Assembly (NCBI RefSeq): GCF_000282595.1 | Contig: NZ_AKIZ01000001.1 | Coordinates: 62,001-126,000, forward strand | Direction of reading: 5' to 3' | DNA length: 64,000 bases | Source of the DNA: Phyllobacterium sp. YR531 | GTDB taxonomy: Bacteria; Pseudomonadota; Alphaproteobacteria; Rhizobiales; Rhizobiaceae | Shown here: in pieces, positions 1 through 64,000 of the stretch | Position numbering within the stretch: position 1 is the first letter of the stretch | Layout: each line of letters opens with the position of its first letter | Notes under the pieces: model-generated | The model's database searches: none | The model's input: only the letters and a program-made list of their open reading frames with translations | Told to the model about the DNA's origin: nothing | Made by a program: the position numbers and the translations under genes

Positions 1-1062
1 GCCCGGACAGGGGCAACGGGGGCAGGGGAGGGCGGTGAGGCCTTTGGCTTCTCGCTGGCACCGCTTGTGGTACGGGCGGGGGAGTTCGAAACCATGGCGG
101 AAGCGGTGCGTTCGGAGCGCCTGCAGCTGAAACTGATGAAGGAACGGGTGACGCTTTTGCGCCGTGACATCGTCAAGCTGATCGAGCTTGGCTTTGAGGA
201 GATGCCTCATATCGACTGGAACGGGCACTACAGGGCGTTTCGCAGCGTGATTGATGATATTCCCCGTCAGGCGACGATCCGCGATCTGGAGCCGGTTGTG
301 GACGGGCTTGAATGCATCCAGCTGGAGATCTCCAAGCTATTGCAGAATAAGCTGAATTTACAACAAACAAGCGCCAGAGAGTCTCATTCTGAGCGCCACA
401 AACAAAATTCAAATACCAAATCCACTTCTGATCTTGAACATCGCTTTCGAACAAACCAAGGGCGAAATGCTGAGCACAACCGGAACGATGATCCACTGGC
501 GGAAACGCCCGGTAGCCAAACAACAATGGGGTGTGCTGAGAACCCGCATGAAGCAGGAGAGGCGGGCGATGCTGACAGTGCAGCTGGACGAGAGCCTGGT
601 ATGCCCGGCGTGGCTGGTTTGGACGATCCATCGGATCTGCGCACCGGCCTGCGCAGCCGCAGTCTTGATCTGGCAGCGCTTGGTGCCTCTGCCACAGCCT
701 TTGATGCCAAACCCGTTCCGCTCGGTCTTGTCCGCCAAGCCTGTCCCGATATATCAGCCTATGCCAGGAATGGCCTTGCCAGCTGGTCCGAACTGATGGG
801 CGCGGCCATTGTCGTACGTTCCATGCTCGGTGTCAGTCCTTCGGCCTATGAGGAAGCCTGCTCCGTGCTTGGCCAGGAAAACGCAGCCATTGCCATGGCC
901 TGCATCCTGCAAAGAACCGATCAGATCAATTCCGCCGGAGGCTATCTCCGATCGCTCACCGACAAGGCGGCAAAAGGCGAATTTTCCGTTTGGCCCATGC
1001 TCCTTGCCCAACTCAGGGCCAATGGTGAGCACGTCAGGCTGGTCGAGGGAAGGGCAAAATGA
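1..1062 (+). CDS. repC: plasmid replication initiator RepC, 5'-truncated by window edge
   Basis: RepC binds the origin inside its own gene and starts replication of repABC plasmids and secondary chromosomes. The frame is open from base 1, so the N-terminal DNA-binding half lies outside the window. Visible are the mid-protein segment beginning FGFSLAPLVVRAGEF, an ERVTLLRRDIVKLIE helix, a polar linker (about residues 115-205 of the visible part) and the conserved C-terminal domain with SWSELMGAAIVVRSMLG and GYLRSLTDKAAKGEF. An internal GTG at 67 is not the true start. repA and repB should lie just upstream. It identifies the replicon type; family assignment is firm. Confidence 0.93.
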   Translation, partial: ARTGATGAGEGGEAFGFSLAPLVVRAGEFETMAEAVRSERLQLKLMKERVTLLRRDIVKLIELGFEEMPHIDWNGHYRAFRSVIDDIPRQATIRDLEPVVDGLECIQLEISKLLQNKLNLQQTSARESHSERHKQNSNTKSTSDLEHRFRTNQGRNAEHNRNDDPLAETPGSQTTMGCAENPHEAGEAGDADSAAGREPGMPGVAGLDDPSDLRTGLRSRSLDLAALGASATAFDAKPVPLGLVRQACPDISAYARNGLASWSELMGAAIVVRSMLGVSPSAYEEACSVLGQENAAIAMACILQRTDQINSAGGYLRSLTDKAAKGEFSVWPMLLAQLRANGEHVRLVEGRAK

Positions 1063-1269
1063 GGATTGCCAAAGGCCCGCAAACCGCATCCATCCGCAAG
1101 TCCGATAATCGCACATCCACCGGTGCACAACGATCAGCCATGGCAAAGGGGCAATCCAGCCCAAAATACCGGCGCCATTATCACCCTTTGTATAAAGTCG
1201 TAAGTCATGAGTCAGTTGAAAATGCCGATGGGCTTCGCGAAACGTTTCGGTCCGCCAACGTGGAGTCGA

Positions 1270-2424
1270 TCACACAAGGATCCGGGCGGCCCTTCCCATT
1301 TTTCGCTCGGCATTGTTATAGTAGCCAGCTGCTTGCGCCACGGACTTGTGCAACGACTGTTGCATGGCTTCCGCCAGCGGAATGCCGCGATTGGCCGCCT
1401 CTGTCAAATAGCCGGAGCGCAGCCCATGCGCCGAGAATAGCGCCGGATCGAGACCAGCTTGCTTGGCGCGTGTCTTGACGATGAGATTGATCGATTGCGG
1501 CGTCAGCGCCTGCCGGTCAAGATTGCCCCATTGATCGATACGCCGGAACACAGCGCCGTTGGCAATTCCGGCTGCCTTGATCCAGGCTTTCAGTGCAACG
1601 ACCGGCCGACCGATCAACACCACCTGTTCGTCCTCGTCGGCCGAGGTGGTTTTTGTTCTGCCGAGATGGATGGTGAGGCAGGGCAGGGGAGGCGAGTCTT
1701 TGTTGGCCGGATCGGCGCGGACCGGCGGCTCGTCAACGAGATTGTCGAGACGCAGAGCGGCGACCTCGGAGCGGCGGCGGCCACCGGAGGCAAAGGCCAT
1801 CAGCAAGATTGCACGATCACGGACATCGACCAGTCTGTCGCCGGCACAGGCAGCCAGCAGCGTGATGAGAACATCACCGGTGACCGCCTTTTTGCTCTTG
1901 CGCTGGCGGGGCCGGGCGCTGGCGCGAACAGCCAGCCGCAGAGCACTTTTGAGGGAGGGGGCCGAAAAGCTTCCGGTCAGGCCGCGCCAGCGTGTCAAGA
2001 TCGACCAGCTGGTGAGCCGCCGGCGCACGGTGCTCGGCGCATGCGGGCCGGTGCTGCGCAACATGCCTTTGGCCCGCAATGCAACTGTCACGTCTTGCGG
2101 CATGCCGTGCTCCGGATTGTTTTCGCGCGCGGCGGGATCCCACAAATGGTGCGCGACGAATTTCAGCAGCAAACTTTCCGGCGCTGGCCAGGGCAGGGGG
2201 CCGCCGGTGACAGCCAAACACCAGCTCTCCAGATAGCCAATGTCCGAAGCCAGCGCCCGCATGGTGTTGTCGCCCATGCCGGTGCTGGCCAGATGCCTGA
2301 GCGTGGCTACATCCTCGTCGGTGAGGATTGCGGCGAGCTGGTCACGGCGGTCGAACGGCAGGATGGCATCAAGGGCGTCCAGCGCCTCGGCGCGGGCAGT
2401 TATCGACTTGGCGGGTTGCATCAT
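1270..2424 (-). CDS. tyrosine site-specific recombinase/integrase
   Basis: A 384-residue tyrosine recombinase that would cut and rejoin DNA at a specific site, for example resolving plasmid multimers or integrating an element. The N-terminal half is a SAM-like core-binding domain. The C-terminal catalytic domain shows the first Arg in GGRRRSEVAAL, a Lys in LGRTKTT, the HxxR box in HGLRSGYLTEA and the nucleophile Tyr in AAGYYNNAE. The ATG overlaps the stop of the upstream membrane-protein gene by one base (TGATG), so the two are probably cotranscribed. Recombinases of this type often sit beside repC in Rhizobiales. The target site was not identified. Confidence 0.9.
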   Translation of the reverse strand: MMQPAKSITARAEALDALDAILPFDRRDQLAAILTDEDVATLRHLASTGMGDNTMRALASDIGYLESWCLAVTGGPLPWPAPESLLLKFVAHHLWDPAARENNPEHGMPQDVTVALRAKGMLRSTGPHAPSTVRRRLTSWSILTRWRGLTGSFSAPSLKSALRLAVRASARPRQRKSKKAVTGDVLITLLAACAGDRLVDVRDRAILLMAFASGGRRRSEVAALRLDNLVDEPPVRADPANKDSPPLPCLTIHLGRTKTTSADEDEQVVLIGRPVVALKAWIKAAGIANGAVFRRIDQWGNLDRQALTPQSINLIVKTRAKQAGLDPALFSAHGLRSGYLTEAANRGIPLAEAMQQSLHKSVAQAAGYYNNAERKMGRAARILV

Positions 2425-2945
2425 CAGCGCTCTTCGCCGTAGTAAGCGATCGGAAGATTCCCGATCAGCAGCACCATGGGCACAGTGAAAGTCACAAGAA
2501 GCATAGCCGAAGCCGCAGTATTGACCAGCACGAGAATTTCCAGCCAGCTGGCGCTCGCTGCCCCACCCACGCTCTTCAAAAACGCCTCACTTGCCGCCAG
2601 ACCAACACTGATGCCGAGCACAATGGCCGCACTGCCAATGATTGCTCCGGCGATGGCATTGGCTGAGATCCGTGCCATTCTCCGCGTCCAGCGCCACCTA
2701 AACAGCCCGATAGCCGCGGAAAGATACAGGAGCGTGATGGGCAATGTCATTGTTCCTTCGCTTATCGGGCGAATATACATCATTGCCACGGCAACAGCCT
2801 TGTCCAGTGGCAGACAGAGACGCAGGAGCAGCCCGGCAGCCAAGGCGCCTATAAGCATATACCGGAGCACGGTTGCGTGTTTGTCGAGATCGCGGTGCAC
2901 GGCGGCGTACAGCGGCCGATCGTGGCGATTATGAAAGGACAGCAT
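2424..2945 (-). CDS. hypothetical multi-pass membrane protein
   Basis: Predicted 173-residue protein beginning MLSFHNRHDRPL. I chose this ATG because GAGGAAA lies about eight bases upstream; the frame remains open another 42 residues without a better ribosome site. About four hydrophobic segments are visible: YMLIGALAAGLLLRLCL, LPITLLYLSAAIGLF, ANAIAGAIIGSAAIVLGI, and a C-terminal stretch ending TVPMVLLIGNLPIAYY. No enzymatic motif is visible. It is the first gene of a two-gene unit with the recombinase. The family was not recognised and no function is proposed. Confidence 0.7.
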   Translation of the reverse strand: MLSFHNRHDRPLYAAVHRDLDKHATVLRYMLIGALAAGLLLRLCLPLDKAVAVAMMYIRPISEGTMTLPITLLYLSAAIGLFRWRWTRRMARISANAIAGAIIGSAAIVLGISVGLAASEAFLKSVGGAASASWLEILVLVNTAASAMLLVTFTVPMVLLIGNLPIAYYGEER

Positions 2946-3125
2946 GGTGTGGTTTCCTCGTTGTGCCTGGCAAGGAGATGCAGGATGGCTGATTTGTTGG
3001 TTGAAATCAATCACTATTGATACTTGGTAGTTATCGGTGGTTAGAATGTGGTCAGTATGATGTCTATACAACAGAAGTTATTTCGTCTATAGCTTCGTGT
3101 TAACCTTGTACTGACCATGATTGCA

Positions 3126-4241
3126 ATGGGTTACGATATCGCCAAATTACCATCTCAAGGCTGCTGCGGCCGATTTAGGACGTGGGCTCAGTGTTGACCA
3201 GTCTCGATGAGCGGATAGCCCGTTCACCGCTCAGTGAGGGTTTTGGCGAACGCTCGCACTTCACCGACGCCTGCGCCTCTCTGTGGATCGACGGCGAGCT
3301 GGTCCATCTCGAAGACCTCGTCCTCCACGACGCTACCCGGGATATTCGCACGCCGACCCACGAACTGACCATCGCCCGCGATGTTCTTAAAACCCGCCGC
3401 CGCATCGCCGTACAGGCACCCGACTGGGCGCTGTCGCCGGACGGTCTTCGCAACCTATGAGGCCAGGCTGCGGCGAAGGCATCTGGCGGCATCGTGGGCG
3501 GCAGCGAGACGCCCCCGGCTGCCGATGAGGTTTTCGGAGGAGGTGAGGCGGAAGAGGTGGAAGTTGGTGTAAACCCGCTTAACGCCGAACTCGCCGCCAT
3601 TGATGCGCTGCTTGCCTGATCCGACGCAGCAATCGAGCGGGCAAAGCGGCCCGGCCGTGCCGGTGCCACGGAAAAAGATCCGCTCGTTTACGATCTCGAC
3701 TGGGACGAGGACGGGCGGCTGGAAGAATGGCGCGGCATGTTGCGGCAGATGCAAGACCTACCCGCTGTGCTGCAGGCGCGGTGGTCGCCCTCAATGCCTG
3801 GAACGAATTGTTGGTGCTGCAGCATGCGCCCTGGCTTGGTCGGCTTCTGGCAGCGTCGATCCTGCGTGATGCTGGGCTGACGACGGCAGCGCATCTGGCG
3901 GCCTTCAACGTTGGCCTCAAAACTATCCCCGTCGATCGCCGTCGACATCGCGATTCCGAAACCAGGCTGTTGGCCATGCTCACCGGTATCATCTCGGCCT
4001 CAAGGAACATGACCGTCTGGCGCTGGCGCGAAAAATGATGGAGCGCCGACTGGTCGGGAAACGCACGTCGTCAAAACTGCCAAAGCTGATCGAGCTGGTG
4101 CTCTCGCGGCCTCTGGTGTCGGCCGGGATGATCGCGAAGGAACTTGCCATCACGCCGCGCGCGGCACTGCGGATCGTCGAGGAGCTGGGATTAAGGGAGA
4201 TGACGGGGAGGGGGAGGTTTCGGGCGTGGGGCGTTCTATAA
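3126..4241 (+). pseudogene. broken RHE_PE00001/DUF1612-type repABC-associated gene
   Basis: The translation pieces match in order the DUF1612 protein with C-terminal helix-turn-helix that often accompanies rhizobial repABC modules. Recognisable pieces are the start MGYDIAKL (3126), LDERIARSPL to WALSPDGL (3182-3460), [38 protein letters not shown], and the C-terminal MMERRLVGKRTSSKLP to GRGRFRAWGVL. They fall in different frames. Lesions include shifts near 3150-3185, 3460, 3775 and 3990, and an in-frame TGA at 3617-3619 between ALLA and [10 protein letters not shown], where a CGA to TGA change would explain it. This is an old, non-functional gene. Confidence 0.85.
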
Positions 4242-4311
4242 CCAAGCTGCGGGCATTGATCCCACCGGATGACGTCGCACTCGGGCTTGTGTCACAGATT
4301 ATACGAAGAGC

Positions 4312-6006
4312 TTATCTGCGGCGCCGGCGAGCAAGGCGGGCTTTCGCGACGATCGAGGTCAAGCTCACCGTTAGCTCGATGCTCTCAGTGTGGTCTATGC
4401 AGTCCTTGATCAATCGTCCCAGCGTTGCGTCATCAAAGCCCGACGAGATTATCAGGTCAGTCGCCTGATCGAGACCGGGAAATTCCGATTGCCGTATAGA
4501 AGGACCAGCATCAACCGAACGTCGGTCGTCGGACGCGCTCCTCATCTCATCAAAAGCAAAACGGTTTTGTCGTCCATCCGCGTCATCACGATGGCCGGCC
4601 CGCGTGCTGATTCGTGGCTGGCCAGGCAATTGATCTTCACCTATCAGAGCGGTGTTCTCGACACGCCGCTTTGCGAGGACAGTTTGACCAAACGGTAATT
4701 CAAACCATTGCCAGATTGCGTTCCCGGATTGATACTCCCGACTACGCGGGACAATCGGACCAAGTCCGGCAAGCGCCAATCCGCCATTGAAACGCACCAC
4801 AGCATCTGACTGGCTGGTCGGTGGCTCCCACGAGGAAACATCCGGATAGGCAAATGTCGCTTGATCCTGTCCGAGGCTAACGCGCGCCAGCCTTCGTGCT
4901 TCCGCCTCGATATACGGACGATCCTGAATTTCCCACGTCGGCTCGCTGTCAGAAATTGCCCCAAGAAGAGCACCGGCCATGGTCGCGATCGTATCGGTAT
5001 CGCTGTCCAACTCATTTGCGGAGATGATCAGGGCATCCTCGATCGACTGTTTAGCGTAAAGCTCCGAAAGCGCGAGAGCAGCAAGCGCAGTCTTAAAACC
5101 AGAGCCCCTGAACTTATCGGACAGGCATCCGATGCGTTCGAGAAGCTGCGGATAACTCTGCCCGTTTCCGGCGGCGATAATTTCTTCCGCGGCCTGGATA
5201 TCTGCTAGGGCATCGGCCTGAAATCCCCGGATGGCCTCGGGGAAGAGCCTCTTGGTTTCTCGTTCCCAGGACGGAAGCCAGAACTGTGCCAGTTCATCGT
5301 CCTTCGCTACGATCAAGGGCAGGTTATCCAGGAAAGAAATAAACTCACGGGCACGCTTCATTGAAGGAATTGACCGCACCGCAAGGGTGTCCCAAAGGCA
5401 CAGCGCATGAAATATCGCGCCGCAGAAGCCATGTGGGTGACCGTGGGTGACGATGGCATCCCGAAAGACCTGTCCGACTGTCTCGGGCAGTGGCCCTGTG
5501 GCTCCCCAAACATGAGGCTGAACGCGCATCGCTGCGCCGTTTCCACCCCCATTGACGTAGGACTGTCGGTCGCTTCTGAAGAAGTTGGAGAACCAGTTTA
5601 TACCTCTCTTCGACAGGTTGGCCGCCGCCGCCTTTGATCCGAGGCCGGCGCCAAGAGCGTACCCCTGCCAGGCAGTAACCTCGATCTTGGCGAATGTCTC
5701 GACATCAAAAGTCCCGTTGCCCCTGATCGAGCGCGACACGCCGAGACGCAACTGCGTGTCGTCGGAGTAGGTTCCGGCGGGCAAGTCAACCCGTACTCCC
5801 CCCCGGCCGCCGATAGTCCGTTGCCAATCGACGGGGGCCGTGATGCGCCCCTTGCCGGTCCGATACCGGACACCGTCCTGACCGCGGGAAAGTTCCGTGA
5901 TCCAGCCGAGCGCATCGCCAGCCGCCGCCCAGAGCGATGAATTCACGATTGCCCGCTCATAGTCGTCGTTCCGATAGGCGGCGTTGAGGTTCGACCCTTT
6001 GATCAT
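4312..6006 (-). CDS. ADP-ribosylglycohydrolase (DraG/ARH family)
   Basis: A DraG/ARH-fold enzyme expected to remove ADP-ribose from a modified macromolecule using a di-metal centre. Family motifs are visible: AAAGDALGW near residue 27, YSDDTQLRLG near 85, GGGNGAAMR, and the metal-binding ELDSDTDTIATMAGALLG near 335. The C-terminal extension of about 180 residues has no recognised motif. The start is ATG 6006, preceded by GGAAGG; a TTG at 6012 that overlaps the stop of the upstream ADP-ribosyltransferase is possible. Direct coupling to a DarT-like toxin suggests it is the reversing enzyme, or antitoxin, of that toxin. That role is inferred. Confidence 0.88.
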   Translation of the reverse strand: MIKGSNLNAAYRNDDYERAIVNSSLWAAAGDALGWITELSRGQDGVRYRTGKGRITAPVDWQRTIGGRGGVRVDLPAGTYSDDTQLRLGVSRSIRGNGTFDVETFAKIEVTAWQGYALGAGLGSKAAAANLSKRGINWFSNFFRSDRQSYVNGGGNGAAMRVQPHVWGATGPLPETVGQVFRDAIVTHGHPHGFCGAIFHALCLWDTLAVRSIPSMKRAREFISFLDNLPLIVAKDDELAQFWLPSWERETKRLFPEAIRGFQADALADIQAAEEIIAAGNGQSYPQLLERIGCLSDKFRGSGFKTALAALALSELYAKQSIEDALIISANELDSDTDTIATMAGALLGAISDSEPTWEIQDRPYIEAEARRLARVSLGQDQATFAYPDVSSWEPPTSQSDAVVRFNGGLALAGLGPIVPRSREYQSGNAIWQWFELPFGQTVLAKRRVENTALIGEDQLPGQPRISTRAGHRDDADGRQNRFAFDEMRSASDDRRSVDAGPSIRQSEFPGLDQATDLIISSGFDDATLGRLIKDCIDHTESIELTVSLTSIVAKARLARRRRR

Positions 6007-6008
6007 GT

Positions 6009-6683
6009 TCAATTCTGCCTTCCTATAAACTTCTGCATGCCTACCACGACTTTGACATTCTCGTACCCGTAGTCAGAAAGCCACCCAACGACCGTATCAT
6101 GGTACTCACCTTCCTCCACATAGACTGTCCGCAGATAGTCAAGGCTCAGCTTCTCGGGATAAAGGACTTCAGCCTGTTCGCAGGTCGGCAAATGGTCGGG
6201 GCGGTTCGCCCGAAGCGCGTTCCACGGTCGACCATCGATGCCAAACCGCTTGCGTGAGATCTTTTGCGCAAACAGGGCGTCGAAGCCGGCGGTTCCCTTG
6301 GCGCGTGTGCAGGCATCATAGCCGTTGTTTGTGGTCGTGAACCAGACACCGTCATGCTCGATGAGCTCGGGATCAAAGGAAAGAATGCACCACCAGATAT
6401 CGTGCGGATGCCATCTGCGCGAGACATCGAGAAAGCGGCGGTTCACCTCAGAAACCGTCAGGTTCACGAACCGCAGCCAGTCCTGTGATTTGTCGAAAAA
6501 GGCCGACTCCTCCGGTCTAACCGCCGCGTTGAGTTGCAGGACATGGCGTAAATAATTGTCTTCGCCAAGGAGCGGTCTCGACAGAAGATGTCTGCTGTGT
6601 AGACTGCCAAGCAAGCCGCGGTTCGTCGTAAAGTGGATGACCTCTGAAATGCCACGGTCCGATATGCGTTGAGCGAGCGTCAC
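6009..6683 (-). CDS. DarT-like (DUF4433) ADP-ribosyltransferase
   Basis: A 224-residue protein of the DarT/DUF4433 family. Characterised members ADP-ribosylate single-stranded DNA using NAD+ and are toxic. The N-terminal ISEVIHFTTNRGLLGSL matches the family's H-F-T..N NAD-binding start, and the likely catalytic Glu lies in EQAEVLYPEK (about residue 172), paralleling QAEALVHKHLP in the darT at 17292. GTG at 6683 is chosen because it overlaps the upstream helicase stop as GTGA and has AGGAG about ten bases ahead. It is the middle gene of a coupled three-gene unit. DNA as target is inferred from family. Confidence 0.78.
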   Translation of the reverse strand: MTLAQRISDRGISEVIHFTTNRGLLGSLHSRHLLSRPLLGEDNYLRHVLQLNAAVRPEESAFFDKSQDWLRFVNLTVSEVNRRFLDVSRRWHPHDIWWCILSFDPELIEHDGVWFTTTNNGYDACTRAKGTAGFDALFAQKISRKRFGIDGRPWNALRANRPDHLPTCEQAEVLYPEKLSLDYLRTVYVEEGEYHDTVVGWLSDYGYENVKVVVGMQKFIGRQN

Positions 6684-8124
6684 AGGCGGATCTCCTGGAA
6701 CGTGCCCGACTGAAAGAATTCTGTCAGCCGCGATTGTTCGCCCGGTTTGTAACCGACAATGACGTGTTTTCTCGCTCGCGCGACCGCAACTGCCAGAAGC
6801 CTGCGCAAAACGCGAACCTGGTCGCTGGCCTCCTCGTCTCCATAAGCCGTGTTCTCCTGATTGAAACCCAGGATGATCACATGATCGAATTCGAGACCTT
6901 TCGCTGAGTGAAAGGTGCAGATTCCGACATTTGCCGGGCCTGTCGGCCAGTCTGGATTGCGCTGCATATCGACAAAGGGAATGCGCGCGTTTCCCAACTC
7001 CGCCTTGATTGTGTTGAACCAGTCCCCTCCTTGCGGTTTGAGAAAGGCAACAGAGTCGGTCTGAAGGTTGACGTGTCTGCGAATATAATCGATTGCCCAT
7101 GAAATCTGCTGGGAGTACTTTCCGGCGATGACCTGTGGCAAAGGACCATTCGTCGTGGCAGCTGAGAGGTCAGGAAGCACGCCATCGCTGTCGATGGTCA
7201 GGCCCTGCAAGATACCGGCCGAGAAGGCGGCGATTTGCCGGGTATTACGGTGGTTTTCCTGGAGACGGTGCGAACGGTTTGGGGCGATCGTTACCCCAGC
7301 CTCCGTCCAGGTGAAGCCACGTGCATAGATTCTCTGAGCTGTATCGATGACAAATGTGACGGCGTGGTCGCGGGCCAGATGATAATTGATAGCCCGTATT
7401 TCGTTTGCCGAGAAATCCTGACTCTCGTCGATAATGGCGATGTCGTATTCCAGACTGTCGATTTCGCGCTTCATCTTAAGCGCGAGAGAATTCCAGTCGA
7501 GCCAGTCGTTGCGCTGCATAAGTTCGAGATAGGGGTAAACGACCTCATCAAGTATCCGGCGGCGCAACGCTCCATCGACGCGGGGAAGCAGTCCTCGGCC
7601 GGTTCTCTCTCTCGTTACATATTCCTCGAGATCCTCTGGCTCAAACCTGCCAAGTAGGTAGTCGACTTCCTGTATCACATAGCTGGTATCCAAACCCGCG
7701 AACGCTCTTGCGAGCCGCGCGAGTTGGCTCTTTGCTTCAGTCTCATGGACCCTCGGTTCATTGAGCTTCTCCAGGGCCCATTTAGCGAATGTTCGGATTT
7801 CGATGTCATGGGGCTTGCTGCGCAATTGCGCATTTGCCAGGGCTCGAACGTAACCGGCCAGCGTCCTGTTGAACGTCAGCAGAAGGATACGAACGGCGGA
7901 GTTGTCATTCAATCGGTCCTTCCGAGCTCGCATCATGCTGGCAAGTGAGGACAATCGAAGCAACGCCGTTGTCGTCTTGCCACTACCGGCAGCGCCGCGG
8001 ATCAGTTCGGCGCCGGTTCGATTCGTGCTGATAATCGCGAGCTGTTCTGAGGATGGCGTGATCCGTCCAAGATGTTACATTGTTTTTTGGGCCCCCCGAC
8101 CTTCTTTGAAGTGCTTATATCCAT
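6680..8124 (-). CDS. UvrD/REP-like SF1 helicase, frameshifted near its 5' end
   Basis: Superfamily 1 DNA helicase. Motif I (GAAGSGKTTT, about 8000), II (IIDESQDFS), III-like (VIDTAQRIYARG), IV (LQENHRNTRQIAAF), V (CTFHSAKGLEFDHVII) and VI (LLAVAVARARKHVIVGYK) are all present. The frame carrying motif I has a TAA just upstream and no standard start. An ATG at 8124 opens another frame (MDISTSKKVGG to NILD) that would join RITPSSEQLAII if one base were restored near 8064. So the gene either carries a one-base deletion or the read is wrong there. It is first in the unit with the DarT-like and glycohydrolase genes, suggesting DNA transactions as context. Confidence 0.8.
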
Positions 8125-8523
8125 TACGTGAAACACTAACGAAAACAAAGCGGAAACAGGATCAATCGGCTCGGTAAATTATCGGCGGAGGTGGAAGTTG
8201 AAGATTTTGCCAGTTACAAAAAGTTAGCTTCACAAGTGGCAGCGCGAAAAAAACCGTGGAAGCGCCCTAGCTCGTTGAATTCTCTATTGGAGGCATTGTC
8301 CCGACTTCACGACTTCCTGGCCCAGATTATGTTTTGGTCCGGGTTATCGAGCCGGGCGGGCTGGAGTTAATGAACTCATGCAGCGGGCACTATCCCCCTG
8401 ATCCATTAACCTTACGCAGCCGATAGGGGAACGTCTTCTGCCGTTGCAGTATTCAGACACCGAAGAGATTGGGAACCATCCAGCGCGAGTACTGGGCTTC
8501 CTCCAAGTCACGGGATCCTGTCT
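8125..8523. other. intergenic region without recognised gene
   Basis: About 400 bases between the helicase 5' end and the 3' end of the poly-gamma-glutamate hydrolase homologue. No frame carries a recognisable protein and no strong hairpin was seen. Promoter signals for the leftward helicase unit should lie at its left edge. Confidence 0.5.
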
Positions 8524-9114
8524 TCATTGGCCCAGTCCTTCGTTGATCGCATTGACAAAATCGTCGAGTGACGGCGTTGTTGACTGCCCCGTTTTATCGG
8601 TGAGCCGAACACGAAGAGCTCGGGTAATCTCGAACTGCACGCCCATTCCTAGTTTTGCGCGGTTACAGATGTTTTTTTCGGCAGTCCCCTGCAATGCTGG
8701 ATTCTTGTGGGTCCTGACCGAGAAGCCTCTTTTCGAAAGTGCTTTTGCGATGCTTGCCACCAGTTTCTCGTGTCTTCCACCGAGATAGATGACCTCATCA
8801 TCGCCTTCGCAGCCATGCATCGCCAGCGCAACATCACTACTTTCAACGATTGCTATCGCCTGCGGCTCATTGAAGTTTGCAGATGTCACATGAAGATCGC
8901 GATTGCCCTTCGGTTTCCGACCCTCGAACAGGTAGTAGCTGAGATGAGAGCCTGCCACTGCTCGGGCTAAATCAGACGTTCCCAGCTCAATCTTTCCGCC
9001 ATGGGGAGCGAGCACGCAGATACTGGAATTCCGTTTTTCTGCCTCGATGCGGAAAGCGCTTGCATCTTCGGACGCGGCCAGTTCGTCAAAATTCCCGTAG
9101 CGATCGCAACGCAT
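8524..9114 (-). CDS. poly-gamma-glutamate hydrolase family protein (PF05908/DUF867)
   Basis: About 196 residues related to the phage and bacterial poly-gamma-glutamate hydrolase family, zinc peptidases with a carboxypeptidase-like fold. Family features are CVLAPHGGKIELGTSDLA, LHVTSANFNEPQA, SSDVALAMHGCEGDDEVIYLGG and NICNRAKLGMGVQFEITRALR; the His residues in APHGG and MHG are probable metal ligands. ATG 9114 is preferred because GGAG lies upstream; ATG 9129 and TTG 9144 are also open. It is transcribed away from the 9213 operon, sharing the 9145-9212 intergenic region. In this setting it may be phage-derived or defence cargo; its true substrate is unknown. Confidence 0.75.
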   Translation of the reverse strand: MRCDRYGNFDELAASEDASAFRIEAEKRNSSICVLAPHGGKIELGTSDLARAVAGSHLSYYLFEGRKPKGNRDLHVTSANFNEPQAIAIVESSDVALAMHGCEGDDEVIYLGGRHEKLVASIAKALSKRGFSVRTHKNPALQGTAEKNICNRAKLGMGVQFEITRALRVRLTDKTGQSTTPSLDDFVNAINEGLGQ

Positions 9115-9162
9115 CTCATTCCGCTCCATATGCAAAGTGAACAATCAATCGGTGCGCGAATT

Positions 9163-9199
9163 TTGACATGTCAGATAAAAAAATACAAGATACCTGACA
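9163..9199 (+). promoter_or_regulatory. promoter with overlapping palindromic operator
   Basis: TTGACA at 9163-9168 is a perfect -35 box, and CAAGAT at 9186-9191 is a plausible -10 box with 17-base spacing. A perfect palindrome TGACATGTCA (9164-9173) overlaps the -35 box, and TGTCAG (9169-9174) pairs with CTGACA (9194-9199) just ahead of the AAGGAG ribosome site of the 9213 gene. The arrangement suggests repression, most simply by the XRE protein encoded in the same operon; the repressor identity is inferred. Confidence 0.6.
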
Positions 9200-9212
9200 T
9201 AAGGAGATTCCA

Positions 9213-9791
9213 ATGAGCGACGGTCCGCATAAAAGCTTGCCTCTACGCCACGGATACCAACGTGTCGCAGCATGGGCGTTCAAACCAGCATTTGGCATTC
9301 AACAGGTCAGCGACGCGGCTGAAGCTGCCCTCATGCGTGACGTCAGGCTTGAGGTCGATCCGGCTTTGAAGCAGCTTGTCACTATCGCTGATGGTTGGGA
9401 TCTTCTCACGCTGGCCTCTTCCGCAAATGAACAACTCGACCGTCTTCGCGTCGATCCCTCTGTACAGCCTTTGGCAGCAAGCGCCATCGAGGCGACGCAA
9501 ATGGCTATCTCGGAAGGATACGCCGGATTGGCTGCTCTAGAGAAGGGCTTGGCCGCGTCGCTCGGCGAGCGACTGGCCGCCGGCGCTCGCGCGATGGAAG
9601 AGCATTACCTTGTAAAAGCGGGTCCAGGCGCCTGCCAGCAAATGCGCCGACGACTGGGAGAAACCATAGGCCAGATGATTGCCGGCGGAACGTTCGACCG
9701 TATGGCGAGGTCAATACTTGGCGATCGCACCGTAAACGTGACTAGATCACCAATGGTGTACGACGGCATCGATCAGGGGCCTCCGCTATGA
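9213..9791 (+). CDS. hypothetical protein, first gene of QueC-like/ImmA-IrrE/PIN operon
   Basis: A 192-residue, mostly helical, alanine-rich soluble protein with no signal peptide or membrane segment. The family was not recognised. The ATG is preceded by AAGGAG and a strong promoter. The stop overlaps the start of the QueC-like gene (ATGA at 9788), so the two are translationally coupled. By position it resembles the small partner (QatB) that accompanies QueC-like proteins in Qat anti-phage systems, but I see no sequence match to QatB and do not call it that. It could be the substrate or partner of the downstream PP-loop enzyme. Confidence 0.7.
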   Translation: MSDGPHKSLPLRHGYQRVAAWAFKPAFGIQQVSDAAEAALMRDVRLEVDPALKQLVTIADGWDLLTLASSANEQLDRLRVDPSVQPLAASAIEATQMAISEGYAGLAALEKGLAASLGERLAAGARAMEEHYLVKAGPGACQQMRRRLGETIGQMIAGGTFDRMARSILGDRTVNVTRSPMVYDGIDQGPPL

Positions 9792-11170
9792 GCGAATCCC
9801 GATTGGCAATACCTTTGATCCGTGTTGCGGTTGTGGAGCCAGGAGCTAAAGCTAAAGCAGCAGAAGGATGGCGCACGGCTGAAATCGGAAAGGCAATCGT
9901 TTTCAAGACGGAAGACCTGAACGACTATAGGACGAAAAACTGGGATAGCCGCGTTTATGACGCTATGCTCCTCATCGCTGCGGTCGAATATTGCGACAAG
10001 GCTTTGAAACGGCCAGGGTTCGGCTGGGCACGCCGAATTGAGCTGCAACTGCCCGTTCATGATACGTCGCGCTGGCAAAACCCACGCGTGATGGAATGTG
10101 TTGCCACCGCGTTGAAGTTCTTGACGGGGGATGAGTGGAAGCTGACTTTCACCGCCGCCAAGGCCAGTGTCGACAGCAATCTAGGACAACAGAGCTTGTT
10201 CGAGTGGGGAGATCCTGGCCGAACGATTACGCCTTTTAGCGATGGCTTGGACTCACGTGCTGTCTCGGCAATTCTTGGCGCTCAAGGCCGCTTCGATAGG
10301 CTGATCAGGGTTCGTGTCGGCTCGAAAGCCGACGATCGGCCTGTCCACGATCGCAAGAAGGTACCGTTTCTGAATATACCGTTCTCCGTCAACATGAAGC
10401 CGATCGGGATCAAAGAGTCGTCGGTGCGAAGCCGTGGATTCAAATTTACGCTGTTGAGTGCGTTGGCCGCATATCTCGTCGGAACCCATGACGTCGCTAT
10501 GCCGGAAAGCGGACAAGGTGCATTGGGACCGACCCTTATTCCGACCAGCCACGGCTATGAAGACTACCGCAATCACCCACGCTTCCTCCGAAAGATGGAG
10601 GACGTGGTTGAAGCGCTATTCGATTGTCCGATCCATTTTCGATTGCCGCAACTGTGGAAGACGAAGGGGCAGACCCTGGCAGAGTTCGCTGCGATCGCAT
10701 TCGAGCCAGATGAGTGGAACAAGACCCGCTCCTGCTGGCAGCAGAGCAGAAATTCTTCATTCGATAAAACGCGCAGGCATTGCGGTATATGCGCAGCGTG
10801 TATGCTTCGCCGGCTCAGTTTCCATTCTGCCGGTATTAACGAGCCAAAAGAGAACTACATTTGGGAAAATCTGCGGTCCGACCGTTTTGAGGACGGAGTG
10901 GTCCCGGGCTTCACGAAAGTGACCCGGGCAATGCAACGATACGGGATAGCCGGAGCGTTGCATCTTGATCATCTCGCCGAAATGCGCTCTTCCCCCCTCC
11001 ACCGCTCTCGCTTAAAGCGACACGCTTGGCAATTGGCAGAGCAGCTCCGAATGACGACAACTGAGGCCGAGGAGAAACTTTCCGGCCTACTGGAACAGCA
11101 TGACAAAGAATGGAAGGCGTTTATGAAGGATCTCGGGCCGAAATCATTTGTTTCCCAATGGTTGGCGTGA
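9788..11170 (+). CDS. QueC-like PP-loop ATPase
   Basis: A 460-residue protein with an adenine-nucleotide alpha-hydrolase (PP-loop) core related to 7-cyano-7-deazaguanine synthase QueC. The PP-loop reads FSDGLDSRAVSAIL (about residue 150), a variant of SGGLDS with Asp for the second Gly. A zinc-binding cluster appears as RRHCGICAACMLRRLSF (about 331-347), matching the QueC-type Cys site. QueC itself is about 230 residues, so both ends are extended. It sits between an unknown protein and regulatory/toxin-like genes, not in a queuosine pathway, so a defence role of the QatC or Cap9 kind is more likely than tRNA modification. Substrate unknown. Confidence 0.8.
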   Translation: MSESRLAIPLIRVAVVEPGAKAKAAEGWRTAEIGKAIVFKTEDLNDYRTKNWDSRVYDAMLLIAAVEYCDKALKRPGFGWARRIELQLPVHDTSRWQNPRVMECVATALKFLTGDEWKLTFTAAKASVDSNLGQQSLFEWGDPGRTITPFSDGLDSRAVSAILGAQGRFDRLIRVRVGSKADDRPVHDRKKVPFLNIPFSVNMKPIGIKESSVRSRGFKFTLLSALAAYLVGTHDVAMPESGQGALGPTLIPTSHGYEDYRNHPRFLRKMEDVVEALFDCPIHFRLPQLWKTKGQTLAEFAAIAFEPDEWNKTRSCWQQSRNSSFDKTRRHCGICAACMLRRLSFHSAGINEPKENYIWENLRSDRFEDGVVPGFTKVTRAMQRYGIAGALHLDHLAEMRSSPLHRSRLKRHAWQLAEQLRMTTTEAEEKLSGLLEQHDKEWKAFMKDLGPKSFVSQWLA

Positions 11171-11174
11171 CCTC

Positions 11175-12359
11175 ATGAGCGAGAGTCACGAACAGCTTAA
11201 CCGGGACCAGATCGGCGAACGCCTGCGTATCGCCCGCGAAAACGCGGCGAAGACGCAGGCGGACGCGGCAGCGGTAATTGGTGCAGCGCGTACCACCCTC
11301 GTTGCAATGGAGAAGGGCGCACGGCGGGTCAGAATTGGCGAACTCCAACAACTCGCGCAATTCTACGGCACGAGCGTCAATGCGCTGCTGCGCAGAGAAG
11401 CCGTTCACGTCGAGCTCACGCCCAAGTTCCGCAAGCTCGCCGATCATGACGAACCGGCCGTCAACACGGCTGCGGAACTGATGGCCCAGCTCGTCCGTGC
11501 GGATGTCGAGCTGGAAACGCTGCTCGGTATCGCCCATGTCCGAAACTTTCCGCCCGAGCGCGCGATCCTGGCGGGGGATGTCCGCGAGCAGGCGGAGCAG
11601 CATGCGCTGGAGCTGCGTCATTGGCTGGGGCTCGGACTGGCGCCGGTATCTGACATTGGAGCCGTTCTGGAAATGCAGATGGGCGTTCGCCTCTATGTCC
11701 GCCGCCTGCCCGGAAAAATTTCCGGACTGTTCGCGTTCGAAGAGTCTGTCGGCGCTTGCATCCTGCTGAACGCGAACCATCCTCTGGATCGACGAACCCA
11801 GACGGCAGCCCACGAGCTTGGCCATCTGGTCTCGACGCGTATGCAGGCTGAAGTCAGTGAGATCGACGAACTGGAAAGCTCGCGAGTGGAAAAATATGCC
11901 AATGCATTTGCACGTGGATTTCTTACTCCAGCTCAGGCCGTCCGGCAGAAATTCGAAGAGGTAACCGCCGGCGCTTCCAGTTTGACGCGCCGCCACGTAA
12001 TTGTTCTCGCGCATTTCTTCCACGTTTCGCGGGAGGCGATGGTGCGAAGGCTCGAAGAGCTGCAACTGACCAAACGTGGCACCTGGGACTGGTTCCAGGC
12101 AAATGGAAACATCACCGATGATCATGTCCGGCAGGTCTTCGGGGACGTGGCCCAAAATGACCGAATGAAGGATGACGCGGTGTTGCCAGTCCCTATCAGG
12201 ACCGGCCTCATGGCCTACCAGGCAGCCAAACGGGGCCTTCTGAGCGAAGGCCAGATTTCGAGAATGCTGCGTCTCGACCGTGTCACGGTGCGAGACATCC
12301 TGATGGATATCGATGCCGAAGAAAGTGGGGCCAATGCGGCAACCTCAATTCTTCGGTAA
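11175..12359 (+). CDS. XRE-family HTH / ImmA-IrrE metallopeptidase fusion
   Basis: A 394-residue protein. Residues about 10-65 form an XRE helix-turn-helix (LRIARENAAKTQADAAAVIG, then TTLVAMEKGARRVRIGELQQ). The middle carries an ImmA/IrrE (DUF955) zinc metallopeptidase with HExxH in TAAHELGHLVSTR and a later Glu-rich ESSRVEKYANAFARGFL. In known systems such proteins cleave or sense a repressor upon a stress signal. ATG 11175 starts four bases after the QueC-like stop. The C-terminal part ends in another HTH-like segment (GQISRMLRLDRVTVRDIL). It probably regulates this operon, maybe through the palindrome at 9164, and may act as antitoxin to the overlapping PIN protein. Confidence 0.85.
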   Translation: MSESHEQLNRDQIGERLRIARENAAKTQADAAAVIGAARTTLVAMEKGARRVRIGELQQLAQFYGTSVNALLRREAVHVELTPKFRKLADHDEPAVNTAAELMAQLVRADVELETLLGIAHVRNFPPERAILAGDVREQAEQHALELRHWLGLGLAPVSDIGAVLEMQMGVRLYVRRLPGKISGLFAFEESVGACILLNANHPLDRRTQTAAHELGHLVSTRMQAEVSEIDELESSRVEKYANAFARGFLTPAQAVRQKFEEVTAGASSLTRRHVIVLAHFFHVSREAMVRRLEELQLTKRGTWDWFQANGNITDDHVRQVFGDVAQNDRMKDDAVLPVPIRTGLMAYQAAKRGLLSEGQISRMLRLDRVTVRDILMDIDAEESGANAATSILR

Positions 12360-12954
12360 AATCTCGGCCCCACTTGTAGTGGATTCGAGTGTGATCATCA
12401 ACTTGAACGCAACAGGCCGGGCCTCCGATATCGTTCGCGCATTCGATGTGACGCTCTGCGCGAGCACGGTCGTGCGGGATGAGCTTATGATTGACCGCTT
12501 CAACGGTAGGGACGACGCGGGCCTGGCGCGCGCACTGGCTGACGAACGACTTCTCGAATTCATCCCTTTCGATCATGACGGCGAGCTCATATTCGCCGGC
12601 CTTGTCAGCGGGCCTGCTGATCAGACGTTGGACGATGGTGAGGCTGCAACCCTCGCGCTCGGTGCGGTGCACGCTCGAACGGTCGTCATTGACGAACGCA
12701 AAGCGCTCAGGATTGCGGCGGATCGTTTTGCTGCGATGCAAGTGATTTCGACCGCCGATATCCTGTGTTCGGATCTAATTCTGTCTGCCTTTGGGCGTGA
12801 ACAAGTCGCCGACCTTGTATTCAACGGCCTTACCGGAGCCAGGATGGGCATTCCCGAGCGCCATCATGGTTTCGTTTCCGATTTACTCGGGCCACGAACT
12901 GCAGCCTGCCGAAGTCTTCCGGCGTCATTGCGTCCGATTGCCGGGAGCGAGTGA
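12313..12954 (+). CDS. PIN-domain protein (predicted ribonuclease)
   Basis: A 213-residue PIN-domain protein. The first acidic residue lies in PLVVDSSVIINL, and later acidic positions appear in TLDDGEAATLALG and TVVIDERKALRIA, the usual order for the PIN metal site. PIN proteins are often RNases and toxins. The gene overlaps the XRE-ImmA/IrrE gene by 47 bases at the ATG 12313 start (ATG 12334 is an alternative), indicating close coupling. Fused or adjacent XRE/ImmA-IrrE and PIN genes form toxin-antitoxin-like pairs elsewhere, so it is the probable effector of this operon. RNA target unknown. Confidence 0.8.
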   Translation: MPKKVGPMRQPQFFGKISAPLVVDSSVIINLNATGRASDIVRAFDVTLCASTVVRDELMIDRFNGRDDAGLARALADERLLEFIPFDHDGELIFAGLVSGPADQTLDDGEAATLALGAVHARTVVIDERKALRIAADRFAAMQVISTADILCSDLILSAFGREQVADLVFNGLTGARMGIPERHHGFVSDLLGPRTAACRSLPASLRPIAGSE

Positions 12955-12995
12955 GCAGCGCAGGTCTGAATCGGGCACGGTCTGCGAGCACTCCG

Positions 12996-13304
12996 CTATC
13001 CCTGTTCGCCCAGCAATTCAAGGGCCTTCCGCGCAAAGTTCGGCGTGGTGACGGCAAGTCTTGCAAGCAGCTCCGCCGTGGTCAGTGTGGGCTTCCTATA
13101 GCCGCTGGCTTGCCTATGCAGGATGTCGCTCACCTTCGACGGGGTTGCATTGAACAGGGCGCATAGAAACTCGTCAGGATGCGCCGCGTCGATACCAGTC
13201 GGGAGATTATAGAAGTCCCGGGTGTTCGCAGTGACGATCGCAACCGCGCCCGACGCTGCGGCGGCCGTCGCGACCTGGGTGGCAAGCGTTAGACCCTCTC
13301 TCTG
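12996..13304 (-). pseudogene. VapC-like PIN protein, C-terminal remnant
   Basis: About 100 codons in the frame downstream of dinB. They read AVAIVTANTRDFYNLP, then AAHPDEFLCALFNATPSKV and a helical end EQG before TAG. TxNxRDF followed by HPDEFL is the conserved C-terminal half of the VapC-like PIN family. No start codon exists, because the frame begins right after the dinB stop (TAA), so the N-terminal half was lost, probably when dinB was joined here. No antitoxin partner is seen. Confidence 0.65.
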
Positions 13305-13307
13305 AAA

Positions 13308-14369
13308 TTAAAGAGCAAGATCAAGCTGAGAATTGCGATCTGCTTTCTCCAGACCTCCGAGGCTGACACCGAGTAGTCGGATTCCCTTTCTTGTCGGAAA
13401 TACGGATTGGAGCAAAGGCTCAAGTATTATCCAGACAGAGGCTTCGGTGCGACTGGCTGCCGGCGAAGTGCGGCTGCGGGTAATCGTCTGAAAATCGAAA
13501 TACTTGACCTTCAGCGTGACAGTCTTGGCGCCGGTGTCATTGTTGCTGCAGAACTGGCACACCTTGGATACGAGTGGATGCAATTGCTCGCGCGCGGTCT
13601 CGAGTTCAAAAACGTCTTCAGGAAAAGTATCCTCGGCGCCGATCGATTTCCTCTTTCGATCAGGCTGCACGTCCCGGTTATCGATCCCGCGGGCGATACC
13701 ATAGAAGTACGCGCCTGCCTTGCCGAAATGCTGTGACAGGAACTCAAACGACCGCTGTTTCAAATCCGCGCCGGTTTCTATCCCCAGCTGATGCATTTTC
13801 TCGGCGGTTGCGGGGCCGACACCATGGAATTTCTTGACGGGGAGTCGCTGAATGAATGAGGGCCCGGTCTTTGGCGGAATGACGGCCTGCCCATTCGGTT
13901 TGTTGAGGTCACTCGCTATTTTTGCCAGAAACTTGTTGTAAGAGATGCCGGCTGAAGCCGTCAGGCCAGTTACGGCCAGTATCCTTGCTCGAATCTCCGA
14001 GGCGATCTCAGTCGCGATCTCCATTCCCTTGAGGTTCTCAGTGACATCAAGATAGGCCTCGTCGAGCGACAGGGGTTCAACAAGCGGTGTGTAGTCGCAG
14101 AAAATCTCTCTGATTTGCTGTGACACATCGCGATAAACTTCCAGCCGGGGCTTGACGAATATAAGGCTTGGGCATTTACGAGCCGCAGTGACAGAAGGCA
14201 TTGCCGAGTGGACACCAAACTTGCGTGCCTCATAGCTCGCGGTCGTTAGAACTCCGCGCGCGCCCGAGCCCCCCACAGCGATCGGAAGGCCGCGCAATGC
14301 CGGATTGTCTCGTTGTTCTACTGACGCATAAAAGGCGTCCATATCTATATGAATAATCTTTCTTAACAT
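13308..14369 (-). CDS. dinB: DNA polymerase IV (Y-family)
   Basis: Error-prone translesion polymerase of 353 residues. Catalytic motifs are visible: IIHIDMDAFYASVEQRD at the N-terminus (Asp metal ligand), YEARKFGVHSAMP, and the SLDEAYLDVT acidic pair. A thumb with GVGPATAEKMHQLGI and a little-finger region follow. ATG 14369 is the canonical start; the frame stays open 21 codons upstream. A LexA-type direct repeat at 14416-14430 just ahead indicates SOS control. The usual C-terminal clamp-binding peptide is not obvious in the end EKADRNSQLDLAL, although QLDLAL fits a QLxLF-like clamp motif. Confidence 0.95.
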   Translation of the reverse strand: MLRKIIHIDMDAFYASVEQRDNPALRGLPIAVGGSGARGVLTTASYEARKFGVHSAMPSVTAARKCPSLIFVKPRLEVYRDVSQQIREIFCDYTPLVEPLSLDEAYLDVTENLKGMEIATEIASEIRARILAVTGLTASAGISYNKFLAKIASDLNKPNGQAVIPPKTGPSFIQRLPVKKFHGVGPATAEKMHQLGIETGADLKQRSFEFLSQHFGKAGAYFYGIARGIDNRDVQPDRKRKSIGAEDTFPEDVFELETAREQLHPLVSKVCQFCSNNDTGAKTVTLKVKYFDFQTITRSRTSPAASRTEASVWIILEPLLQSVFPTRKGIRLLGVSLGGLEKADRNSQLDLAL

Positions 14370-14415
14370 CTGGAAAGCCTGAAGAGGTATATTCGCAGAG
14401 ACGCTAGCACGAAAA

Positions 14416-14430
14416 GAACAAAAATAGAAC
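14416..14430 (-). promoter_or_regulatory. SOS box (LexA operator, GTTC-N7-GTTC)
   Basis: GAAC at 14416-14419 and GAAC at 14427-14430 are separated by seven bases; on the minus strand this reads GTTC-N7-GTTC, the alphaproteobacterial LexA operator. It lies 47 bases upstream of the dinB start, a suitable place for repression of this damage-inducible polymerase. Confidence 0.8.
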
Positions 14431-14439
14431 ATCTGGTTT

Positions 14440-14702
14440 GTGAAAAGATTTGCTTTGGGCCGTCGAGAACTGGACGTTGGAGCGCCACTCTATACCCGCT
14501 GCGACTTTCTCTGCCACTGCAAGCAACCATCAGCAGTACGTTTGCCGCTAGTCATTCGCGATGCGGTTTTGAAAGGTATTGTGGAGCCAACTTGTTTGAT
14601 TCGACAAAGTTCAAGCGCCGGTTTCCCGAATTCGATGTGACCACATATCACGAGGACGTGGAGCTTATCCGTCGGGAATGGCCGAGCGAATCGACGTCAT
14701 AA
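14440..14702 (+). pseudogene. possible NAD-dependent epimerase-like remnant, frameshifted
   Basis: A first frame from ATG 14440 (MKRFALGRRELDVGAPLYTR to DAVLKGIV) is continued by a second frame from about 14586 reading ANLFDSTKFKRRFPEFDVTT and then EDVELIRREWPSE to a TAA at 14700. The second part resembles the C-terminus of NAD-dependent epimerase/dehydratases, where a DxxKxxxxFP motif is common. One frameshift near 14580 separates the parts. Identification is weak, and the gene would be truncated in any case. Confidence 0.3.
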
Positions 14703-15102
14703 AATAGCAGCTATATGGTCAGCATGGCAGCTTATCGACATACGCCTCGCCCCTTCATCGACATTCCTGACAGCTGAGCACCCCGGCAGCTTTCGGCAAC
14801 CATCGAAGCCCGGCGTCGGTCGATTCGATGGCGCAAAATAGCCGCCGTACTTTGGCCCTCTTCCGTTCTTTTCTCGCCAAATCCACACTCTGTTCTAGAA
14901 GTTACCATTGAATAGGCGAAACAAAGCAGGCCCTTAGTCGGGATTGCAGACATAGGCGCTACAATTAAAAATGCCTGAAAATAGCCTACTATCGGCATTT
15001 TCAAAGGAACATTTTGCGATGCCGGTGAGATCAATCGTTAAGCTGATTCGAATCCGAGATTCTGGCAGGGGCATGTGATCGTGAAACTGGTGAGCAACAC
15101 AA

Positions 15103-15288
15103 TGGGAAACGCGTCTTGCTTGGAAAGATATCTACGAGCCGGCAAAAGGCGAGCCATTGTTGACGGGCGACGAACACTCGGAGATAGGCTGGTTTGATAT
15201 TGAACAGGCCATTGCTCTCGAAAATCTGGCACTGGACGGGTATCGGCATTTATTTCGTAAATTGCCAACGGTCGGATTCTTGCCCTGA
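15103..15288 (+). pseudogene. NUDIX hydrolase, C-terminal remnant
   Basis: The frame reads WKDIYEPAKGEPLLTGDEHS, then EIGWFDIEQAIALENLALDG and YRHLFRKL before TGA. Glu-His-x-Glu-Ile-x-Trp-Phe followed by a helix is typical of the end of NUDIX hydrolases acting on nucleotides. The Nudix box itself (GX5EX7REUXEEXGU) is missing upstream, so this is a non-functional 3' fragment. Confidence 0.45.
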
Positions 15289-15599
15289 CATTCGGTGTGG
15301 TATTGGTAAATACCGGCTGCAACCAGTTCGGCGAGTATTGGAATCGTCTGGCTATCAGCATTGAGATTATGATCATCAAGATGGGTTAGAAGGGTCGCCA
15401 AGCGCGCAATGTCGTACTCGACCTGATGAAGAACCTGCCCGCAAGAGGCATTCCTCTACCCGTGGCGGATCGTTGATTGCAGTCAGTGCTGTCGCAGTGC
15501 CGTTAGCGGCTTGTACCGAGTTCCGCCAACGGCGGAATCTTCTGCGCGTCGGCGTTGAGACCCATTGGGTCGCCGAGATATCCGCGGCCTTTGATGCAG
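15289..15599. other. intergenic region without recognised gene
   Basis: Short open frames exist on both strands but none has a ribosome site plus a recognisable protein. It lies between two remnants and is best read as eroded DNA. Confidence 0.4.
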
Positions 15600-15785
15600 C
15601 TACGTTTTGGGATCGCTCTCCGCTTCCACGGTCTCCGTATTCTCTAACGCAGATTCGGAAGCTTTCTGGACGGCCTTCGTCGCGCTTTGGAGAACGTGTG
15701 GCTCCCAGATCGGGACATTCACCGTTTTGACGGTGCGGCGTCCATTTCGTTTAGTTTCGACAGTGAAGGACTTGGTAAGTTTCAT
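15600..15785 (-). CDS. small hypothetical basic protein
   Basis: A 61-residue reading frame beginning MKLTKSFTVETKRNGRR and ending in an acidic tail (TVEAESDPKT). Small rhizobial proteins opening with a SFTVEVKR-like phrase are common beside plasmid and transposon genes, which is why I retain it. The ribosome site is weak and there is no neighbour in the same direction within 400 bases. Function unknown. Confidence 0.4.
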   Translation of the reverse strand: MKLTKSFTVETKRNGRRTVKTVNVPIWEPHVLQSATKAVQKASESALENTETVEAESDPKT

Positions 15786-16192
15786 GGACTTTTGCTTGGA
15801 GATGATAGGGGATGACTGACTATAACGCTTTTACCGCTCGGGCAAAACCTTTCCTCAAAATTCTTTTCTGCGGACTGTGTCACGGCATAGAGGGGTAGAA
15901 ATTGAGAGAGAGTTAGAACTCGGACTACAAATGTTCGATCCCATACGGCCTTCATGATGGCTAGGATGGAGACCCGTGATCTTGGCCGTTGCCTTGACAC
16001 ACAGAAAACCGAGTGACGGTTCATCGGTGAAAAAGTCTGCCATCTATGATCATTGGGCTCGTCATGATCAACGCCATTCCGGCAAACTCGAACGGATCCG
16101 ACCTCTCACCGAGGAATACTCAATACGACCGGAGAACGAATTGCGGATGCTGGCCTCTGGAGAAGTTGCCGTATGGTACTAAGAGGGCAAAC
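15786..16192. other. intergenic region without recognised gene
   Basis: About 400 bases between the small protein and the acetyltransferase. Open frames here (for example minus-strand codons starting at 16043) match no family I know. No clear terminator or promoter was seen. Confidence 0.4.
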
Positions 16193-16665
16193 TCAATCGT
16201 CCGCGCGCGTTTCCGATACCAGACGGGACATCTGCACGAATGTCGTGCCGAACCCCATGTGTTGGTAGAAAGACTGTGCGGCGATATTTTGAGCGGAGAC
16301 GTTCAGGCAAACCATGTCAACGTCCTGTTGAGGCAGCCATTCCAGCATGTGGTTCACAAGCGCCGTGCCATAGCCCTGTCGCCGTTTCGCTTCATCCACG
16401 CCAATGGCCATGATGAAAGCGAATTTGCGAAAGCGTGCGTTCTTTTGGCCTGATACGTCAACAATCCTGACGGCATTCATCCCGACGATCTGATCATCTT
16501 CCTCGATCAGAAAGGTCGTGCAGTCGCGAACAATCCCGAGCAATTCCTCTTCCCCCCCATTTCTGCGTCGGCGGTTGTGGCGGCGACTGAACCGATCTGT
16601 CGAAGCAGGCGCACTATTGCGTGAGTGTCGTGTTCGTCTGCTGTGCGAATTCGAAAAGATGGCAT
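16193..16665 (-). pseudogene. GNAT N-acetyltransferase with poly-G frameshift
   Basis: A GNAT-fold acetyltransferase. The N-terminal frame starts at ATG 16665, after GGTGAG, and reads MPSFRIRTADEHDTHAIVRL to ADAEM. The remainder lies in another frame: EEELLGIVRDCTTFLIEEDD, IVGMNAVRIV, the acetyl-CoA loop RRQGYGTALVNHML, and the end SAQNIAAQSFYQHMGF. The switch falls at a run of seven G (seven C on the plus strand, 16552-16558). One extra G would restore a single frame, so this is either a phase-variable tract, a true mutation or a read error. Substrate unknown. Confidence 0.7.
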
Positions 16666-16937
16666 TTGTTCTCACCAACCGCGGCACTTTGCGCAGTTGC
16701 AGCCGTCTGACCGGCAGGTCATCACTACAGTAGTCAAATGGAGTTCGATGGAGCGAATGCAAAGACCTATCGGACCTGTGTGGCGCGATGGAAGAACAGA
16801 TGTTGCGCGCAGTCCAGGAGTTCTGCGAACCGGATCTCGGGTGTTTTGATGATGCGAACTACGACGAACTCCACAAAGCTTTACTTATTATCGCCACAGA
16901 CAGCCAACTAAACAACGGCCTATCCATTTTACCTCGT

Positions 16938-17207
16938 ATGGACATGCGTCTTATTCTCGATCTTGCCATCACGCACATCGCTGGACGCGGTCGGCAAACT
17001 CTGGTCGCCATTGTTGGCGTTGCGGTAGGGGTTGGCTTTTCGATCGCCATGGCGGCGCTGATGCAGGGCGGCCACGATGATTTCGTTGAACAGCTTATCA
17101 ACGCCATGCCGCATGTAGAGATCAGCGATGAGCATCGCACGTCACCGCTGCTCTCGCGACTGGTGTGCTTGCCGGACAAGAGGAAGGCGCGAAAGCGCTT
17201 GACATAA
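16938..17207 (+). pseudogene. FtsX/LolC-like ABC transporter permease, N-terminal fragment
   Basis: From ATG 16938 the frame reads MDMRLILDLAITHIAGRGRQ, then a membrane helix TLVAIVGVAVGVGFSIAMAAL and QGGHDDFVEQLINAMPHVEIS. This is the first transmembrane helix and start of the periplasmic loop of a MacB/LolC-type permease, normally about 400 residues. It breaks off after about 65 residues into unrelated sequence (CLPDKRKARKRLT). The break lies about 80 bases before darT, so insertion of the darTG module is a likely cause. Confidence 0.6.
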
Positions 17208-17291
17208 ACACGGGGAATAGAGAAGCAGACCAAATTCCCACTGTGGCTTTGTGTGCTTGCCGCTACGCATTGGATAAGCTAGCGTCGTAGT

Positions 17292-17927
17292 ATGACAGAC
17301 GCTCTCCTGACCCGCGAAAAGGCACTCATTTTTCGAATAGTCCACAAGGACAATATCGGTCAGGTGCTCAAGAATGGATGCCATTGCAGAAGCACAGTGG
17401 CAGGTAAGGCGTCATATATAGAAATTGGAAATCAAGAGCTTATCGAAAAGCGGACGCAACGGGCCGTGCCTTGCGAACCAGGCGGGACTCTCAGCGATTA
17501 TGTACCGTTCTATTTTACCCCATTCACGCCGATGCTTTATAATATTAAGACTGGGTATGGCGTTCCAAAAAAACCGATCTCAGACATCGTAATTCTCGTC
17601 TCGTCGTTGCCGTATTTGCAGGAGCAAGATATTCAATTCGTTTTCAGCGATCGTCATGCGTATCTACGGACCGCGCAATTTTCGAACGATATTGATGATC
17701 TTGATCGAATTATATGGCCTGTACTCCAGGCACGAGACTTCAAAAAGGATGATGCGGATAAATTCGAAAAATACCAAGCTGAAGCTCTTGTGCACAAGCA
17801 CCTACCGGTCAGCGCCTTGAAAGGCATCGTGTGCTACAATACTGATACCAAGGATGAAGTCGCGGACCTTGCTGACAGGCACGACGCAAACGTGAAAATC
17901 ATCGCGCAGAAGAAATGGTTCCTATGA
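17292..17927 (+). CDS. darT: DarT ssDNA ADP-ribosyltransferase toxin
   Basis: A 211-residue DUF4433 toxin that, in characterised homologues, transfers ADP-ribose from NAD+ to single-stranded DNA and blocks replication. Family landmarks are ALIFRIVHKDNIGQVLKNG at the N-terminus, YVPFYFTPFTPMLYNI in the middle and FSDRHAYLRTAQFSNDI. The catalytic Glu is in YQAEALVHKHLP (about residue 164). The stop overlaps the darG start (ATGA), giving tight coupling of toxin and antitoxin. Codon and base composition are more AT-rich than the catabolic genes, consistent with acquisition as a mobile module. Confidence 0.93.
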   Translation: MTDALLTREKALIFRIVHKDNIGQVLKNGCHCRSTVAGKASYIEIGNQELIEKRTQRAVPCEPGGTLSDYVPFYFTPFTPMLYNIKTGYGVPKKPISDIVILVSSLPYLQEQDIQFVFSDRHAYLRTAQFSNDIDDLDRIIWPVLQARDFKKDDADKFEKYQAEALVHKHLPVSALKGIVCYNTDTKDEVADLADRHDANVKIIAQKKWFL

Positions 17928-18997
17928 TGATTACCTTTACACAAGGAAACCTTCTCGATTCAGATGCTGAGGCGCTCGTCAATACCGTGAATACGGTCGG
18001 TGTGATGGGTAAGGGCGTCGCCTTGATGTTCAAGGAGGCCTATCCGGAGAACTACAAGAGATACGAAGCCGCTTGCCGCGCGAAGGAAGTTCGCGTCGGA
18101 AAAATGTTTGTCACTCACAGAGATGCATTTATCGGACCGAAGTGGATAATCAATTTCCCCACTAAAGCGCACTGGCGGTATCCTTCAAAGATTGAATGGG
18201 TCGAGCAGGGCTTGGACGATCTGAAAGCAGTGGTCATAAGCAATCATATTCGCTCGATTGCTCTACCGCCACTGGGGGCAGGAAACGGAGGCCTCGAATG
18301 GGAGGAGGTACGCGAGCTCATTGTGAACAAGCTTAGCGAGCTCCCGGACGTGCAGGTCATCATATACGAGCCCACCAAGCAATATCAGAATGTCGCGAAG
18401 CGAACCGGAGTCGAGACTTTGACACCGCCGCGAGCATCGATTGCTGAGTTGGTACGCCGGTATTCGATATTGGGTATCGAATGTTCATTACTGGAGGTTC
18501 AGAAGCTCGGCTATTTCCTAGAACGGTTTAATCAAAAGCTTTCCTTGCCCAGTTTCGAATTTGAGTTCGCTGCTAACAAATATGGCCCATATTCGGACAA
18601 GCTAAAGCACATGCTCAACGGCCTGGATGGGAGTTACCTCCACTGTGACAAACGGCTGGCGGATGCGAGTCCATTCGAGCCAATCCGGTTCGATGAAGCA
18701 AAACGCGATCATGTCGAGTTATATCTGAGGACAGAAGGCAGGGATTACGTACCGGCAGTCGAAGCGACGTCAGCATTGATAGACGGTTTTGAGTCGCCAC
18801 TGGGAATGGAATTGCTGGCTACAGTCGACTGGCTTGTCGATAGAATGGAGACGGAACCTTCTGTCAGCGCGATCCGTGCAAAGTTGGCTGACTGGCCAGG
18901 CGGGAAAGAGTCTGCGGATCGCAAACTGCGCCTATTTGAGGATCGTATTATCAGTATCGCGTTGGATTCTTTACGTGAATCCCCCCTTATTTCATGA
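17924..18997 (+). CDS. darG: DarG macrodomain antitoxin
   Basis: A 357-residue antitoxin. The N-terminal macrodomain (about 1-155) removes ADP-ribose from DNA; visible motifs are TQGNLLDSDAEALVNTVNTV, GVMGKGVALMFKEAYP and LPPLGAGNGGLEW. The C-terminal part (about 175-357, from LVRRYSILGIECSLLEVQKL) matches the DarG region that binds and blocks DarT. ATG 17924 is chosen because it overlaps the darT stop. Full length and without visible lesion, so the pair is probably active; roles follow the well-studied DarTG systems. Confidence 0.93.
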   Translation: MMITFTQGNLLDSDAEALVNTVNTVGVMGKGVALMFKEAYPENYKRYEAACRAKEVRVGKMFVTHRDAFIGPKWIINFPTKAHWRYPSKIEWVEQGLDDLKAVVISNHIRSIALPPLGAGNGGLEWEEVRELIVNKLSELPDVQVIIYEPTKQYQNVAKRTGVETLTPPRASIAELVRRYSILGIECSLLEVQKLGYFLERFNQKLSLPSFEFEFAANKYGPYSDKLKHMLNGLDGSYLHCDKRLADASPFEPIRFDEAKRDHVELYLRTEGRDYVPAVEATSALIDGFESPLGMELLATVDWLVDRMETEPSVSAIRAKLADWPGGKESADRKLRLFEDRIISIALDSLRESPLIS

Positions 18998-19190
18998 CCG
19001 GGTTAATATGAGACGGAATTGACGGTCGACAGAAATCTTCTCCGGACGGCCGACGGGCGAAAGGATCCTGCTGCGCGAACTCTCGATGCAAAAGGTGGTA
19101 GAAAACACACCGAACGGCTTGGCACACCAGAACGTCATTATCTCGCTGTGAGTCGCTCCAAAACCTATGCGCAAATCCGCTAATAGGCGA

Positions 19191-20066
19191 TCATTCGCCT
19201 GCGCTATCTGTAAGCCAGTCTGCGAAACGCTTAGCCAAGCGCCGCTGGGTTCCACTTTTAGGATAGGCAAGATAATGCCCGGTATACCGACTATCGCGGC
19301 AACCAGTGAGAGGTCGGACGAGGCGCCCGTTCTCAAGCTCCCGCCGGGCTAACGTATTAGACTCAAGCGCAACGCCCAGGTCATTTGCCGCCGCGTCGAC
19401 CGCGAGGAAGCTTCGATCAAAGCTCATCGTTGGCAGCGGGGGTGCCCCCAAATTGTTTAGTTCAAACCAGTCGATCCACTGAATTCGTTTGAGATCACTT
19501 CGGATAAGTGGAAATCCAGATAAATCCCTTGGGGACTTCAAACGCTCGGCCATTTTTGGAGAGCACAGCGGGGAAACAACCTCCTGCCCCAATGGGACTA
19601 CAATCAGATCCTCACGATTGGAAGGCTCACCGTAAACGATGTCGACGTCGAACAGGCCGTCGACAAAACGGGCGTAGTTGGTACTAGCAGCAATCCTTAC
19701 CTCAACCCCTTCATTCCGGCTCAGGAAGTCTGGAAGGCGGGCGGACAAGACTTGCGCCGCGTAACTCGGAGCGCAATGAACGCGGAGAAGATGCGCCTTG
19801 TTAGATGAGATCATCTCAACACCACGCCTTAACTCCTCGAAAGCGTTAGAGGCATGGTTAAGCAGCGTTTGTCCGGAAAGCGTCAACGTCACCTTCCGCG
19901 TACTTCGTTCAAACAGAGACGTTCCGAGGTCCCTTTCAAGCTTCGAAATCGCGTGACTGACGGCACTCGGCGATAGATGCATCTCCTCGGCCGCGGCCCG
20001 AAACGACGCAAGCCGAGCGGCGGCTTCAAAGATGCGGACAGCGGAGAGCGAAGCAATCTGTAACAT
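19191..20066 (-). CDS. LysR-family transcriptional regulator (GcvA-like)
   Basis: A 291-residue LysR regulator. The N-terminal winged HTH reads LSAVRIFEAAARLASFRAAA, LHLSPSAVSHAISKLERDLG-type residues, then LFERSTRKVTLTLSG. The C-terminal effector-binding domain follows and ends LAKRFADWLTDSAGE. It is divergent from the SDR-transketolase-TRAP operon with 138 bases between, so it most likely controls that operon in response to the transported substrate or a breakdown product. Confidence 0.92.
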   Translation of the reverse strand: MLQIASLSAVRIFEAAARLASFRAAAEEMHLSPSAVSHAISKLERDLGTSLFERSTRKVTLTLSGQTLLNHASNAFEELRRGVEMISSNKAHLLRVHCAPSYAAQVLSARLPDFLSRNEGVEVRIAASTNYARFVDGLFDVDIVYGEPSNREDLIVVPLGQEVVSPLCSPKMAERLKSPRDLSGFPLIRSDLKRIQWIDWFELNNLGAPPLPTMSFDRSFLAVDAAANDLGVALESNTLARRELENGRLVRPLTGCRDSRYTGHYLAYPKSGTQRRLAKRFADWLTDSAGE

Positions 20067-20204
20067 CTGATTAGTGAACCAGATTCATCTACCGGTGTAA
20101 ACTTCGCGTTTGTCTAAACTATCCATCTACGTCAGTTTTGTGCCTGCAAGGCCGATTGGCCAGTTAATTTGCCAGATGCACGGGAAGCATCAGGAGGAGA
20201 TTTC
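20067..20204. promoter_or_regulatory. divergent promoter region, candidate LysR operator
   Basis: The 138 bases between the LysR gene and the SDR gene hold AAAC-TTCGC-GTTT (20099-20111), an interrupted palindrome with the T-N-A flavour of LysR boxes, and AGGAGG at 20192-20197 for the SDR gene. The operator assignment is a guess from position. Confidence 0.35.
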
Positions 20205-20966
20205 ATGCTTTTGAAAGGAAAGACCGCGGTCATATCGGGCGCGGCCAGCAAGCGCGGCATCGGCCGTGCGACCGCACAGCTTTTTGCCGAACATGGCGCT
20301 CGAGTCGCAATCCTCGACATCGACGCTGCTGCTGCGTCGGAGGCCGCCTCGTCTTTGCCGGCGGTAGAAACCGGTCAGCATGTTGGGCTGCGGTGCGATG
20401 TTGCAGACCGGTCGTCGTGTGGAGACGCTGCGGCGAAAGTGATCGAAGCGTTGGGAGTAGTCAATACGCTGATCAACAATGCTGGCATTACTCAGCCGAT
20501 CGCCACGCTCGACATTACCGAAGCTGACTGGAACCGCATTGTGGCTGTAAACATGACGGGTGTTCTCTTTCTCAGCCAGGCGTTCATTCCGCACATGCGC
20601 GACAACGGCAGCGGATCGATCGCTTGCATGTCGTCTGTCTCTGCGCAGCGCGGCGGCGGGATCTTCGGCGGGCCGCACTATTCTGCTGCCAAAGCGGGTG
20701 TTCTAGGGCTCGCAAAGGCAATGGCACGAGAATTTGGACCGGCAGGCATTCGGGTCAACTCAGTCACGCCCGGCCTCATCCAGACAGACATCACCGGTGG
20801 CAAGCTCACGGATCAAATGCGCGCCGATATCATCAAGGGCATCCCTTTAAGCCGGCTGGGCGAAGCGACTGATGTCGCCAACATCTATCTGTTCCTCGCC
20901 TCGGACCTGTCGGCTTACGTCACGGGCGCCGTGATCGACGTCAACGGCGGTATGCTGATCCACTGA
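20205..20966 (+). CDS. SDR family NAD(P)-dependent oxidoreductase
   Basis: A 253-residue classical short-chain dehydrogenase, FabG-like in layout. Cofactor loop GAASKRGIGRA (about 13-23), acidic DIDA after the second strand suggesting NAD preference, NNAG motif in LINNAGITQPI, active-site Ser in CMSSVSAQRG and Tyr/Lys in HYSAAKAGV. The C-terminus IDVNGGMLIH is usual for this class. ATG 20205 follows AGGAGG. As first gene of the operon it probably oxidises a sugar, polyol or sugar-acid before the transketolase step; the substrate cannot be read from sequence. Confidence 0.92.
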   Translation: MLLKGKTAVISGAASKRGIGRATAQLFAEHGARVAILDIDAAAASEAASSLPAVETGQHVGLRCDVADRSSCGDAAAKVIEALGVVNTLINNAGITQPIATLDITEADWNRIVAVNMTGVLFLSQAFIPHMRDNGSGSIACMSSVSAQRGGGIFGGPHYSAAKAGVLGLAKAMAREFGPAGIRVNSVTPGLIQTDITGGKLTDQMRADIIKGIPLSRLGEATDVANIYLFLASDLSAYVTGAVIDVNGGMLIH

Positions 20967-21006
20967 GATCTGTCGAGCAGCGACTCTAGGAGGAAAACAT
21001 CCAACC

Positions 21007-21846
21007 ATGAATCAGATGGGTCACAACATCAGTCTGACGGAACGTGCTAGGCGCATCCGGCGTTATGCGCTGCGCATGGGCGAGGTACAAGGCCAGGGCT
21101 ATATCGCACAGGCTCTCGGCGTCGCCGACGTTCTCGCTGTTTCCTATTTCCACGCGACTAACTACCAGCCGAACGACCCGGAGTGGGAGGGACGCGACAG
21201 GTTTCTCCTTTCAATTGGGCACTATGCCATTGCTCTCTATGCCGCCCTGATCGAGGCCAAGATCCTTCCCGAAGACGAGCTTGAAACCTACGGCACGGAC
21301 GACAGCCGTCTACCAATGTCCGGCATGGCGGCCTACACACCTGGAATGGAGATCACAGGCGGTTCGCTCGGGCATGGCCTGGGTATCGGCGTCGGCATGG
21401 CGCTCGCGCTAAAGCGGAAGAAGTCCTCTTCTTTCGTCTATAACCTATTCTCCGACGGCGAACTCAACGAGGGCTCGACGTGGGAGGCGGCGATGTCCGC
21501 TGGGTCCTACAAGCTCGATAACCTCATCGGCATCGTCGATGTGAACCAGATGCAGGCCGACGGTCCGTCGATCGGCGTGCTCAACTTCGAGCCGCTCGGA
21601 CCGAAATTCGAAGCCTTTGGCTGGTTTGTTCAACGAATAGACGGCAACGATATCGATGCACTGGTGAAGGCTTTCGACGCGGCCCGCAACCATGACGAAG
21701 CCAAACCTCGCATCATCATCTGCGACACCAAAATGGCGAAGGGCGTCCCGTTCCTCGAAGCGCGCGATCGAAATCATTTCCTGCGCGTTGAGTCGCATGA
21801 ATGGTCGGAAGCCATCAGGGTCATCGATGAGGGAGTGGAAGAATGA
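21007..21846 (+). CDS. transketolase, N-terminal (TPP-binding) subunit
   Basis: A 279-residue half transketolase. The thiamine diphosphate site is visible as GGSLGHGLGIGVGMALALKR and FSDGELNEGSTWEAAMSAG, with NLIGIVDVNQMQADG after it. Together with the next gene it forms a heteromeric enzyme that transfers two-carbon ketol units. AGGAGGAAAAC precedes the start. The stop overlaps the next gene (ATGA, 21843). Its presence with SDR and TRAP genes suggests degradation of an unusual sugar or sugar sulfonate/acid rather than central pentose metabolism. Confidence 0.93.
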   Translation: MNQMGHNISLTERARRIRRYALRMGEVQGQGYIAQALGVADVLAVSYFHATNYQPNDPEWEGRDRFLLSIGHYAIALYAALIEAKILPEDELETYGTDDSRLPMSGMAAYTPGMEITGGSLGHGLGIGVGMALALKRKKSSSFVYNLFSDGELNEGSTWEAAMSAGSYKLDNLIGIVDVNQMQADGPSIGVLNFEPLGPKFEAFGWFVQRIDGNDIDALVKAFDAARNHDEAKPRIIICDTKMAKGVPFLEARDRNHFLRVESHEWSEAIRVIDEGVEE

Positions 21847-22880
21847 AGCGTTCCAAGTACATCCGCCCGGCGCACCTTGAGAACGGCGCAGACAAGCCCC
21901 GCTTGACGACGTCTGCGATGATCGCCTCGATCGCCGGGCCTGACCAGCCGACTCGGCCTGCGCCATTCGGGAATACGCTCGCTGCGCTGGCCCAGAAGGA
22001 CGACAGGATCGTTGGGATGTCAGCCGATCTTGCAAAATATACTGACCTTCACGTCTTCCGAGCCGCGCATCCAGACCGTTTCTACCAGATGGGGATGGCG
22101 GAGCAGCTTTTGATGATGTCGGCCGCCGGCATGGCCCGTGAGGGGTTCCAGCCGTGGGTCACAACCTACGCGGTCTTTGCGTCGCGCAGAGCTTATGACT
22201 TCATCTGCCTCGCGATTGCCGAGGAGATGCTTGACGTGAAGATAGTCTGCGCACTTCCCGGACTTACGACCGGATACGGACCGAGCCATCAGGCGACCGA
22301 AGATCTTGCCATGTTCCGCGGGATGCCGAACCTGACGATCATCGATCCCTGCGACGCGAGCGAGATCGAACAGGCCGTTCCGGTGATCGCGGCACACAAG
22401 GGGCCTGTTTACATGCGGCTACTCCGCGGCAATGTACCGGTCGTTCTTGAGGAGTACGGCTACAAGTTCGAGCTCGGCAAGGCCAAGCTAGTTCGCGACG
22501 GCCGGGACACCTTGATCATTTCGTCAGGTCTCATGACCATGAGGGCGCTCGAAGCCGCCAAGCAGCTTGAAAAGGATGGGGTTGATGCTGCCGTGCTTCA
22601 TGTGCCGACCATCAAGCCGCTCGATGAAGAAACGATCATCGCAGAATGCCGCAAGGGCGGCCGCTTGGTGGTCGTGGCGGAGAACCACACCGTGATTGGT
22701 GGTCTTGGAGAGGCGGTTGCCGGTGTGCTCATGCGTGCCGGAGTCGCACCGCCGGCATTCCGTCAGATCGGTCTGCCGGACGAATTCCTGGAAGCGGGAG
22801 CCCTACCAACACTTCACGACCAATACGGTCTTTCGACCATAAAAGTTACGGAAGCGATCAAGAACTGGCTCTCGACCTAG
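21843..22880 (+). CDS. transketolase, C-terminal subunit
   Basis: A 345-residue partner carrying the pyrimidine-binding and C-terminal domains. Landmarks are FGNTLAALAQKDDRIVGMSA, FYQMGMAEQLLMMSAAGMA (the Glu that activates thiamine diphosphate), GPSHQATEDLAMFRGMPNL and VVVAENHTVIGGLGEAV. It overlaps the N-terminal subunit by four bases, so equal production is likely. The N-terminal 40 residues are somewhat longer than in typical partners. Confidence 0.93.
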   Translation: MKRSKYIRPAHLENGADKPRLTTSAMIASIAGPDQPTRPAPFGNTLAALAQKDDRIVGMSADLAKYTDLHVFRAAHPDRFYQMGMAEQLLMMSAAGMAREGFQPWVTTYAVFASRRAYDFICLAIAEEMLDVKIVCALPGLTTGYGPSHQATEDLAMFRGMPNLTIIDPCDASEIEQAVPVIAAHKGPVYMRLLRGNVPVVLEEYGYKFELGKAKLVRDGRDTLIISSGLMTMRALEAAKQLEKDGVDAAVLHVPTIKPLDEETIIAECRKGGRLVVVAENHTVIGGLGEAVAGVLMRAGVAPPAFRQIGLPDEFLEAGALPTLHDQYGLSTIKVTEAIKNWLST

Positions 22881-22944
22881 GAGAATCCCGACCCGTTGAG
22901 GAGAACGGGCAGGGTTTTCAATCAAGCTTACGATGGAGGATAAG

Positions 22945-23952
22945 ATGAGCTTGCAGATCAACAGACGATTTTTCCTGACGAGTGTCGGCGCCGTTCTAGC
23001 CGCGCCAGCAATCATGCTATCGCGCCGCTCGGCAAATGCGGCCACGACTACGCTGACTCTCGGGCATGGCGCTGCACCTGGGAACCCTAGAACCATCGCG
23101 GCGGACAGGTTCGCCGAGCTTGTCAGGCAAAAGACCGAGGGCCGCATCCAAATTAACGTCGCCGGGGCAGAGACACTGGGCAGCGACTCTGCAATGTTGA
23201 CCAGTCTGCGCACCGGCGCACTCGACTTTACCGCCAATAGCCAGGGAGCAACGTCGGCCATCCTTCCAGAACTGAATGCGCTTGGCTTGCCATTCCTGTT
23301 CGAGAATACGGACAAGGCGATGGCCGTGCTGAACGGCCCGGTTGGTGCCGAACTCAACAAGCGATTCGAGGCGGTGGGCGTCGTGCCGCTGGACTGGTGG
23401 GACAACGGGATCCGCCACCTTACCAACTCCAGGCGAAGAGTCGCATCTCCTGCGGACTTGGCAGGTATGAAGATCCGTACACCGGCCGACCCAATGACGA
23501 TCGACATCTTCCAGGCACTTGGAGCGGGAACCGAACAGATCGCGTTCGGGGAACTTTACATCGCCCTCCAGCAAGGCGTGGTGGACGGTCAAGAGAACCC
23601 TCTTACCAATATTGAGAGTTCCAAACTCCACGAGGTCAACAAGTACATCAGTTTGACAGCACACAAGTGGGAGTCGACGCCTTTCCTTATGTCAAAGATC
23701 GCTCAAGCTCGGCTAGGCAGTGATCTCGAGGCTGTGATGGCGGCCGCGAAGGAGGCAGGGGACCTGCAGAGAAAGCTTTCGAACGAAACGACCTCAGAAG
23801 TCCTCGCGAACTTCAAGAAGAACTCAGCTGTCGAAGTCGTCGAAGTTGATCACGACGCGTTCGTCAAAGCGACCGTCTCGGTCGCTGACAGCTGGAAAAA
23901 GAAACCGTTTGGCGATTTCGTTGCCCAAGTGGAAGCTGCAGCAAGGGGCTAA
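22945..23952 (+). CDS. TRAP transporter substrate-binding protein, DctP family
   Basis: A 335-residue periplasmic solute receptor. The signal peptide has a twin-arginine look (INRRFFLTSVGAVLAAPAIM), ending near SANA. The mature part shows DctP features: RTIAADRFAELVRQKTEGRI, LGLPFLFENTDKAMAV, the ligand-contacting MKIRTPADPMTIDIFQALGA and LQQGVVDGQENPL. ATG 22945 is chosen over 22933 because GGAGG lies nine bases before it. With the next two genes it forms one sodium-coupled TRAP uptake system for an organic acid or sugar acid. Confidence 0.93.
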   Translation: MSLQINRRFFLTSVGAVLAAPAIMLSRRSANAATTTLTLGHGAAPGNPRTIAADRFAELVRQKTEGRIQINVAGAETLGSDSAMLTSLRTGALDFTANSQGATSAILPELNALGLPFLFENTDKAMAVLNGPVGAELNKRFEAVGVVPLDWWDNGIRHLTNSRRRVASPADLAGMKIRTPADPMTIDIFQALGAGTEQIAFGELYIALQQGVVDGQENPLTNIESSKLHEVNKYISLTAHKWESTPFLMSKIAQARLGSDLEAVMAAAKEAGDLQRKLSNETTSEVLANFKKNSAVEVVEVDHDAFVKATVSVADSWKKKPFGDFVAQVEAAARG

Positions 23953-23979
23953 CGCCCTCTTTACCGGCCCGGAGGTCTC

Positions 23980-24510
23980 ATGAGTAGGTTTTATCAAGCC
24001 GTCGATATGGTCGCCGGTATCATCGTTACTTTTTCGCGTCTGGTCATCATCGTTAGCGGTATCGCTCTAACGGTGGTCACGACTACCAACGTGATCGTTC
24101 GCTATGTGTCTGCAGGCGGAGGTCTTTCTTTTGCGCAAGAGCTTCCGATGCTGATCTTCCCTTGGTTTATCATCGCGGGGATCGTCATCGCGGCTCATGC
24201 CGGAGGCCACATGTCAGTCGAATGGCTGTATGACAAGCTCGAAGGTAGCGCGCGCATGACGGCATTGGTCGTGGCCAATGCGATTAGCGTCGGAGCGTTC
24301 CTGATACTCGCTTACCAAGCAACGGTCGTAGCCGAGATCGCTGGCGCGGAACACAGCCCTGTCCTGCACCTGCCCAACAGCATCGGGTACTACTCCCTTT
24401 CCATCGGCGCAATCCTTGTCTCCATAGTTACAATCGCAGCGACAGCACGCGTGCTTCGGCTGGGCTGGGATCATCGCCTCGAAATCAAGCCAGAGGAGAT
24501 CGCCCTATGA
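23980..24510 (+). CDS. TRAP transporter small permease, DctQ family
   Basis: A 176-residue protein with four membrane segments: IIVTFSRLVIIVSGIALTVV, LPMLIFPWFIIAGIVIAAHA, AMTALVVANAISVGAFLILA-like and SLSIGAILVSIVTIAATA. The pattern and size fit DctQ, which joins the receptor to the large permease. GGAGG lies upstream, and the stop overlaps the dctM start by four bases. Confidence 0.92.
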   Translation: MSRFYQAVDMVAGIIVTFSRLVIIVSGIALTVVTTTNVIVRYVSAGGGLSFAQELPMLIFPWFIIAGIVIAAHAGGHMSVEWLYDKLEGSARMTALVVANAISVGAFLILAYQATVVAEIAGAEHSPVLHLPNSIGYYSLSIGAILVSIVTIAATARVLRLGWDHRLEIKPEEIAL

Positions 24511-25766
24511 CTCTCATCATGATCGTCTCTTTCTGTATTCTCATGGTGCTTGCTGTCCCTGTTGGCTACGGGCTAATAATCGCTGCCGGCCTCGGTGTGC
24601 TCTTCAATGGTTTCGTTCCACTGTCAGTTGTTGCCCAGCAGGTCTATGACCAGACGCAGTCCTTTCCCATGTTGGCGCTACCGTTTTTCATGCTTGCAGG
24701 CACGTTGATGCTAGGCGGTGAACTGGGCCGTCAGCTTCTGGAGCTCGCGTCCCGCGCCATGCAACGCTGGCGAGGCGGTCCGCTATCGACCACTGTTATC
24801 TCGTCGGTCGTGTTTGGAGGCGTTTCCGGGTCGGCAGTGGCAAACGCGAGTGCACTTGGCTCTGTTCTTATTCCCTGGCAAAAGAAACAAGGTCTTCCGC
24901 CTGCCCTTTGTGCGGCCAACAACGCGACGTCCGCGGTAATCGATGTGCTCATTCCTCCTTCGATCCCGATGATCCTCTATGCGCTAATCAGCGGCGTCAG
25001 TGTCGGCGACCTGTTTGTTTCCGGTATCGTGCCTGGCCTGATCATGGCGGCAAGTTTTGTTTTCGTTTGCTGGTTCATAGCGGTTCGGCGAGGTTACGAG
25101 GCACAAGCTACGAACGTCCGCAAGCGAGAGCTTGCCAAGCTTGCCCTTCAGAGCTTCCCGGCGATCCTCCTGCCAATCCTGATCGTCATCTTGCTGCGCT
25201 TCGGCTTTGCTACGCCGACCGAAGTCTCGGTGCTTTCGGTTGTCTATTCGTTACTGCTGAGCCTCCTGTTTTATCGCGATCTGACCTGGACGCGGTTCTG
25301 CGACAACATGGTTGAGGCCGGCGTCGCGACCGGCGTGGTCATGCTCGTAATCATGGGGAGCGCGGCAGTCGGCTGGGTTCTGACTTTCGACCAGGCTCCT
25401 CAGCACATGGCCGAATGGGTCTCAGTGCATATTACTAGTCCAATCGTTATCATTCTCATGATGAACATCATCATGCTAATTGTCGGCATGCCTCTCGACA
25501 TGCCTCCGGCGATCCTTCTTCTCGGTCCGATATTCGTACCGCTGGCGGATACCATTGGTCTTGATCGCGTACAGCTCGGGCTAATGATGGTAATCAACTT
25601 GGGGATAGGGCTGTACACGCCGCCGATCGGGACGACTCTTTTCATTTCGTCGTCCATAGCTAAGGCCCCGCTGGGAGCGACGACCAAAGAGTTGTGGCCG
25701 TACTTCGGCATGGCAATGCTCCTACTGCTAGCGGTCAGCTTCTGGCCAGCTCTAACGATCTACTGA
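24507..25766 (+). CDS. TRAP transporter large permease, DctM family
   Basis: A 419-residue, roughly twelve-segment membrane protein of the DctM family that carries the transport channel. Typical motifs are SFPMLALPFFMLAGTLMLGG, VFGGVSGSAVANASALGSVL, AANNATSAVIDVLIPPSIPM and GLYTPPIGTTLFISSSIAKA. It is full length. The stop at 25766 is followed after 11 bases by a truncated sugar ABC ATPase, which is the likely end of the original operon. Confidence 0.94.
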   Translation: MTLIMIVSFCILMVLAVPVGYGLIIAAGLGVLFNGFVPLSVVAQQVYDQTQSFPMLALPFFMLAGTLMLGGELGRQLLELASRAMQRWRGGPLSTTVISSVVFGGVSGSAVANASALGSVLIPWQKKQGLPPALCAANNATSAVIDVLIPPSIPMILYALISGVSVGDLFVSGIVPGLIMAASFVFVCWFIAVRRGYEAQATNVRKRELAKLALQSFPAILLPILIVILLRFGFATPTEVSVLSVVYSLLLSLLFYRDLTWTRFCDNMVEAGVATGVVMLVIMGSAAVGWVLTFDQAPQHMAEWVSVHITSPIVIILMMNIIMLIVGMPLDMPPAILLLGPIFVPLADTIGLDRVQLGLMMVINLGIGLYTPPIGTTLFISSSIAKAPLGATTKELWPYFGMAMLLLLAVSFWPALTIY

Positions 25767-25777
25767 GACAGAAGCCG

Positions 25778-25924
25778 ATGGCCGAGACACCAGGTTTCGT
25801 TATCACCGTCCAACGTTTTACGAAATCCCACGGAGCCACATCGGTTCTCAAGCGCGTCGACTTCTCCGTAGCGCGTGGGGAAGTCCACGCGCTACTTGGA
25901 GAAAATGGGGCGCCCAAATCTTAG
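25778..25924 (+). pseudogene. sugar ABC transporter ATPase, 5' fragment
   Basis: The 48 codons read MAETPGFVITVQRFTKSHGA, then LKRVDFSVARGEVHALLGENG and stop at TAG immediately inside the Walker A box (GENGAPKS instead of GENGAGKST). This is the beginning of an RbsA/MglA-type sugar ABC ATPase, normally about 500 residues. The rest is deleted, so the deletion or insertion joint lies at about 25915. Confidence 0.75.
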
Positions 25925-26248
25925 GAACGCCGCATAAGGCGGTCTGGGTATCCGGCGATCTCATGTATTGACTGATGAAATGTATATGCACGACTGGAAC
26001 TTTCGACAGGACACGACACGACACGACACGACACGGCGGGCGCGGTGGCATGCCTGGACGCTTGCTCGAATAATGGCCGCACCGTCATGACTTCGCATTT
26101 TCCCCTTGTCGTCGGGTGGAACTATTTCACGACGCGCCTCATTATTCTGTTCGATGATTATCAACCGAGGCAATCGCGCTCGGCATGCCTGACCCGGTTG
26201 CGATCAGGATGGCGCCGCTCTGCGTGATATCGCTTTAGGCCATCCGTG
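25925..26248. other. junction region with pentanucleotide repeat, no gene
   Basis: This stretch links the truncated ABC ATPase to the ABC-3C module. Apart from the ACACG repeat nothing is recognised; open frames are short and lack family matches. Confidence 0.45.
26011..26035 (+). repeat. (ACACG)5 tandem repeat
   Basis: Five exact copies of ACACG, with partial matches in the flanking bases. It lies at the joint between a broken catabolic gene and a defence module and is not inside a gene. Confidence 0.85.
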
Positions 26249-26575
26249 TTAGGTCGTACTCGCCTGCTTGTAACAGGCATTGAAGGAGAACTTTTCTGCA
26301 GTGCCGTCTACGCGGATTACCCAAAAGCACCGCGTGCCGTAGTCCGCCGCTCGCACCTCGAATGATTGGATCCCAAAACCGATCTTAGTTGCCGCCTCAG
26401 GATGTCTTTGTAGCGCAGAGGTCATAAATTGCGAATCGGCAGCGTCAATTGTTTCGCCAATGCGGTACTTATACAAGATGCTTCGGAAGCGCTCCCGCGC
26501 CTCCACCTGAGTCGTGAATACTTCTCCATCAATTACGATATCCTGCCGCCGGGCCATCATACTCGCGTCTTCCAT
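26249..26575 (-). CDS. DUF3223 domain protein
   Basis: A 108-residue protein with the DUF3223 pattern: RERFRSILYKYRIGETID, FMTSALQRHPEAATKIGFGI and CFWVIRVDGTAEKFSFNACY. The function of this domain is not established; it is found in nucleic-acid and defence contexts. ATG 26575 overlaps the stop of the Rad50-like ATPase (TGATG), so it belongs to the same operon. As the last gene it may be an extra effector or a regulator of the ABC-3C system; that is inference. Confidence 0.75.
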   Translation of the reverse strand: MEDASMMARRQDIVIDGEVFTTQVEARERFRSILYKYRIGETIDAADSQFMTSALQRHPEAATKIGFGIQSFEVRAADYGTRCFWVIRVDGTAEKFSFNACYKQASTT

Positions 26576-28488
26576 CAAAGAAAATTCAACGTCCCTTTTT
26601 CGAGGGTTGAAAACCGTCCGACAAATAGCTGCTCGGGAATCTCGCTCCAAGGCATAGCGGTGGCAAATATGACCTGATGCTCAACCGGGGAGGCCGCAGA
26701 GGTTTCAATAACCTGTCGTTGGAAGTTGTGACTGCGTGCTTGCTCCATCCCTTTGTCCTCTGTGATGTCGATCATCAGGAAACGCGGGTGGCGGAACTGG
26801 GGGTCTTTAAGTGCAGCCCCCAAAAACCCTACGAGAAATGCGGTTTTAAGCACGACACGTGAGCTTGCCGAAAAATACGTATGATCGTCCACGGTGATCG
26901 AGTTTTTCCCGAACGAGAAGTCGACAGTCTTGGGATCGACGAACGAGTCCTGACGCTTCAGATCACCCTTGAGTATCGTTATCGTCTCACGCTCGATCGC
27001 GGTTCTGGCAACGCGCAGCCTGTCTGTTTGGCTTCTTTTCAGTGACAGAATTCGGCTGTCCAGATCCTTGATAGCAAGGTCAAGGCTCTCCCTTCTTGCA
27101 GATAGGTCACCGATTTTATTGGCGAGCTTGACCTGAGCTTCGACATCCTCGATCGACTTATCGATGTAGCCAAGCTGCCGATGTAACTCTCTAATATCTT
27201 CTCGTACCTTCGATGTTGGTCGCGCCGTAATCGCCGCAAGTTCTCGCGACTTGGCGGTCCACGCGGTCTTTAAACTGTCAACCTTCGAAGCCTGTGTTTT
27301 TAGCCGCTCGCCGCGAATACCCTGCAATCGCTCAGACTGTTTTATCTGAATCGAAAGCTCATTGATAATGCCGGTGACACGATCACGAGCTCTGTCAGGA
27401 TCTATTGGCGTTTTGCAAAGATGGCAGGAGAAGGCATGCTCCTCTGCTTCAAGAACGTCGGCATAGCATGCGGGACATGTTGCGAAGTGCACGTCGGGAA
27501 CGATTTCCGCTGCCAGTCTGGCATCCTTAAGTGCTTCAACTTTCCGCTTCAAGCTCTCGATGAAGGATTGCGAGTCTGAGATCTCGAACTCAATCCCGCT
27601 CAAAGCTTCCTGCGCCGCCGCAAGCTCCTGCTGCAGCTTTTGGACGGCATTATAGAGCTCTTTTTGCTGCGTCAGGGTCAACCTGTCGGAGGCAGCAGAC
27701 GAATAGAAAAGCTCTTCCTTTTCGGCAATCGATTCAAGGACGCGCTCTCTATCAGCTAATAGTGACGCTCGTTTTTGGGAAATCCATCCGAGCCCCAGAC
27801 TTTCTTCCCCGCCGACCACTCTGAAAATACTTCTGAGCTCGGCGGAGACCTCCTGGAGCTCTCTCTCCTTCAGTCTCCGCAACTGCTGCGACTCGTAGAT
27901 CGCCGTATCAAAGGCACCGCAGAGAAGGTTTCCGACAGCTTCCCGGAGGTTCTCTGGATCGTAACCTTCAAATCGGAAAAGACTGTCGGTCGGCGAGAGC
28001 TGGTCGGCGTATAGCAGTCGAAGAACCTGATGCATCGTAATGCTTGACGTGCCTTCAACCGCCACGTCTGGCATGCCAAGGAGGCGGAACAGGGCTTGCG
28101 AGAAGCTCTCCTTGTTTTGCGACCTGGAATAAGAGTACCGAAGCCAGGATTCGATCGGAGCTTCGACAGCTGCCTCGTATCGCCCGCCGAATATTTCCAT
28201 ATCGGATTGGGATGCGGCGTCAATTTTGCGGCGTAAAACCGCGGGATTGCCGTTTAACTCCACCTCTAACCAAACGTGATCGCACAGGAGGGCGTGGCCA
28301 CTCCAATCGAGTTTGCTGAGGTCACCACCAAGCCCAAAGAAAATGAAGTTGAGTATCGTCGACTTTCCCGACGAATTGTCTCCGCGGACCACGTTGACGC
28401 CGACATGAAAGCGCTCATCGTAGGCGACGTGAACGCCGCGCTTCACGACCAGTCGGCGAACGATCAAGCAGGGGTCAAACCGGATCAT
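26575..28488 (-). CDS. Rad50/SMC-like ATPase of an ABC-3C system
   Basis: A 637-residue ABC-class ATPase of SMC/Rad50 shape. Walker A is GDNSSGKST (residues 36-44). Two coiled-coil arms flank a zinc-hook-like element with CPAC and CHLC (about 345-365). The C-terminal head has an atypical Walker B, FLMIDITEDKGMEQ, and a final EKGTLNFL. Start ATG 28488 lies inside the end of the upstream gene (14-base overlap). Such ATPases are the motor of three-component (ABC-3C) conflict systems described from comparative genomics. Target and trigger are unknown. Confidence 0.83.
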   Translation of the reverse strand: MIRFDPCLIVRRLVVKRGVHVAYDERFHVGVNVVRGDNSSGKSTILNFIFFGLGGDLSKLDWSGHALLCDHVWLEVELNGNPAVLRRKIDAASQSDMEIFGGRYEAAVEAPIESWLRYSYSRSQNKESFSQALFRLLGMPDVAVEGTSSITMHQVLRLLYADQLSPTDSLFRFEGYDPENLREAVGNLLCGAFDTAIYESQQLRRLKERELQEVSAELRSIFRVVGGEESLGLGWISQKRASLLADRERVLESIAEKEELFYSSAASDRLTLTQQKELYNAVQKLQQELAAAQEALSGIEFEISDSQSFIESLKRKVEALKDARLAAEIVPDVHFATCPACYADVLEAEEHAFSCHLCKTPIDPDRARDRVTGIINELSIQIKQSERLQGIRGERLKTQASKVDSLKTAWTAKSRELAAITARPTSKVREDIRELHRQLGYIDKSIEDVEAQVKLANKIGDLSARRESLDLAIKDLDSRILSLKRSQTDRLRVARTAIERETITILKGDLKRQDSFVDPKTVDFSFGKNSITVDDHTYFSASSRVVLKTAFLVGFLGAALKDPQFRHPRFLMIDITEDKGMEQARSHNFQRQVIETSAASPVEHQVIFATAMPWSEIPEQLFVGRFSTLEKGTLNFL

Positions 28489-28996
28489 AGCGATACTCCA
28501 GCAAGCCACTTCTTGCTTTCAGGCCGTCACGACCGTTAAGGGCGTACCGTTCATTGATTTCATACAATATGCCAATGATATCGGGCATCGTGTCATTGAG
28601 CTCCAGGCACCGCTTCTCAACTTCACCACCAAGGCGAGCGGGAACAAACAGAACTCGGTTTCGCGTCCACTCGTCCTCGGAGATGATTCCGACCCTTGCC
28701 AGGCTGGAAGCCGCGGCCTTTTGGAATGCAGCCATTCGCTCGAAGAGCGAATTATCGTCGGGCAATTCGCCGTATGGCTTCAATCTGGCATAACTTCTGC
28801 TTACAGCTCGCCAACGGGTGTCGTCCGCGAAGAGCTGAAGGTTTTGCAGGCGGAAGGGGTGGAGCAGGTAGAAGTCGAGAATGCGAAACTTGTCGTATGG
28901 AACGGCGCGTTCAAGCTTGCAGCCAAAGAATAGGCGCAGGAAGCGAAACACAGTATGATATGGATCGAACGCCTCGTTGTATGAGAGCTGTGTCAT
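28475..28996 (-). CDS. ABC-3C middle component
   Basis: A 173-residue protein beginning MTQLSYNEAFDPYHTVFRFL. The opening followed by KFRILDFYLLHPFRLQNL is the signature of the middle component (MC5-like) of ABC-three-component systems, thought to bridge the ATPase and the effector. ATG 28996 overlaps the upstream stop by four bases and the downstream ATPase starts inside it, so the genes are strictly coupled. It is mainly helical and soluble. Assignment to MC5 is from memory of the family pattern. Confidence 0.7.
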   Translation of the reverse strand: MTQLSYNEAFDPYHTVFRFLRLFFGCKLERAVPYDKFRILDFYLLHPFRLQNLQLFADDTRWRAVSRSYARLKPYGELPDDNSLFERMAAFQKAAASSLARVGIISEDEWTRNRVLFVPARLGGEVEKRCLELNDTMPDIIGILYEINERYALNGRDGLKARSGLLEYRYDPV

Positions 28997-29559
28997 GCGA
29001 TCGCCCTCTGCGCGTGGTGCCATCGGATAAAGCACTGCTCAGCCAGCCAGTAGACCATGCCGAAAACCACATTGTGGCTCACGATCATCAGTTCGCTGCT
29101 GCATTCTTCCACTATTGGGTTGACGATGCGGTCCATAATCATCGCATTCATCTGTGCCTCCGAAACTTTCGGAATTTCGGGATAGATTACATGCGAGAAT
29201 TCGGTCTCCGCCTTCGCCAAAACGTGGACGAATATCATTTGTGCCGAGGAGTAGAGCGACCACTTCTCGAGCAACTTCACGAACATTTCTTTCTTTTCGA
29301 TCGCATCATCATAATAATGATGCATATTGGCAGCAATGAGCTTGTTCTCAAGGCCTTCGACGCCGTCCTGAGCGCGGCGCAGGTGATATCGCGCCAACTC
29401 ATCAATCGTTATTTTTGTCTCGTCGCTCGCGTCGTATTGCTCCTTCAGCCGAAGGAGCAATTTTTCGATCTTTCCCTTCGGCGACTCGACCTTGATGATC
29501 TTGTCACGACCGATAATATCGCCGTCAGCGCAGGCGTTCGTTTGGTTCACCGAGTTCAT
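28993..29559 (-). CDS. ABC-3C C-terminal-domain component
   Basis: A 188-residue protein. The N-terminal ACADGDIIGRDKIIKVES contains the G-(D/N)-I-(I/V)-G-R-D-K motif seen at the start of ABC-3C C-terminal-domain proteins. The helical remainder ends with IVSHNVVFGMVYWLAEQCFI, the conserved recognition end of these proteins. No effector domain is fused, so effector activity probably comes from the small membrane protein encoded just upstream, which shares the GRDK motif. Confidence 0.7.
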   Translation of the reverse strand: MNSVNQTNACADGDIIGRDKIIKVESPKGKIEKLLLRLKEQYDASDETKITIDELARYHLRRAQDGVEGLENKLIAANMHHYYDDAIEKKEMFVKLLEKWSLYSSAQMIFVHVLAKAETEFSHVIYPEIPKVSEAQMNAMIMDRIVNPIVEECSSELMIVSHNVVFGMVYWLAEQCFIRWHHAQRAIA

Positions 29560-29567
29560 AGGTTGGA

Positions 29568-29756
29568 TTACGAACCGTGCGTGGTCTTGTCGCGCCCTAC
29601 AATGTCTCTTCCGGCTTTCGCGCGGCTTTGATCGACTGCATTTCCATTGGTTCCGGCGCGAAATGTCTTCGTTACTTGATAGGTAAGAAGGGCTCCGCCA
29701 ACGCCTCCGGTCAGCAACCCAAGAACAAAATTTGAGACGTCGAATGTGAAGTTCAT
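29568..29756 (-). CDS. small single-pass membrane protein of ABC-3C system
   Basis: A 62-residue protein starting MNFTFDVSNFVLGLLTGGVG with one membrane helix (FVLGLLTGGVGGALLTYQV) and a cytosolic tail AKAGRDIVGRDKTTHGS. The GRDIVGRDK tail repeats the motif of the next gene (GDIIGRDK), so the two probably dock on the same partner. It is the first gene of the operon. A membrane-damaging effector for abortive infection is a reasonable but untested guess. Confidence 0.65.
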   Translation of the reverse strand: MNFTFDVSNFVLGLLTGGVGGALLTYQVTKTFRAGTNGNAVDQSRAKAGRDIVGRDKTTHGS

Positions 29757-29929
29757 AGCTACCCCCGATTAGTAAAACCTACGCCCTGTTTGCCGTGATT
29801 TGTCAACAACGCGGATGGGATTTGCTCTGTTATTCTTCACGTTATAGGTAAAAACTGCGTATCGTCTCCTCACACAGGAGGCTCGCATGTTTACCCGTAC
29901 TAGGAGCGTTAGCATTTCATGGTGGCAAC

Positions 29930-30106
29930 CTAAGAGCGCGCGAACACCAATAGGGGTTCGATCTCGTGGTTGTCGGCCGCCCGGAGCACTATGACATAAC
30001 GGGCACGGGTCTCGCCAGCATTGATCAGGTTTGCCCGACCCCAGCTAAAGGACGGCCGTCCGAGCTGCCGCGCGAGCAGGTCGCCGACCAGGCGAGAGAG
30101 CCGTCC
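29930..30106 (-). pseudogene. Fic-family 'mobile mystery protein B', C-terminal fragment
   Basis: The minus frame reads RLSRLVGDLLARQLGRPSFS, then WGRANLINAGETRARYVIVL and RAADNHEIEPLLVFARS before TAG. This is the end of the Fic/DOC protein called mobile mystery protein B, which with protein A is linked to mobile elements. The catalytic HPFxxGNGR segment is lost at about 30106, where sequence of a cold-shock gene begins on the other strand. Confidence 0.65.
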
Positions 30107-30250
30107 GACGGCGCGGACGTGTTTGTGCATATCTCAGCGGTTGAGCGTGCTGGGTTGCGTAGCCTCAATGATGGGCAGAAGATTAGTTACGAACTCGTAC
30201 AGGACAAGAGGTCGGGCAAGACTTCCGCCGATCAGTTGAGTGTGCTCTAG
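30107..30250 (+). pseudogene. cold-shock protein (CspA family), 3' fragment
   Basis: The frame reads DGADVFVHISAVERAGLRSL then GQKISYELVQDKRSGKTSAD and QLSVL before TAG. DVFVHISAVERAGL is the second RNA-binding motif of CspA-type proteins. The first half with KGFGFI is absent, having been replaced by the Fic remnant. The IS427-like element starts at its stop codon. Confidence 0.7.
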
Positions 30251-31093
30251 GTCGTGTGGACTCTTGGGATTCCCAAGGCTGAGCAAATCAGATTCAAGAC
30301 TGTCTTTTGGAGGCAGTCATGGGTGTTTTGGATCGTCTGATTTTGCGTGATGAGCAATGGGAGCGGATATCGCCGCATATCATTGGTGACGAGCGCACAC
30401 GCGGTTCGTCCGGCCGCGACAACCGCATGTTCGTGGAAGCGGTACTTTGGATCGTGCGGACCGGCTCGCCTTGGCGCGATCTGCCTGAAGTGTTTGGTGA
30501 ATGGAACAGTGTCTTCCGCCGTTTCAGCCGCTGGAGCAAAAAGGGCGTCTGGTGGCGCATGTTCGCGGCGATGTCGGACGATCCGGATTTCGAATATCTG
30601 ATCGTCGATTCCACCATCATCCGCGCCCATCAGCACGCCGCTGGCGCAAAAAAGGGGCTGAAGATCAGGCCCTTGGCCGCTCTCGAGGCGGCCTGAGCAC
30701 CAAAATCCATATGGCTGTGCGTGGTCTCGGCTGCCCGGTCCGCTTCACACTTACCGCAGGCCAGAAGGGCGATGCGCCGCAAGCCGATGCCCTGATCGAG
30801 GGCCTACCTGCCGACATCGTCATGGCCGATACCGCTTATGACAGCGATCGCCTGCGCAATGCCATCGCTGATAAAGGGGCTGTGGCGGTGATCCCCAACA
30901 ATCCCTCCCGCGCTCAAAAATACCCGCTGGACAAGAACCTCTATGCCCAACGTCACCTGATCGAATGCTGCTTCTCCAAACTCAAGCAGTTCAGAAGAGT
31001 CGCAACGCGCTTCGAGAAAACGGCGAGAAACTACCTCGCCGTCGTCACCATCGCAGCAACCGTCCTATGGATCAGATAACATCCAGGCCACCT
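30247..31093 (+). mobile_element. IS5 family element (IS427-like group)
   Basis: An intact-looking insertion sequence of about 845 bases. CTAG occurs at both ends (30246-30249 and 31091-31094), suggesting a target duplication, and the ends begin AGGT with an imperfect inverted repeat inward. It carries the two-frame transposase at 30319-31079. The left end abuts a cold-shock gene fragment, the right end abuts the ornithine cyclodeaminase homologue stop. Exact ends are approximate. Confidence 0.75.
30319..31079 (+). CDS. IS5/IS427-type transposase (orfA-orfB, -1 frameshift)
   Basis: OrfA runs from ATG 30319 to 30696 and starts MGVLDRLILRDEQWERISPH; OrfB continues in the -1 frame to 31079. The frames meet at A-AAA-AAG (30648-30654), a classical slippery heptamer, giving AAGAKKGAEDQALGRSRGGL after the shift. 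The DDE residues lie in LIVDSTIIRAHQH, VMADTAYDSD and LIECCFSKLKQFRRVATRFE. This is programmed frameshifting as known in this IS group, not damage, so the element may still be active. Confidence 0.88.
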
Positions 31094-32087
31094 AGAGAGA
31101 AATAGCTTGGCCCACACCCAGGCGTTTGGCCTCGCGGTAAGCGAGGTCGGCTGCCACCATATCTTCCATGGCGACGCCCATGGCCTTGTAGATTGTGATC
31201 TGCTGATCTGACGTCCGACCTGGTCGCTGTTTTAGCAACATCGCGCCAAGATCGGTGCCTGCCTCGGGATCAATATTTGCAAGTTCGCAGCAACCCACGG
31301 GTGTTGGAGCGAACGAATCCCGCGTCTCAACAAAGAGGTTGCCGCGAGCCATCAAATCGATCGGAAGTTCGCCGCCGGGTGGCGCGACACCAACCGAGGA
31401 CACGTGCGTTCCTGGTTGAACCCATTCTGCGGATATCACGGGGACATAGGAGTGCGTCGCGAGGCACACAACATCTGAAGAGCGTATCGCGGCCTCGAGG
31501 TTCTCGACGGCAGTGATACCTGAATGACGTGAAGCCAGCGCCTGCGCATCAGCAAAATCTTTAGAGAACACTCGAATTTCCTGGAAGTCGCGAACGAGTG
31601 GCAACAGGTGAAGGTGCTGGCTGGCTTGAACGCCAGCGCCCACGACGGTCGCGACCTTGGCATTGCGCCTGGCGAGTTCTCGCACTGAGAGGACGGCCGA
31701 ACCAGACGTGCGTACGGCCGTGATGTAGGTGCCATCCATAATGCAAACAGGCATTCCTGTTTCTGGATCGAAGAGATGTATTGTTGCGAGGTGACTTGGG
31801 ATACCCCGGGCGATATTGCCTTCGAACACGTTGACCAGTTTTACGGTCAAATGCATTCCCTTCATCCAGGCCGGCATCGCCAACGAATAGCCTGCATTTG
31901 GAATATCGAGTTGTGGCCGCGCTGGATTGACGACACGACCGTCGGAGAGCGCTTTGAACCCCTCCGCTAGCGCGTCGAGCAGCTTGCGCAGGTCGATACA
32001 TGTTCTGACCTCCGCTTCGCTCAGCGAGAGAATCTTGATCTCACCCTTGGTGTGAATGCTCGAGGTAGGTTGTCTACTGCTGTCCAT
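31092..32087 (-). CDS. ornithine cyclodeaminase/mu-crystallin family protein
   Basis: A 331-residue enzyme of the ornithine cyclodeaminase family, NAD(P)-dependent deaminating cyclases or imine reductases. Visible are GYSLAMPAWMKGMHLTVKLV, the substrate-binding MDGTYITAVRTSGSAVLSV, the Rossmann loop VVGAGVQASQHL and SSVGVAPPGGELPIDLMARG. ATG 32087 is preferred over the upstream open frame because GGAGG lies 11 bases ahead. It is divergent from an Lrp regulator, a common arrangement for amino-acid catabolic genes. Substrate could be ornithine, proline derivatives or a D-amino acid. Confidence 0.85.
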   Translation of the reverse strand: MDSSRQPTSSIHTKGEIKILSLSEAEVRTCIDLRKLLDALAEGFKALSDGRVVNPARPQLDIPNAGYSLAMPAWMKGMHLTVKLVNVFEGNIARGIPSHLATIHLFDPETGMPVCIMDGTYITAVRTSGSAVLSVRELARRNAKVATVVGAGVQASQHLHLLPLVRDFQEIRVFSKDFADAQALASRHSGITAVENLEAAIRSSDVVCLATHSYVPVISAEWVQPGTHVSSVGVAPPGGELPIDLMARGNLFVETRDSFAPTPVGCCELANIDPEAGTDLGAMLLKQRPGRTSDQQITIYKAMGVAMEDMVAADLAYREAKRLGVGQAISL

Positions 32088-32225
32088 GATGTCGCTTGCC
32101 TCCGTTCTGGTTGGGGTTTCGTCACTTTCCAACCGTATTGCGGCAAACCGCGTGATGAAATATGATAATTTCAATTTCTTTGCGTGATTGTCGCGCATTC
32201 AAACCCAAGAAAGTGTGAATCCGAA

Positions 32226-32687
32226 ATGAACGATCTGGACCGTGTCGACCGCATGTTGCTCGGGCTATTGCAAGAAGATGGTCGCCGGACTGTTCTTGAC
32301 CTCGCCCAACGCGTTGGATTGTCACCGACCGGCGCATCACAGCGCATCAAGCGCCTTTTCAATGAAGGTTTTATCCGCGCCGTCCGGGCTGTGCTCGAGC
32401 CCTCAAAGATCGGACGCGGTACGCTCGTCTTTGTCCAGGTAAGGCTCGATCACACCGCGCCGCACGTCTTCGACCGCTTTGCAGAGGCTGTTGCGAAGGC
32501 ACCCGAAATCATCGAATGCCATATGGTGATTGGTGGTTTCGACTACCTGGTCAAAGCACGAATAGCTGACATGGCGGCGTTTCAGGAATTCCTGCAGCGG
32601 GTCATTCTGCCGCTTCCTGGTGTCAGGGAAACGCACAGTTACGCATCAATCGGTGATGTGAAGCCTGACGCATTGTTGCCGCTTTGA
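32226..32687 (+). CDS. Lrp/AsnC-family transcriptional regulator
   Basis: A 153-residue Lrp/AsnC regulator. The HTH is LDLAQRVGLSPTGASQRIKR (about 21-40). The RAM ligand-binding domain follows with IECHMVIGGFDYLVKARIAD and VILPLPGVRETHSYASI. ATG 32226 aligns with the canonical MNDLDRVDRMLLGLL start. It is divergent from the ornithine cyclodeaminase gene with 138 bases between, and most likely regulates it. The stop coincides with the left end (TGACACC) of an IS3-type remnant, which may have replaced the natural last residues. Confidence 0.9.
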   Translation: MNDLDRVDRMLLGLLQEDGRRTVLDLAQRVGLSPTGASQRIKRLFNEGFIRAVRAVLEPSKIGRGTLVFVQVRLDHTAPHVFDRFAEAVAKAPEIIECHMVIGGFDYLVKARIADMAAFQEFLQRVILPLPGVRETHSYASIGDVKPDALLPL

Positions 32688-32747
32688 CACCTCCGATTTT
32701 CTGGACCGGTTGAGGCTGGAAATTCCAGTCTAGATGGAGTTTTCGGC

Positions 32748-32837
32748 ATGAAAAAGTCGAAGTTCACGGAGGTGCAGATCGCTTTCATTCTGCGGCAAAC
32801 CGGGGAGCGAACGCCGGTTCCCGTGGTCTGTCGGTAG
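32748..32837 (+). pseudogene. IS3-family OrfA, N-terminal fragment
   Basis: The frame reads MKKSKFTEVQIAFILRQTGE then PVPVVCR before TAG. This is the opening of IS3/IS407-type OrfA (usually KKSRFTExQI...PVxELCRxHGIS). The left IS end with TGACACC starts at about 32685. Everything after the CR position is missing. Confidence 0.7.
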
Positions 32838-33285
32838 TCGCGCGTCGCCGCCATCGTCTTTTCGATCAGACAAGTGTCCACACCATCTAGAGCAATTTCC
32901 GATCAGGAAGATGTCACAATCCTACAGGAGAAGGGCGAATCTGTTTTGGTCGAGAAGGATGAGCAGTTCGTTAGCCCGAAGTTGGCGTTCGATTCAGATA
33001 TCGCAGAACCACTGACTTCACACTTTCGTGCCCGAGGTTTGGGAACCGGCTTCGGGATCATTACGGCAGCGCTCTCTGGAATCGAGTATCGCTCGATATT
33101 CGCCGCTTCGGGAGCCTTCCAATGCTGGCCTCGATCCAAGTAAAAAATGACTCGATTTCTGATCAGGCACGAGCCAATTGCTATCTCATGGTCTCAACTG
33201 CGAACCGTCTGGTTATGAAACCGTAAGCCTGTGCAGCTCACGCCGAACTGTGGGCCAGGCTGCACAGGGCCTTTGCTTGCTAAGC
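32838..33285. other. remnant region between IS3 fragment and lipase, no gene
   Basis: About 450 bases with a short open frame on the plus strand (32874-33143, containing GLGTGFGIITAALSGIEY) that I could not place in any family. No terminator for the leftward lipase gene is obvious. Confidence 0.4.
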
Positions 33286-34503
33286 TTATTTGATCCGTGG
33301 GCATGCCGATACGGCTTTGGCTCCTTCGAACCGTTGCACAAACCAGCCCGGCAATGCTGCTGCGGCGACCGGCACGATGTTTTCATGGCCGAGGCCCGCG
33401 CTCTCCCGATAGTCGACCGTGACTCCGTCAGCGCAGAGGTCGGCAGCTACCTTGCGCGTCTGCCCGACCGGCACCGCATCGTCTTTGTCGCCTTGGAAGA
33501 AAACAAAAGGTACGTTCTTTGTCGGCAGGAACGCGTCATTCTCGTCAAGCAGCTTGCGCCACGGTGTGCCGGGCTTCAGGCCTTCCTGATTTGCGTAAAG
33601 CGTGGTTGGATTGCCGGTGGTCGCGGCCGCGAGATCCCAGCAGCCCGAGCTGAGATGCTCGAGCATTTCCAACCCATCAATTGACAGGACATCGCGAAGT
33701 TTCAGGTCGACGCGTCCGACGTGCAGGCCGGCCATGCGCATGATGTAGTATCCGCCAGTTACCGTGGTAGTCAGGTCGTATTCAGTGAGATCCCAGTGCC
33801 GCGAGGCGGGCGCGATCTCCCCGACACCGATGAGATCAAGCTCGGGCGCATATTTTTCTTGCAAATGCGCCAACCAAAGCGACGTTTGGCCGCCTTGAGA
33901 CCAGCCATAAGTGGTGAATTTCGGTCCGACATTGGCACCGGGGAAACTCTGCGCGAATCGGGCTGCATCCAGGGAAGCCCGTGCTTGAGCTGAACCGTTG
34001 AGATAGACAGTTGCGCCGGGCGTTCCTAGCCCCTGATAGTCGCTGCCGACTACGACGAAGCCTTTTTTCAGCAATTCGTCCAATCCCGGAATACGGGGTC
34101 CGTACGCACTGACAAGACTGCGTCGGGACGGGGCGCAACTGTCCTGGCTGCCGGCAGTCTCGTGGTTCCACAACACAAGCTGCCGTTGCCCACCGTCGGG
34201 CCTTGTTGGAATGTAGATTTCACCCGACGCATAAGTCAGGCTGCCGTCCACAGCTTCTGTGACATAAATGACGTTCCAGCCTTTGGAATCCGACGGGGCG
34301 TCACTGCGTTCCTGCACCCAATAAATCTGACCGCGCCTCGCGTCTGCAGGAACTTTACTCGGAACGTCATCCCAAAAGATCGACCCTTGCGGTCCGTCTT
34401 TGATGTTCGGTCCCAAGCTTTGCCCCACGACTGTGCCGGACCCTGCCGTCAACCAGGAGAGCAGCACTGCTGATATCAACGTCGTCTTAAGTATCCTTCT
34501 CAA
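33286..34503 (-). CDS. secreted alpha/beta-hydrolase, lipase family
   Basis: About 405 residues with a signal peptide (LRRILKTTLISAVLLSWLTA, cut near VVGQ). The nucleophile elbow is TTYGWSQGGQTSLW (GxSxG), an Asp lies in FFQGDKDDAVPVGQT and a His in SAGLGHENIVPVA, giving a complete Ser-Asp-His triad. The fold resembles secretory lipases of the LIP type and tannase-like esterases. TTG 34503 is preferred because GGGAGG lies seven bases upstream; GTG 34527 is the longer alternative. It likely acts in the periplasm or outside, on an ester of unknown nature. Confidence 0.82.
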   Translation of the reverse strand: MRRILKTTLISAVLLSWLTAGSGTVVGQSLGPNIKDGPQGSIFWDDVPSKVPADARRGQIYWVQERSDAPSDSKGWNVIYVTEAVDGSLTYASGEIYIPTRPDGGQRQLVLWNHETAGSQDSCAPSRRSLVSAYGPRIPGLDELLKKGFVVVGSDYQGLGTPGATVYLNGSAQARASLDAARFAQSFPGANVGPKFTTYGWSQGGQTSLWLAHLQEKYAPELDLIGVGEIAPASRHWDLTEYDLTTTVTGGYYIMRMAGLHVGRVDLKLRDVLSIDGLEMLEHLSSGCWDLAAATTGNPTTLYANQEGLKPGTPWRKLLDENDAFLPTKNVPFVFFQGDKDDAVPVGQTRKVAADLCADGVTVDYRESAGLGHENIVPVAAAALPGWFVQRFEGAKAVSACPRIK

Positions 34504-34527
34504 TCGTTCCTCCCAAGAAAAATCCAC

Positions 34528-35432
34528 TGACGTGCTGATAGCATCCTTAATCGTAGTAAGCTGATGGGATATTCACAAATAATATGATTCGAGCAATGTA
34601 TATGGATTAGGTTATGTTATGGGACATCCGGCTTTTGGCGAAATCGATTGTTTGGATTTGGACTGTGAAACCAAACACACTGGCAGCGTGTCTGATTTCG
34701 GCGAAGGCTAAATTGTTGAAACCGTTGAGCGCGGCGCGGGCTACAGCGGCGATGTCACTCAAACCTGCCGTTCCGCATCGCTGATCGAGGCCCTCGCTCA
34801 ATACTCTTGCCATCATCCACCTCGTCAAAGTGGGTGTTGGATCACTCGCCAACGCCGCTGTCACATCACAATCGATCATCGATCTCAAGACATGCTTGTC
34901 TTATGACTTTCTGTACCGGACGGCGAGGGTTGGATCGGAGAATTGCTGACCGTGTGACAGGTCAAGCTAGAGTTGGATCGCCTCTTCACCCTTGCGGCAT
35001 TCTGGCGAGTGTTGTTTGCGGAATGCCTAACCCGCTGTTCTTGCGTGCGGTTCTCGCCTCCGCTCGCCCGTGCACTTCATCATCCTGGGACTTGTGGTGC
35101 TCAACCTTGTTTGTGGGCTTCCAGGCGCTTGGGACACTGTTATCCGTAGATTGAGATATTGTCGGCTGCTGCCAGGTTCTGGTGCCAACGTGTTCAAACG
35201 ATGTGCCTATTGACCATTTTGTTCGGTCTAAGGGCTTCGATATCAGGGCCGCTTCTTTGACCGGCCGAAAGGTGTGGCGGTCGAGACAGGCCCGTCGAAA
35301 GCGAGCATATGTTTCCATCTCCTGGGTCATACCCACCCTTTCGCCTATCGGACATGGAAAAGGCAAAAGACCTGACAGGACGGGAAGAAACATTCGCGCA
35401 GAACGAAGCAGGATATCTCGCACGGACGAGAC
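34528..35432. other. long region without a supported gene
   Basis: About 900 bases. A minus-strand frame (34607-34888; RCGTAGLSDIAAVARAALNG) and others are open, but none shows a ribosome site together with a recognised family. The right edge leads into a transposase remnant. I read the region as decayed insertion DNA plus the lipase promoter. Confidence 0.4.
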
Positions 35433-35525
35433 CCGCCTCCGGGCAACATCGTCATTTGGCGCGGTCTGTCCCGTCTCATTGACATCACGCTCGGCGCAGC
35501 CATTGAGGGCGGAACTTTTGGGTAA
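35433..35525 (+). pseudogene. transposase C-terminal remnant
   Basis: The frame reads PPPGNIVIWRGLSRLIDITL then GAAIEGGTFG before TAA, resembling the last residues of transposases that end with a PPPGNxVIWRGLxRLTDI phrase, probably IS4-type. Only about 30 codons remain. Confidence 0.4.
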
Positions 35526-35549
35526 TTGAAAGCCTCACCGAGGCTTACA

Positions 35550-35870
35550 TTAAGAATCTTCCGGCGCAATCACCACTCGCAAACCGTCCAAGGTTTCGGT
35601 GATTTTGATCTGACAGGAGAGACGCGAGTAAACGCCACGATGCTGAGAGGTTTCCAAAAGAGCCTCTTCGTCGTCGTTGATGTCGCCAAGCTCACCGATC
35701 CAAGCTTTGTCAACATGGACGTGGCATGTCGCGCACGACATGGAACCGCCGCAAATTGCAAGCAGTTCGTCCAACCCAGCGTCACGGATATTTTCCATCA
35801 CGGACATTCCCACGCGTGCATCGATCAAGTGCTCCTTGCCGGATCGATCAACAACAATTATTTTTGGCAT
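35550..35870 (-). CDS. [2Fe-2S] ferredoxin, adrenodoxin/putidaredoxin type
   Basis: A 106-residue vertebrate-type ferredoxin. Three cluster ligands lie in AICGGSMSCATCHVHV (C-x5-C-x2-C) and the fourth in RLSCQIKIT. It should carry single electrons from a flavoprotein reductase to a cytochrome P450. The P450 gene lies upstream on the same strand, separated by 228 bases that contain a perfect 12-base-pair hairpin. A second copy (39664) is about half identical and sits beside the reductase; this copy probably serves the 36099 P450. Confidence 0.92.
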   Translation of the reverse strand: MPKIIVVDRSGKEHLIDARVGMSVMENIRDAGLDELLAICGGSMSCATCHVHVDKAWIGELGDINDDEEALLETSQHRGVYSRLSCQIKITETLDGLRVVIAPEDS

Positions 35871-36038
35871 CTCAGCTCCATTCTGCGCTCCCGAAGAACG
35901 GTACGATGCTGAGCGGTCGATACGCATCAGCGTCTCCCGTAAATCACAACGGCTACTCCTTGGTCGGACGAGACATCTAGTGAGTTTCACAAGGCACTAA
36001 TCACTGCTTGCAAACACGGTCACCGCGTAGCGCCTACC

Positions 36039-36067
36039 TACACCAGCACCTGACCGGTGCTGGTGTA
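36039..36067. terminator. strong hairpin between P450 and ferredoxin genes
   Basis: TACACCAGCACC (36039-36050) and GGTGCTGGTGTA (36056-36067) form a perfect 12-bp stem with a five-base loop. There is no T-run on either side, so it may terminate weakly or protect the P450 transcript end. It lies between the P450 stop and the ferredoxin start. Confidence 0.6.
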
Positions 36068-36098
36068 CGGACACGCTCCAAAGCGTGCGCTGTCAGGA

Positions 36099-37367
36099 TT
36101 AGATGACGGTATTAACTCTGTTTTCGCCCATGTAGCCACCGAACTGGGCGACATCTGCAGACGGCCTTACGCGTACGTGCATTTTGACGACTCGATGCGC
36201 CACGGTTCGATGCTTTTCCTCCACGTCGAGGATTTCCCACGTTTCAACACGCTTGATCAACTCCTGTAGGAGTACCTGCATTTCCAGCTTCGCGAGGTGC
36301 ATACCTGGACATACGTGACGGGCAAAGCCGAAGCCGACGTGATCGGCATTCGAACGTCCGATGTCGAACTTTTCCGGATCAGGATAATGGCGCTCATCAC
36401 GATTCGCACTGACAAAGTTCAATCCGATGAACGTACCCTTCGGTATATCGATTTCTGCGATTTTCGCATCACGGTCTGCCCGTCGAAAAGCGTACCCACC
36501 CAGGGGGCCTTGGCGAAACAGGCGCACAACCTCGTTGACAGTTCCATTCACAAGTGACGGATTCTCGCGGAGACGATTCCACTGCTCTGGATTAACGGCG
36601 AAGAGACGAACCATTTCAGTGATATGGTTGATGGTATTGTCCAGGGAGCCATAAACCAGAACCGACATCAACCCGGGAAAGAAAGCCGGTCCCAGATCGC
36701 TTCCGGTTTTTGTCCCTTGTTCAACGTGAGCTGACCAAGAGTGCGGACAAACCCGATTGCGGAGGCCCGGATCTAAAAGATAATCAAGGGACTCCCTGAA
36801 TATGCGATTGACCTCGGGATCCATCGGGTCGTCAAAAAGATCGAAAAGATTGCGTTGCCACGGCAGCAGTTTCGCTGCTTCATCCGGTGGGACGCCAATC
36901 CGCGGAAGTACGGCTGCGAGACCGAACGCCTCGGCCAGTTCAGTCATGACCTCGAACGTGCCCCGCTCACACAGTTTCTCGACGATACCTGCTGCGAGTT
37001 GCTCAAACTCGGGACGGAAATCCTTGAGTTGCGGAACGGTCAGCGGTCGCGCAACCACCTCTCGCACTTTCTGATGGGTCTCTCCGTCATTTCCGGTTGG
37101 AGCACCCCGAAATATGTCACGGAGTGTCTCGATCGGAGTTCCTTTGTATATCTCGTCTTCAGCGTCGAAGCCGAAAGCCGAGTCCTTGTTGAGAAAGGTA
37201 TCGGTCTCCACGAACGTCTTGCGAACGTCCTCATAGCGACCGACCACCCAGGATCCATCGGCCAAACGAACAACAGGTCCAGCATCCCTGATCGCCTTGC
37301 GCATTGCCATCGGATCATCGATCGCTCTTTGTGACCTCGGATCCCAATCGATTTGCGGTGCTTCCAC
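36099..37367 (-). CDS. cytochrome P450
   Basis: A soluble class I P450 of about 422 residues. Heme-binding loop FGFARHVCPGMHLAKLEMQ with the Cys ligand (about residue 360); K-helix ExxR-type segment in VNEVVRLFRQGP and the following FRRADRD; the I-helix region YGSLDNTINHITEMVRL lacks the classic acid-alcohol pair (DN instead of D/E-T). GTG 37367 is preferred since GGAGGA lies seven bases upstream; ATG 37382 has no ribosome site. An operator-like motif lies 120 bases upstream. Probably hydroxylates or O-demethylates an aromatic substrate. Confidence 0.9.
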   Translation of the reverse strand: MEAPQIDWDPRSQRAIDDPMAMRKAIRDAGPVVRLADGSWVVGRYEDVRKTFVETDTFLNKDSAFGFDAEDEIYKGTPIETLRDIFRGAPTGNDGETHQKVREVVARPLTVPQLKDFRPEFEQLAAGIVEKLCERGTFEVMTELAEAFGLAAVLPRIGVPPDEAAKLLPWQRNLFDLFDDPMDPEVNRIFRESLDYLLDPGLRNRVCPHSWSAHVEQGTKTGSDLGPAFFPGLMSVLVYGSLDNTINHITEMVRLFAVNPEQWNRLRENPSLVNGTVNEVVRLFRQGPLGGYAFRRADRDAKIAEIDIPKGTFIGLNFVSANRDERHYPDPEKFDIGRSNADHVGFGFARHVCPGMHLAKLEMQVLLQELIKRVETWEILDVEEKHRTVAHRVVKMHVRVRPSADVAQFGGYMGENRVNTVI

Positions 37368-37486
37368 AGTCAATCCTCCCATTTTGGATTTCGGAATTCT
37401 GCCAAAGTTCAAGCTGACATCGATCCGCGTACCTTGATCGGCTGTCCTCCTACATGCGCGGGTGGAATATCGCGCAACACACTCGA

Positions 37487-37500
37487 ATTCCAATTAGTAT
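37487..37500. promoter_or_regulatory. candidate TetR operator ahead of P450 (ATTC-CAATTA-GTAT)
   Basis: On the minus strand this reads ATACTAATTGGAAT. It agrees with the ATAC-TrAwTG-GTAT motif found at 45829, 48723 and 50570 except in the right half-site. It lies 120 bases upstream of the P450 start. Confidence 0.45.
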
Positions 37501-38458
37501 CTGGAGTCGAGTGGGAATGTCAAGAGATTCATTCGCACTCGGAGAAGGGTGGCCCTCTCATCGCTGCGCCTGGCGCCACCGAGAAGCCTGTATGGCGTCG
37601 GTTCTGTTTTGGAAAATAGGGCTCAACCTCTGATCGAAAGCGCTTCCAAGTCACACCTGACTCGTCGCGAGAGAATGACTGTCACAGACACAGCGCTGCC
37701 ATCGTACGAGGGGTCGCCATCACGCCCTGCGTTGAACCAAAGTCCATCCTCGATCCCTGGAACCAAATGCAAAGTTTGATTTCAGCGTCGTGGTCAAATC
37801 GAAGTTTGGGCTTTACGGCGACGACGGAACAGGAACGCCACAGCGGCCAGTTGACATTCCAATTGGTTTTTGAATACTGTTAAGAATTGCTACGGGAGGG
37901 GTGAGAGGAGTCATCTTCCGCTGGGACGACCTGCAGGCGGTTTTCGCGCTTGATAGCTGCACTTTTTTGAAAAATGGGTGGCAAGGGAGAGTCTGCGTGA
38001 TCGGGACTTCTTTCACGTATTCGGGTTCTGGTGACGGTTATCAGTGTGGAGGGAAAATAGTTGAATGCTGTCGATGTTGCTGGAAAGCGAATGCGATGGG
38101 CGGGGCGCAGCGCCGACAGAAATTCTGGGAGCCGATTGGCTTGGTGAAACCAGAAGTGCTGTACTCAACCACAGACTTTGTCGCATCTTTTCAGATAATG
38201 CCGTCCTCCGACGCGATCTCGGGCTCATACGAAGCTGTCCTGCTGGGACAGTTCTGCCGAACCTCACACCACCGTTACGCTCTGCTTGCAAGCTCGCGCT
38301 CCTCTTTATCGAAAACAACTCGGAAGGTGACAGCTCGAAACGCTGCGGAAAAGCTGATCCGCATACATAAGCTGCATGCTCAAGATCTCTTATCGAAGAG
38401 GACAAAATAACGATACCTGCTTGAAACCTGGAATATCTGAGGGAGGAGAGATTTCATC
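37501..38458. other. long intergenic region ahead of outer-membrane transporter
   Basis: Nearly 1 kb. A second, weaker operator-like site occurs at 37856-37869 (ATTC-CAATTG-GTTT), overlapping TTGACA at 37851-37856, a plausible -35 box. Open frames at 37901-38410 (plus) and 38065-38370 (plus) match no known family and lack good ribosome sites. It probably contains the transporter promoter and eroded DNA. Confidence 0.45.
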
Positions 38459-39451
38459 ATGAGAAAAGCGAAAACGCTTCAGACATGGATTACCGTAGTC
38501 TTCACATTCGTCTGCGTCATATTTATAGGACCGGAGCCGTCAACCGTACTGGCTGCAGAGTCGTTTATATTGATACAGCCACCCGGGGGCACGGATCTCG
38601 GTCAGGCAATATTGCCTCCGCCGGGTCTTTACGGTGGAGTTACAATGATCCCATATAGTCGGAATGACCATTTTTATGATGCCAACGGGCATGTTCTTCC
38701 TCCAGAACAAGATATAATTCTCGACAGCCCGATAATCGCGGCCGGACTTCTCTACGTTTATCCGTTTGAGGTGTTTGGAGGAAGTATAGCGTCGTCGTTT
38801 GTGCTTGTAGCCACCGACTTGGACTATAACCTCCCTGGAGATATTGATGGCAATGTGACAGGGTTGGCTGATGCGTACGCGGATGTTTTCTACTGGACGA
38901 AAAACGTCGGCTTGGCCGGGGTCACTGCGGGTGATCTGCCATTGTCCTACGGATTGAATATTGGAATTGGTCTTGGGCTCCGCATTCCAACAGGAGACTA
39001 CGACAAGTCGGCGACAGCCAACCTGGGGAGCAATGTCTGGACGCCTATTCCCAACATAGCCGTGACGTATGTGACGGGCCCAGACATGTCCCTCGGCGAC
39101 AGCACGGAGCTAAGTGCCAGAATATTCTATGGGGTTCCATTCGAAAACCCAGATACCGGATACAAAACCGGGCAGATATTCAATATGGATTACTCAGCTG
39201 TACAACGATTTGGTAGCCTCCGTGTTGGAGTGGCTGGCTCGTATCAGATGCAAACGACGGGTGATACTCCCCCATCTGATGGCTCTATCCCAGATCGGGG
39301 CAAGACGTCTTTTGCGTCGATAGGTCCAGTCGTCGATTATACTTTTGTTGAGCAAGGAATTAACATAAAAGGGAAGCTCCAATTTACTTTTTCTCCTAAG
39401 AATACGGTAGACTCGACCGTCGTCATCCTTTCCATCAGTAAGAAGTTCTAG
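38459..39451 (+). CDS. outer-membrane transporter of phenol/meta-pathway type (SphA/PF13557-like)
   Basis: A 330-residue protein with an N-terminal signal (TWITVVFTFVCVIFIGPEPS, cut near LAAES) and alternating beta-strand character ending in an aromatic Phe (VVILSISKKF), typical of outer-membrane barrels. The first mature part with PPGLYGGVTMIPYSRNDHFY and LRIPTGDYDKSATANLGSNV-like residues fits the Phenol_MetA_deg family linked to uptake of aromatic compounds. GGAGGAGAG precedes the ATG. It is in the P450 neighbourhood and likely brings the substrate across the outer membrane. Confidence 0.82.
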   Translation: MRKAKTLQTWITVVFTFVCVIFIGPEPSTVLAAESFILIQPPGGTDLGQAILPPPGLYGGVTMIPYSRNDHFYDANGHVLPPEQDIILDSPIIAAGLLYVYPFEVFGGSIASSFVLVATDLDYNLPGDIDGNVTGLADAYADVFYWTKNVGLAGVTAGDLPLSYGLNIGIGLGLRIPTGDYDKSATANLGSNVWTPIPNIAVTYVTGPDMSLGDSTELSARIFYGVPFENPDTGYKTGQIFNMDYSAVQRFGSLRVGVAGSYQMQTTGDTPPSDGSIPDRGKTSFASIGPVVDYTFVEQGINIKGKLQFTFSPKNTVDSTVVILSISKKF

Positions 39452-39663
39452 TCTCCCGAATCTCGATAGCGGCTCGCTTTAAGTATGATCAAGAGAACAC
39501 TTTCTTTGCGAGACGCTAAGACGTCACTTGGCAGAAATACCACAATAGCGGACGCTACAAGCTAGCTAGAGCGCTCGTGCGATTTATGCGATCACGCCGG
39601 GTCGCAAGAGTAGCCAGCAGTTTTTGACTTCGATCCGTCCCAGAAAATCCTGGAACCAAATAC

Positions 39664-39981
39664 CTACTCGTCTGGTGCGACAACAATCCGCATACCATCC
39701 ATTGGTGGTTGAAACACAACCTGACAAGAGAGGCGAGAATTCGGCTTTAAATAGTCAGAAGCCTCGAGAAGATCCTCTTCATCCTGGGATTTCGAGGAGA
39801 GTTCTGCGCCGCCTGGAAGGTTTTCAATGTAGATATGACACGTTGCGCAGGAGAGCGAGCCTCCGCAGATTGCCAGAAGTTCCTCTATACCTGCGCTGCG
39901 GATGTTCTCCATAAGCGACAGGCCGACATGTGCTTCAACAGAGTGCAAGTCGCCATCCCGTGTCTTGACTGTGAATTGCAT
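39664..39981 (-). CDS. [2Fe-2S] ferredoxin, second copy
   Basis: A 105-residue adrenodoxin-type ferredoxin starting MQFTVKTRDGDLHSVEAHVG. Cluster ligands lie in AICGGSLSCATCHIYI and RLSCQVVF. It is the last gene of a leftward operon P450-LigJ-like-SBP-LigK-like-cupin-reductase-ferredoxin, so reductase and ferredoxin together form the electron chain for the 44505 P450, and may also serve the other P450. The ATG follows a GGAGGAGACC site. Confidence 0.93.
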   Translation of the reverse strand: MQFTVKTRDGDLHSVEAHVGLSLMENIRSAGIEELLAICGGSLSCATCHIYIENLPGGAELSSKSQDEEDLLEASDYLKPNSRLSCQVVFQPPMDGMRIVVAPDE

Positions 39982-40021
39982 AGTGTTGGTCTCCTCCTCT
40001 GCGATTTCGTCGCTACTCTTT

Positions 40022-41254
40022 TCAGGCGGCGATAGCGATGTCCTTGAGCGGTATCCGGTCGTCGGCCAAAAGCGCAGGATCGACATGCGCATGGGCTTCA
40101 ACCAGTTTGCGGCCTTGCACGTAGTCTCGCGTCGCGTTGATGCAATCGAGCGCGATCACCGCGCCGTCCTTCAGATAGACGAGCGAGAACTCCCGGTCCA
40201 CGAGGTTACCGCGAAGCACTGTCTGATCATAGCCGAGACTGAGGCCAATCGTCTGAAGCCGTAAGTCGTATTGGTTCGACCAGAACCAGGGCACGAGCCG
40301 CAGGGGCTGGGGCTTCCCGCAGACAGCCTTCGCCGCCGTTTGCGCTTGCTCGTTGGCGTTCTGAACGGATTCGATGCGAATGCCTGGCCCGTCGCGCATT
40401 ATCGTGCAGTCACCAATGCAGTAAACATCGGGCAGCGTCGTTCGGCAGAAGTCGTCAACCAGAATGCCAGTCTCGCCCCTCGTCGCTTCCGCACCTGCTG
40501 CAAGCAGGGGGCCGATGGCTGGCATGATCCCAATTCCGACAATGACTTGATCGGCTGCGATCGCTGTCCCATTCTGCAGACGCACGCCGCTCACTGCTCC
40601 ATCGCGTGCTGTAAGCTCCGAAATGCCTGTACCGAGCAGAATCTCCACCCCGTGAGTACGATGCTCCGCTTCGTAAAAGCGGGACACTGGCTCGGCGGCG
40701 ACGCGGGCAAGAACCCGATCCTGCGCTTCCAGGAGCGTGACCTCCTTGCCTAGTTCGCGCAATACAGCAGCGGCCTCCAGTCCGATATAACCGCCACCGA
40801 TGACAGCAATGTGCTGGCTCGTTGGCAAAGCGGAAAGAAGGCGATCGCAATCGCCCTTGTTACGGATGGTGTGGACCCCAGAAAGGTTATGGCCGGGGCA
40901 TGAAAGCGGGCGGGGTTCACCACCGGCCGCCCAGATCAGGACGCCGTAGCCGATCGCGGTATCATTGTCGCAGACTACCACCTTCGCGCTGCTATCGAGG
41001 GCTATTACACGCCTGCCGAGCCGCAACACCACCTCGCGTTCGTTCCAGAGCTCTGGTGGGCGCAGTTGCAGGCGATCAAAGCTCTTCTTGCCGGCAAGAT
41101 ACTCCTTCGAGAGAGCGGGACGATCATAGGGAATCACGGGTTCATCCCCAATCAGACCGATGCTGCCCGCAAATCCAGCCTGCCGCAGCGCGATCGCTGC
41201 CTGTGCCCCCCCGTGTCCACCGCCAACGATCATGCAATCGAAACGCTCCATCAT
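40022..41254 (-). CDS. FAD-dependent ferredoxin reductase
   Basis: A 410-residue putidaredoxin-reductase-like flavoprotein that passes electrons from NAD(P)H to ferredoxin. FAD loop CMIVGGGHGGAQAAIALRQ at the N-terminus, second nucleotide loop HIAVIGGGYIGLEAAAVLRE (about 145-165), and the FAD-contacting DVYCIGDCTIM. The C-terminal reductase domain has WFWSNQYDLRLQTIGL. It is the only reductase in the window, placed 40 bases before the ferredoxin gene. ATG 41254 or 41251 is the start; the frame can also open at TTG 41257. Confidence 0.93.
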   Translation of the reverse strand: MMERFDCMIVGGGHGGAQAAIALRQAGFAGSIGLIGDEPVIPYDRPALSKEYLAGKKSFDRLQLRPPELWNEREVVLRLGRRVIALDSSAKVVVCDNDTAIGYGVLIWAAGGEPRPLSCPGHNLSGVHTIRNKGDCDRLLSALPTSQHIAVIGGGYIGLEAAAVLRELGKEVTLLEAQDRVLARVAAEPVSRFYEAEHRTHGVEILLGTGISELTARDGAVSGVRLQNGTAIAADQVIVGIGIMPAIGPLLAAGAEATRGETGILVDDFCRTTLPDVYCIGDCTIMRDGPGIRIESVQNANEQAQTAAKAVCGKPQPLRLVPWFWSNQYDLRLQTIGLSLGYDQTVLRGNLVDREFSLVYLKDGAVIALDCINATRDYVQGRKLVEAHAHVDPALLADDRIPLKDIAIAA

Positions 41255-41267
41255 CAATTGCCTTCCC

Positions 41268-41825
41268 TTACGCTGCCTTGGCGCCGATGAGTACGAAGCA
41301 CATGGTCGCGGCGTGGTCGCCCTTGTTGCGCCAAGCGTGCCGTGTCCCGCATTGGATCACAACGTCGCCAGTCCGTAGATGCCTCGTTGCACCATCGTCC
41401 AACTCGAGCCATATCTCGCCATCAAGGACGATATCGTAGTCGACAGTGTCGGTCTGGTGCATCCCCGGCGCGTCCGGTTCGAAGCGCTCGGCAAGGCCCG
41501 GAATAAACTCACGCTGCTCCCGATCAGCCGCCAGGGGATCGAAATCCGGGTGCAAGAAGGACGAGTCGGGTGGGAACGTGACGATCATCAGTCGGGTCTC
41601 GCCCGCCGCGGGAGGAACGCGCAGTCGTAGCGGCGCGCTTTCACCTTCTCCCTGCGGCAATGCTGGGGAGGCCGCAGTCGCGTAGACCACTGACGTCATC
41701 ATACCCGGAATTGATGCATAGTGATGGGCATTGGCCACGGGGCCATCACTTACGAAGGCGGATTTTCCGTCCTTGACGCCAGTAACGATCCTGCGGGGCA
41801 CTTTCGAGCTATCGAACTTACTCAT
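41268..41825 (-). CDS. cupin-domain protein
   Basis: A 185-residue protein with a C-terminal cupin fold: [20 protein letters not shown] (motif 1, with His, Glu-like ligands) and [20 protein letters not shown] (motif 2). The N-terminal 100 residues lack known motifs. Such proteins are common in aromatic catabolic operons, but the reaction is not defined; it could be an isomerase, a small dioxygenase or a structural partner. The start overlaps the stop of the LigK-like gene by eight bases, so it is translated in the same operon. Confidence 0.85.
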
Positions 41826-42489
41826 AGATCAATCCTTTCTCCTTCAGACGCGTACGCATGTCATTGATATCTAGGCTGAGCTTGCCGTCCGTGTAGAGCC
41901 GCCGCTTCTCCTCCTCCATCGCCGCGCGGCGATGTGCCTTTTCGAGGACGTTGGCGGCCAAGGCTCGCGACACCACGCAGACGCCGTCGTCGTCCGCCAC
42001 GATCACATCGCCGGGCGTAACAAGCACGCCGGCGCAGACGATCGGCACCTGGACACTGGCGAGTGTTTCCTTCACGGTTCCCTGCGCGCTGATGGTCTTG
42101 CTCCAGACGGGAAAACCCATCCGCCGCAGATCTGCAACGTCGCGCACGCCGGCGTCGATCACCAGTCCCCGGATCCCGCGGGCGAAGGCCGACGTAGCAA
42201 GAAGATCGCCGAAATAACCGTCGTCGCAGGGAGAGGTGGGCGTGACCACAAGGATATCGCCCGGCTTTGCCTGCTCCAAAGCCACGTGGATCATCCAGTT
42301 GTCTCCGGGCGCAACCTCGCAGGTGAGAGCAGTGCCCGATATGCTCGCGCCCGACTGGATCGGCCGCAGGCGCGGGTTCAAGAGCCCGGTGCGGTCCTGC
42401 GCCTCGTGCGCGGTTGCGACGCCGAGGGCTGCGAAGCCGTCGGAAATCGCCGGGTCCGTTCGCGCAACCGTCGTTACTACTTTCGCCAT
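41818..42489 (-). CDS. RraA-like aldolase, LigK/GalC type (4-carboxy-4-hydroxy-2-oxoadipate aldolase)
   Basis: A 223-residue member of the RraA/HMG-aldolase family. In LigK, the reaction splits 4-carboxy-4-hydroxy-2-oxoadipate into pyruvate and oxaloacetate, the last step of protocatechuate 4,5-cleavage and gallate breakdown. Signature residues include [20 protein letters not shown], the metal/substrate loop [20 protein letters not shown] with GVRD, and [18 protein letters not shown]. The linkage with a LigJ-like hydratase supports this reaction over the RNase E regulator role of RraA proper. The residue-level specificity was not tested. Confidence 0.83.
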
Positions 42490-42537
42490 GTCATGCTCCT
42501 TGGTGGCGGGTGTGTATCCTGGACGGCAGACCCAGCG

Positions 42538-43449
42538 TTAGCCTGCCGCGATGAAGCCAGGATCGAAAACGCCAGCAGCTTTCGCACGCTGGTTGGGTGA
42601 GATGAGCCCTGCGCGGGTCATAACGTCGATGGAGGTGGCGAGCGCGGTGGGCGCTACGGTGAGCTTCTTCGGCCACATGCCCATGCCACGCGTATAGGCG
42701 AGCCCCCTGGCTGCTAGATGCGGGTCGTCGGGCGTCGTGATGCGCTGGTAGATCGGCAGGGTGACGGCATCGTTCGTCGGATCATTGACGAAGTCATGCG
42801 CTTCTGCCAGTGCGGCAAGCAGTCTTTCGACCGTCTTGTGATTTTGCGACACCCAAGCTGCATTTCCTATGATCGCCGCAAAGACGATCTCGGGGATGAT
42901 GTCGTTGACTTCGCCGATTAGGCGGAAGCCTTCGCGCTCCGCGAGAAAATTCCACGGCGCGGGCTGCGGGGCGCAGTCGATCTCGCCTTTCTGTAGTGCT
43001 ATCCACCGCATGGTGTGGACGCCGGTTAGCACGAATTCATAGTCGCCGGGATAGGTTAGGCCATCGCGATGCAGCATCATCCGCGTGTAGATCGCCGTAC
43101 CCTCGGTGAGGGAGGAGGTCCCGATCCGCTTTCCGCGCAGATCCTTGATACCGTCGATGTCGGAGCGCACGACCAGCGACATGGGCAGGCGAACCGAATT
43201 GGCCGCGAGGATTCTGAGATCGCCTCCGGCGATATAGTCCAGAATTGCCCCCTCGGGCGGGGTGATGGCGAGATCGGCGGTGCCGTCGCGCACCGCAGCC
43301 GTCGCCTTGTCTACCGAACCAAGGCGCAAATATTCGATCTTCAGCCCATTCGTTTTGAAGAAGCCCTGGTCTTCCGCGACGAAGACCGGAAGCCAGTTGA
43401 AGCCCTGCGCGCCGCCGGCGAAGCGTAGTGGCGTCAGTTCAGTCATCAT
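42538..43449 (-). CDS. NMT1/SsuA-like substrate-binding-fold protein without signal peptide
   Basis: A 303-residue type 2 periplasmic-binding-fold protein: VFVAEDQGFFKTNGLKIEYL, TADLAITPPEGAILDYIAGG, DLRGKRIGTSSLTEGTAIYT. Members normally bind thiamine precursors, sulfonates or aromatic acids for ABC uptake. Here no signal peptide precedes MTELTPLRFAGGA and no permease or ATPase gene is near, so it may act in the cytoplasm. 4,5-dihydroxyphthalate decarboxylase also belongs to this superfamily, so an enzymatic role is possible. GGAGTGAG sits before the ATG at 43449. Position between LigJ- and LigK-like genes favours a catabolic step. Confidence 0.78.
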   Translation of the reverse strand: MMTELTPLRFAGGAQGFNWLPVFVAEDQGFFKTNGLKIEYLRLGSVDKATAAVRDGTADLAITPPEGAILDYIAGGDLRILAANSVRLPMSLVVRSDIDGIKDLRGKRIGTSSLTEGTAIYTRMMLHRDGLTYPGDYEFVLTGVHTMRWIALQKGEIDCAPQPAPWNFLAEREGFRLIGEVNDIIPEIVFAAIIGNAAWVSQNHKTVERLLAALAEAHDFVNDPTNDAVTLPIYQRITTPDDPHLAARGLAYTRGMGMWPKKLTVAPTALATSIDVMTRAGLISPNQRAKAAGVFDPGFIAAG

Positions 43450-43479
43450 TGTTCTCACTCCTTTTCCGATCGGTCCTCT

Positions 43480-44505
43480 TCAGCGCCCCTGGGCCCTCAA
43501 CAGCGCATCGAGTCGAGGGTAAACTCTCCGTACGTTACCCTCGAAGACGGCGTGCTGAGTCTCTTCATCAAGGCTGAGGGCGTCGATATAACGTTTGGTA
43601 TCATCGAAGCCGTGTCCGGTTTCCGAGTCCGTCGCACGAACCGCCCCGAGAAGCTCGGAGCCGAAGAGAATGTTCTTCGCGTCAACTATTTCGAACAGCA
43701 GATCGATTCCCGCTTGGTGGTAAACGCAGGTGTCGAAGTAGAGATTCTGCATCAAGTGCTCGGGTAGCGGCGGCTTGCCCAACATGACAGACAGCCCCCG
43801 GTATCGGCCCCAATGGTATGGGGCCGCACCTCCGCCATGCGGAATGATCAGTCGGAGCGCCGGATGCCGCTCGAAGAGATCGCCTTCGATCAACTGCATG
43901 AAGACGGCGGTATCCGCCGCGATGTAGTGCGCGCCAGTGGTGTGCAGGCAGCGCTCGCAGGAGCCGGAGACATGGATCATGGCTGGCACCTCGAGCCGTA
44001 TCATAGCCTGCCAGAGCGGATCCCACCAGGGATCGTAGACCGGCGGCGCCGACCAGTGGCCGCCGGAGGGATCTGGATTGAGGTTGCACCCGACAAAGCC
44101 ACGGGCGATGCAGCGTTCCAGTTCCTTGATGGCGGGTCCGACGTCGCCGTCCACCGTCTGCGGCAACTGGCACACGCCAGCGAAGTTCCTGGGAAACAGG
44201 TCGCAGATGTGCGCGATCATGTCGTTGGAAAGCCGCGCCCATTCGATAGCTATATCCTGTCCCGGGACGTGATGACCCATGCCGGAAGCGCGGGGAGACA
44301 AGATCGTCAAATCCGATCCCCTTTCTCGCTGAAGACGAAGCTGGTTGTTCACGATGATGTCAATCAGCTCACTATCGGCTATCCCAGCATAGGCCGGCCG
44401 CTCCCGCGACTGCCCTTCAGCGAACGCGACCTGCGCCTTACGAAAAGCATGAAAGCCGGGCGGTTCGGTCGTGAAGTGGCCATGGCAATCTATGACGAGA
44501 CCCAT
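43480..44505 (-). CDS. amidohydrolase-2 family protein, LigJ-like (4-oxalomesaconate hydratase)
   Basis: A 341-residue amidohydrolase. Metal ligands begin with VIDCHGHFTT (HxH) at the N-terminus, continue with MIHVSGSCERC and LIIPHGGGAAPYHWGR, and the Asp region ILFGSELLGAVRATDSETG follows. The segment PRASGMGHHVPGQD and CNLNPDPSGGHWSAPPVYDP resemble LigJ of sphingomonads, which hydrates 4-oxalomesaconate to the LigK substrate. With the LigK-like gene this makes two successive steps. The start overlaps the P450 stop (TGATG). Confidence 0.83.
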   Translation of the reverse strand: MGLVIDCHGHFTTEPPGFHAFRKAQVAFAEGQSRERPAYAGIADSELIDIIVNNQLRLQRERGSDLTILSPRASGMGHHVPGQDIAIEWARLSNDMIAHICDLFPRNFAGVCQLPQTVDGDVGPAIKELERCIARGFVGCNLNPDPSGGHWSAPPVYDPWWDPLWQAMIRLEVPAMIHVSGSCERCLHTTGAHYIAADTAVFMQLIEGDLFERHPALRLIIPHGGGAAPYHWGRYRGLSVMLGKPPLPEHLMQNLYFDTCVYHQAGIDLLFEIVDAKNILFGSELLGAVRATDSETGHGFDDTKRYIDALSLDEETQHAVFEGNVRRVYPRLDALLRAQGR

Positions 44506-45689
44506 CACACATCCCACTTCGCCGGCAAGTCGGAGACGCCGCGGAATCGCCAGCCCTTGGCCTGCATCTCGCGGTTGTCGTCAAGCCGAAGGTTCGGCAG
44601 TTGATGAAATACCTCCTCTAGGGCGATCTCTCCCATTGCACGCGATAGGAAGTGCCCGGAACAGAAATGAGGGCGGAATCCGAAGGAGACATGCGGCCGT
44701 TTCTTGCGAAACATATCGAAGCGATCGGCGTCCTCGAAACGGGTTTCGTCACGATTGGCCGATCCCATGACAATGGCGACGGATGCGCCGGCCGGGATTT
44801 TCGTATCGGCGATTGTGAAGTCCTCAGCGGCCACTCTTGGTGTTACGCCGATGGGAGCGATCCAGCGCAGGCCTTCGTCGAAGGCGCGAAGCGCATGATT
44901 CTTCGGATCAGCCGCCACAACCTTAGTCTGCTCGGGATCCAGCAGTAGGCCGGCACAGGCATTGGCGGCGGCGTGTCCTGGCTCTTGGAGGCCTCCCAGG
45001 ATAATAACCTTCATCGTCGGCATGATTTCGGAAAGGCTGCGCACCTTTCCGTCCGGCATTCCGCCACTCACGACATGGCTCATCAACGTATGATCCGGCT
45101 TGGAGACGACACGCTCATACAGCGCACCCATCTGGGCGTCTATGTCGGCCAGCGCCTGATCGAGCCGATCCCACACAGCTTGGTCGCTGGAGACGTTTTG
45201 TAGACCGGCGGCCATGGCATGGAACCATTCGACCAACATTTCGTTTGGTGTATGGGTAAGTCCGATCACGTCCCCGATGCAGCGCACCGAAATCGGCTCG
45301 AAGAGATCCGCAGTGAGGTTCGCCGCTCCGCGCTGCTTCAGCCCCGCGAGGTAGCGATGCACGACCGGGCGTGTCAGCTTATCGACATAGCTACGGACTG
45401 CCTCCTGTGTTAGGTTCTGATCGATGCCCTCCCGCAGACTCTTGTGCTCTTCGCCCGACATCGTCAGCACGTTTGGCATACCCATGACGCGAGCCTCGGG
45501 TCGATCAGGACTACCCGACGGGCCAAAAATCCGGTCGTTCGAACCGACAGTGCGACAATCCTCGTAACGGGTCACGAAATACTCTTTCGTGCCCTCGAAG
45601 AAGGCAACAGGCTCTTCTTTGCGCAGCCGCGCGTAGACGGGATAGGGATCCCGGTATAGGTTCTCGCTCGTTAGTTCAGTGGCCGACAT
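44505..45689 (-). CDS. cytochrome P450, second copy
   Basis: A 394-residue soluble class I P450. Heme loop FGFRPHFCSGHFLSRAMGEI carries the Cys ligand (about residue 347). The ExxR helix appears as FDEGLRWIAPIGVTPR and the I-helix as VIILGGLQEPGHAAANACAG, where EPG replaces the common D/E-T pair. It is first in a seven-gene operon ending with reductase and ferredoxin, so its electron chain is encoded alongside. It is divergent from the LigM-like gene with the TetR-type operator at 45829 between. O-demethylation of a methoxyaromatic is a likely but unproven role. Confidence 0.92.
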   Translation of the reverse strand: MSATELTSENLYRDPYPVYARLRKEEPVAFFEGTKEYFVTRYEDCRTVGSNDRIFGPSGSPDRPEARVMGMPNVLTMSGEEHKSLREGIDQNLTQEAVRSYVDKLTRPVVHRYLAGLKQRGAANLTADLFEPISVRCIGDVIGLTHTPNEMLVEWFHAMAAGLQNVSSDQAVWDRLDQALADIDAQMGALYERVVSKPDHTLMSHVVSGGMPDGKVRSLSEIMPTMKVIILGGLQEPGHAAANACAGLLLDPEQTKVVAADPKNHALRAFDEGLRWIAPIGVTPRVAAEDFTIADTKIPAGASVAIVMGSANRDETRFEDADRFDMFRKKRPHVSFGFRPHFCSGHFLSRAMGEIALEEVFHQLPNLRLDDNREMQAKGWRFRGVSDLPAKWDV

Positions 45690-45828
45690 GTTTTTCCTCC
45701 CTTTCGCAAGGCAACGTCCGCCCGGAAAGGCGGTAGAATCTATATTAGGCGGATGTTCCTCCCATCACGCCGTTCGGATGTCAGGTCTGCATTGCCTCGA
45801 ACCTCTTGACATACTCATTCGTCTTTAG

Positions 45829-45842
45829 ATACTGAATGGTAT
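45829..45842. promoter_or_regulatory. putative TetR operator between P450 and LigM-like genes
   Basis: ATACTGAATGGTAT, half-sites ATAC and GTAT separated by six bases, with flanking GATAC...GTATTC extending the symmetry. It lies 140 bases upstream of the P450 start and 74 bases upstream of the LigM-like start, fitting control of both divergent units. Confidence 0.65.
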
Positions 45843-45915
45843 TCGTGGCGATACCCCTTGTCAACACGGCAGGACGGCCTGCGAATAAGGTAAGGATAGC
45901 CAGAGGAGGAATATC

Positions 45916-47295
45916 ATGGCTGCAGGTGAAGGAGCTCCGAAGAGCCTCGAAGCATTGATCGACGAAGCGGGCGGAGCGGTGAAGCTGCTGCGCGGGTCCA
46001 ACCTTGGGCCCTATGTCTTCCCGGGCATCCCGCCGGAATTCAGCAACTGGCGCGACGAAGTGCAAGCCTGGAAGGACAGCGTCGCACTGCTGGAGTTGTC
46101 CTACCATATGACTGAATTACACCTGCGTGGCCGCGACGTGATCCCTTTCTTGGGGCAATTTGCCGTGAACAAGCTTGATCCGTTTCAGGTCAAGCGTGCT
46201 AAGCAAATCGTGCTTGCAGGTCACGATGGCAATTTCATTGCCGACGCTATCCTTTTTCGTGAGGAGGAGGAATTTTTTCGCATCGTCGGAGCGCCTTTCG
46301 CCAGCGACTGGCTGCTCTACAACGCGCAAAATTCGCCGCTCTCCATCACAGTGGAGAAGAACGACAACTGGTCTGTTCGCCAGACCCCTCGCGACGTTTT
46401 CCGACTCCAGGTGCAGGGTCCGGAGGCTTTACCACTCATGCAAGAAGTTACGGGCAATACTTTGCCGGATATCAAGTTCTTCTTCGTTGGCGAGCTCCAA
46501 ATTGCCGGCAAAACAGTCCGGGCGCTTCGTCACGGAATGGCCGGGACACCAGGATTCGAGTTGTACGGACCGTGGGACGACCAGCAGACCGTGCGCGAAA
46601 CGCTCGAAAAGGTGGGTGAGAAATATGGAATGCGGAAGGTCGGCGCGCTCGCCTATTCCGCTACTGCCCAGGAATCAGGCTGGATGCCGATGCCGATGCC
46701 GGCCATCTATCATGGCTCTGAGATGAAACCGTATCGCGAATGGCTCAACAACTACTTTCTCGAAACCATCGGTTCGCTCGGCGGAAGCTTCATCTCCGAT
46801 CGGATCGAAGACTACTATGTCGATCCGATTGAGCTGGGGTATGGCAGTTTGGTGGACTGGAACCGCGACTTCCTTGGCAGGGCCGCTCTTAAGGAGAAGG
46901 CTGCGAACCAGAAACGTACGAAGGTTACCCTGGTGTGGAATGACGACGACGTTGCCGCGACGATCAAGGCTTCGCTCTTCGACAACCAGAAACCTGACCG
47001 CTTCATGGCTCTTCCCAACCCGATGTATGCGACATTCCAGGCCGATGCTGTTTTCAAGGGCGCTAATGCTGCCGGCGTTTCGCAATGGCTGGCCTATTCG
47101 GCGAATGCGCAACACGTGATCTCGCTCGCGGTCGTCAATGTCGAGGACGCGACCCCCGGTACAGAACTCACCCTTCTGTGGGGCGAACCGAATAGTCGGC
47201 GGCGAACGGTGGACCGCCACGACGTCCGTGAGATTCGGGTCACCGTCGCGCCGGCACCGTATTTCGACAAGGTTATCAAGATCGGTCACCAATAA
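45916..47295 (+). CDS. GcvT-like folate-dependent O-demethylase (LigM/DesA-like)
   Basis: A 459-residue aminomethyltransferase-fold protein. LigM and DesA move the methyl group of vanillate, 3-O-methylgallate or syringate to tetrahydrofolate, giving 5-methyl-THF. Visible features are the N-terminal ALLELSYHMTELHLRGRDVI, the folate-site region TPRDVFRLQVQGPEALPLMQ, FELYGPWDDQQTVRETLEKV and YVDPIELGYGSLVDWNRDFL. The length fits LigM (about 470) rather than GcvT (about 365). AGAGGAGGAAT precedes the ATG. Downstream purU and metF-like genes would recycle the methyl-THF. The exact aromatic substrate is unknown. Confidence 0.85.
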   Translation: MAAGEGAPKSLEALIDEAGGAVKLLRGSNLGPYVFPGIPPEFSNWRDEVQAWKDSVALLELSYHMTELHLRGRDVIPFLGQFAVNKLDPFQVKRAKQIVLAGHDGNFIADAILFREEEEFFRIVGAPFASDWLLYNAQNSPLSITVEKNDNWSVRQTPRDVFRLQVQGPEALPLMQEVTGNTLPDIKFFFVGELQIAGKTVRALRHGMAGTPGFELYGPWDDQQTVRETLEKVGEKYGMRKVGALAYSATAQESGWMPMPMPAIYHGSEMKPYREWLNNYFLETIGSLGGSFISDRIEDYYVDPIELGYGSLVDWNRDFLGRAALKEKAANQKRTKVTLVWNDDDVAATIKASLFDNQKPDRFMALPNPMYATFQADAVFKGANAAGVSQWLAYSANAQHVISLAVVNVEDATPGTELTLLWGEPNSRRRTVDRHDVREIRVTVAPAPYFDKVIKIGHQ

Positions 47296-47601
47296 ACGCC
47301 GAATTGGAATATCGCCGCGCCTATCTGTAGCGCGGCGCTTCCGACACAGGCTCTGATCGAACGCTTTCGTGTAAAGTTGAGTGCGCGTTGAAGCTTCTAC
47401 TTTGCAATACTTTGACAGATTTTCAGCGGAGAGGGGCCGCAGTGCGGACAACGGATTGACGGAGGTTGTCGGAGTGCGCCTAGGATTGCCTACCGGACGA
47501 CAGGAAGGCTTGGCTGTGGCGGAGGGCTGGGCTTCTTTTCCCTCCTGCCGCTTGTTTGAGGCGGCTATCCCGCACGGACGAAAGACCCGCCATTTATAAG
47601 T
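47296..47601. other. intergenic region between convergent LigM-like and tetR genes
   Basis: About 300 bases. Besides the hairpin at 47313-47337 nothing is recognised; open frames are short and unsupported. Confidence 0.5.
47313..47337 (+). terminator. GC-rich terminator-like hairpin after LigM-like gene
   Basis: CGCCGCGC (47313-47320) pairs perfectly with GCGCGGCG (47330-47337) around a nine-base loop, 18 bases after the stop codon. Only CTT follows, so there is no real T-run, but position and GC content suit transcript termination. Confidence 0.6.
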
Positions 47602-48249
47602 TCATGACCTAGTAAGAGAACGATCGCGAACTGCGGCGACTTCGGAGAGGGACGTTCGGTCTGCACTGTGGTTCTCGTACATTTCCCTCAGCACCTGTCT
47701 GACCATTTGGCCAGCTGAACGCTCCTTGAGAAAGCTTGAGATGCCGCCGTAGGTGAGTTCGAATACCGTTCCACCGAGGAGAAAGGGATCTACCGATTTC
47801 TTACAATCTGGAAACAGCTTTTCGATCAGGATGTTGCCGAGGCCCCTCCATTGTTCGGCAAAGACATCCAGGTGTCGCTTGGTCAGTGATCCGTCGCGGC
47901 GCGCCCTGCGAAGCAATTCCATTGCAAGAATGCCCCAGCGCTGCTCGCTGGCCCGATCGCTAGACCATTCGGCGAGAGTATCGATCACATCATACGGATC
48001 ATCATGCTTGCTCAAGAGCTTGCCTAATTCAACGACGTCGCCCCCGGCGTTGCCTTCCAGCAACTGCATGACTATTTCTTCCTTGCTGGAAAAGTTCGAA
48101 TAAAATGCGCCCTTGGAGAAACCAGCCTCTTCAGCAATTCGCTCCACAGTTGCCCCATCGTAGCCATCCCGCGCTACGACCTCGTATGCGGACGCCATAA
48201 GTTTCTCACGGGTCAGAGCCTGGCTCTGCTCTCGCGTCAATCGCGCCAT
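47602..48249 (-). CDS. TetR-family transcriptional regulator
   Basis: A 215-residue TetR regulator. HTH residues about 12-58: LTREKLMASAYEVVARDGYD, TVERIAEEAGFSKGAFYSNF, SSKEEIVMQLLEG. The C-terminal ligand domain is helical. It lies downstream of the DoxX-like gene on the same strand. Four good copies of ATAC-N6-GTAT in nearby promoters, including the DoxX/dehydrogenase intergenic region at 48723, make it the best candidate for the local repressor, induced by an aromatic substrate or product. Confidence 0.92.
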   Translation of the reverse strand: MARLTREQSQALTREKLMASAYEVVARDGYDGATVERIAEEAGFSKGAFYSNFSSKEEIVMQLLEGNAGGDVVELGKLLSKHDDPYDVIDTLAEWSSDRASEQRWGILAMELLRRARRDGSLTKRHLDVFAEQWRGLGNILIEKLFPDCKKSVDPFLLGGTVFELTYGGISSFLKERSAGQMVRQVLREMYENHSADRTSLSEVAAVRDRSLTRS

Positions 48250-48304
48250 TCACTTTCTCCTAGTTGCGTATTCGAATACGAAGAAGTACGCGAATACGCC
48301 TGGA

Positions 48305-48664
48305 TTATGCAAGTAGCAGGATGAGGCAGATTGTCGCCCAGAAAATCGGGAACTCCGGGCCCATCTTCTGCCAGCGCCAATGGAAGCCGTTAATTCTGGC
48401 AATCGCATAGGAGGCGCCCAACAGGACGATGAGCGCCAAGGTCTCAGAAACTTTGGGAAAAATGTTGAACACCATGCCAGCACAAGCCAGTACCTCCATG
48501 GCGATCGTCCCCCCCACGAAAAACCGCCCAGGCCGAAAGCCTGCCGCTTCGAAAGTGGCCGCGGCCTTGACGTAGTTTGTGGCCTTGCCGACGATATGGG
48601 GAACAAACCAGATGCCGCACAATACCCGCATGACATCCGTGATCTCCCAGTAGCCAAGTATCAT
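48305..48664 (-). CDS. DoxX-like membrane protein
   Basis: A 119-residue protein with four hydrophobic segments: VMRVLCGIWFVPHIVGKAT, GGTIAMEVLACAGMVFNIF, SETLALIVLLGASYAIARI and PIFWATICLILLLA. The layout fits the DoxX family, named for a dioxygenase-linked subunit but of unclear function. ATG 48664 is chosen since AGGAGG lies seven bases upstream. It shares a divergent promoter region containing an ATAC-N6-GTAT operator with the dehydrogenase gene, and probably forms an operon with tetR downstream. Confidence 0.8.
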   Translation of the reverse strand: MILGYWEITDVMRVLCGIWFVPHIVGKATNYVKAAATFEAAGFRPGRFFVGGTIAMEVLACAGMVFNIFPKVSETLALIVLLGASYAIARINGFHWRWQKMGPEFPIFWATICLILLLA

Positions 48665-48722
48665 TTTGTACCTCCTGACCCCGTAATGAGAGACCGCGAA
48701 ATCTTCTGGCTTGTCATTTGGG

Positions 48723-48736
48723 ATACCATTTAGTAT
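48723..48736. promoter_or_regulatory. putative TetR operator between DoxX-like and dehydrogenase genes
   Basis: ATACCATTTAGTAT; the reverse complement ATACTAAATGGTAT differs by one base from the 45829 site. It lies 59 bases upstream of the DoxX-like start and 72 bases upstream of the dehydrogenase start. Confidence 0.65.
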
Positions 48737-48807
48737 TTGTAGACCATTGAGGATGTCAAGTGGCTCGGGCTGGACTAGCCGCCGCAACTGTCAATCAAGG
48801 AGGAAGC

Positions 48808-49917
48808 ATGGTGGAGTTGATGCGCGCAGCGCGGCTACATGAGGTTGGCGCGAAAATGGTCATCGAGAATGTCGAACGGCCTGTTGCCAAGGGGACCGAT
48901 GTCGTCGTCGCCGTCAAGGGCTGCGGCATGGTCCCCAATCTCGCGAACGTTCTCGCCAACTGGGAAACTTGGTATCCGCACATGCCCCTGCCGCCACGAC
49001 CGGCGATCTTCGGGCTGGACCCGGTCGGCGTCGTTCATGAGATCGGCCGGCAGGTCATGAACATCAAACGGGGCGACCGGGTATACGTCAACCCGGGCCG
49101 TTCCTGTGGCGCGTGCCATGCCTGCAACTCAGGCACTCCCCAGAAGTGTGAGTACTGGACGCTGAACGGATACTTTGGCTACAACCCGAACAGCTTGGAA
49201 ATCTTCAAACGCTATCCATATGGCGGATTCTGCGAATACATGCTCGCTCCACAAAGCGCGCTCGTCAGAATACCGGATAATCTCCAGTTTCAGCAGGCGG
49301 CTCGGTTGGGCTATCTCGGAACGTCCTACGCGGCGATCAAGAAGATGGGACCTCTCGCCGGGAAATCCCTGATCGTGCATGGCGCAACTGGCACGCTCGG
49401 GGTGGGAGTGACACTTGTCGCGCTTGCGCTTGGTATCTCCCGCATCTTTGCGGTGGCGCGCGGCAGGCCCCTTCTCGACCGCCTCAGGCTGCTTGCACCA
49501 AACCGAGTCGAGATATTTTCGAACCGCGATGCCAGCACAAAGGACTGGGTGAAGTCGCTTACTGGCGGGCGCGGCGCTGATCTGATGGTCGATACGCTCG
49601 GAGCGGTCGCTTCGCTCGACGCCTTCAAAGATGCAATGTACGGCGTCCGGCGGGGAGGGCGTATCATCAACATTGGCGGTACCGCGGGTGAGCTGCCGGT
49701 TGACGTTAAATGGTGGATGGACGAGCAGATGGAACTGGTTGGATCGGTCTGGTTTACCACGGCCGAGGGGCAGGAACTCGCTGACATGATACAACAGGGC
49801 GTTGTCGACATATCATCGCTTCAGCCTAAGACTTGGCCGCTCGACGAAATCAATGAGGCGATTTCCAGCGTTGCCAGCGGTGATGGCGGCTTTACGAGCT
49901 ACCTTGTTGAAATCTGA
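48808..49917 (+). CDS. zinc-type alcohol dehydrogenase family protein
   Basis: A 369-residue medium-chain dehydrogenase. The structural zinc lobe is visible as GRSCGACHACNSGTPQKCEY (four Cys). The Rossmann loop is IVHGATGTLGVGVTLVALA (about 175). The catalytic-zinc first ligand lies in KGCGMVPNLANV, but the usual GHE after it is replaced by FGLDPVGVVHEIG, so the catalytic zinc may be absent or altered. ATG 48808 follows AGGAGG. It may oxidise an aromatic alcohol or aldehyde or, given the C1 genes nearby, formaldehyde; the substrate is open. Confidence 0.88.
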   Translation: MVELMRAARLHEVGAKMVIENVERPVAKGTDVVVAVKGCGMVPNLANVLANWETWYPHMPLPPRPAIFGLDPVGVVHEIGRQVMNIKRGDRVYVNPGRSCGACHACNSGTPQKCEYWTLNGYFGYNPNSLEIFKRYPYGGFCEYMLAPQSALVRIPDNLQFQQAARLGYLGTSYAAIKKMGPLAGKSLIVHGATGTLGVGVTLVALALGISRIFAVARGRPLLDRLRLLAPNRVEIFSNRDASTKDWVKSLTGGRGADLMVDTLGAVASLDAFKDAMYGVRRGGRIINIGGTAGELPVDVKWWMDEQMELVGSVWFTTAEGQELADMIQQGVVDISSLQPKTWPLDEINEAISSVASGDGGFTSYLVEI

Positions 49918-50038
49918 AGCGACGAATTGGTTGCAGTAGTTTGATGATACTTGCGGGTGCGCTAACCTTTGCCTGTTTGGGTTTTCAGTGTTCCGCTTAG
50001 TTGTGTGATGACTGTTTTGACGCCAGGGGCAGCTCTGC

Positions 50039-50338
50039 ATGACCGCATTCATTCTCGATGGTAGAACATTTGTTGCTCAAATGCGGGCGGCGGCAGACGT
50101 GGTCGTACACTTGAAAGCTGAGCACGGAGTCATTCCGGGCTTAGCGGTGGTGCTCGCCGGTGAAGACCCAGCAAGTCATATCTATGTTCGGAATAAAGGC
50201 AAACAAACCGTAGCAGTAGGAATAGAATGTTTCGAGACCAAGCTGCCCTACAATATAACAGAGGCTTAGCTCCCTTCGGTTGTCGCCCGGTTGAATGCCA
50301 TGCCACATGTGCATGGAATTTTGCTGCAGCACTCCTGA
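50039..50338 (+). pseudogene. folD: folD, nonsense-mutated and 3'-truncated
   Basis: The start MTAFILDGRTFVAQMRAAAD and VLAGEDPASHIYVRNKGKQT are typical of FolD, the methylene-THF dehydrogenase/cyclohydrolase. At codon 77 a TAG (50267-50269) interrupts; the same frame goes on LPSVVARLNAMPHVHGILLQ and ends HS-TGA at 50338, where FolD would read GILVQLPLP. About two thirds of the gene is missing. It lay logically between the LigM-like and MetF-like activities; a chromosomal folD could take over. Confidence 0.85.
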
Positions 50339-50810
50339 TTCAGGCGGCAACTTCGATACCGGTAGACGCTTGCACAGCTATGGGGGCCTGATCTCGCCAG
50401 AGTAGGGCGTCGCGCGGCATTCTAGCGATGGTTGCATCATGGTCAATGCGATCCTGCTGATGGCCGGTTAAAGGGCACGGCCTAACGCGCTCAACTTGCC
50501 GCTTATGGTTTGGGTGCCTCCGGCGGGCGGAACGTCCGGTAAGACTGTTGACGCGCTTCAAATCACAATATACTGATTGGTATCTAAATACTTTGCAGAA
50601 TTTAGATTTGTTGGGCAACCGTCAAGGACGAACTATCTTGTTCTTAGGAGGAGGAAATGGCTGGCATTGGTTGTTGCCTTTAACAAGTCGTGGTTTTCGA
50701 AGTCGCAACTTACATCGCCGCCATGAAACGGTCTAACGACAGGAAGATTGGCACACAGTCTGACAAGATGGACCGGCCAAGCTATTGCAGGCGTCCATGC
50801 GGGAGGGGTC
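50339..50810. other. intergenic region ahead of purU
   Basis: About 470 bases following the broken folD. It contains the operator copy at 50570-50583 and a GGAGGGGT ribosome site just before purU. A minus-strand frame (50340-50618) is open but unrecognised. Confidence 0.5.
50570..50583. promoter_or_regulatory. putative TetR operator ahead of purU
   Basis: ATACTGATTGGTAT, 13 of 14 bases identical to the 45829 site. It lies 227 bases upstream of purU, so the purU-metF unit probably shares control with the demethylase genes. Confidence 0.6.
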
Positions 50811-51659
50811 ATGCAGCGGTATATCCTGAATCTGAAATGCAGGAACCAGCCAGGTATCGTCGCCAAGGTTTCAGGAGCGTTATTCGAACAGGGGGGAGAT
50901 ATTTCGGAGGCGCATCAGTTCGATGATCCTCTATCCAACAATTTCTATATGCGAGTGACGTTCAAGTCACCTAACCGCCAGGAAGCAATTGAGGGACGAC
51001 TGAATAAGGTCGATGTTGGCCCAGGTTTGAACTGGTCACTATATCTGGCAGACGCGCGTCCGCGAATTCTGATCATGGTTTCAAAGTTCGATCACTGCCT
51101 CGTCGATTTAGTCTACCGATCTCGCATTGGCGACCTCGATGCAGAGATCGTGGCTGTAGCCGGCAATCATCCCTCCAACGAACTTCGCTTTGAGCCACGG
51201 CCGAACATGCCTTACATCCATTTACCTGTGACCACCAAGACGAAGCAGACGCAGGAGAAAAAGCTTCTGGAATTGGTCAAGAGCACTGGAGCAGAACTCA
51301 TAGTGCTCGCCCGTTACATGCAGATCCTCTCACAAGAGTTGACGGATGCACTCTCAGGCCGCTGTATCAACATTCATCACTCCTTCCTTCCGGGCTTCAA
51401 GGGAGCCAAACCTTATCATCAGGCGTATGAGCGCGGAGTGAAGATGATTGGCGCAACCGCGCACTACGTGACATCCGACCTAGATGAAGGGCCGATAATC
51501 GCCCAGGACGTCGAGACCATTAGTCACGCCGACACGCCGGATGATCTCGTTGCGAAGGGACGTGATATCGAGCGGCGCGTACTTGCTCGCGCGGTCCAAC
51601 TCCATCTGGAGCGGCGCATTCTGCTAGACGGGACCAAAACCATCGTCTTCCAAAAATGA
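50811..51659 (+). CDS. purU: formyltetrahydrofolate deformylase
   Basis: A 282-residue PurU that hydrolyses 10-formyl-THF to THF and formate. An N-terminal ACT domain (RYILNLKCRNQPGIVAKVSG) is followed by the formyltransferase fold with ILIMVSKFDHCLVDLVYRSR, AGNHPSN, and the catalytic region INIHHSFLPGFKGAKPYHQA and GATAHYVTSDLDEGPII (His and Asp). ATG 50811 is preceded by GGGAGGGG. The stop overlaps the MetF-like start (ATGA). In this setting it would release the demethylated carbon as formate and restore THF for the LigM-like enzyme. Confidence 0.93.
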   Translation: MQRYILNLKCRNQPGIVAKVSGALFEQGGDISEAHQFDDPLSNNFYMRVTFKSPNRQEAIEGRLNKVDVGPGLNWSLYLADARPRILIMVSKFDHCLVDLVYRSRIGDLDAEIVAVAGNHPSNELRFEPRPNMPYIHLPVTTKTKQTQEKKLLELVKSTGAELIVLARYMQILSQELTDALSGRCINIHHSFLPGFKGAKPYHQAYERGVKMIGATAHYVTSDLDEGPIIAQDVETISHADTPDDLVAKGRDIERRVLARAVQLHLERRILLDGTKTIVFQK

Positions 51660-52603
51660 TCAGGCCGCTAGGAAAGGTTCTGAGTATGCTGAATTTTCTG
51701 TCGGGATCGAAGACTCTGACTCTTAAGCACGGCGATGTCGTCACCGCGCGTATTGGCGCGCTCCTGCGCGACGCTTCGGTCGAGATAATGCCGCGCACGG
51801 CATCCAAAATAGAGGATTTCCATGAGCTGTTCCCGAAAGGCACACGTATCTATATTGCCCACATTGCCGGCACGCCTATAGGTGATATGGTGGCAACGGC
51901 ACGCAGACTGCGCGAAGCGGGCTTTGCGGTGATGCCGCATTTCCCCGCCCGATCTATCCGCGACCGGGCCGAACTGCGCGAATGGATCGACCGTTATCAG
52001 GCTGAAGCCGGTGTCGATCAAGGCCTCATCCTCGCTGGTGATGCTAGCACGCCTCTGGGGACTTTCGATTCGTCCATGCAACTTCTCGATACTGGATTGT
52101 TTGAGGAGACCGGCTTCCGTTATCTTCACGTCGCTGGTCACCCGGAGGGAAATCGGAGTATCGATCCGGACAAGGATAGTCGCAATGCCGATGCCGCTCT
52201 TTTCTGGAAACAGGAGTATGCTCGCCACAGCCGGGCAGAGATGGCCATCGTTACTCAGTTTTGCTTTTCGATGCCGCCGGTGCTCGGCTGGATCAAGCAT
52301 TTGCGGACTATTGGAATATCCTTGCCAATTCATCTAGGTGTTGCAGGCCCGACAAAGTTGCAGACGCTCATAAAGTATGCCGTTACGTCGGGCGTTGGAC
52401 CATCGCTGTCGGTGTTGCAGCGCAGAGCCACAGACCTGGGTCAACTAGTCAAGCCTTACGAGCCGACACAACTGTTTCAAGCACTCCTTGAGGATTCAGC
52501 GGACATTGATCGCGCGCTGCTTCCTGATGCAATTCATATGTTTCCATTTGGGGGAATCAAAGCATCTGCCGATTATCTGATGCAATACCAACAGGTCGGT
52601 TAA
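51656..52603 (+). CDS. methylenetetrahydrofolate reductase-like protein
   Basis: A 315-residue protein with the MTHFR TIM-barrel pattern: SVEIMPRTASKIEDFHELFP, IYIAHIAGTPIGDMVATARR, AGFAVMPHFPARSIRDRAEL, LILAGDASTPLGTFDSSMQL and MAIVTQFCFSMPPVLGWIKH. MetF interconverts 5-methyl-THF and methylene-THF. It is more distant than housekeeping MetF, consistent with a dedicated catabolic role in oxidising methyl-THF formed by the LigM-like demethylase. ATG 51656 overlaps the purU stop; ATG 51686 with AGGAAAGG upstream is an alternative start. Confidence 0.87.
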   Translation: MIRPLGKVLSMLNFLSGSKTLTLKHGDVVTARIGALLRDASVEIMPRTASKIEDFHELFPKGTRIYIAHIAGTPIGDMVATARRLREAGFAVMPHFPARSIRDRAELREWIDRYQAEAGVDQGLILAGDASTPLGTFDSSMQLLDTGLFEETGFRYLHVAGHPEGNRSIDPDKDSRNADAALFWKQEYARHSRAEMAIVTQFCFSMPPVLGWIKHLRTIGISLPIHLGVAGPTKLQTLIKYAVTSGVGPSLSVLQRRATDLGQLVKPYEPTQLFQALLEDSADIDRALLPDAIHMFPFGGIKASADYLMQYQQVG

Positions 52604-52638
52604 GACACTAATAACGACTCTCCGGAAACATTTAGCGC

Positions 52639-52803
52639 ATGAAAACTGGGATACATCCATCTGTCGATTCAGGGTTCAAGGCGATCAACGCCGCCGTTTC
52701 TGGCGGCACGCTCGTCTGCAACTGCACGAGCAATCCCGTGAAGGTCCGCTTCGGGGGGTGACGTCACCACAACCACGTTTGCGGCGCTTGCAGCTGCGCG
52801 AAC
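52639..52803 (+). pseudogene. gfa (glutathione-dependent formaldehyde-activating enzyme) fragment
   Basis: From ATG 52639 the frame reads MKTGIHPSVDSGFKAINAAV, then SGGTLVCNCTSNPVKVRF, the start of Gfa including its first Cys pair. It ends at TGA beside a run of six G (52753-52758). After a frame change the next bases encode HHNHVCGACSC, matching HNHVCGCTKCW of Gfa. The rest is replaced by aminotransferase sequence. A formaldehyde step was therefore once part of this cluster. Confidence 0.65.
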
Positions 52804-52808
52804 GAACG

Positions 52809-53286
52809 ATGTTTGCCTTCACCAAGAGCATCGCTATAGATGGCTGGCATATCGGATATCTGACGGCTCCGGCGAACATCATCGAAGGCCTGCTGAAAAT
52901 CACTGCCAACGACGTGACCCACGTCAACACCTCATCCAGGAACGTGCCTATGCGGCGGTAACCGGGCCTGAGGAAATTCTGCATCACCTAGTAGATGAGG
53001 ACCGCATCAAAACGCGATATCGTCGTGAGCCGCCTCAATCAAATGCCGGCGTCGCCTGTGACTGGCCGCAGGCACGATCTACGCCTTCCCGAACAAAACC
53101 TTGCTTGGTATTTCTGTGCAAACGCTTGCTGAAGCGATCCTGGAAAAGGCTGACGTCGTGGTTGAAGCCGGTAGCTTTTACGGCAGTGCCGGGGAATGTC
53201 ATCTTCGAGTCTGTTTCGGCTCCCAGTCGACCGAGCGGATTACGGAGGCTATGAACTGTCTCCAAAATTTCTTCGGCACCTTCTAG
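52809..53286 (+). pseudogene. class I/II aminotransferase, broken 3' part
   Basis: FTKSIAIDGWHIGYLTAPAN carries the PLP-Lys and following Arg region of aspartate-type aminotransferases. In other frames follow LIQERAYAAVTGPEEILHHL and GTIYAFPNKTLLGISVQTLA, then GSFYGSAGECHLRVCFGSQS and ITEAMNCLQNFFGTF before TAG. At least two frameshifts (near 52930 and 53015) separate the parts, and the N-terminal half is missing. Confidence 0.75.
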
Positions 53287-53330
53287 ACCGCTTCCCGCAA
53301 GTGGAAGCTCCGGATGATGACGAGTGTCGA

Positions 53331-54092
53331 TTACATTTGGGCCGACATTCCACCATCGACGGTAACCGTCGCGCCATTGACAAAACTTGCGGCGGGCGAA
53401 GCAAGGAAAAGCGCTGCTGGGGCAAGTTCTTCGGGCCGCCCCCACCGTTTCAATGGAATACGCATGTGGACGAAATCTTGAACCTTTGGATCATCCGCAA
53501 GAAGCTGGTTAGGTTCGGTTGCAAACCAGCCGGGCGCAATAGAATTGACGGTGAGGTTTTCTGCACCGAATTCGACGGCAAGGGACCGAGTAAGAGCCGA
53601 CAACCCACCTTTTGCAGCAGTGTAAGCGGGATCGGGAGCTCGGGCTATTGACGCCGCGATCGATGTGACAAATATCAATCGTCCGGACTGCGAGCGTTGA
53701 AGTAAGGGTAGGGCGGCGCGCGCCAGACGATAGGCAGCCGCCAGATTCACATCGACAATGGCTGAAAAATCAGCAGGGCTCATATCCAAAGTACCGCGTC
53801 GGTCGCGTACACCAGCCGCATGAACGAGTATATCCAACCCGCCAAGGAGCTCGCTGGATTTGAACGCCAGTGCCTCCGCCTCGTCTATCAGGTCCGCCGC
53901 CAAGACCCGCAGCATCAACCCTCGGTCTTGCTGCTCTGTCTGTATTTCATTTAGAGCTTCGGCGTTCCGACCACTGATGACAACGTTGGCTCCCGCAAAC
54001 GAGAACGCTTTCGCGATCTCCAACCCCAGGCCCCGGCTGCCACCCGTGACAAGCACGCGCTTTCCAGTGAAGTCAAAGAGTTCTTTGTTCAT
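53331..54092 (-). CDS. SDR family oxidoreductase
   Basis: A 253-residue short-chain dehydrogenase. Cofactor loop VTGGSRGLGLEIAKAF, a basic SGRN after the second strand suggesting NADP, the HAAG motif in ILVHAAGVRDRRG (variant of NNAG), Ser in FVTSIAASIA and Tyr/Lys in AYTAAKGGLSAL. The C-terminal ASFVNGATVTVDGGMSAQM is usual. It faces the aminotransferase remnant and has no partner gene on its strand, so its pathway is open. Confidence 0.9.
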   Translation of the reverse strand: MNKELFDFTGKRVLVTGGSRGLGLEIAKAFSFAGANVVISGRNAEALNEIQTEQQDRGLMLRVLAADLIDEAEALAFKSSELLGGLDILVHAAGVRDRRGTLDMSPADFSAIVDVNLAAAYRLARAALPLLQRSQSGRLIFVTSIAASIARAPDPAYTAAKGGLSALTRSLAVEFGAENLTVNSIAPGWFATEPNQLLADDPKVQDFVHMRIPLKRWGRPEELAPAALFLASPAASFVNGATVTVDGGMSAQM

Positions 54093-54599
54093 CGGTTACT
54101 TCCTCATTGTCGGCTTTGACGCACGCTTTTTCGCTCATCAACCACCAAGCTGTCCATATTTGAAACAATATCAAAGCTTATGTGCTCACAAGGGATCGAA
54201 TGTTTTGACAAGTGTGCCATCGGCCGGCTCGGCGGTCCAGCCCTCAGGGTGGCGACAGTTCGAACACGCAGGGGAAACACTTCTTTCTCGGTCAAGTCTT
54301 TATGGCGGGGCTCTGGGAGCGCATGCAGGAAGTTGAATGCTGCTATTTCCGGCACCTCTGACCGGAAAGTCGCCAATCGCATCCGTTCAGAACGCTACTC
54401 TGCCGATCTCGCCTTTTGCAGATCTTCAAGCGTTTGACGGCAAATCGCAGGGAGTGTGGAGTTGGCGGCAAATGTACCGGCATGGCACCACAGGTGCTGC
54501 GCTCCTGCAACATTTCCTTGTGACATAGGCTGACGGAAAATCGGTGGCAGCCAGACAGCACGGGCGGTGATTTTCATAGTTGGCTGGGCTAAGCCCACA
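54093..54599. other. intergenic region without recognised gene
   Basis: About 500 bases of ordinary base composition between the SDR gene and the AT-rich siderophore promoter. Open frames on both strands are short and match no family; it is probably eroded DNA and the SDR promoter. Confidence 0.4.
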
Positions 54600-54888
54600 T
54601 TCACTGTCGATAAGTCCTTAACCCAAAAACAAGGTCATTTCCAAGGTAATCTGTATAACATCAAAAATATATTAATATTACTATAATATATACCTACCAG
54701 CATCAGAGCAATATTCTGATTATCATATATAACTTTGAATTATATTGAATATACACTAATTCAAAATGCAATTCAACTAAATATGATAATTTTACTCCTG
54801 TTTTATTTTTCTTATCGGGTGCATAAGTTCTGTGCGCTATAACTGCGTGTTTTTCTGAATTTAACACTACACCGATCAGGAGTTCGGC
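54600..54888 (+). promoter_or_regulatory. AT-rich control region of the siderophore operon
   Basis: From about 54650 to 54810 the DNA is strikingly AT-rich, unlike anything else in the window. It holds an inverted repeat TTTGAATTA (54734-54742) / TAATTCAAA (54757-54765) with a 14-base spacer. GATCAGGAG precedes sbnA. Iron control by Fur, Irr or RirA is expected for such an operon, but I cannot assign a consensus box. Confidence 0.55.
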
Positions 54889-55902
54889 ATGAAGCCAAGT
54901 CTTTCTGAATTCATTGGAAATACACCGTTGGTAGAGATAGAGTTACCATTCTCAAAAAACCGGTTTCGTATTTTCTCTAAGCTTGAAATGTTCAATCCAG
55001 GCGGAAGTATAAAAGACCGCCCGGCGCTATATATGATCCAGCAAGCTATAAGGGCGGGGCGGATAAAGGCGAATACCCATCTTGTCGAGAGTTCTTCCGG
55101 TAACCTCGCGATCGCCATGGCGATGATCGCACAGCAAATGAAGCTCAGATTTACTGCCGTCATCGACCCAAACATCACGAAGACAAACCGGGCCCTGATC
55201 GAGGCTTACGGCGCGTCCGTCGATCTTGTGGAAGAGAGGGATGAGGAAGGCGGATTCCTTCATACACGTATCAGGCGCGTGAATGCGCTGCTGCGCGAAA
55301 TTCCGAACGCGGTATGGCTGAACCAGTACGCCAATCCGGACAATCCCGCCGCGCACTACCGTGGCGCTGGAGAAGAGATCGTTCGAGACATGACCGTCGA
55401 GCCGACACATGCCTTTATCAGCGTCAGCACGTGCGGCACCATTATGGGGTTGGCACGCCGATTAAAGGAAACCTGGCCTAACATCCGGATTATAGCAGTC
55501 GATATTGCGGGCTCCGTCATTTTCGGTCCTTCTGCTGATCGAAGACGGATTCCGGGAATTGGTGCGAGCCGCGTTCCTGAACAACTCGACAGACGTGAGA
55601 TCGACGAGGTCATTATCGTGAACGATTTCGAGTCCGTCGAAGGTTGCCGCCTTCTCGTTCAGGAAGAAGGTCTGCTCACGGGTGGTTCTTCGGGCTCGGT
55701 TATTGCTGCCATCCGGAAAGTCGCTCCGCAACTACCCGACAATTCAGTCATAATTACCGTCCTTCCAGACCGGGGCGAGCGTTATCTTGATAGTGTTTAT
55801 AATTCGGAATGGCTGCCGGAGGTGGAGCGTGTCCATCGCCCGCTAGCCACATCCCATGTCTTGGTCGATCAAGACTCTTCCTATCTGCGAAACGCCTCCT
55901 GA
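54889..55902 (+). CDS. sbnA: SbnA-like N-(2-amino-2-carboxyethyl)-L-glutamate synthase
   Basis: A 337-residue PLP enzyme of the cysteine-synthase fold. In staphylococci SbnA condenses O-phosphoserine and glutamate, the first step to L-2,3-diaminopropionate for staphyloferrin B. The PLP-Lys is in NPGGSIKDRPALYM; the substrate loop is VESSSGNLAIAMAM; the phosphate-binding segment is SVSTCGTIMGLARR; a late TGGSSGSVIAAI precedes the C-terminus. Order with SbnB and three synthetases separates it from cysteine synthase. It is first in a seven-gene rightward operon behind an AT-rich promoter. Confidence 0.92.
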   Translation: MKPSLSEFIGNTPLVEIELPFSKNRFRIFSKLEMFNPGGSIKDRPALYMIQQAIRAGRIKANTHLVESSSGNLAIAMAMIAQQMKLRFTAVIDPNITKTNRALIEAYGASVDLVEERDEEGGFLHTRIRRVNALLREIPNAVWLNQYANPDNPAAHYRGAGEEIVRDMTVEPTHAFISVSTCGTIMGLARRLKETWPNIRIIAVDIAGSVIFGPSADRRRIPGIGASRVPEQLDRREIDEVIIVNDFESVEGCRLLVQEEGLLTGGSSGSVIAAIRKVAPQLPDNSVIITVLPDRGERYLDSVYNSEWLPEVERVHRPLATSHVLVDQDSSYLRNAS

Positions 55903-55940
55903 CCATCAGGAAGCATTATATAACCTGGAGGAAACACAAG

Positions 55941-56984
55941 ATGAATATGATTGAAACCGCCCGGCAACGGGTGAATGCCCCCGCACGCCTGCGCTTCCTG
56001 TCGCGTCAAGACATTGTTGCCCTTGGCGGTGATCGTTCACAAATCTATATGGACGCGGTCGAAGAGGGTTTCCGGCTCCATGCCCGGGGTGACTATGCCC
56101 AACCTCTCAAGCCATATCTCCGCAATCCGAATTCCGGCCACATTGCTGATCGCATCATTGCCATGCCTGCGTGGATCGGCGGTGATGATCCCATCTCGGG
56201 TTTGAAATGGATCGGCTCCAAGCATGATAATCCGTCACTGCGATTCATCGATCGGGCAAGTGCTGTCATCGTGTTGAACGACAACGAGACCAATTTTCCC
56301 ATCGCACTGCTGGAAGCGGCGCGTATAAGTTCGCTTCGTACTGCCGCAGTGACGGGGGTGGCAGCGCGGCATCTGGCACGTCCAAATTTCACCGACGTTG
56401 CCGTGATCGGTTGCGGCCCCATCGGGCGAACGCAAGTTCAGATGTTTTGCGAGCAGTTTCCCTCTGTCGAACGGATTCACATCTTCGACCGGCAACCCGC
56501 GGCGATGACAGCAGTGACCGACTGGTTAGGTGATACATTCCCTTCTGTTCAGCCGGTTGTTCATGATAATGCCCGCGCCGCTATCGGCGCGGCAGATGTG
56601 GTCGTCACCGCAACTGTCACGGATCAGCCCTACCTCAAGTTTGATTGGCTGCGGCCCGGAACCTTTCTTTCCAACATATCCATTATGGACATCGAGAAGG
56701 AGGTCTTTCTCAAGGTCAACAAGGTCGTGGTCGACGACTGGGATCAGTGCAATCGCGAGAAGAAAATCATCAACCAACTGGTTGAGGAAGGATCGTTCTC
56801 CCGCGAGAAATTGCATGCGGAGATCGGGGAGATCGTGACCGGCATCAAAGCGGGCAGGGAGAACAATCAAGAAATCATCATGCTTAATCCCATGGGAATG
56901 GCGATCGACGACATCGTATGTGCTCGAGCCATCCTGCGGCGGGCTGAAGAAGCCAATGCAGGCATATTGGTGGATTTGTTCTGA
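55941..56984 (+). CDS. sbnB: SbnB-like 2,3-diaminopropionate-forming dehydrogenase
   Basis: A 347-residue ornithine-cyclodeaminase-fold enzyme. SbnB oxidatively splits the SbnA product into L-2,3-diaminopropionate and 2-oxoglutarate using NAD. Rossmann loop VAVIGCGPIGRTQVQMF (about 150-166), LKWIGSKHDNPSLRFIDRAS in the substrate pocket, and GIKAGRENNQEIIMLNPMGM at the C-terminus. ATG 55941 follows GGAGGAAACACAAG. It overlaps the next gene by one base (TGATG). Confidence 0.92.
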   Translation: MNMIETARQRVNAPARLRFLSRQDIVALGGDRSQIYMDAVEEGFRLHARGDYAQPLKPYLRNPNSGHIADRIIAMPAWIGGDDPISGLKWIGSKHDNPSLRFIDRASAVIVLNDNETNFPIALLEAARISSLRTAAVTGVAARHLARPNFTDVAVIGCGPIGRTQVQMFCEQFPSVERIHIFDRQPAAMTAVTDWLGDTFPSVQPVVHDNARAAIGAADVVVTATVTDQPYLKFDWLRPGTFLSNISIMDIEKEVFLKVNKVVVDDWDQCNREKKIINQLVEEGSFSREKLHAEIGEIVTGIKAGRENNQEIIMLNPMGMAIDDIVCARAILRRAEEANAGILVDLF

Positions 56985-58747
56985 TGAATTATGTAGCCAG
57001 TATCCACCCGGGCAAAGAGGATCGCGACAGGGTTCTCGACGACCTCCTCGATCTACTATGGACGGAGGACATTGCAGGTCTGCAGACGCGCACTCTCTGC
57101 GCAGGGCAAGACGATCGTGCCACGATAACTCTCGGGAAAACAGAGGTAGTCATCTACCTAGAGGCCGATCGATGGCGTGGAGGTTCTCGTCCAGTCCGGA
57201 TTGAGTATGCCGGGACCGGAAAGGGCCTCGATCCTTCTGAGTTGCTCTGGGTCGTACTCAATACTCTGCCTGAACTCGATCTGCAGGTTTTAGACAGGAC
57301 CATGCGGCAGCTCAACGAAAGCGCACGGAACGAAGAACTTGTACGAGCTTTGGGCGCGCTCCTTGCAAATACTGCGAGACAGGAAGGAGCATTGGAGAAT
57401 GCGCTCCTTTGGGAGCGCATGGCGGCATGGCAGGATCGACCCTTCCATCCCTTGTCCCATTCGCGCGGAACCTGGGAAACCGCTGAAATTGAACAATATG
57501 GCGCAGAATTCGGCCGGTTTTTTCCATTGCGCTGGTGTGCGGTAGAGCGCACGTCCATCTTGGCGTCACCACATGCGAAGAAAGGTGGTCCCGCTGCAAA
57601 GATCCTGAACGATGTTCAGTCCGACGTGCTTCAGCAAGAGGTGAAGCGGCGCGGAATCGGCGCAACACACCAGGCCATCCCGCTGCATCCCTGGCAGGCA
57701 GACCATGTCCTTGTTCGGGAGTACTCCGAGGAACTCGCAGGCGGGCAGATTATTATGCTCGATTTCAGGGGCCCCTTGGTTGCAGCGACGTCGTCGCTTA
57801 GAACTGTTGTGGTTCCATCCAATCCTGCACGCCACATCAAGCTTCCACTGGATGTGGAGACCTTGGGCGTCCGCCGTCTGCTGAGCGCGCAATCTCTGCA
57901 CAACGGTTTGAAAGGGGCAGATCTGCTGTCTGCAGCGCTTGCAAGACGACCGGATCTCAGCCGGGTTGCCCGTCTCGCCGACGAGACCCAATTCTGGACT
58001 TTCTCCGAGCCGTCGGGAGATATTCTTGCACCTAGGACGGCATTTCTTGGCTGCGTGATCCGCGATTTGCCTCTCAATGATGGGGCAAACGTCATGCCTC
58101 TCGCGGCCCTGGCGGTAGCGCCTGCCGACGGAATACCTTCTGCTATGGCGGCTGCGCTGAAGGCCAACCCTGGGTCGACGATCGAAGATTTTCTGACCAC
58201 GCTCTTTGATCTTCTTGCTGGGTTCGCTGTTGAGGCGTTCGCCTGCGGCTTCATCCCGGAAATGCATGGACAGAATGTGCTCGTTGAAATTTCTGGCGGG
58301 CTACCGACAGGTATAATCCTGCGCGATCACGATACCGTGCGGTGCGTGCCAGCAGTTCTCACGGACAATGGGCTCAAAACACCGGAATACATCATAAAGG
58401 ATCCACGCCGCGCGACGATGTTGCTGTCGCAGCCCGAGGATCTCTTCGCCTATGGCCAGACCCTGCTCTTTGATGTCGCGCTGCGCGCTATATGCGTTGA
58501 ACTGGATCGGGCCGGAGCAATTGGCCTGTCCACCTCACGTCGCCTCTTACGATCGTCCGTTGAACACCATGTCGGGCAAATTGACATGCCATCCAAGCTA
58601 CGCGCCCGGTTGAAATCCGCTTTACTCGAGCAGCCAGAATGGCCGTTCAAGCAAATCCTGACACCACTGCTGCAGACGGCAGAACTTGGCTTGGGGATGC
58701 CAAGCCGCCTCGGTCTGGCGGGTAACCCGCTTCGCTATTCCGAGTAA
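56984..58747 (+). CDS. sbnC: IucA/IucC siderophore synthetase, SbnC position
   Basis: A 587-residue NRPS-independent siderophore synthetase. It adenylates a carboxylate and couples it to an amine. Motifs: FHPLSHSRGTW (nucleotide site), IPLHPWQADHV, RTVVVPSNPARHIKLPLDVE and C-terminal IPEMHGQNVLV. Staphylococcal SbnC is about 584 residues, so length and position both agree. It probably adds citryl-diaminopropionate or its amine to 2-oxoglutarate in the staphyloferrin B route; which of the three synthetases performs which bond is taken from gene order only. Confidence 0.88.
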   Translation: MNYVASIHPGKEDRDRVLDDLLDLLWTEDIAGLQTRTLCAGQDDRATITLGKTEVVIYLEADRWRGGSRPVRIEYAGTGKGLDPSELLWVVLNTLPELDLQVLDRTMRQLNESARNEELVRALGALLANTARQEGALENALLWERMAAWQDRPFHPLSHSRGTWETAEIEQYGAEFGRFFPLRWCAVERTSILASPHAKKGGPAAKILNDVQSDVLQQEVKRRGIGATHQAIPLHPWQADHVLVREYSEELAGGQIIMLDFRGPLVAATSSLRTVVVPSNPARHIKLPLDVETLGVRRLLSAQSLHNGLKGADLLSAALARRPDLSRVARLADETQFWTFSEPSGDILAPRTAFLGCVIRDLPLNDGANVMPLAALAVAPADGIPSAMAAALKANPGSTIEDFLTTLFDLLAGFAVEAFACGFIPEMHGQNVLVEISGGLPTGIILRDHDTVRCVPAVLTDNGLKTPEYIIKDPRRATMLLSQPEDLFAYGQTLLFDVALRAICVELDRAGAIGLSTSRRLLRSSVEHHVGQIDMPSKLRARLKSALLEQPEWPFKQILTPLLQTAELGLGMPSRLGLAGNPLRYSE

Positions 58748-58753
58748 GCCAAG

Positions 58754-59923
58754 ATGGTAACCAGGCTCAAACAAGCACCCTGGTGGCTGCTGCTGTCGGT
58801 ACAATTCATGACAGTCGCGACGCCCCTTGCCATGTTGCCTTTCCTTTCGCTCCATGTGCAGCGCCTGTCCGGCGTGGGCGGAAAGGATGTTGCAATCTGG
58901 ACTGCATTAATCGCGGCTGCACCAGCGATCGGTGCGGTCTTGTCAACGCCAATCTGGGCCCGCTCCGCAGCCACCTATCCGCTCGGGCGCCTTCTGAGTT
59001 TGTCATGCTTGGTGAACGCGGTCAGCGCTGTTCTACAGGCGCATGCAAGTTCGGTCGAAATATTCGCGCTCGGCAGGAGCTTACAAGGGCTAACGGGAAT
59101 CGGTATCCTCCTCCTGCTAGGCGTGGACAATAGCCCAACAAGCGCCGGAAAAGGCTACTTCGGTCTACAGCAGGCGCTGGCAGCAGGCTGCATCACAGGG
59201 CCTCTGCTTGGCGGCCTTGCTTTTGACCATGACGCATTCCCTGCGCTTCTTACCGGATGTGCGTTGAGTCTGGCCGTCTTGAGCGTTTTCTGCGGATTTA
59301 TCGTCCGCGCCGCAAATCCTGTCACGGCCAAGGGCCAGAATACGGGTTTCTTCATACAACTCCCGTCGAGCGGAACGCGCATACTTATTCTGTCAGCCAT
59401 GTTGGCAACAGCAGGTGCATTTGGATTTATGCCGTTTTTTGCAAGCTGGGCAATGGAGCGGGGCGGAGCAGTCTTCACGGCAAGCCTTGTCGGTTTCATT
59501 CATGCCGGAAGCTGGGCGGCGGCAATCGTAGTTCTGCCGCTATGGGGAAAAGGGATAGATTCGGGGCGTGAGATTGCCGCCGTGAAACTCTCCGTAGCGG
59601 GATCCGTTGCCGCCCTCCTGTTGCTGCTGACAGGGTCTACCGTGGTCTGGATTTCACTATGGCGGATGGCCCACGGTGCGCTCAATTCGGGTCTTTCCCC
59701 ATCATTGTTCGCGCGGTTGGGACGGTCGAAACATCGCATCGTTGATCTTGCAGCAGGACGCATGGCCGTCACACTCGGCCAGATAATCGGACCAGCCATC
59801 TGTGGGCTTGCCGTATCTGCGGCAGGCAATGACGGAGCGCTGTTTGCGGCCGCACTTCTCACCCTTCTCGGCGCAACCCTTCTTTATCTGCAACCGGAGG
59901 CTCAATTTCATGATGGCGAATAA
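58754..59923 (+). CDS. sbnD: MFS siderophore exporter, SbnD-like
   Basis: A 389-residue major facilitator protein with about twelve membrane segments, including FMTVATPLAMLPFLSLHVQ, AIWTALIAAAPAIGAVLSTP, GLTGIGILLLLGVD and ILSAMLATAGAFGFMPFFA. SbnD exports staphyloferrin B from the cell, and position as fourth gene matches. It begins six bases after the sbnC stop and overlaps the next gene by 14 bases, so it is translated with the synthetases. Confidence 0.88.
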   Translation: MVTRLKQAPWWLLLSVQFMTVATPLAMLPFLSLHVQRLSGVGGKDVAIWTALIAAAPAIGAVLSTPIWARSAATYPLGRLLSLSCLVNAVSAVLQAHASSVEIFALGRSLQGLTGIGILLLLGVDNSPTSAGKGYFGLQQALAAGCITGPLLGGLAFDHDAFPALLTGCALSLAVLSVFCGFIVRAANPVTAKGQNTGFFIQLPSSGTRILILSAMLATAGAFGFMPFFASWAMERGGAVFTASLVGFIHAGSWAAAIVVLPLWGKGIDSGREIAAVKLSVAGSVAALLLLLTGSTVVWISLWRMAHGALNSGLSPSLFARLGRSKHRIVDLAAGRMAVTLGQIIGPAICGLAVSAAGNDGALFAAALLTLLGATLLYLQPEAQFHDGE

Positions 59924-61628
59924 CGTGACGATCAGGCTTGCGATGCGTCTTGAGCTGGATCGATTTCTCAACACATGGCTGCGTGAATTTCAGCCTGCGG
60001 TTTCTCATTCACTTCGTCCAGATCGTGACATCGAGATACCGGTCGGCGATCTGACGATCGTCGCGAAGTGCAGTCGATATTCCCCCAGTGGCTTTCATCG
60101 CTTCGATGAGCGCCTTGTTGTGCGAGATCGCGATGGTTCCGGCCCAGTAAAGGATGTCTCCGCTCTGGCCACTCTTCTCCTTACAAGACAAGCAGATATC
60201 TCGAGCGAACAGATCGCCGATGTTCTGCACAGGCTTCGCCAGTCCTCAGCGGCGAGCGCCGAACATGCAATATTTCAAGCAGCTGGAAAGCCGGGCATCT
60301 CCGCTATTGAGCTGGAACAATCCCTATGGTTCGGGCATCCGTTCCACCCTCTGGCGAAAAGCGTCGGCGGGTTTGGCGAAGACGATACCAGCGATTATGC
60401 ACCAGAACGCGCTGCGCGTTTCCAGCTGCGTTGGCTTCTCGTGCATCGCCGCCATGTCGCCGAGTATCAGCGAAATCGCCAACGTCTGGCCGAGTTGGAT
60501 CTCCTCCTTCTGGCGGCCTCAGGTCTCTCACAGCGTGATTTGGGGGATTACATTCTCTTTCCATGCCATCCGTGGCAGGCGAGATTTCTGGAAGCGGATC
60601 CGGATATCGCAAGCCACATACGAACGGGAGAGATGAGACTCATTGGAACACACGGGGACGTTGCCGTACCGACGTCATCGGTTCGCACGGTCTGGTTTCC
60701 GGAGCGCAAACTGTTCGTCAAACTTCCGATCGAGGCGACGATTACAAATTTCCCCCGTGTCAACACGAACGAGCAGATCGCACGCAGCATAGCAGGCGCG
60801 CATGCGGTTGCGATCGCGCGGACGGCCATAGTGAATGCCGGTCTGACAGTACTCGATGAGCCAGCGGGGCGAATCGTGCGAATCCAGAAGGACGATGGCG
60901 TCAGTCGATATCATCCTGAGACCGGATATCTGCTCAGGGATGCAGATTTTGGGGCAGGGTCCCTGCCGCAGGTTGTTGCGGGACTGCTTGAAACAAACCC
61001 ACTCTCGGGCAAAGCGAACCTTGCAGCCGTTTGTGGGTACCGTCTTAAAGAACAGGACGGTGAGGAGCGCTGGCTGGAAGCCTACATCCGTGTTGCACTC
61101 CTGCCTTTGCTCCGTCTCTTCAGCACGACCGGCATAGCTCTCGAGGCGCACGCCCAAAATAGTCTTGTTCGGTTCGTCGATGGTTGGCCGCAACGCCTTT
61201 ATGTTCGAGATCTTGAAGGCATCGCTGTTGATCGCGACGTCTTTGAACGATGCTTCAACGTTGAAGCAGCGGTTTTGGATCAGGCTTTGTTCTATGACCG
61301 GGAGACCGCCTGGAAGCGCCTTCTCTACTACGTCGTGGTCAATCATTTTTCGCATGTCGTTGCGACCGTTGCGGATGTCTCCGGCAGCGATGAAGCAGAT
61401 CTCTGGATAAAGGCGAGAAGTGGGTTGGAGCGTTTTTCGGAGGTTGCGGCTGTGCAGGACCTTCTCGCAGCAAACACGCTGCCGGCAAAGGCAAACTTGC
61501 GAAGCTGCCTTGGCGGACATGCCGATATGCCGAGCTATGTCCAGATCCCCAATCCGTTTCATGCCGCGAGAATGCCGGCGGGACTGCACGCCGAGTCTAT
61601 AGAGTATACTGAGGCAAGGATGATATGA
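59910..61628 (+). CDS. sbnE: IucA/IucC siderophore synthetase, SbnE position
   Basis: A 572-residue synthetase from ATG 59910. Motifs: FGHPFHPLAKSVGGFGED, FPCHPWQARFLEAD, TSSVRTVWFPERKLFVKLPI and LEAHAQNSLVRFVDGW. SbnE of staphylococci (578 residues) joins citrate with diaminopropionate, so size fits. It overlaps sbnD by 14 bases and the next synthetase by four. Assignment of the exact step rests on colinearity with sbnABCDEFG. Confidence 0.88.
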   Translation: MMANNVTIRLAMRLELDRFLNTWLREFQPAVSHSLRPDRDIEIPVGDLTIVAKCSRYSPSGFHRFDERLVVRDRDGSGPVKDVSALATLLLTRQADISSEQIADVLHRLRQSSAASAEHAIFQAAGKPGISAIELEQSLWFGHPFHPLAKSVGGFGEDDTSDYAPERAARFQLRWLLVHRRHVAEYQRNRQRLAELDLLLLAASGLSQRDLGDYILFPCHPWQARFLEADPDIASHIRTGEMRLIGTHGDVAVPTSSVRTVWFPERKLFVKLPIEATITNFPRVNTNEQIARSIAGAHAVAIARTAIVNAGLTVLDEPAGRIVRIQKDDGVSRYHPETGYLLRDADFGAGSLPQVVAGLLETNPLSGKANLAAVCGYRLKEQDGEERWLEAYIRVALLPLLRLFSTTGIALEAHAQNSLVRFVDGWPQRLYVRDLEGIAVDRDVFERCFNVEAAVLDQALFYDRETAWKRLLYYVVVNHFSHVVATVADVSGSDEADLWIKARSGLERFSEVAAVQDLLAANTLPAKANLRSCLGGHADMPSYVQIPNPFHAARMPAGLHAESIEYTEARMI

Positions 61629-63427
61629 TGACTAACGAGTTGGAGTCACAACTTACAGTAGCAAGTCAGGATAAAGGGACAACCCCCGCGGTAGTTGCCG
61701 CAGGTCGCCGCGTGGTGTCGCAGACGCTCGGTGCGTTTCTCACCGAACGGCTGTTGCGTGAAGGTGCAGTTTTTGCCCACCCCTCGGCCGGGCGATGGGG
61801 GGAGGTTTCAATCCAGGCCGCCGATCGATCGGTCATCTACCACGCATGCGTCAAAAGAACCGTTGCATATGATCGCTGGCTTGTGGACGAAGGGAGTGTC
61901 TGGAGGCTGCACGGACTGGACAGTTCCCGCTGTGATGATCCGTTATGCTTGCTGGACGATTTACTTCCTCTCATCGTCGGTGACAGCATCACTCATGACC
62001 GGTTCAGAGAAGAAATCCGCCAGACTTTCCTCAATCACACCGAGGCGCTGGCTGACGGCGGCGCGCGCGGTTGCTCACTTGCCAACCTGGGCTATGACGC
62101 TGCGGAGGCCTTCTTAACGGATGGTCATCGCTATCATCCAAGCTTCAAATCCCGGATAGGCTTCACGCCAAAAGACAACAAAAATTATGGGCCGGAGTTC
62201 GCCAGCGTCATCAAACCGATCTGGCTTGCAGTTCACAGGGATCTGGCGAGAAGCTCGTCGATAGAGGTTCCGAATGAGCAGGACCGCTCATTGCTGTTAC
62301 GGGCCGAGACGCCTCCGTTGAAGAATGACTATCACATTCTTCCTGTTCACCCATGGCAGTGGGAAAGGGAAGTAGAGTCTGCGGTCCAGCGCGAACGTGA
62401 AGCCGGAAGGATCATTCTTCTGCGCGAATCCAGCCACTGCTATCTCGCACAGCAATCCATACGGACTCTTGCCGACCAGACTTCTTCAGGTGCGCCGTCG
62501 CTCAAGCTTTCTCTCTCCATCAGGAATACCTCGACGGCTCGGACACTCGCCCCTCACACGGTACTTAATGCTCCGATCGTCAGTGCCTGGCTTCACAACA
62601 TCGCGGTCAAAGATAGCTATCTGAGCGAATCGGGCACGATCTTTCTGCTCGAACGCATGGGCACGACGGTTGCCCTGCCTTCCGAGCACGATCCCGACGG
62701 GCGCTTTCAGGGCAGTATGGGCGCGATCTGGCGTGATCCATTGCATCGCTACCTTTGGCCGGCTGATGAGCAGGCGTCTCCATTCTCGATGCTGACACAT
62801 CTCGACGCGGGCGGGTACCCTTCTATCAGGAATTGGCTCGACACTTTTGGGGTGGAAAGCTGGACGCGTGCGCTGTTGACTGTTTCCGCAATACCAGTCG
62901 TGCACCTGTTGACTGCTTATGGAATTGCTCTCGAAAGTCACCAACAGAATATGGTGCTCATCCACCGGAATGGTTGGCCACTGCGGGTCGCTTTGAAAGA
63001 TTTTCACGATGGGGTGCGCTTCGTCCCGAAGTTACTCCGGACGCCTGCGCCACGCCTGGTCGCAACGCCTGCCGACCACGCCCGGGTCAACCCGAACTCC
63101 TACGTGGAGGCACGTGACCCGGAAGATGTTCGTGATTTTATGTTCGACGCTCTCTTCGGAGTCAATTTGGCCGAACTGGCTTTCTTTCTGGAGAAGCATT
63201 TTGCATTTGACGAGCGAGCCTTCTGGAGTCTGGTCGCCGAAATTATAGAGACCCACCACAAAAGCTACGACATTGGGAGAAAGGGAGTAGCCGAGTTCGG
63301 ATTGCTCAGCCCCGATGTCGTTGTGGAGGATCTTGCACGACGTCGACTGGAAAATGGCCCCGTGCCCGGCCGCCGTGCTCCAAATCCGCTGGTCCACGCA
63401 TCTGCATCCCGGGGCCAGCAGCCATGA
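61625..63427 (+). CDS. sbnF: IucA/IucC siderophore synthetase, SbnF position
   Basis: A 600-residue synthetase. Motifs: HRYHPSFKSRIGFTPKDN, LPVHPWQWEREVES, SLSIRNTSTARTLAPHT and ALESHQQNMVLIHRNGW, with a C-terminal FhuF-like helical part. SbnF (about 592 residues) condenses decarboxylated citryl-diaminopropionate with a second unit. The start ATG 61625 overlaps the sbnE stop and the stop overlaps sbnG (ATGA). The first 25 residues are variable, and ATG 61628 is also possible. Confidence 0.88.
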   Translation: MMTNELESQLTVASQDKGTTPAVVAAGRRVVSQTLGAFLTERLLREGAVFAHPSAGRWGEVSIQAADRSVIYHACVKRTVAYDRWLVDEGSVWRLHGLDSSRCDDPLCLLDDLLPLIVGDSITHDRFREEIRQTFLNHTEALADGGARGCSLANLGYDAAEAFLTDGHRYHPSFKSRIGFTPKDNKNYGPEFASVIKPIWLAVHRDLARSSSIEVPNEQDRSLLLRAETPPLKNDYHILPVHPWQWEREVESAVQREREAGRIILLRESSHCYLAQQSIRTLADQTSSGAPSLKLSLSIRNTSTARTLAPHTVLNAPIVSAWLHNIAVKDSYLSESGTIFLLERMGTTVALPSEHDPDGRFQGSMGAIWRDPLHRYLWPADEQASPFSMLTHLDAGGYPSIRNWLDTFGVESWTRALLTVSAIPVVHLLTAYGIALESHQQNMVLIHRNGWPLRVALKDFHDGVRFVPKLLRTPAPRLVATPADHARVNPNSYVEARDPEDVRDFMFDALFGVNLAELAFFLEKHFAFDERAFWSLVAEIIETHHKSYDIGRKGVAEFGLLSPDVVVEDLARRRLENGPVPGRRAPNPLVHASASRGQQP

Positions 63428-64000
63428 ACGCCCGCACGAGACTAAATGGTTTGCTCAAACAGCGGAAACCCGCCGGGGGATTATTTCTATCGATCCCCGC
63501 CCCAACCATTATCGACATTGCCGCCGTCGCGGGGTTTGACTTCGTTCTGATCGACCTGGAGCACACCCTTATTGATGGCCAGGATCTCGAATTTCTGCTG
63601 GCCGCCGCTGACAGGTGCGGCATCAGTGCCTTGGTGCGCGTCCCGAGTTCGAGTTCGGACCGCATCCTTCAAGTGCTGGATGCCGGGGCTGCGGGGATCG
63701 TCGTTCCGCGGTGTTCAAGTGTAGAGGATGCCAGGCAGGCTGTAGCGCGGGCGCGCTATGCCCCTTTGGGCTTGCGTGGATTAAATGCCGGCCGCCTTGG
63801 CAGGTTTGGTGACTGCGATCTGGTGGAGCTTGTAGCGACCTTGAACAGCGAGACATTGGTCATCGCAATGGTCGAGGATCAGGCTGGACTGGAGGTGGTT
63901 CATGAAATTACTGAGGTTGAGGGTATCGACGGTATCCTTCTGGGAGCTGCCGACTATTCGCAATCCATTGGCCTGCCGTGGCAGACGACTGCCCTTCCTG
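63424..64000 (+). CDS. sbnG: SbnG-like citrate synthase (HpcH/HpaI fold), 3'-truncated by window edge
   Basis: The frame is open to base 64000 (192 codons). It starts MNARTRLNGLLKQRKPAGGL and belongs to the class II aldolase (HpcH/HpaI) fold: FVLIDLEHTLIDGQDLE (metal/substrate region), ALVRVPSSSSDRILQVLDAG, IVVPRCSSVEDARQAV and LVIAMVEDQAGLEVV. SbnG makes citrate from oxaloacetate and acetyl-CoA for staphyloferrin B, independent of the TCA cycle. Position right after three synthetases supports SbnG over a catabolic aldolase. The decarboxylase sbnH would be expected next, outside the window. Confidence 0.88.
   Translation, partial: MNARTRLNGLLKQRKPAGGLFLSIPAPTIIDIAAVAGFDFVLIDLEHTLIDGQDLEFLLAAADRCGISALVRVPSSSSDRILQVLDAGAAGIVVPRCSSVEDARQAVARARYAPLGLRGLNAGRLGRFGDCDLVELVATLNSETLVIAMVEDQAGLEVVHEITEVEGIDGILLGAADYSQSIGLPWQTTALP

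Follow-up and report, generated by a model that had tools for sequence, protein, structure and literature searches.

We describe a three-gene cassette encoding a UvrD-like helicase, a DarT-family ADP-ribosyltransferase and an ADP-ribosylglycohydrolase (ARH), which looks like an undescribed phage-defence system with a third kind of DarT antidote. The original observation is right and its first interpretation largely so; we regard the cassette as a new class among DarT systems, broadly spread though rare. The copy from which we started lies in a stretch of 64,000 nt of Phyllobacterium sp. YR531 (NZ_AKIZ01000001.1, forward-strand positions 62,001 to 126,000; referred to here as the window), where the genes for helicase, DarT and ARH, in this order, occupy the minus strand head to tail between about 8068 and 4312 (Table 1). 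The original prediction had three joined leftward genes, and all three are indeed present on that strand. Both 4-base overlaps could be read in the sequence: GTGA (6683-6680), in which the GTG start of DarT overlaps the helicase stop, and TTGA (6012-6009) between DarT and ARH. The previously proposed end at 8124 had to be abandoned; the ATG at this position, ruled out as helicase start, lies in a different frame that meets a stop after 40 codons. Among the matches listed in our literature search, whose scope excluded preprints and most subscription papers, we found no description of a DarT combined with an ARH and a helicase.

Table 1. Features of the cassette in the window (positions of the 64,000-nt stretch).
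Feature	Position	Strand	Details
SF1 UvrD-like helicase	6680..8068	-	462-residue open frame; UvrD_C 3.2e-12, UvrD-helicase 8.4e-10
Helicase start ATG + TAA	8075..8080	-	position-homologous with the start of relatives
DarT-family ADP-ribosyltransferase	6009..6683	-	224 aa; PF14487 E 1.9e-13
ADP-ribosylglycohydrolase (ARH/DraG fold)	4312..6012	-	566 aa; PF03747 E 3.8e-31, residues 29-353

With a profile of four DarTs we identified at least 43 loci in the genome collection, a lower bound because the scan uses short peptide patterns. Going by record titles, they belong to Pseudomonadota, Actinomycetota, Acidobacteriota, Thermodesulfobacteriota and Chloroflexota, with a single short metagenome contig assigned to Bacteroidota in addition. 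In 41 of them, one strand carries helicase, DarT and ARH in that order; of the two exceptions, L047 starts within DarT and L048 breaks off behind an interrupted DarT. Wherever the contig reaches far enough, the helicase is present (42 of 42 loci), and among the 47 loci for which both genes were tabulated it overlaps DarT by 4 bases in 28 (starts picked by script). Four plasmid records from the DarT search carry the same cassette. When the search was seeded in reverse with ARH, DarT adjoined it in eight of eight plasmid records, and seven of these also contain the helicase; the eighth is that of Nostoc sp. C052 (see below). In viral contigs, the DarT search returned the cassette at three of three loci; the ARH search returned 14 loci, comprising four full cassettes (three on the same contigs as those found with DarT), one locus truncated by the end of its contig and nine loci with a short ARH alone. 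Conservation of this linkage far beyond chance is confirmed, and the repeated co-occurrence in defence islands that had been named beforehand as support for a system was found, the flanks of the cassette loci being rich in defence models (see below). The cassette is nonetheless rare, since an ARH search in 349 genomes of the phylum (at most four candidates scored per genome) gave the window's copy as the sole full-length match (753.5 bits, the next match reaching 32.1).

PF14487 was detected in 13 of 289 genomes of the class, corresponding to 14 genes (15 matches, two of which are pieces of one gene). Eleven of these genes are partnered by a macrodomain DarG, one by a NADAR protein, and two belong to the helicase-DarT-ARH cassette. 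The DarG group includes a complete canonical DarT2-macrodomain DarG pair in the window itself (17292-18997, plus strand; PF14487 E 1.7e-54, Macro E 1.6e-21). Some 9 kb separate this pair from the cassette, and one contig thus carries both DarT types. A gene-order search matched three of 297 genomes, namely the window's own, G242, probably the same locus as that of Pelagibacterium L014, and G151, which turned out to be a DarT1-NADAR pair. At the DarT1-NADAR loci L078 (10.1 kb) and L079 (12.7 kb), no match to an ARH or helicase model was obtained at E 0.01. Over 32 loci, the pairwise distances of the three cassette proteins show correlations of 0.85 to 0.88, a value reached in none of 2000 permutations; in 15 of these loci the three genes do not have the same nearest neighbour, so some exchange or noise remains.

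The window DarT matches PF14487 with 51.1 bits (curated cut-off 22.5) and the PADLOC DarT model with E 4.2e-4, while NCBIfam models gave no match to it. Its active-site residues are H17-F18-T19, R56, N81, N119, Q170 and E172. In our alignment the E152 position is glutamate in all 36 core rows and the R52 position is arginine in 35 of 36, the window being included in both cases. The position of the tyrosine of the H-Y-E motif is serine or threonine in 36 of 36 core rows, but tyrosine in nine of nine DarT2 rows. An acid is found at column 54 (D54 of DarT1) in only 12 of 36 core rows; by pattern, an R-x-[DE] motif is present in 32 of 36, a looser match than the column. Together with the fold, which is nearer to DarT1 than to DarT2, with a serine at the H-Y-E tyrosine and the base-holding N104 kept, the residues at the H-Y-E position rule out a DarT2 or thymidine type for this gene. 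The original call of a DarT-like protein thus stands at the family level and is refined to DarT1-like. Relatives of the cassette DarT carry the database name of the thymidine-type enzyme, and some genes annotated as thymidine-specific DarT may therefore be misnamed, having a DarT1-type active site. In the tree, the 36 core DarTs form one side of a branch with support 99 and nine DarT2s another with support 100. On the core's side there are also two DarT1s, the DarTs of four divergent cassettes and a BREX-linked DarT, but the tree was computed by a quick method and its forks leave the grouping of the divergent and BREX-linked DarTs with core or DarT1 unsettled. A BREX-linked arrangement is seen on a plasmid of Nostoc sp. 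C052 (L058, 3296-6320), where a gene for a 531-residue DarT protein and an ARH gene stand directly before pglZ and brxL; no helicase-model match was found within the 11 kb scanned.

DarT systems take their definition from the antitoxin, which is NADAR for DarT1 and a macrodomain for DarT2. Measured against these known systems, the cassette shares the DarT1-like fold and active site with DarTG1 (DarT1-NADAR). It differs in that its antitoxin candidate is an ARH (PF03747) rather than a NADAR protein, in the added helicase, and in that the core group keeps N104 without the guanine-reading K74 and Y75 of DarT1; position 75 is serine or alanine in 34 of 36 rows, and guanine is therefore uncertain as the target. 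With DarTG2 (DarT2-macrodomain DarG) it has in common the DarT superfamily and a toxin gene adjoining an ADP-ribosyl hydrolase gene, but it has serine or threonine for the H-Y-E tyrosine, an unrelated fold in place of the macrodomain, and a separate clade. According to PMC11833690, the antitoxins of DarT that reverse DNA ADP-ribosylation are macrodomain and NADAR proteins.

Sequence and model confirm that the cassette hydrolase has a predicted ARH/DraG fold with the catalytic and metal residues; conserved are E40, D84, D85, D338 and D340. That a DraG/ARH-fold partner takes the place of the macrodomain or NADAR protein is consequently borne out by sequence, fold and active-site residues. In the protein, the ARH/DraG fold spans about residues 9-380; it is followed by a part rich in strands (about 400-450), a linker modelled with low confidence (473-508) and a helical C-terminal part (about 510-566). 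In five members, Pfam gave no match below 0.05 for the roughly 185 residues of the C-terminal extension, and in structural comparisons the matches were filled by the ARH domain, with the C-terminal part barely compared. ARH domains also occur in the ARG-centred predicted conflict systems of PMC9503650; according to that paper, these were chosen for having no linked transferase, whereas a transferase is linked in the cassette. The nine short ARHs mentioned above are found on viral contigs of 38-447 kb (L136-L144), with no DarT or helicase match in the contig stretch scanned; they could be phage antidotes to ADP-ribosylating defence.

Judged by its sequence, the helicase is a member of the SF1/UvrD family with complete ATPase motifs. 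The UvrD N and C domain matches exceed their cut-offs (39.2 over 23 and 47 over 25.6), and the columns of Walker A, DExQD, NxRN, KGLE and RAR are invariant in 33 of 33 rows, except for one R to K exchange in three. Its nearest solved structure is HelD (E 5.1e-22), followed by PcrA/UvrD. In the window, the frame is open from 8068 to 6680, whereas relatives start a few residues further up. The ATG at 8080-8078 aligns with their start and is directly followed by TAA (8077-8075), at a codon that is a sense codon in the relatives L003, L006 and L007; the Phyllobacterium helicase is for this reason probably broken at its second codon or begun at a non-standard start. The first in-frame ATG, GTG or TTG is at 7963, and starting there would cost the helicase its Walker A motif. 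GajB models of PADLOC match the helicase, and a UvrD-like helicase in a defence setting is common to Gabija (GajAB) and the cassette. Gabija was ruled out in the window, however, as the neighbours differ: instead of GajA, the helicase has DarT on one side and a poly-gamma-glutamate hydrolase-like gene on the other. The helicase family extends beyond the cassette, in that plasmid helicases 25-30% identical to that of the cassette (L059-L062, the four inspected out of 52 records) stand beside other large helicases or unknown genes. In three of the four, the helicase adjoins a very large DEAD/DEAH helicase gene, and these neighbourhoods possibly represent another defence system.

According to our proposal, to which we give somewhat better than even chances, DarT tags a DNA base, ARH is the antitoxin that removes the adduct, and the helicase directs DarT to phage DNA. 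The DarT1-like enzyme would use NAD+ to place ADP-ribose on a base of single-stranded DNA, possibly guanine, thereby blocking replication. The ARH-family hydrolase would strip the adduct and shield the host in the role played elsewhere by NADAR or macrodomain antitoxins. The SF1 helicase would load on abnormal replication or recombination intermediates, e.g. those of phages, and hand single-stranded DNA to DarT, such that invading DNA is tagged faster than ARH can clear it. PMC11833690 reports an ARH-like enzyme to be inactive on guanosine-ADPr RNA, implying that the cassette ARH would need a new specificity. ARH-fold enzymes are so far known mainly from protein and phosphate-end adducts. In a broader and more tentative version, the cassette would be a third DarT class, a helicase-gated, base-directed defence, in which ARH, as the first enzyme with this fold to do so, clears ADP-ribose from a DNA base, the helicase picks foreign replicating DNA, and the balance of writing and erasing separates self from non-self. 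If true, ARH would be a third, unrelated eraser recruited to DarT chemistry, and the cassette a DarT module equipped with its own DNA motor. This would offer a concrete route to how DNA-modifying defence separates phage from self.

Some copies of the cassette are damaged. The helicase is affected in the window (stop at codon 2), in L019 (internal stop) and in L041 (frameshift), with DarT and ARH apparently intact in all three; DarT is damaged in L016 (frameshift) and L048. In L053, ARH is frameshifted at about residue 355 (window numbering), after the last active-site motif (338-341) but with about 25 residues of the ARH fold still to come, and may be unable to fold, while DarT and helicase are intact. 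None of the damaged copies examined combines an intact DarT with an ARH lacking active-site motifs. The pattern weakly fits ARH as the antidote, with the helicase dispensable for that role; the fit is weak because it draws on a small number of copies, part of them from drafts or metagenomes. Against our preferred explanation speak the intact DarT beside a frameshifted ARH in L053 and the persistence of DarT and ARH beside a possibly dead helicase in the window. On the same side stand the loss of K74 and Y75, the scarcity of an acid at column 54, the weak PADLOC and absent NCBIfam matches of DarT, the RNA result for an ARH-like enzyme, the protein substrates of characterised ARG/ARH enzymes and the large flanking proteins without a PADLOC match (see below). 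The same copies bear on a different view of the helicase, as a repair partner on the antidote side that clears stalled forks or unwinds modified DNA for ARH. Relatives such as UvrD, PcrA, Rep and HelD act at stalled replication or transcription, and the cassette helicase matches UvrD/PcrA/HelD relatives. By the title of PMC7003065, RecF-mediated recombination and nucleotide excision repair reverse the DarTG lesion. Loss of a protective helicase beside a functional toxin would be dangerous, yet DarT and ARH appear intact next to each of the three damaged helicases, and we consider a repair role unlikely.

The DarT-like enzyme might instead target a protein, for example an arginine in some replication or transcription factor or else the helicase, with ARH undoing protein ADP-ribosylation; we hold this to be rather improbable. 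Precedents for such a target are DraT-DraG and the ART-ARH effector-immunity pairs, and PMC9503650 describes the characterised ARG/ARH enzymes as acting on proteins. With the effector-immunity pairs (PDB 6drh and 8za7, NF041672 Tri1; judged from entry titles) the cassette has in common an ARH-fold hydrolase and an ADP-ribosyltransferase toxin, but its transferase is DarT1-like with a nucleic-acid base pocket, its ARH bears the long C-terminal extension, and a helicase belongs to the operon; the NF041672 score is 25.8 against a cut-off of 490. DraT-DraG shares the ARH/DraG fold and the same kind of catalytic and metal residues. DraG, on the other hand, acts on nitrogenase reductase, and the score of the cassette ARH for the DraG equivalog TIGR02662 (37.7) stays far below the cut-off of 337.05.

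The genomic setting bears on whether the cassette is a selfish toxin-antitoxin module that stabilises plasmids or islands without a real anti-phage role. Its occurrence on plasmids, in an integrase element of E. coli (in three copies it is the same element, with the cassette behind an integrase at ychF), beside Tn7-like genes of a Streptomyces plasmid and on a contig with RepC would suit such a module. Phage integrase was the commonest Pfam match (three members) in one batch of 108 flanking proteins. For addiction, however, two genes would be enough, and yet the helicase is kept at all reachable loci, though damaged in L019, L041 and the window. The flanks are moreover richer in defence models than the control. 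We scanned 239 open frames of at least 150 residues, defined by a simple longest-frame rule, from 35 cassette loci in two batches (108 and 131) with PADLOC at E<=1e-15; the scan omits L018, L020, L030, L035, L041, L047 and L048, and L012 yielded no open frame. Matches comprised 69 PADLOC families among the 108 proteins and 85 among the 131, these being counts of families, with several models per protein, and not of proteins; among the matches listed are models of Dpd, BREX, DISARM, PsyrT, Hma, AbiLi, Mokosh and RmrA. For comparison we scanned 119 of 166 open frames, taken from 12 of 18 genome stretches that were picked arbitrarily within the window's own phylum only; this control gave 11 families, with an RtcR model as the strongest and QatD, mad3, BrxHI and DpdF among the others. 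Defence models are hence commoner in cassette flanks than in this single-phylum control by family counts. In a single check of eight large flanking proteins, three matched at 1e-20, namely BrxC (L025), HmaC (L039) and MkoC (L042), and five had no PADLOC match at this threshold. A purely selfish role appears distinctly doubtful to us. Chance neighbourhood or an annotation artefact can be dismissed, as all but two of the 43 loci, which span at least five phyla, keep order and strand, and reverse seeding agrees.

Several neighbours of the cassette deserve mention. In the window, it adjoins a gene for the poly-gamma-glutamate hydrolase-like protein (8524-9144, minus strand; PF05908 E 1e-58), for which no PADLOC match was found. 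On the plus strand, a gene without a match in the Pfam scan overlaps a QatC-like gene (9213-11170; NF041925 E 2.9e-36, under the cut-off). Beside the latter are an HTH + M78 peptidase gene (RmrA/ImmA-like) and then a gene with weak PDC-S70 matches (11148-12954, plus strand). The contig may be a repABC replicon, since a RepC C-terminal region is encoded at 67-1062 (plus strand). On plasmid pST1 of Streptomyces tsukubensis (L005), a Tn7-like element with TnsA-like, transposase, ATP-binding and TniQ genes adjoins the cassette. On a plasmid of Rhodococcus sp. WAY2 (L056), the 6 kb that follow a divergent cassette contain a HigA/RelE pair as well as multiubiquitin, ThiF and Abi family genes.

Near copies were found in 21 of 5,426 complete E. 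coli genomes, all of them chromosomal, with DNA 94% identical to the L017 copy in the best 15 of 21; the 21 copies may represent one acquisition. In the three that we inspected, all three genes are full and annotated. The cassette is therefore open to testing in E. coli. In E. coli AR_0128 (L145), a large P-loop NTPase gene adjoins the cassette in the ychF element, and RADAR rdrB is located about 13 kb from the cassette, with a second integrase gene between them.
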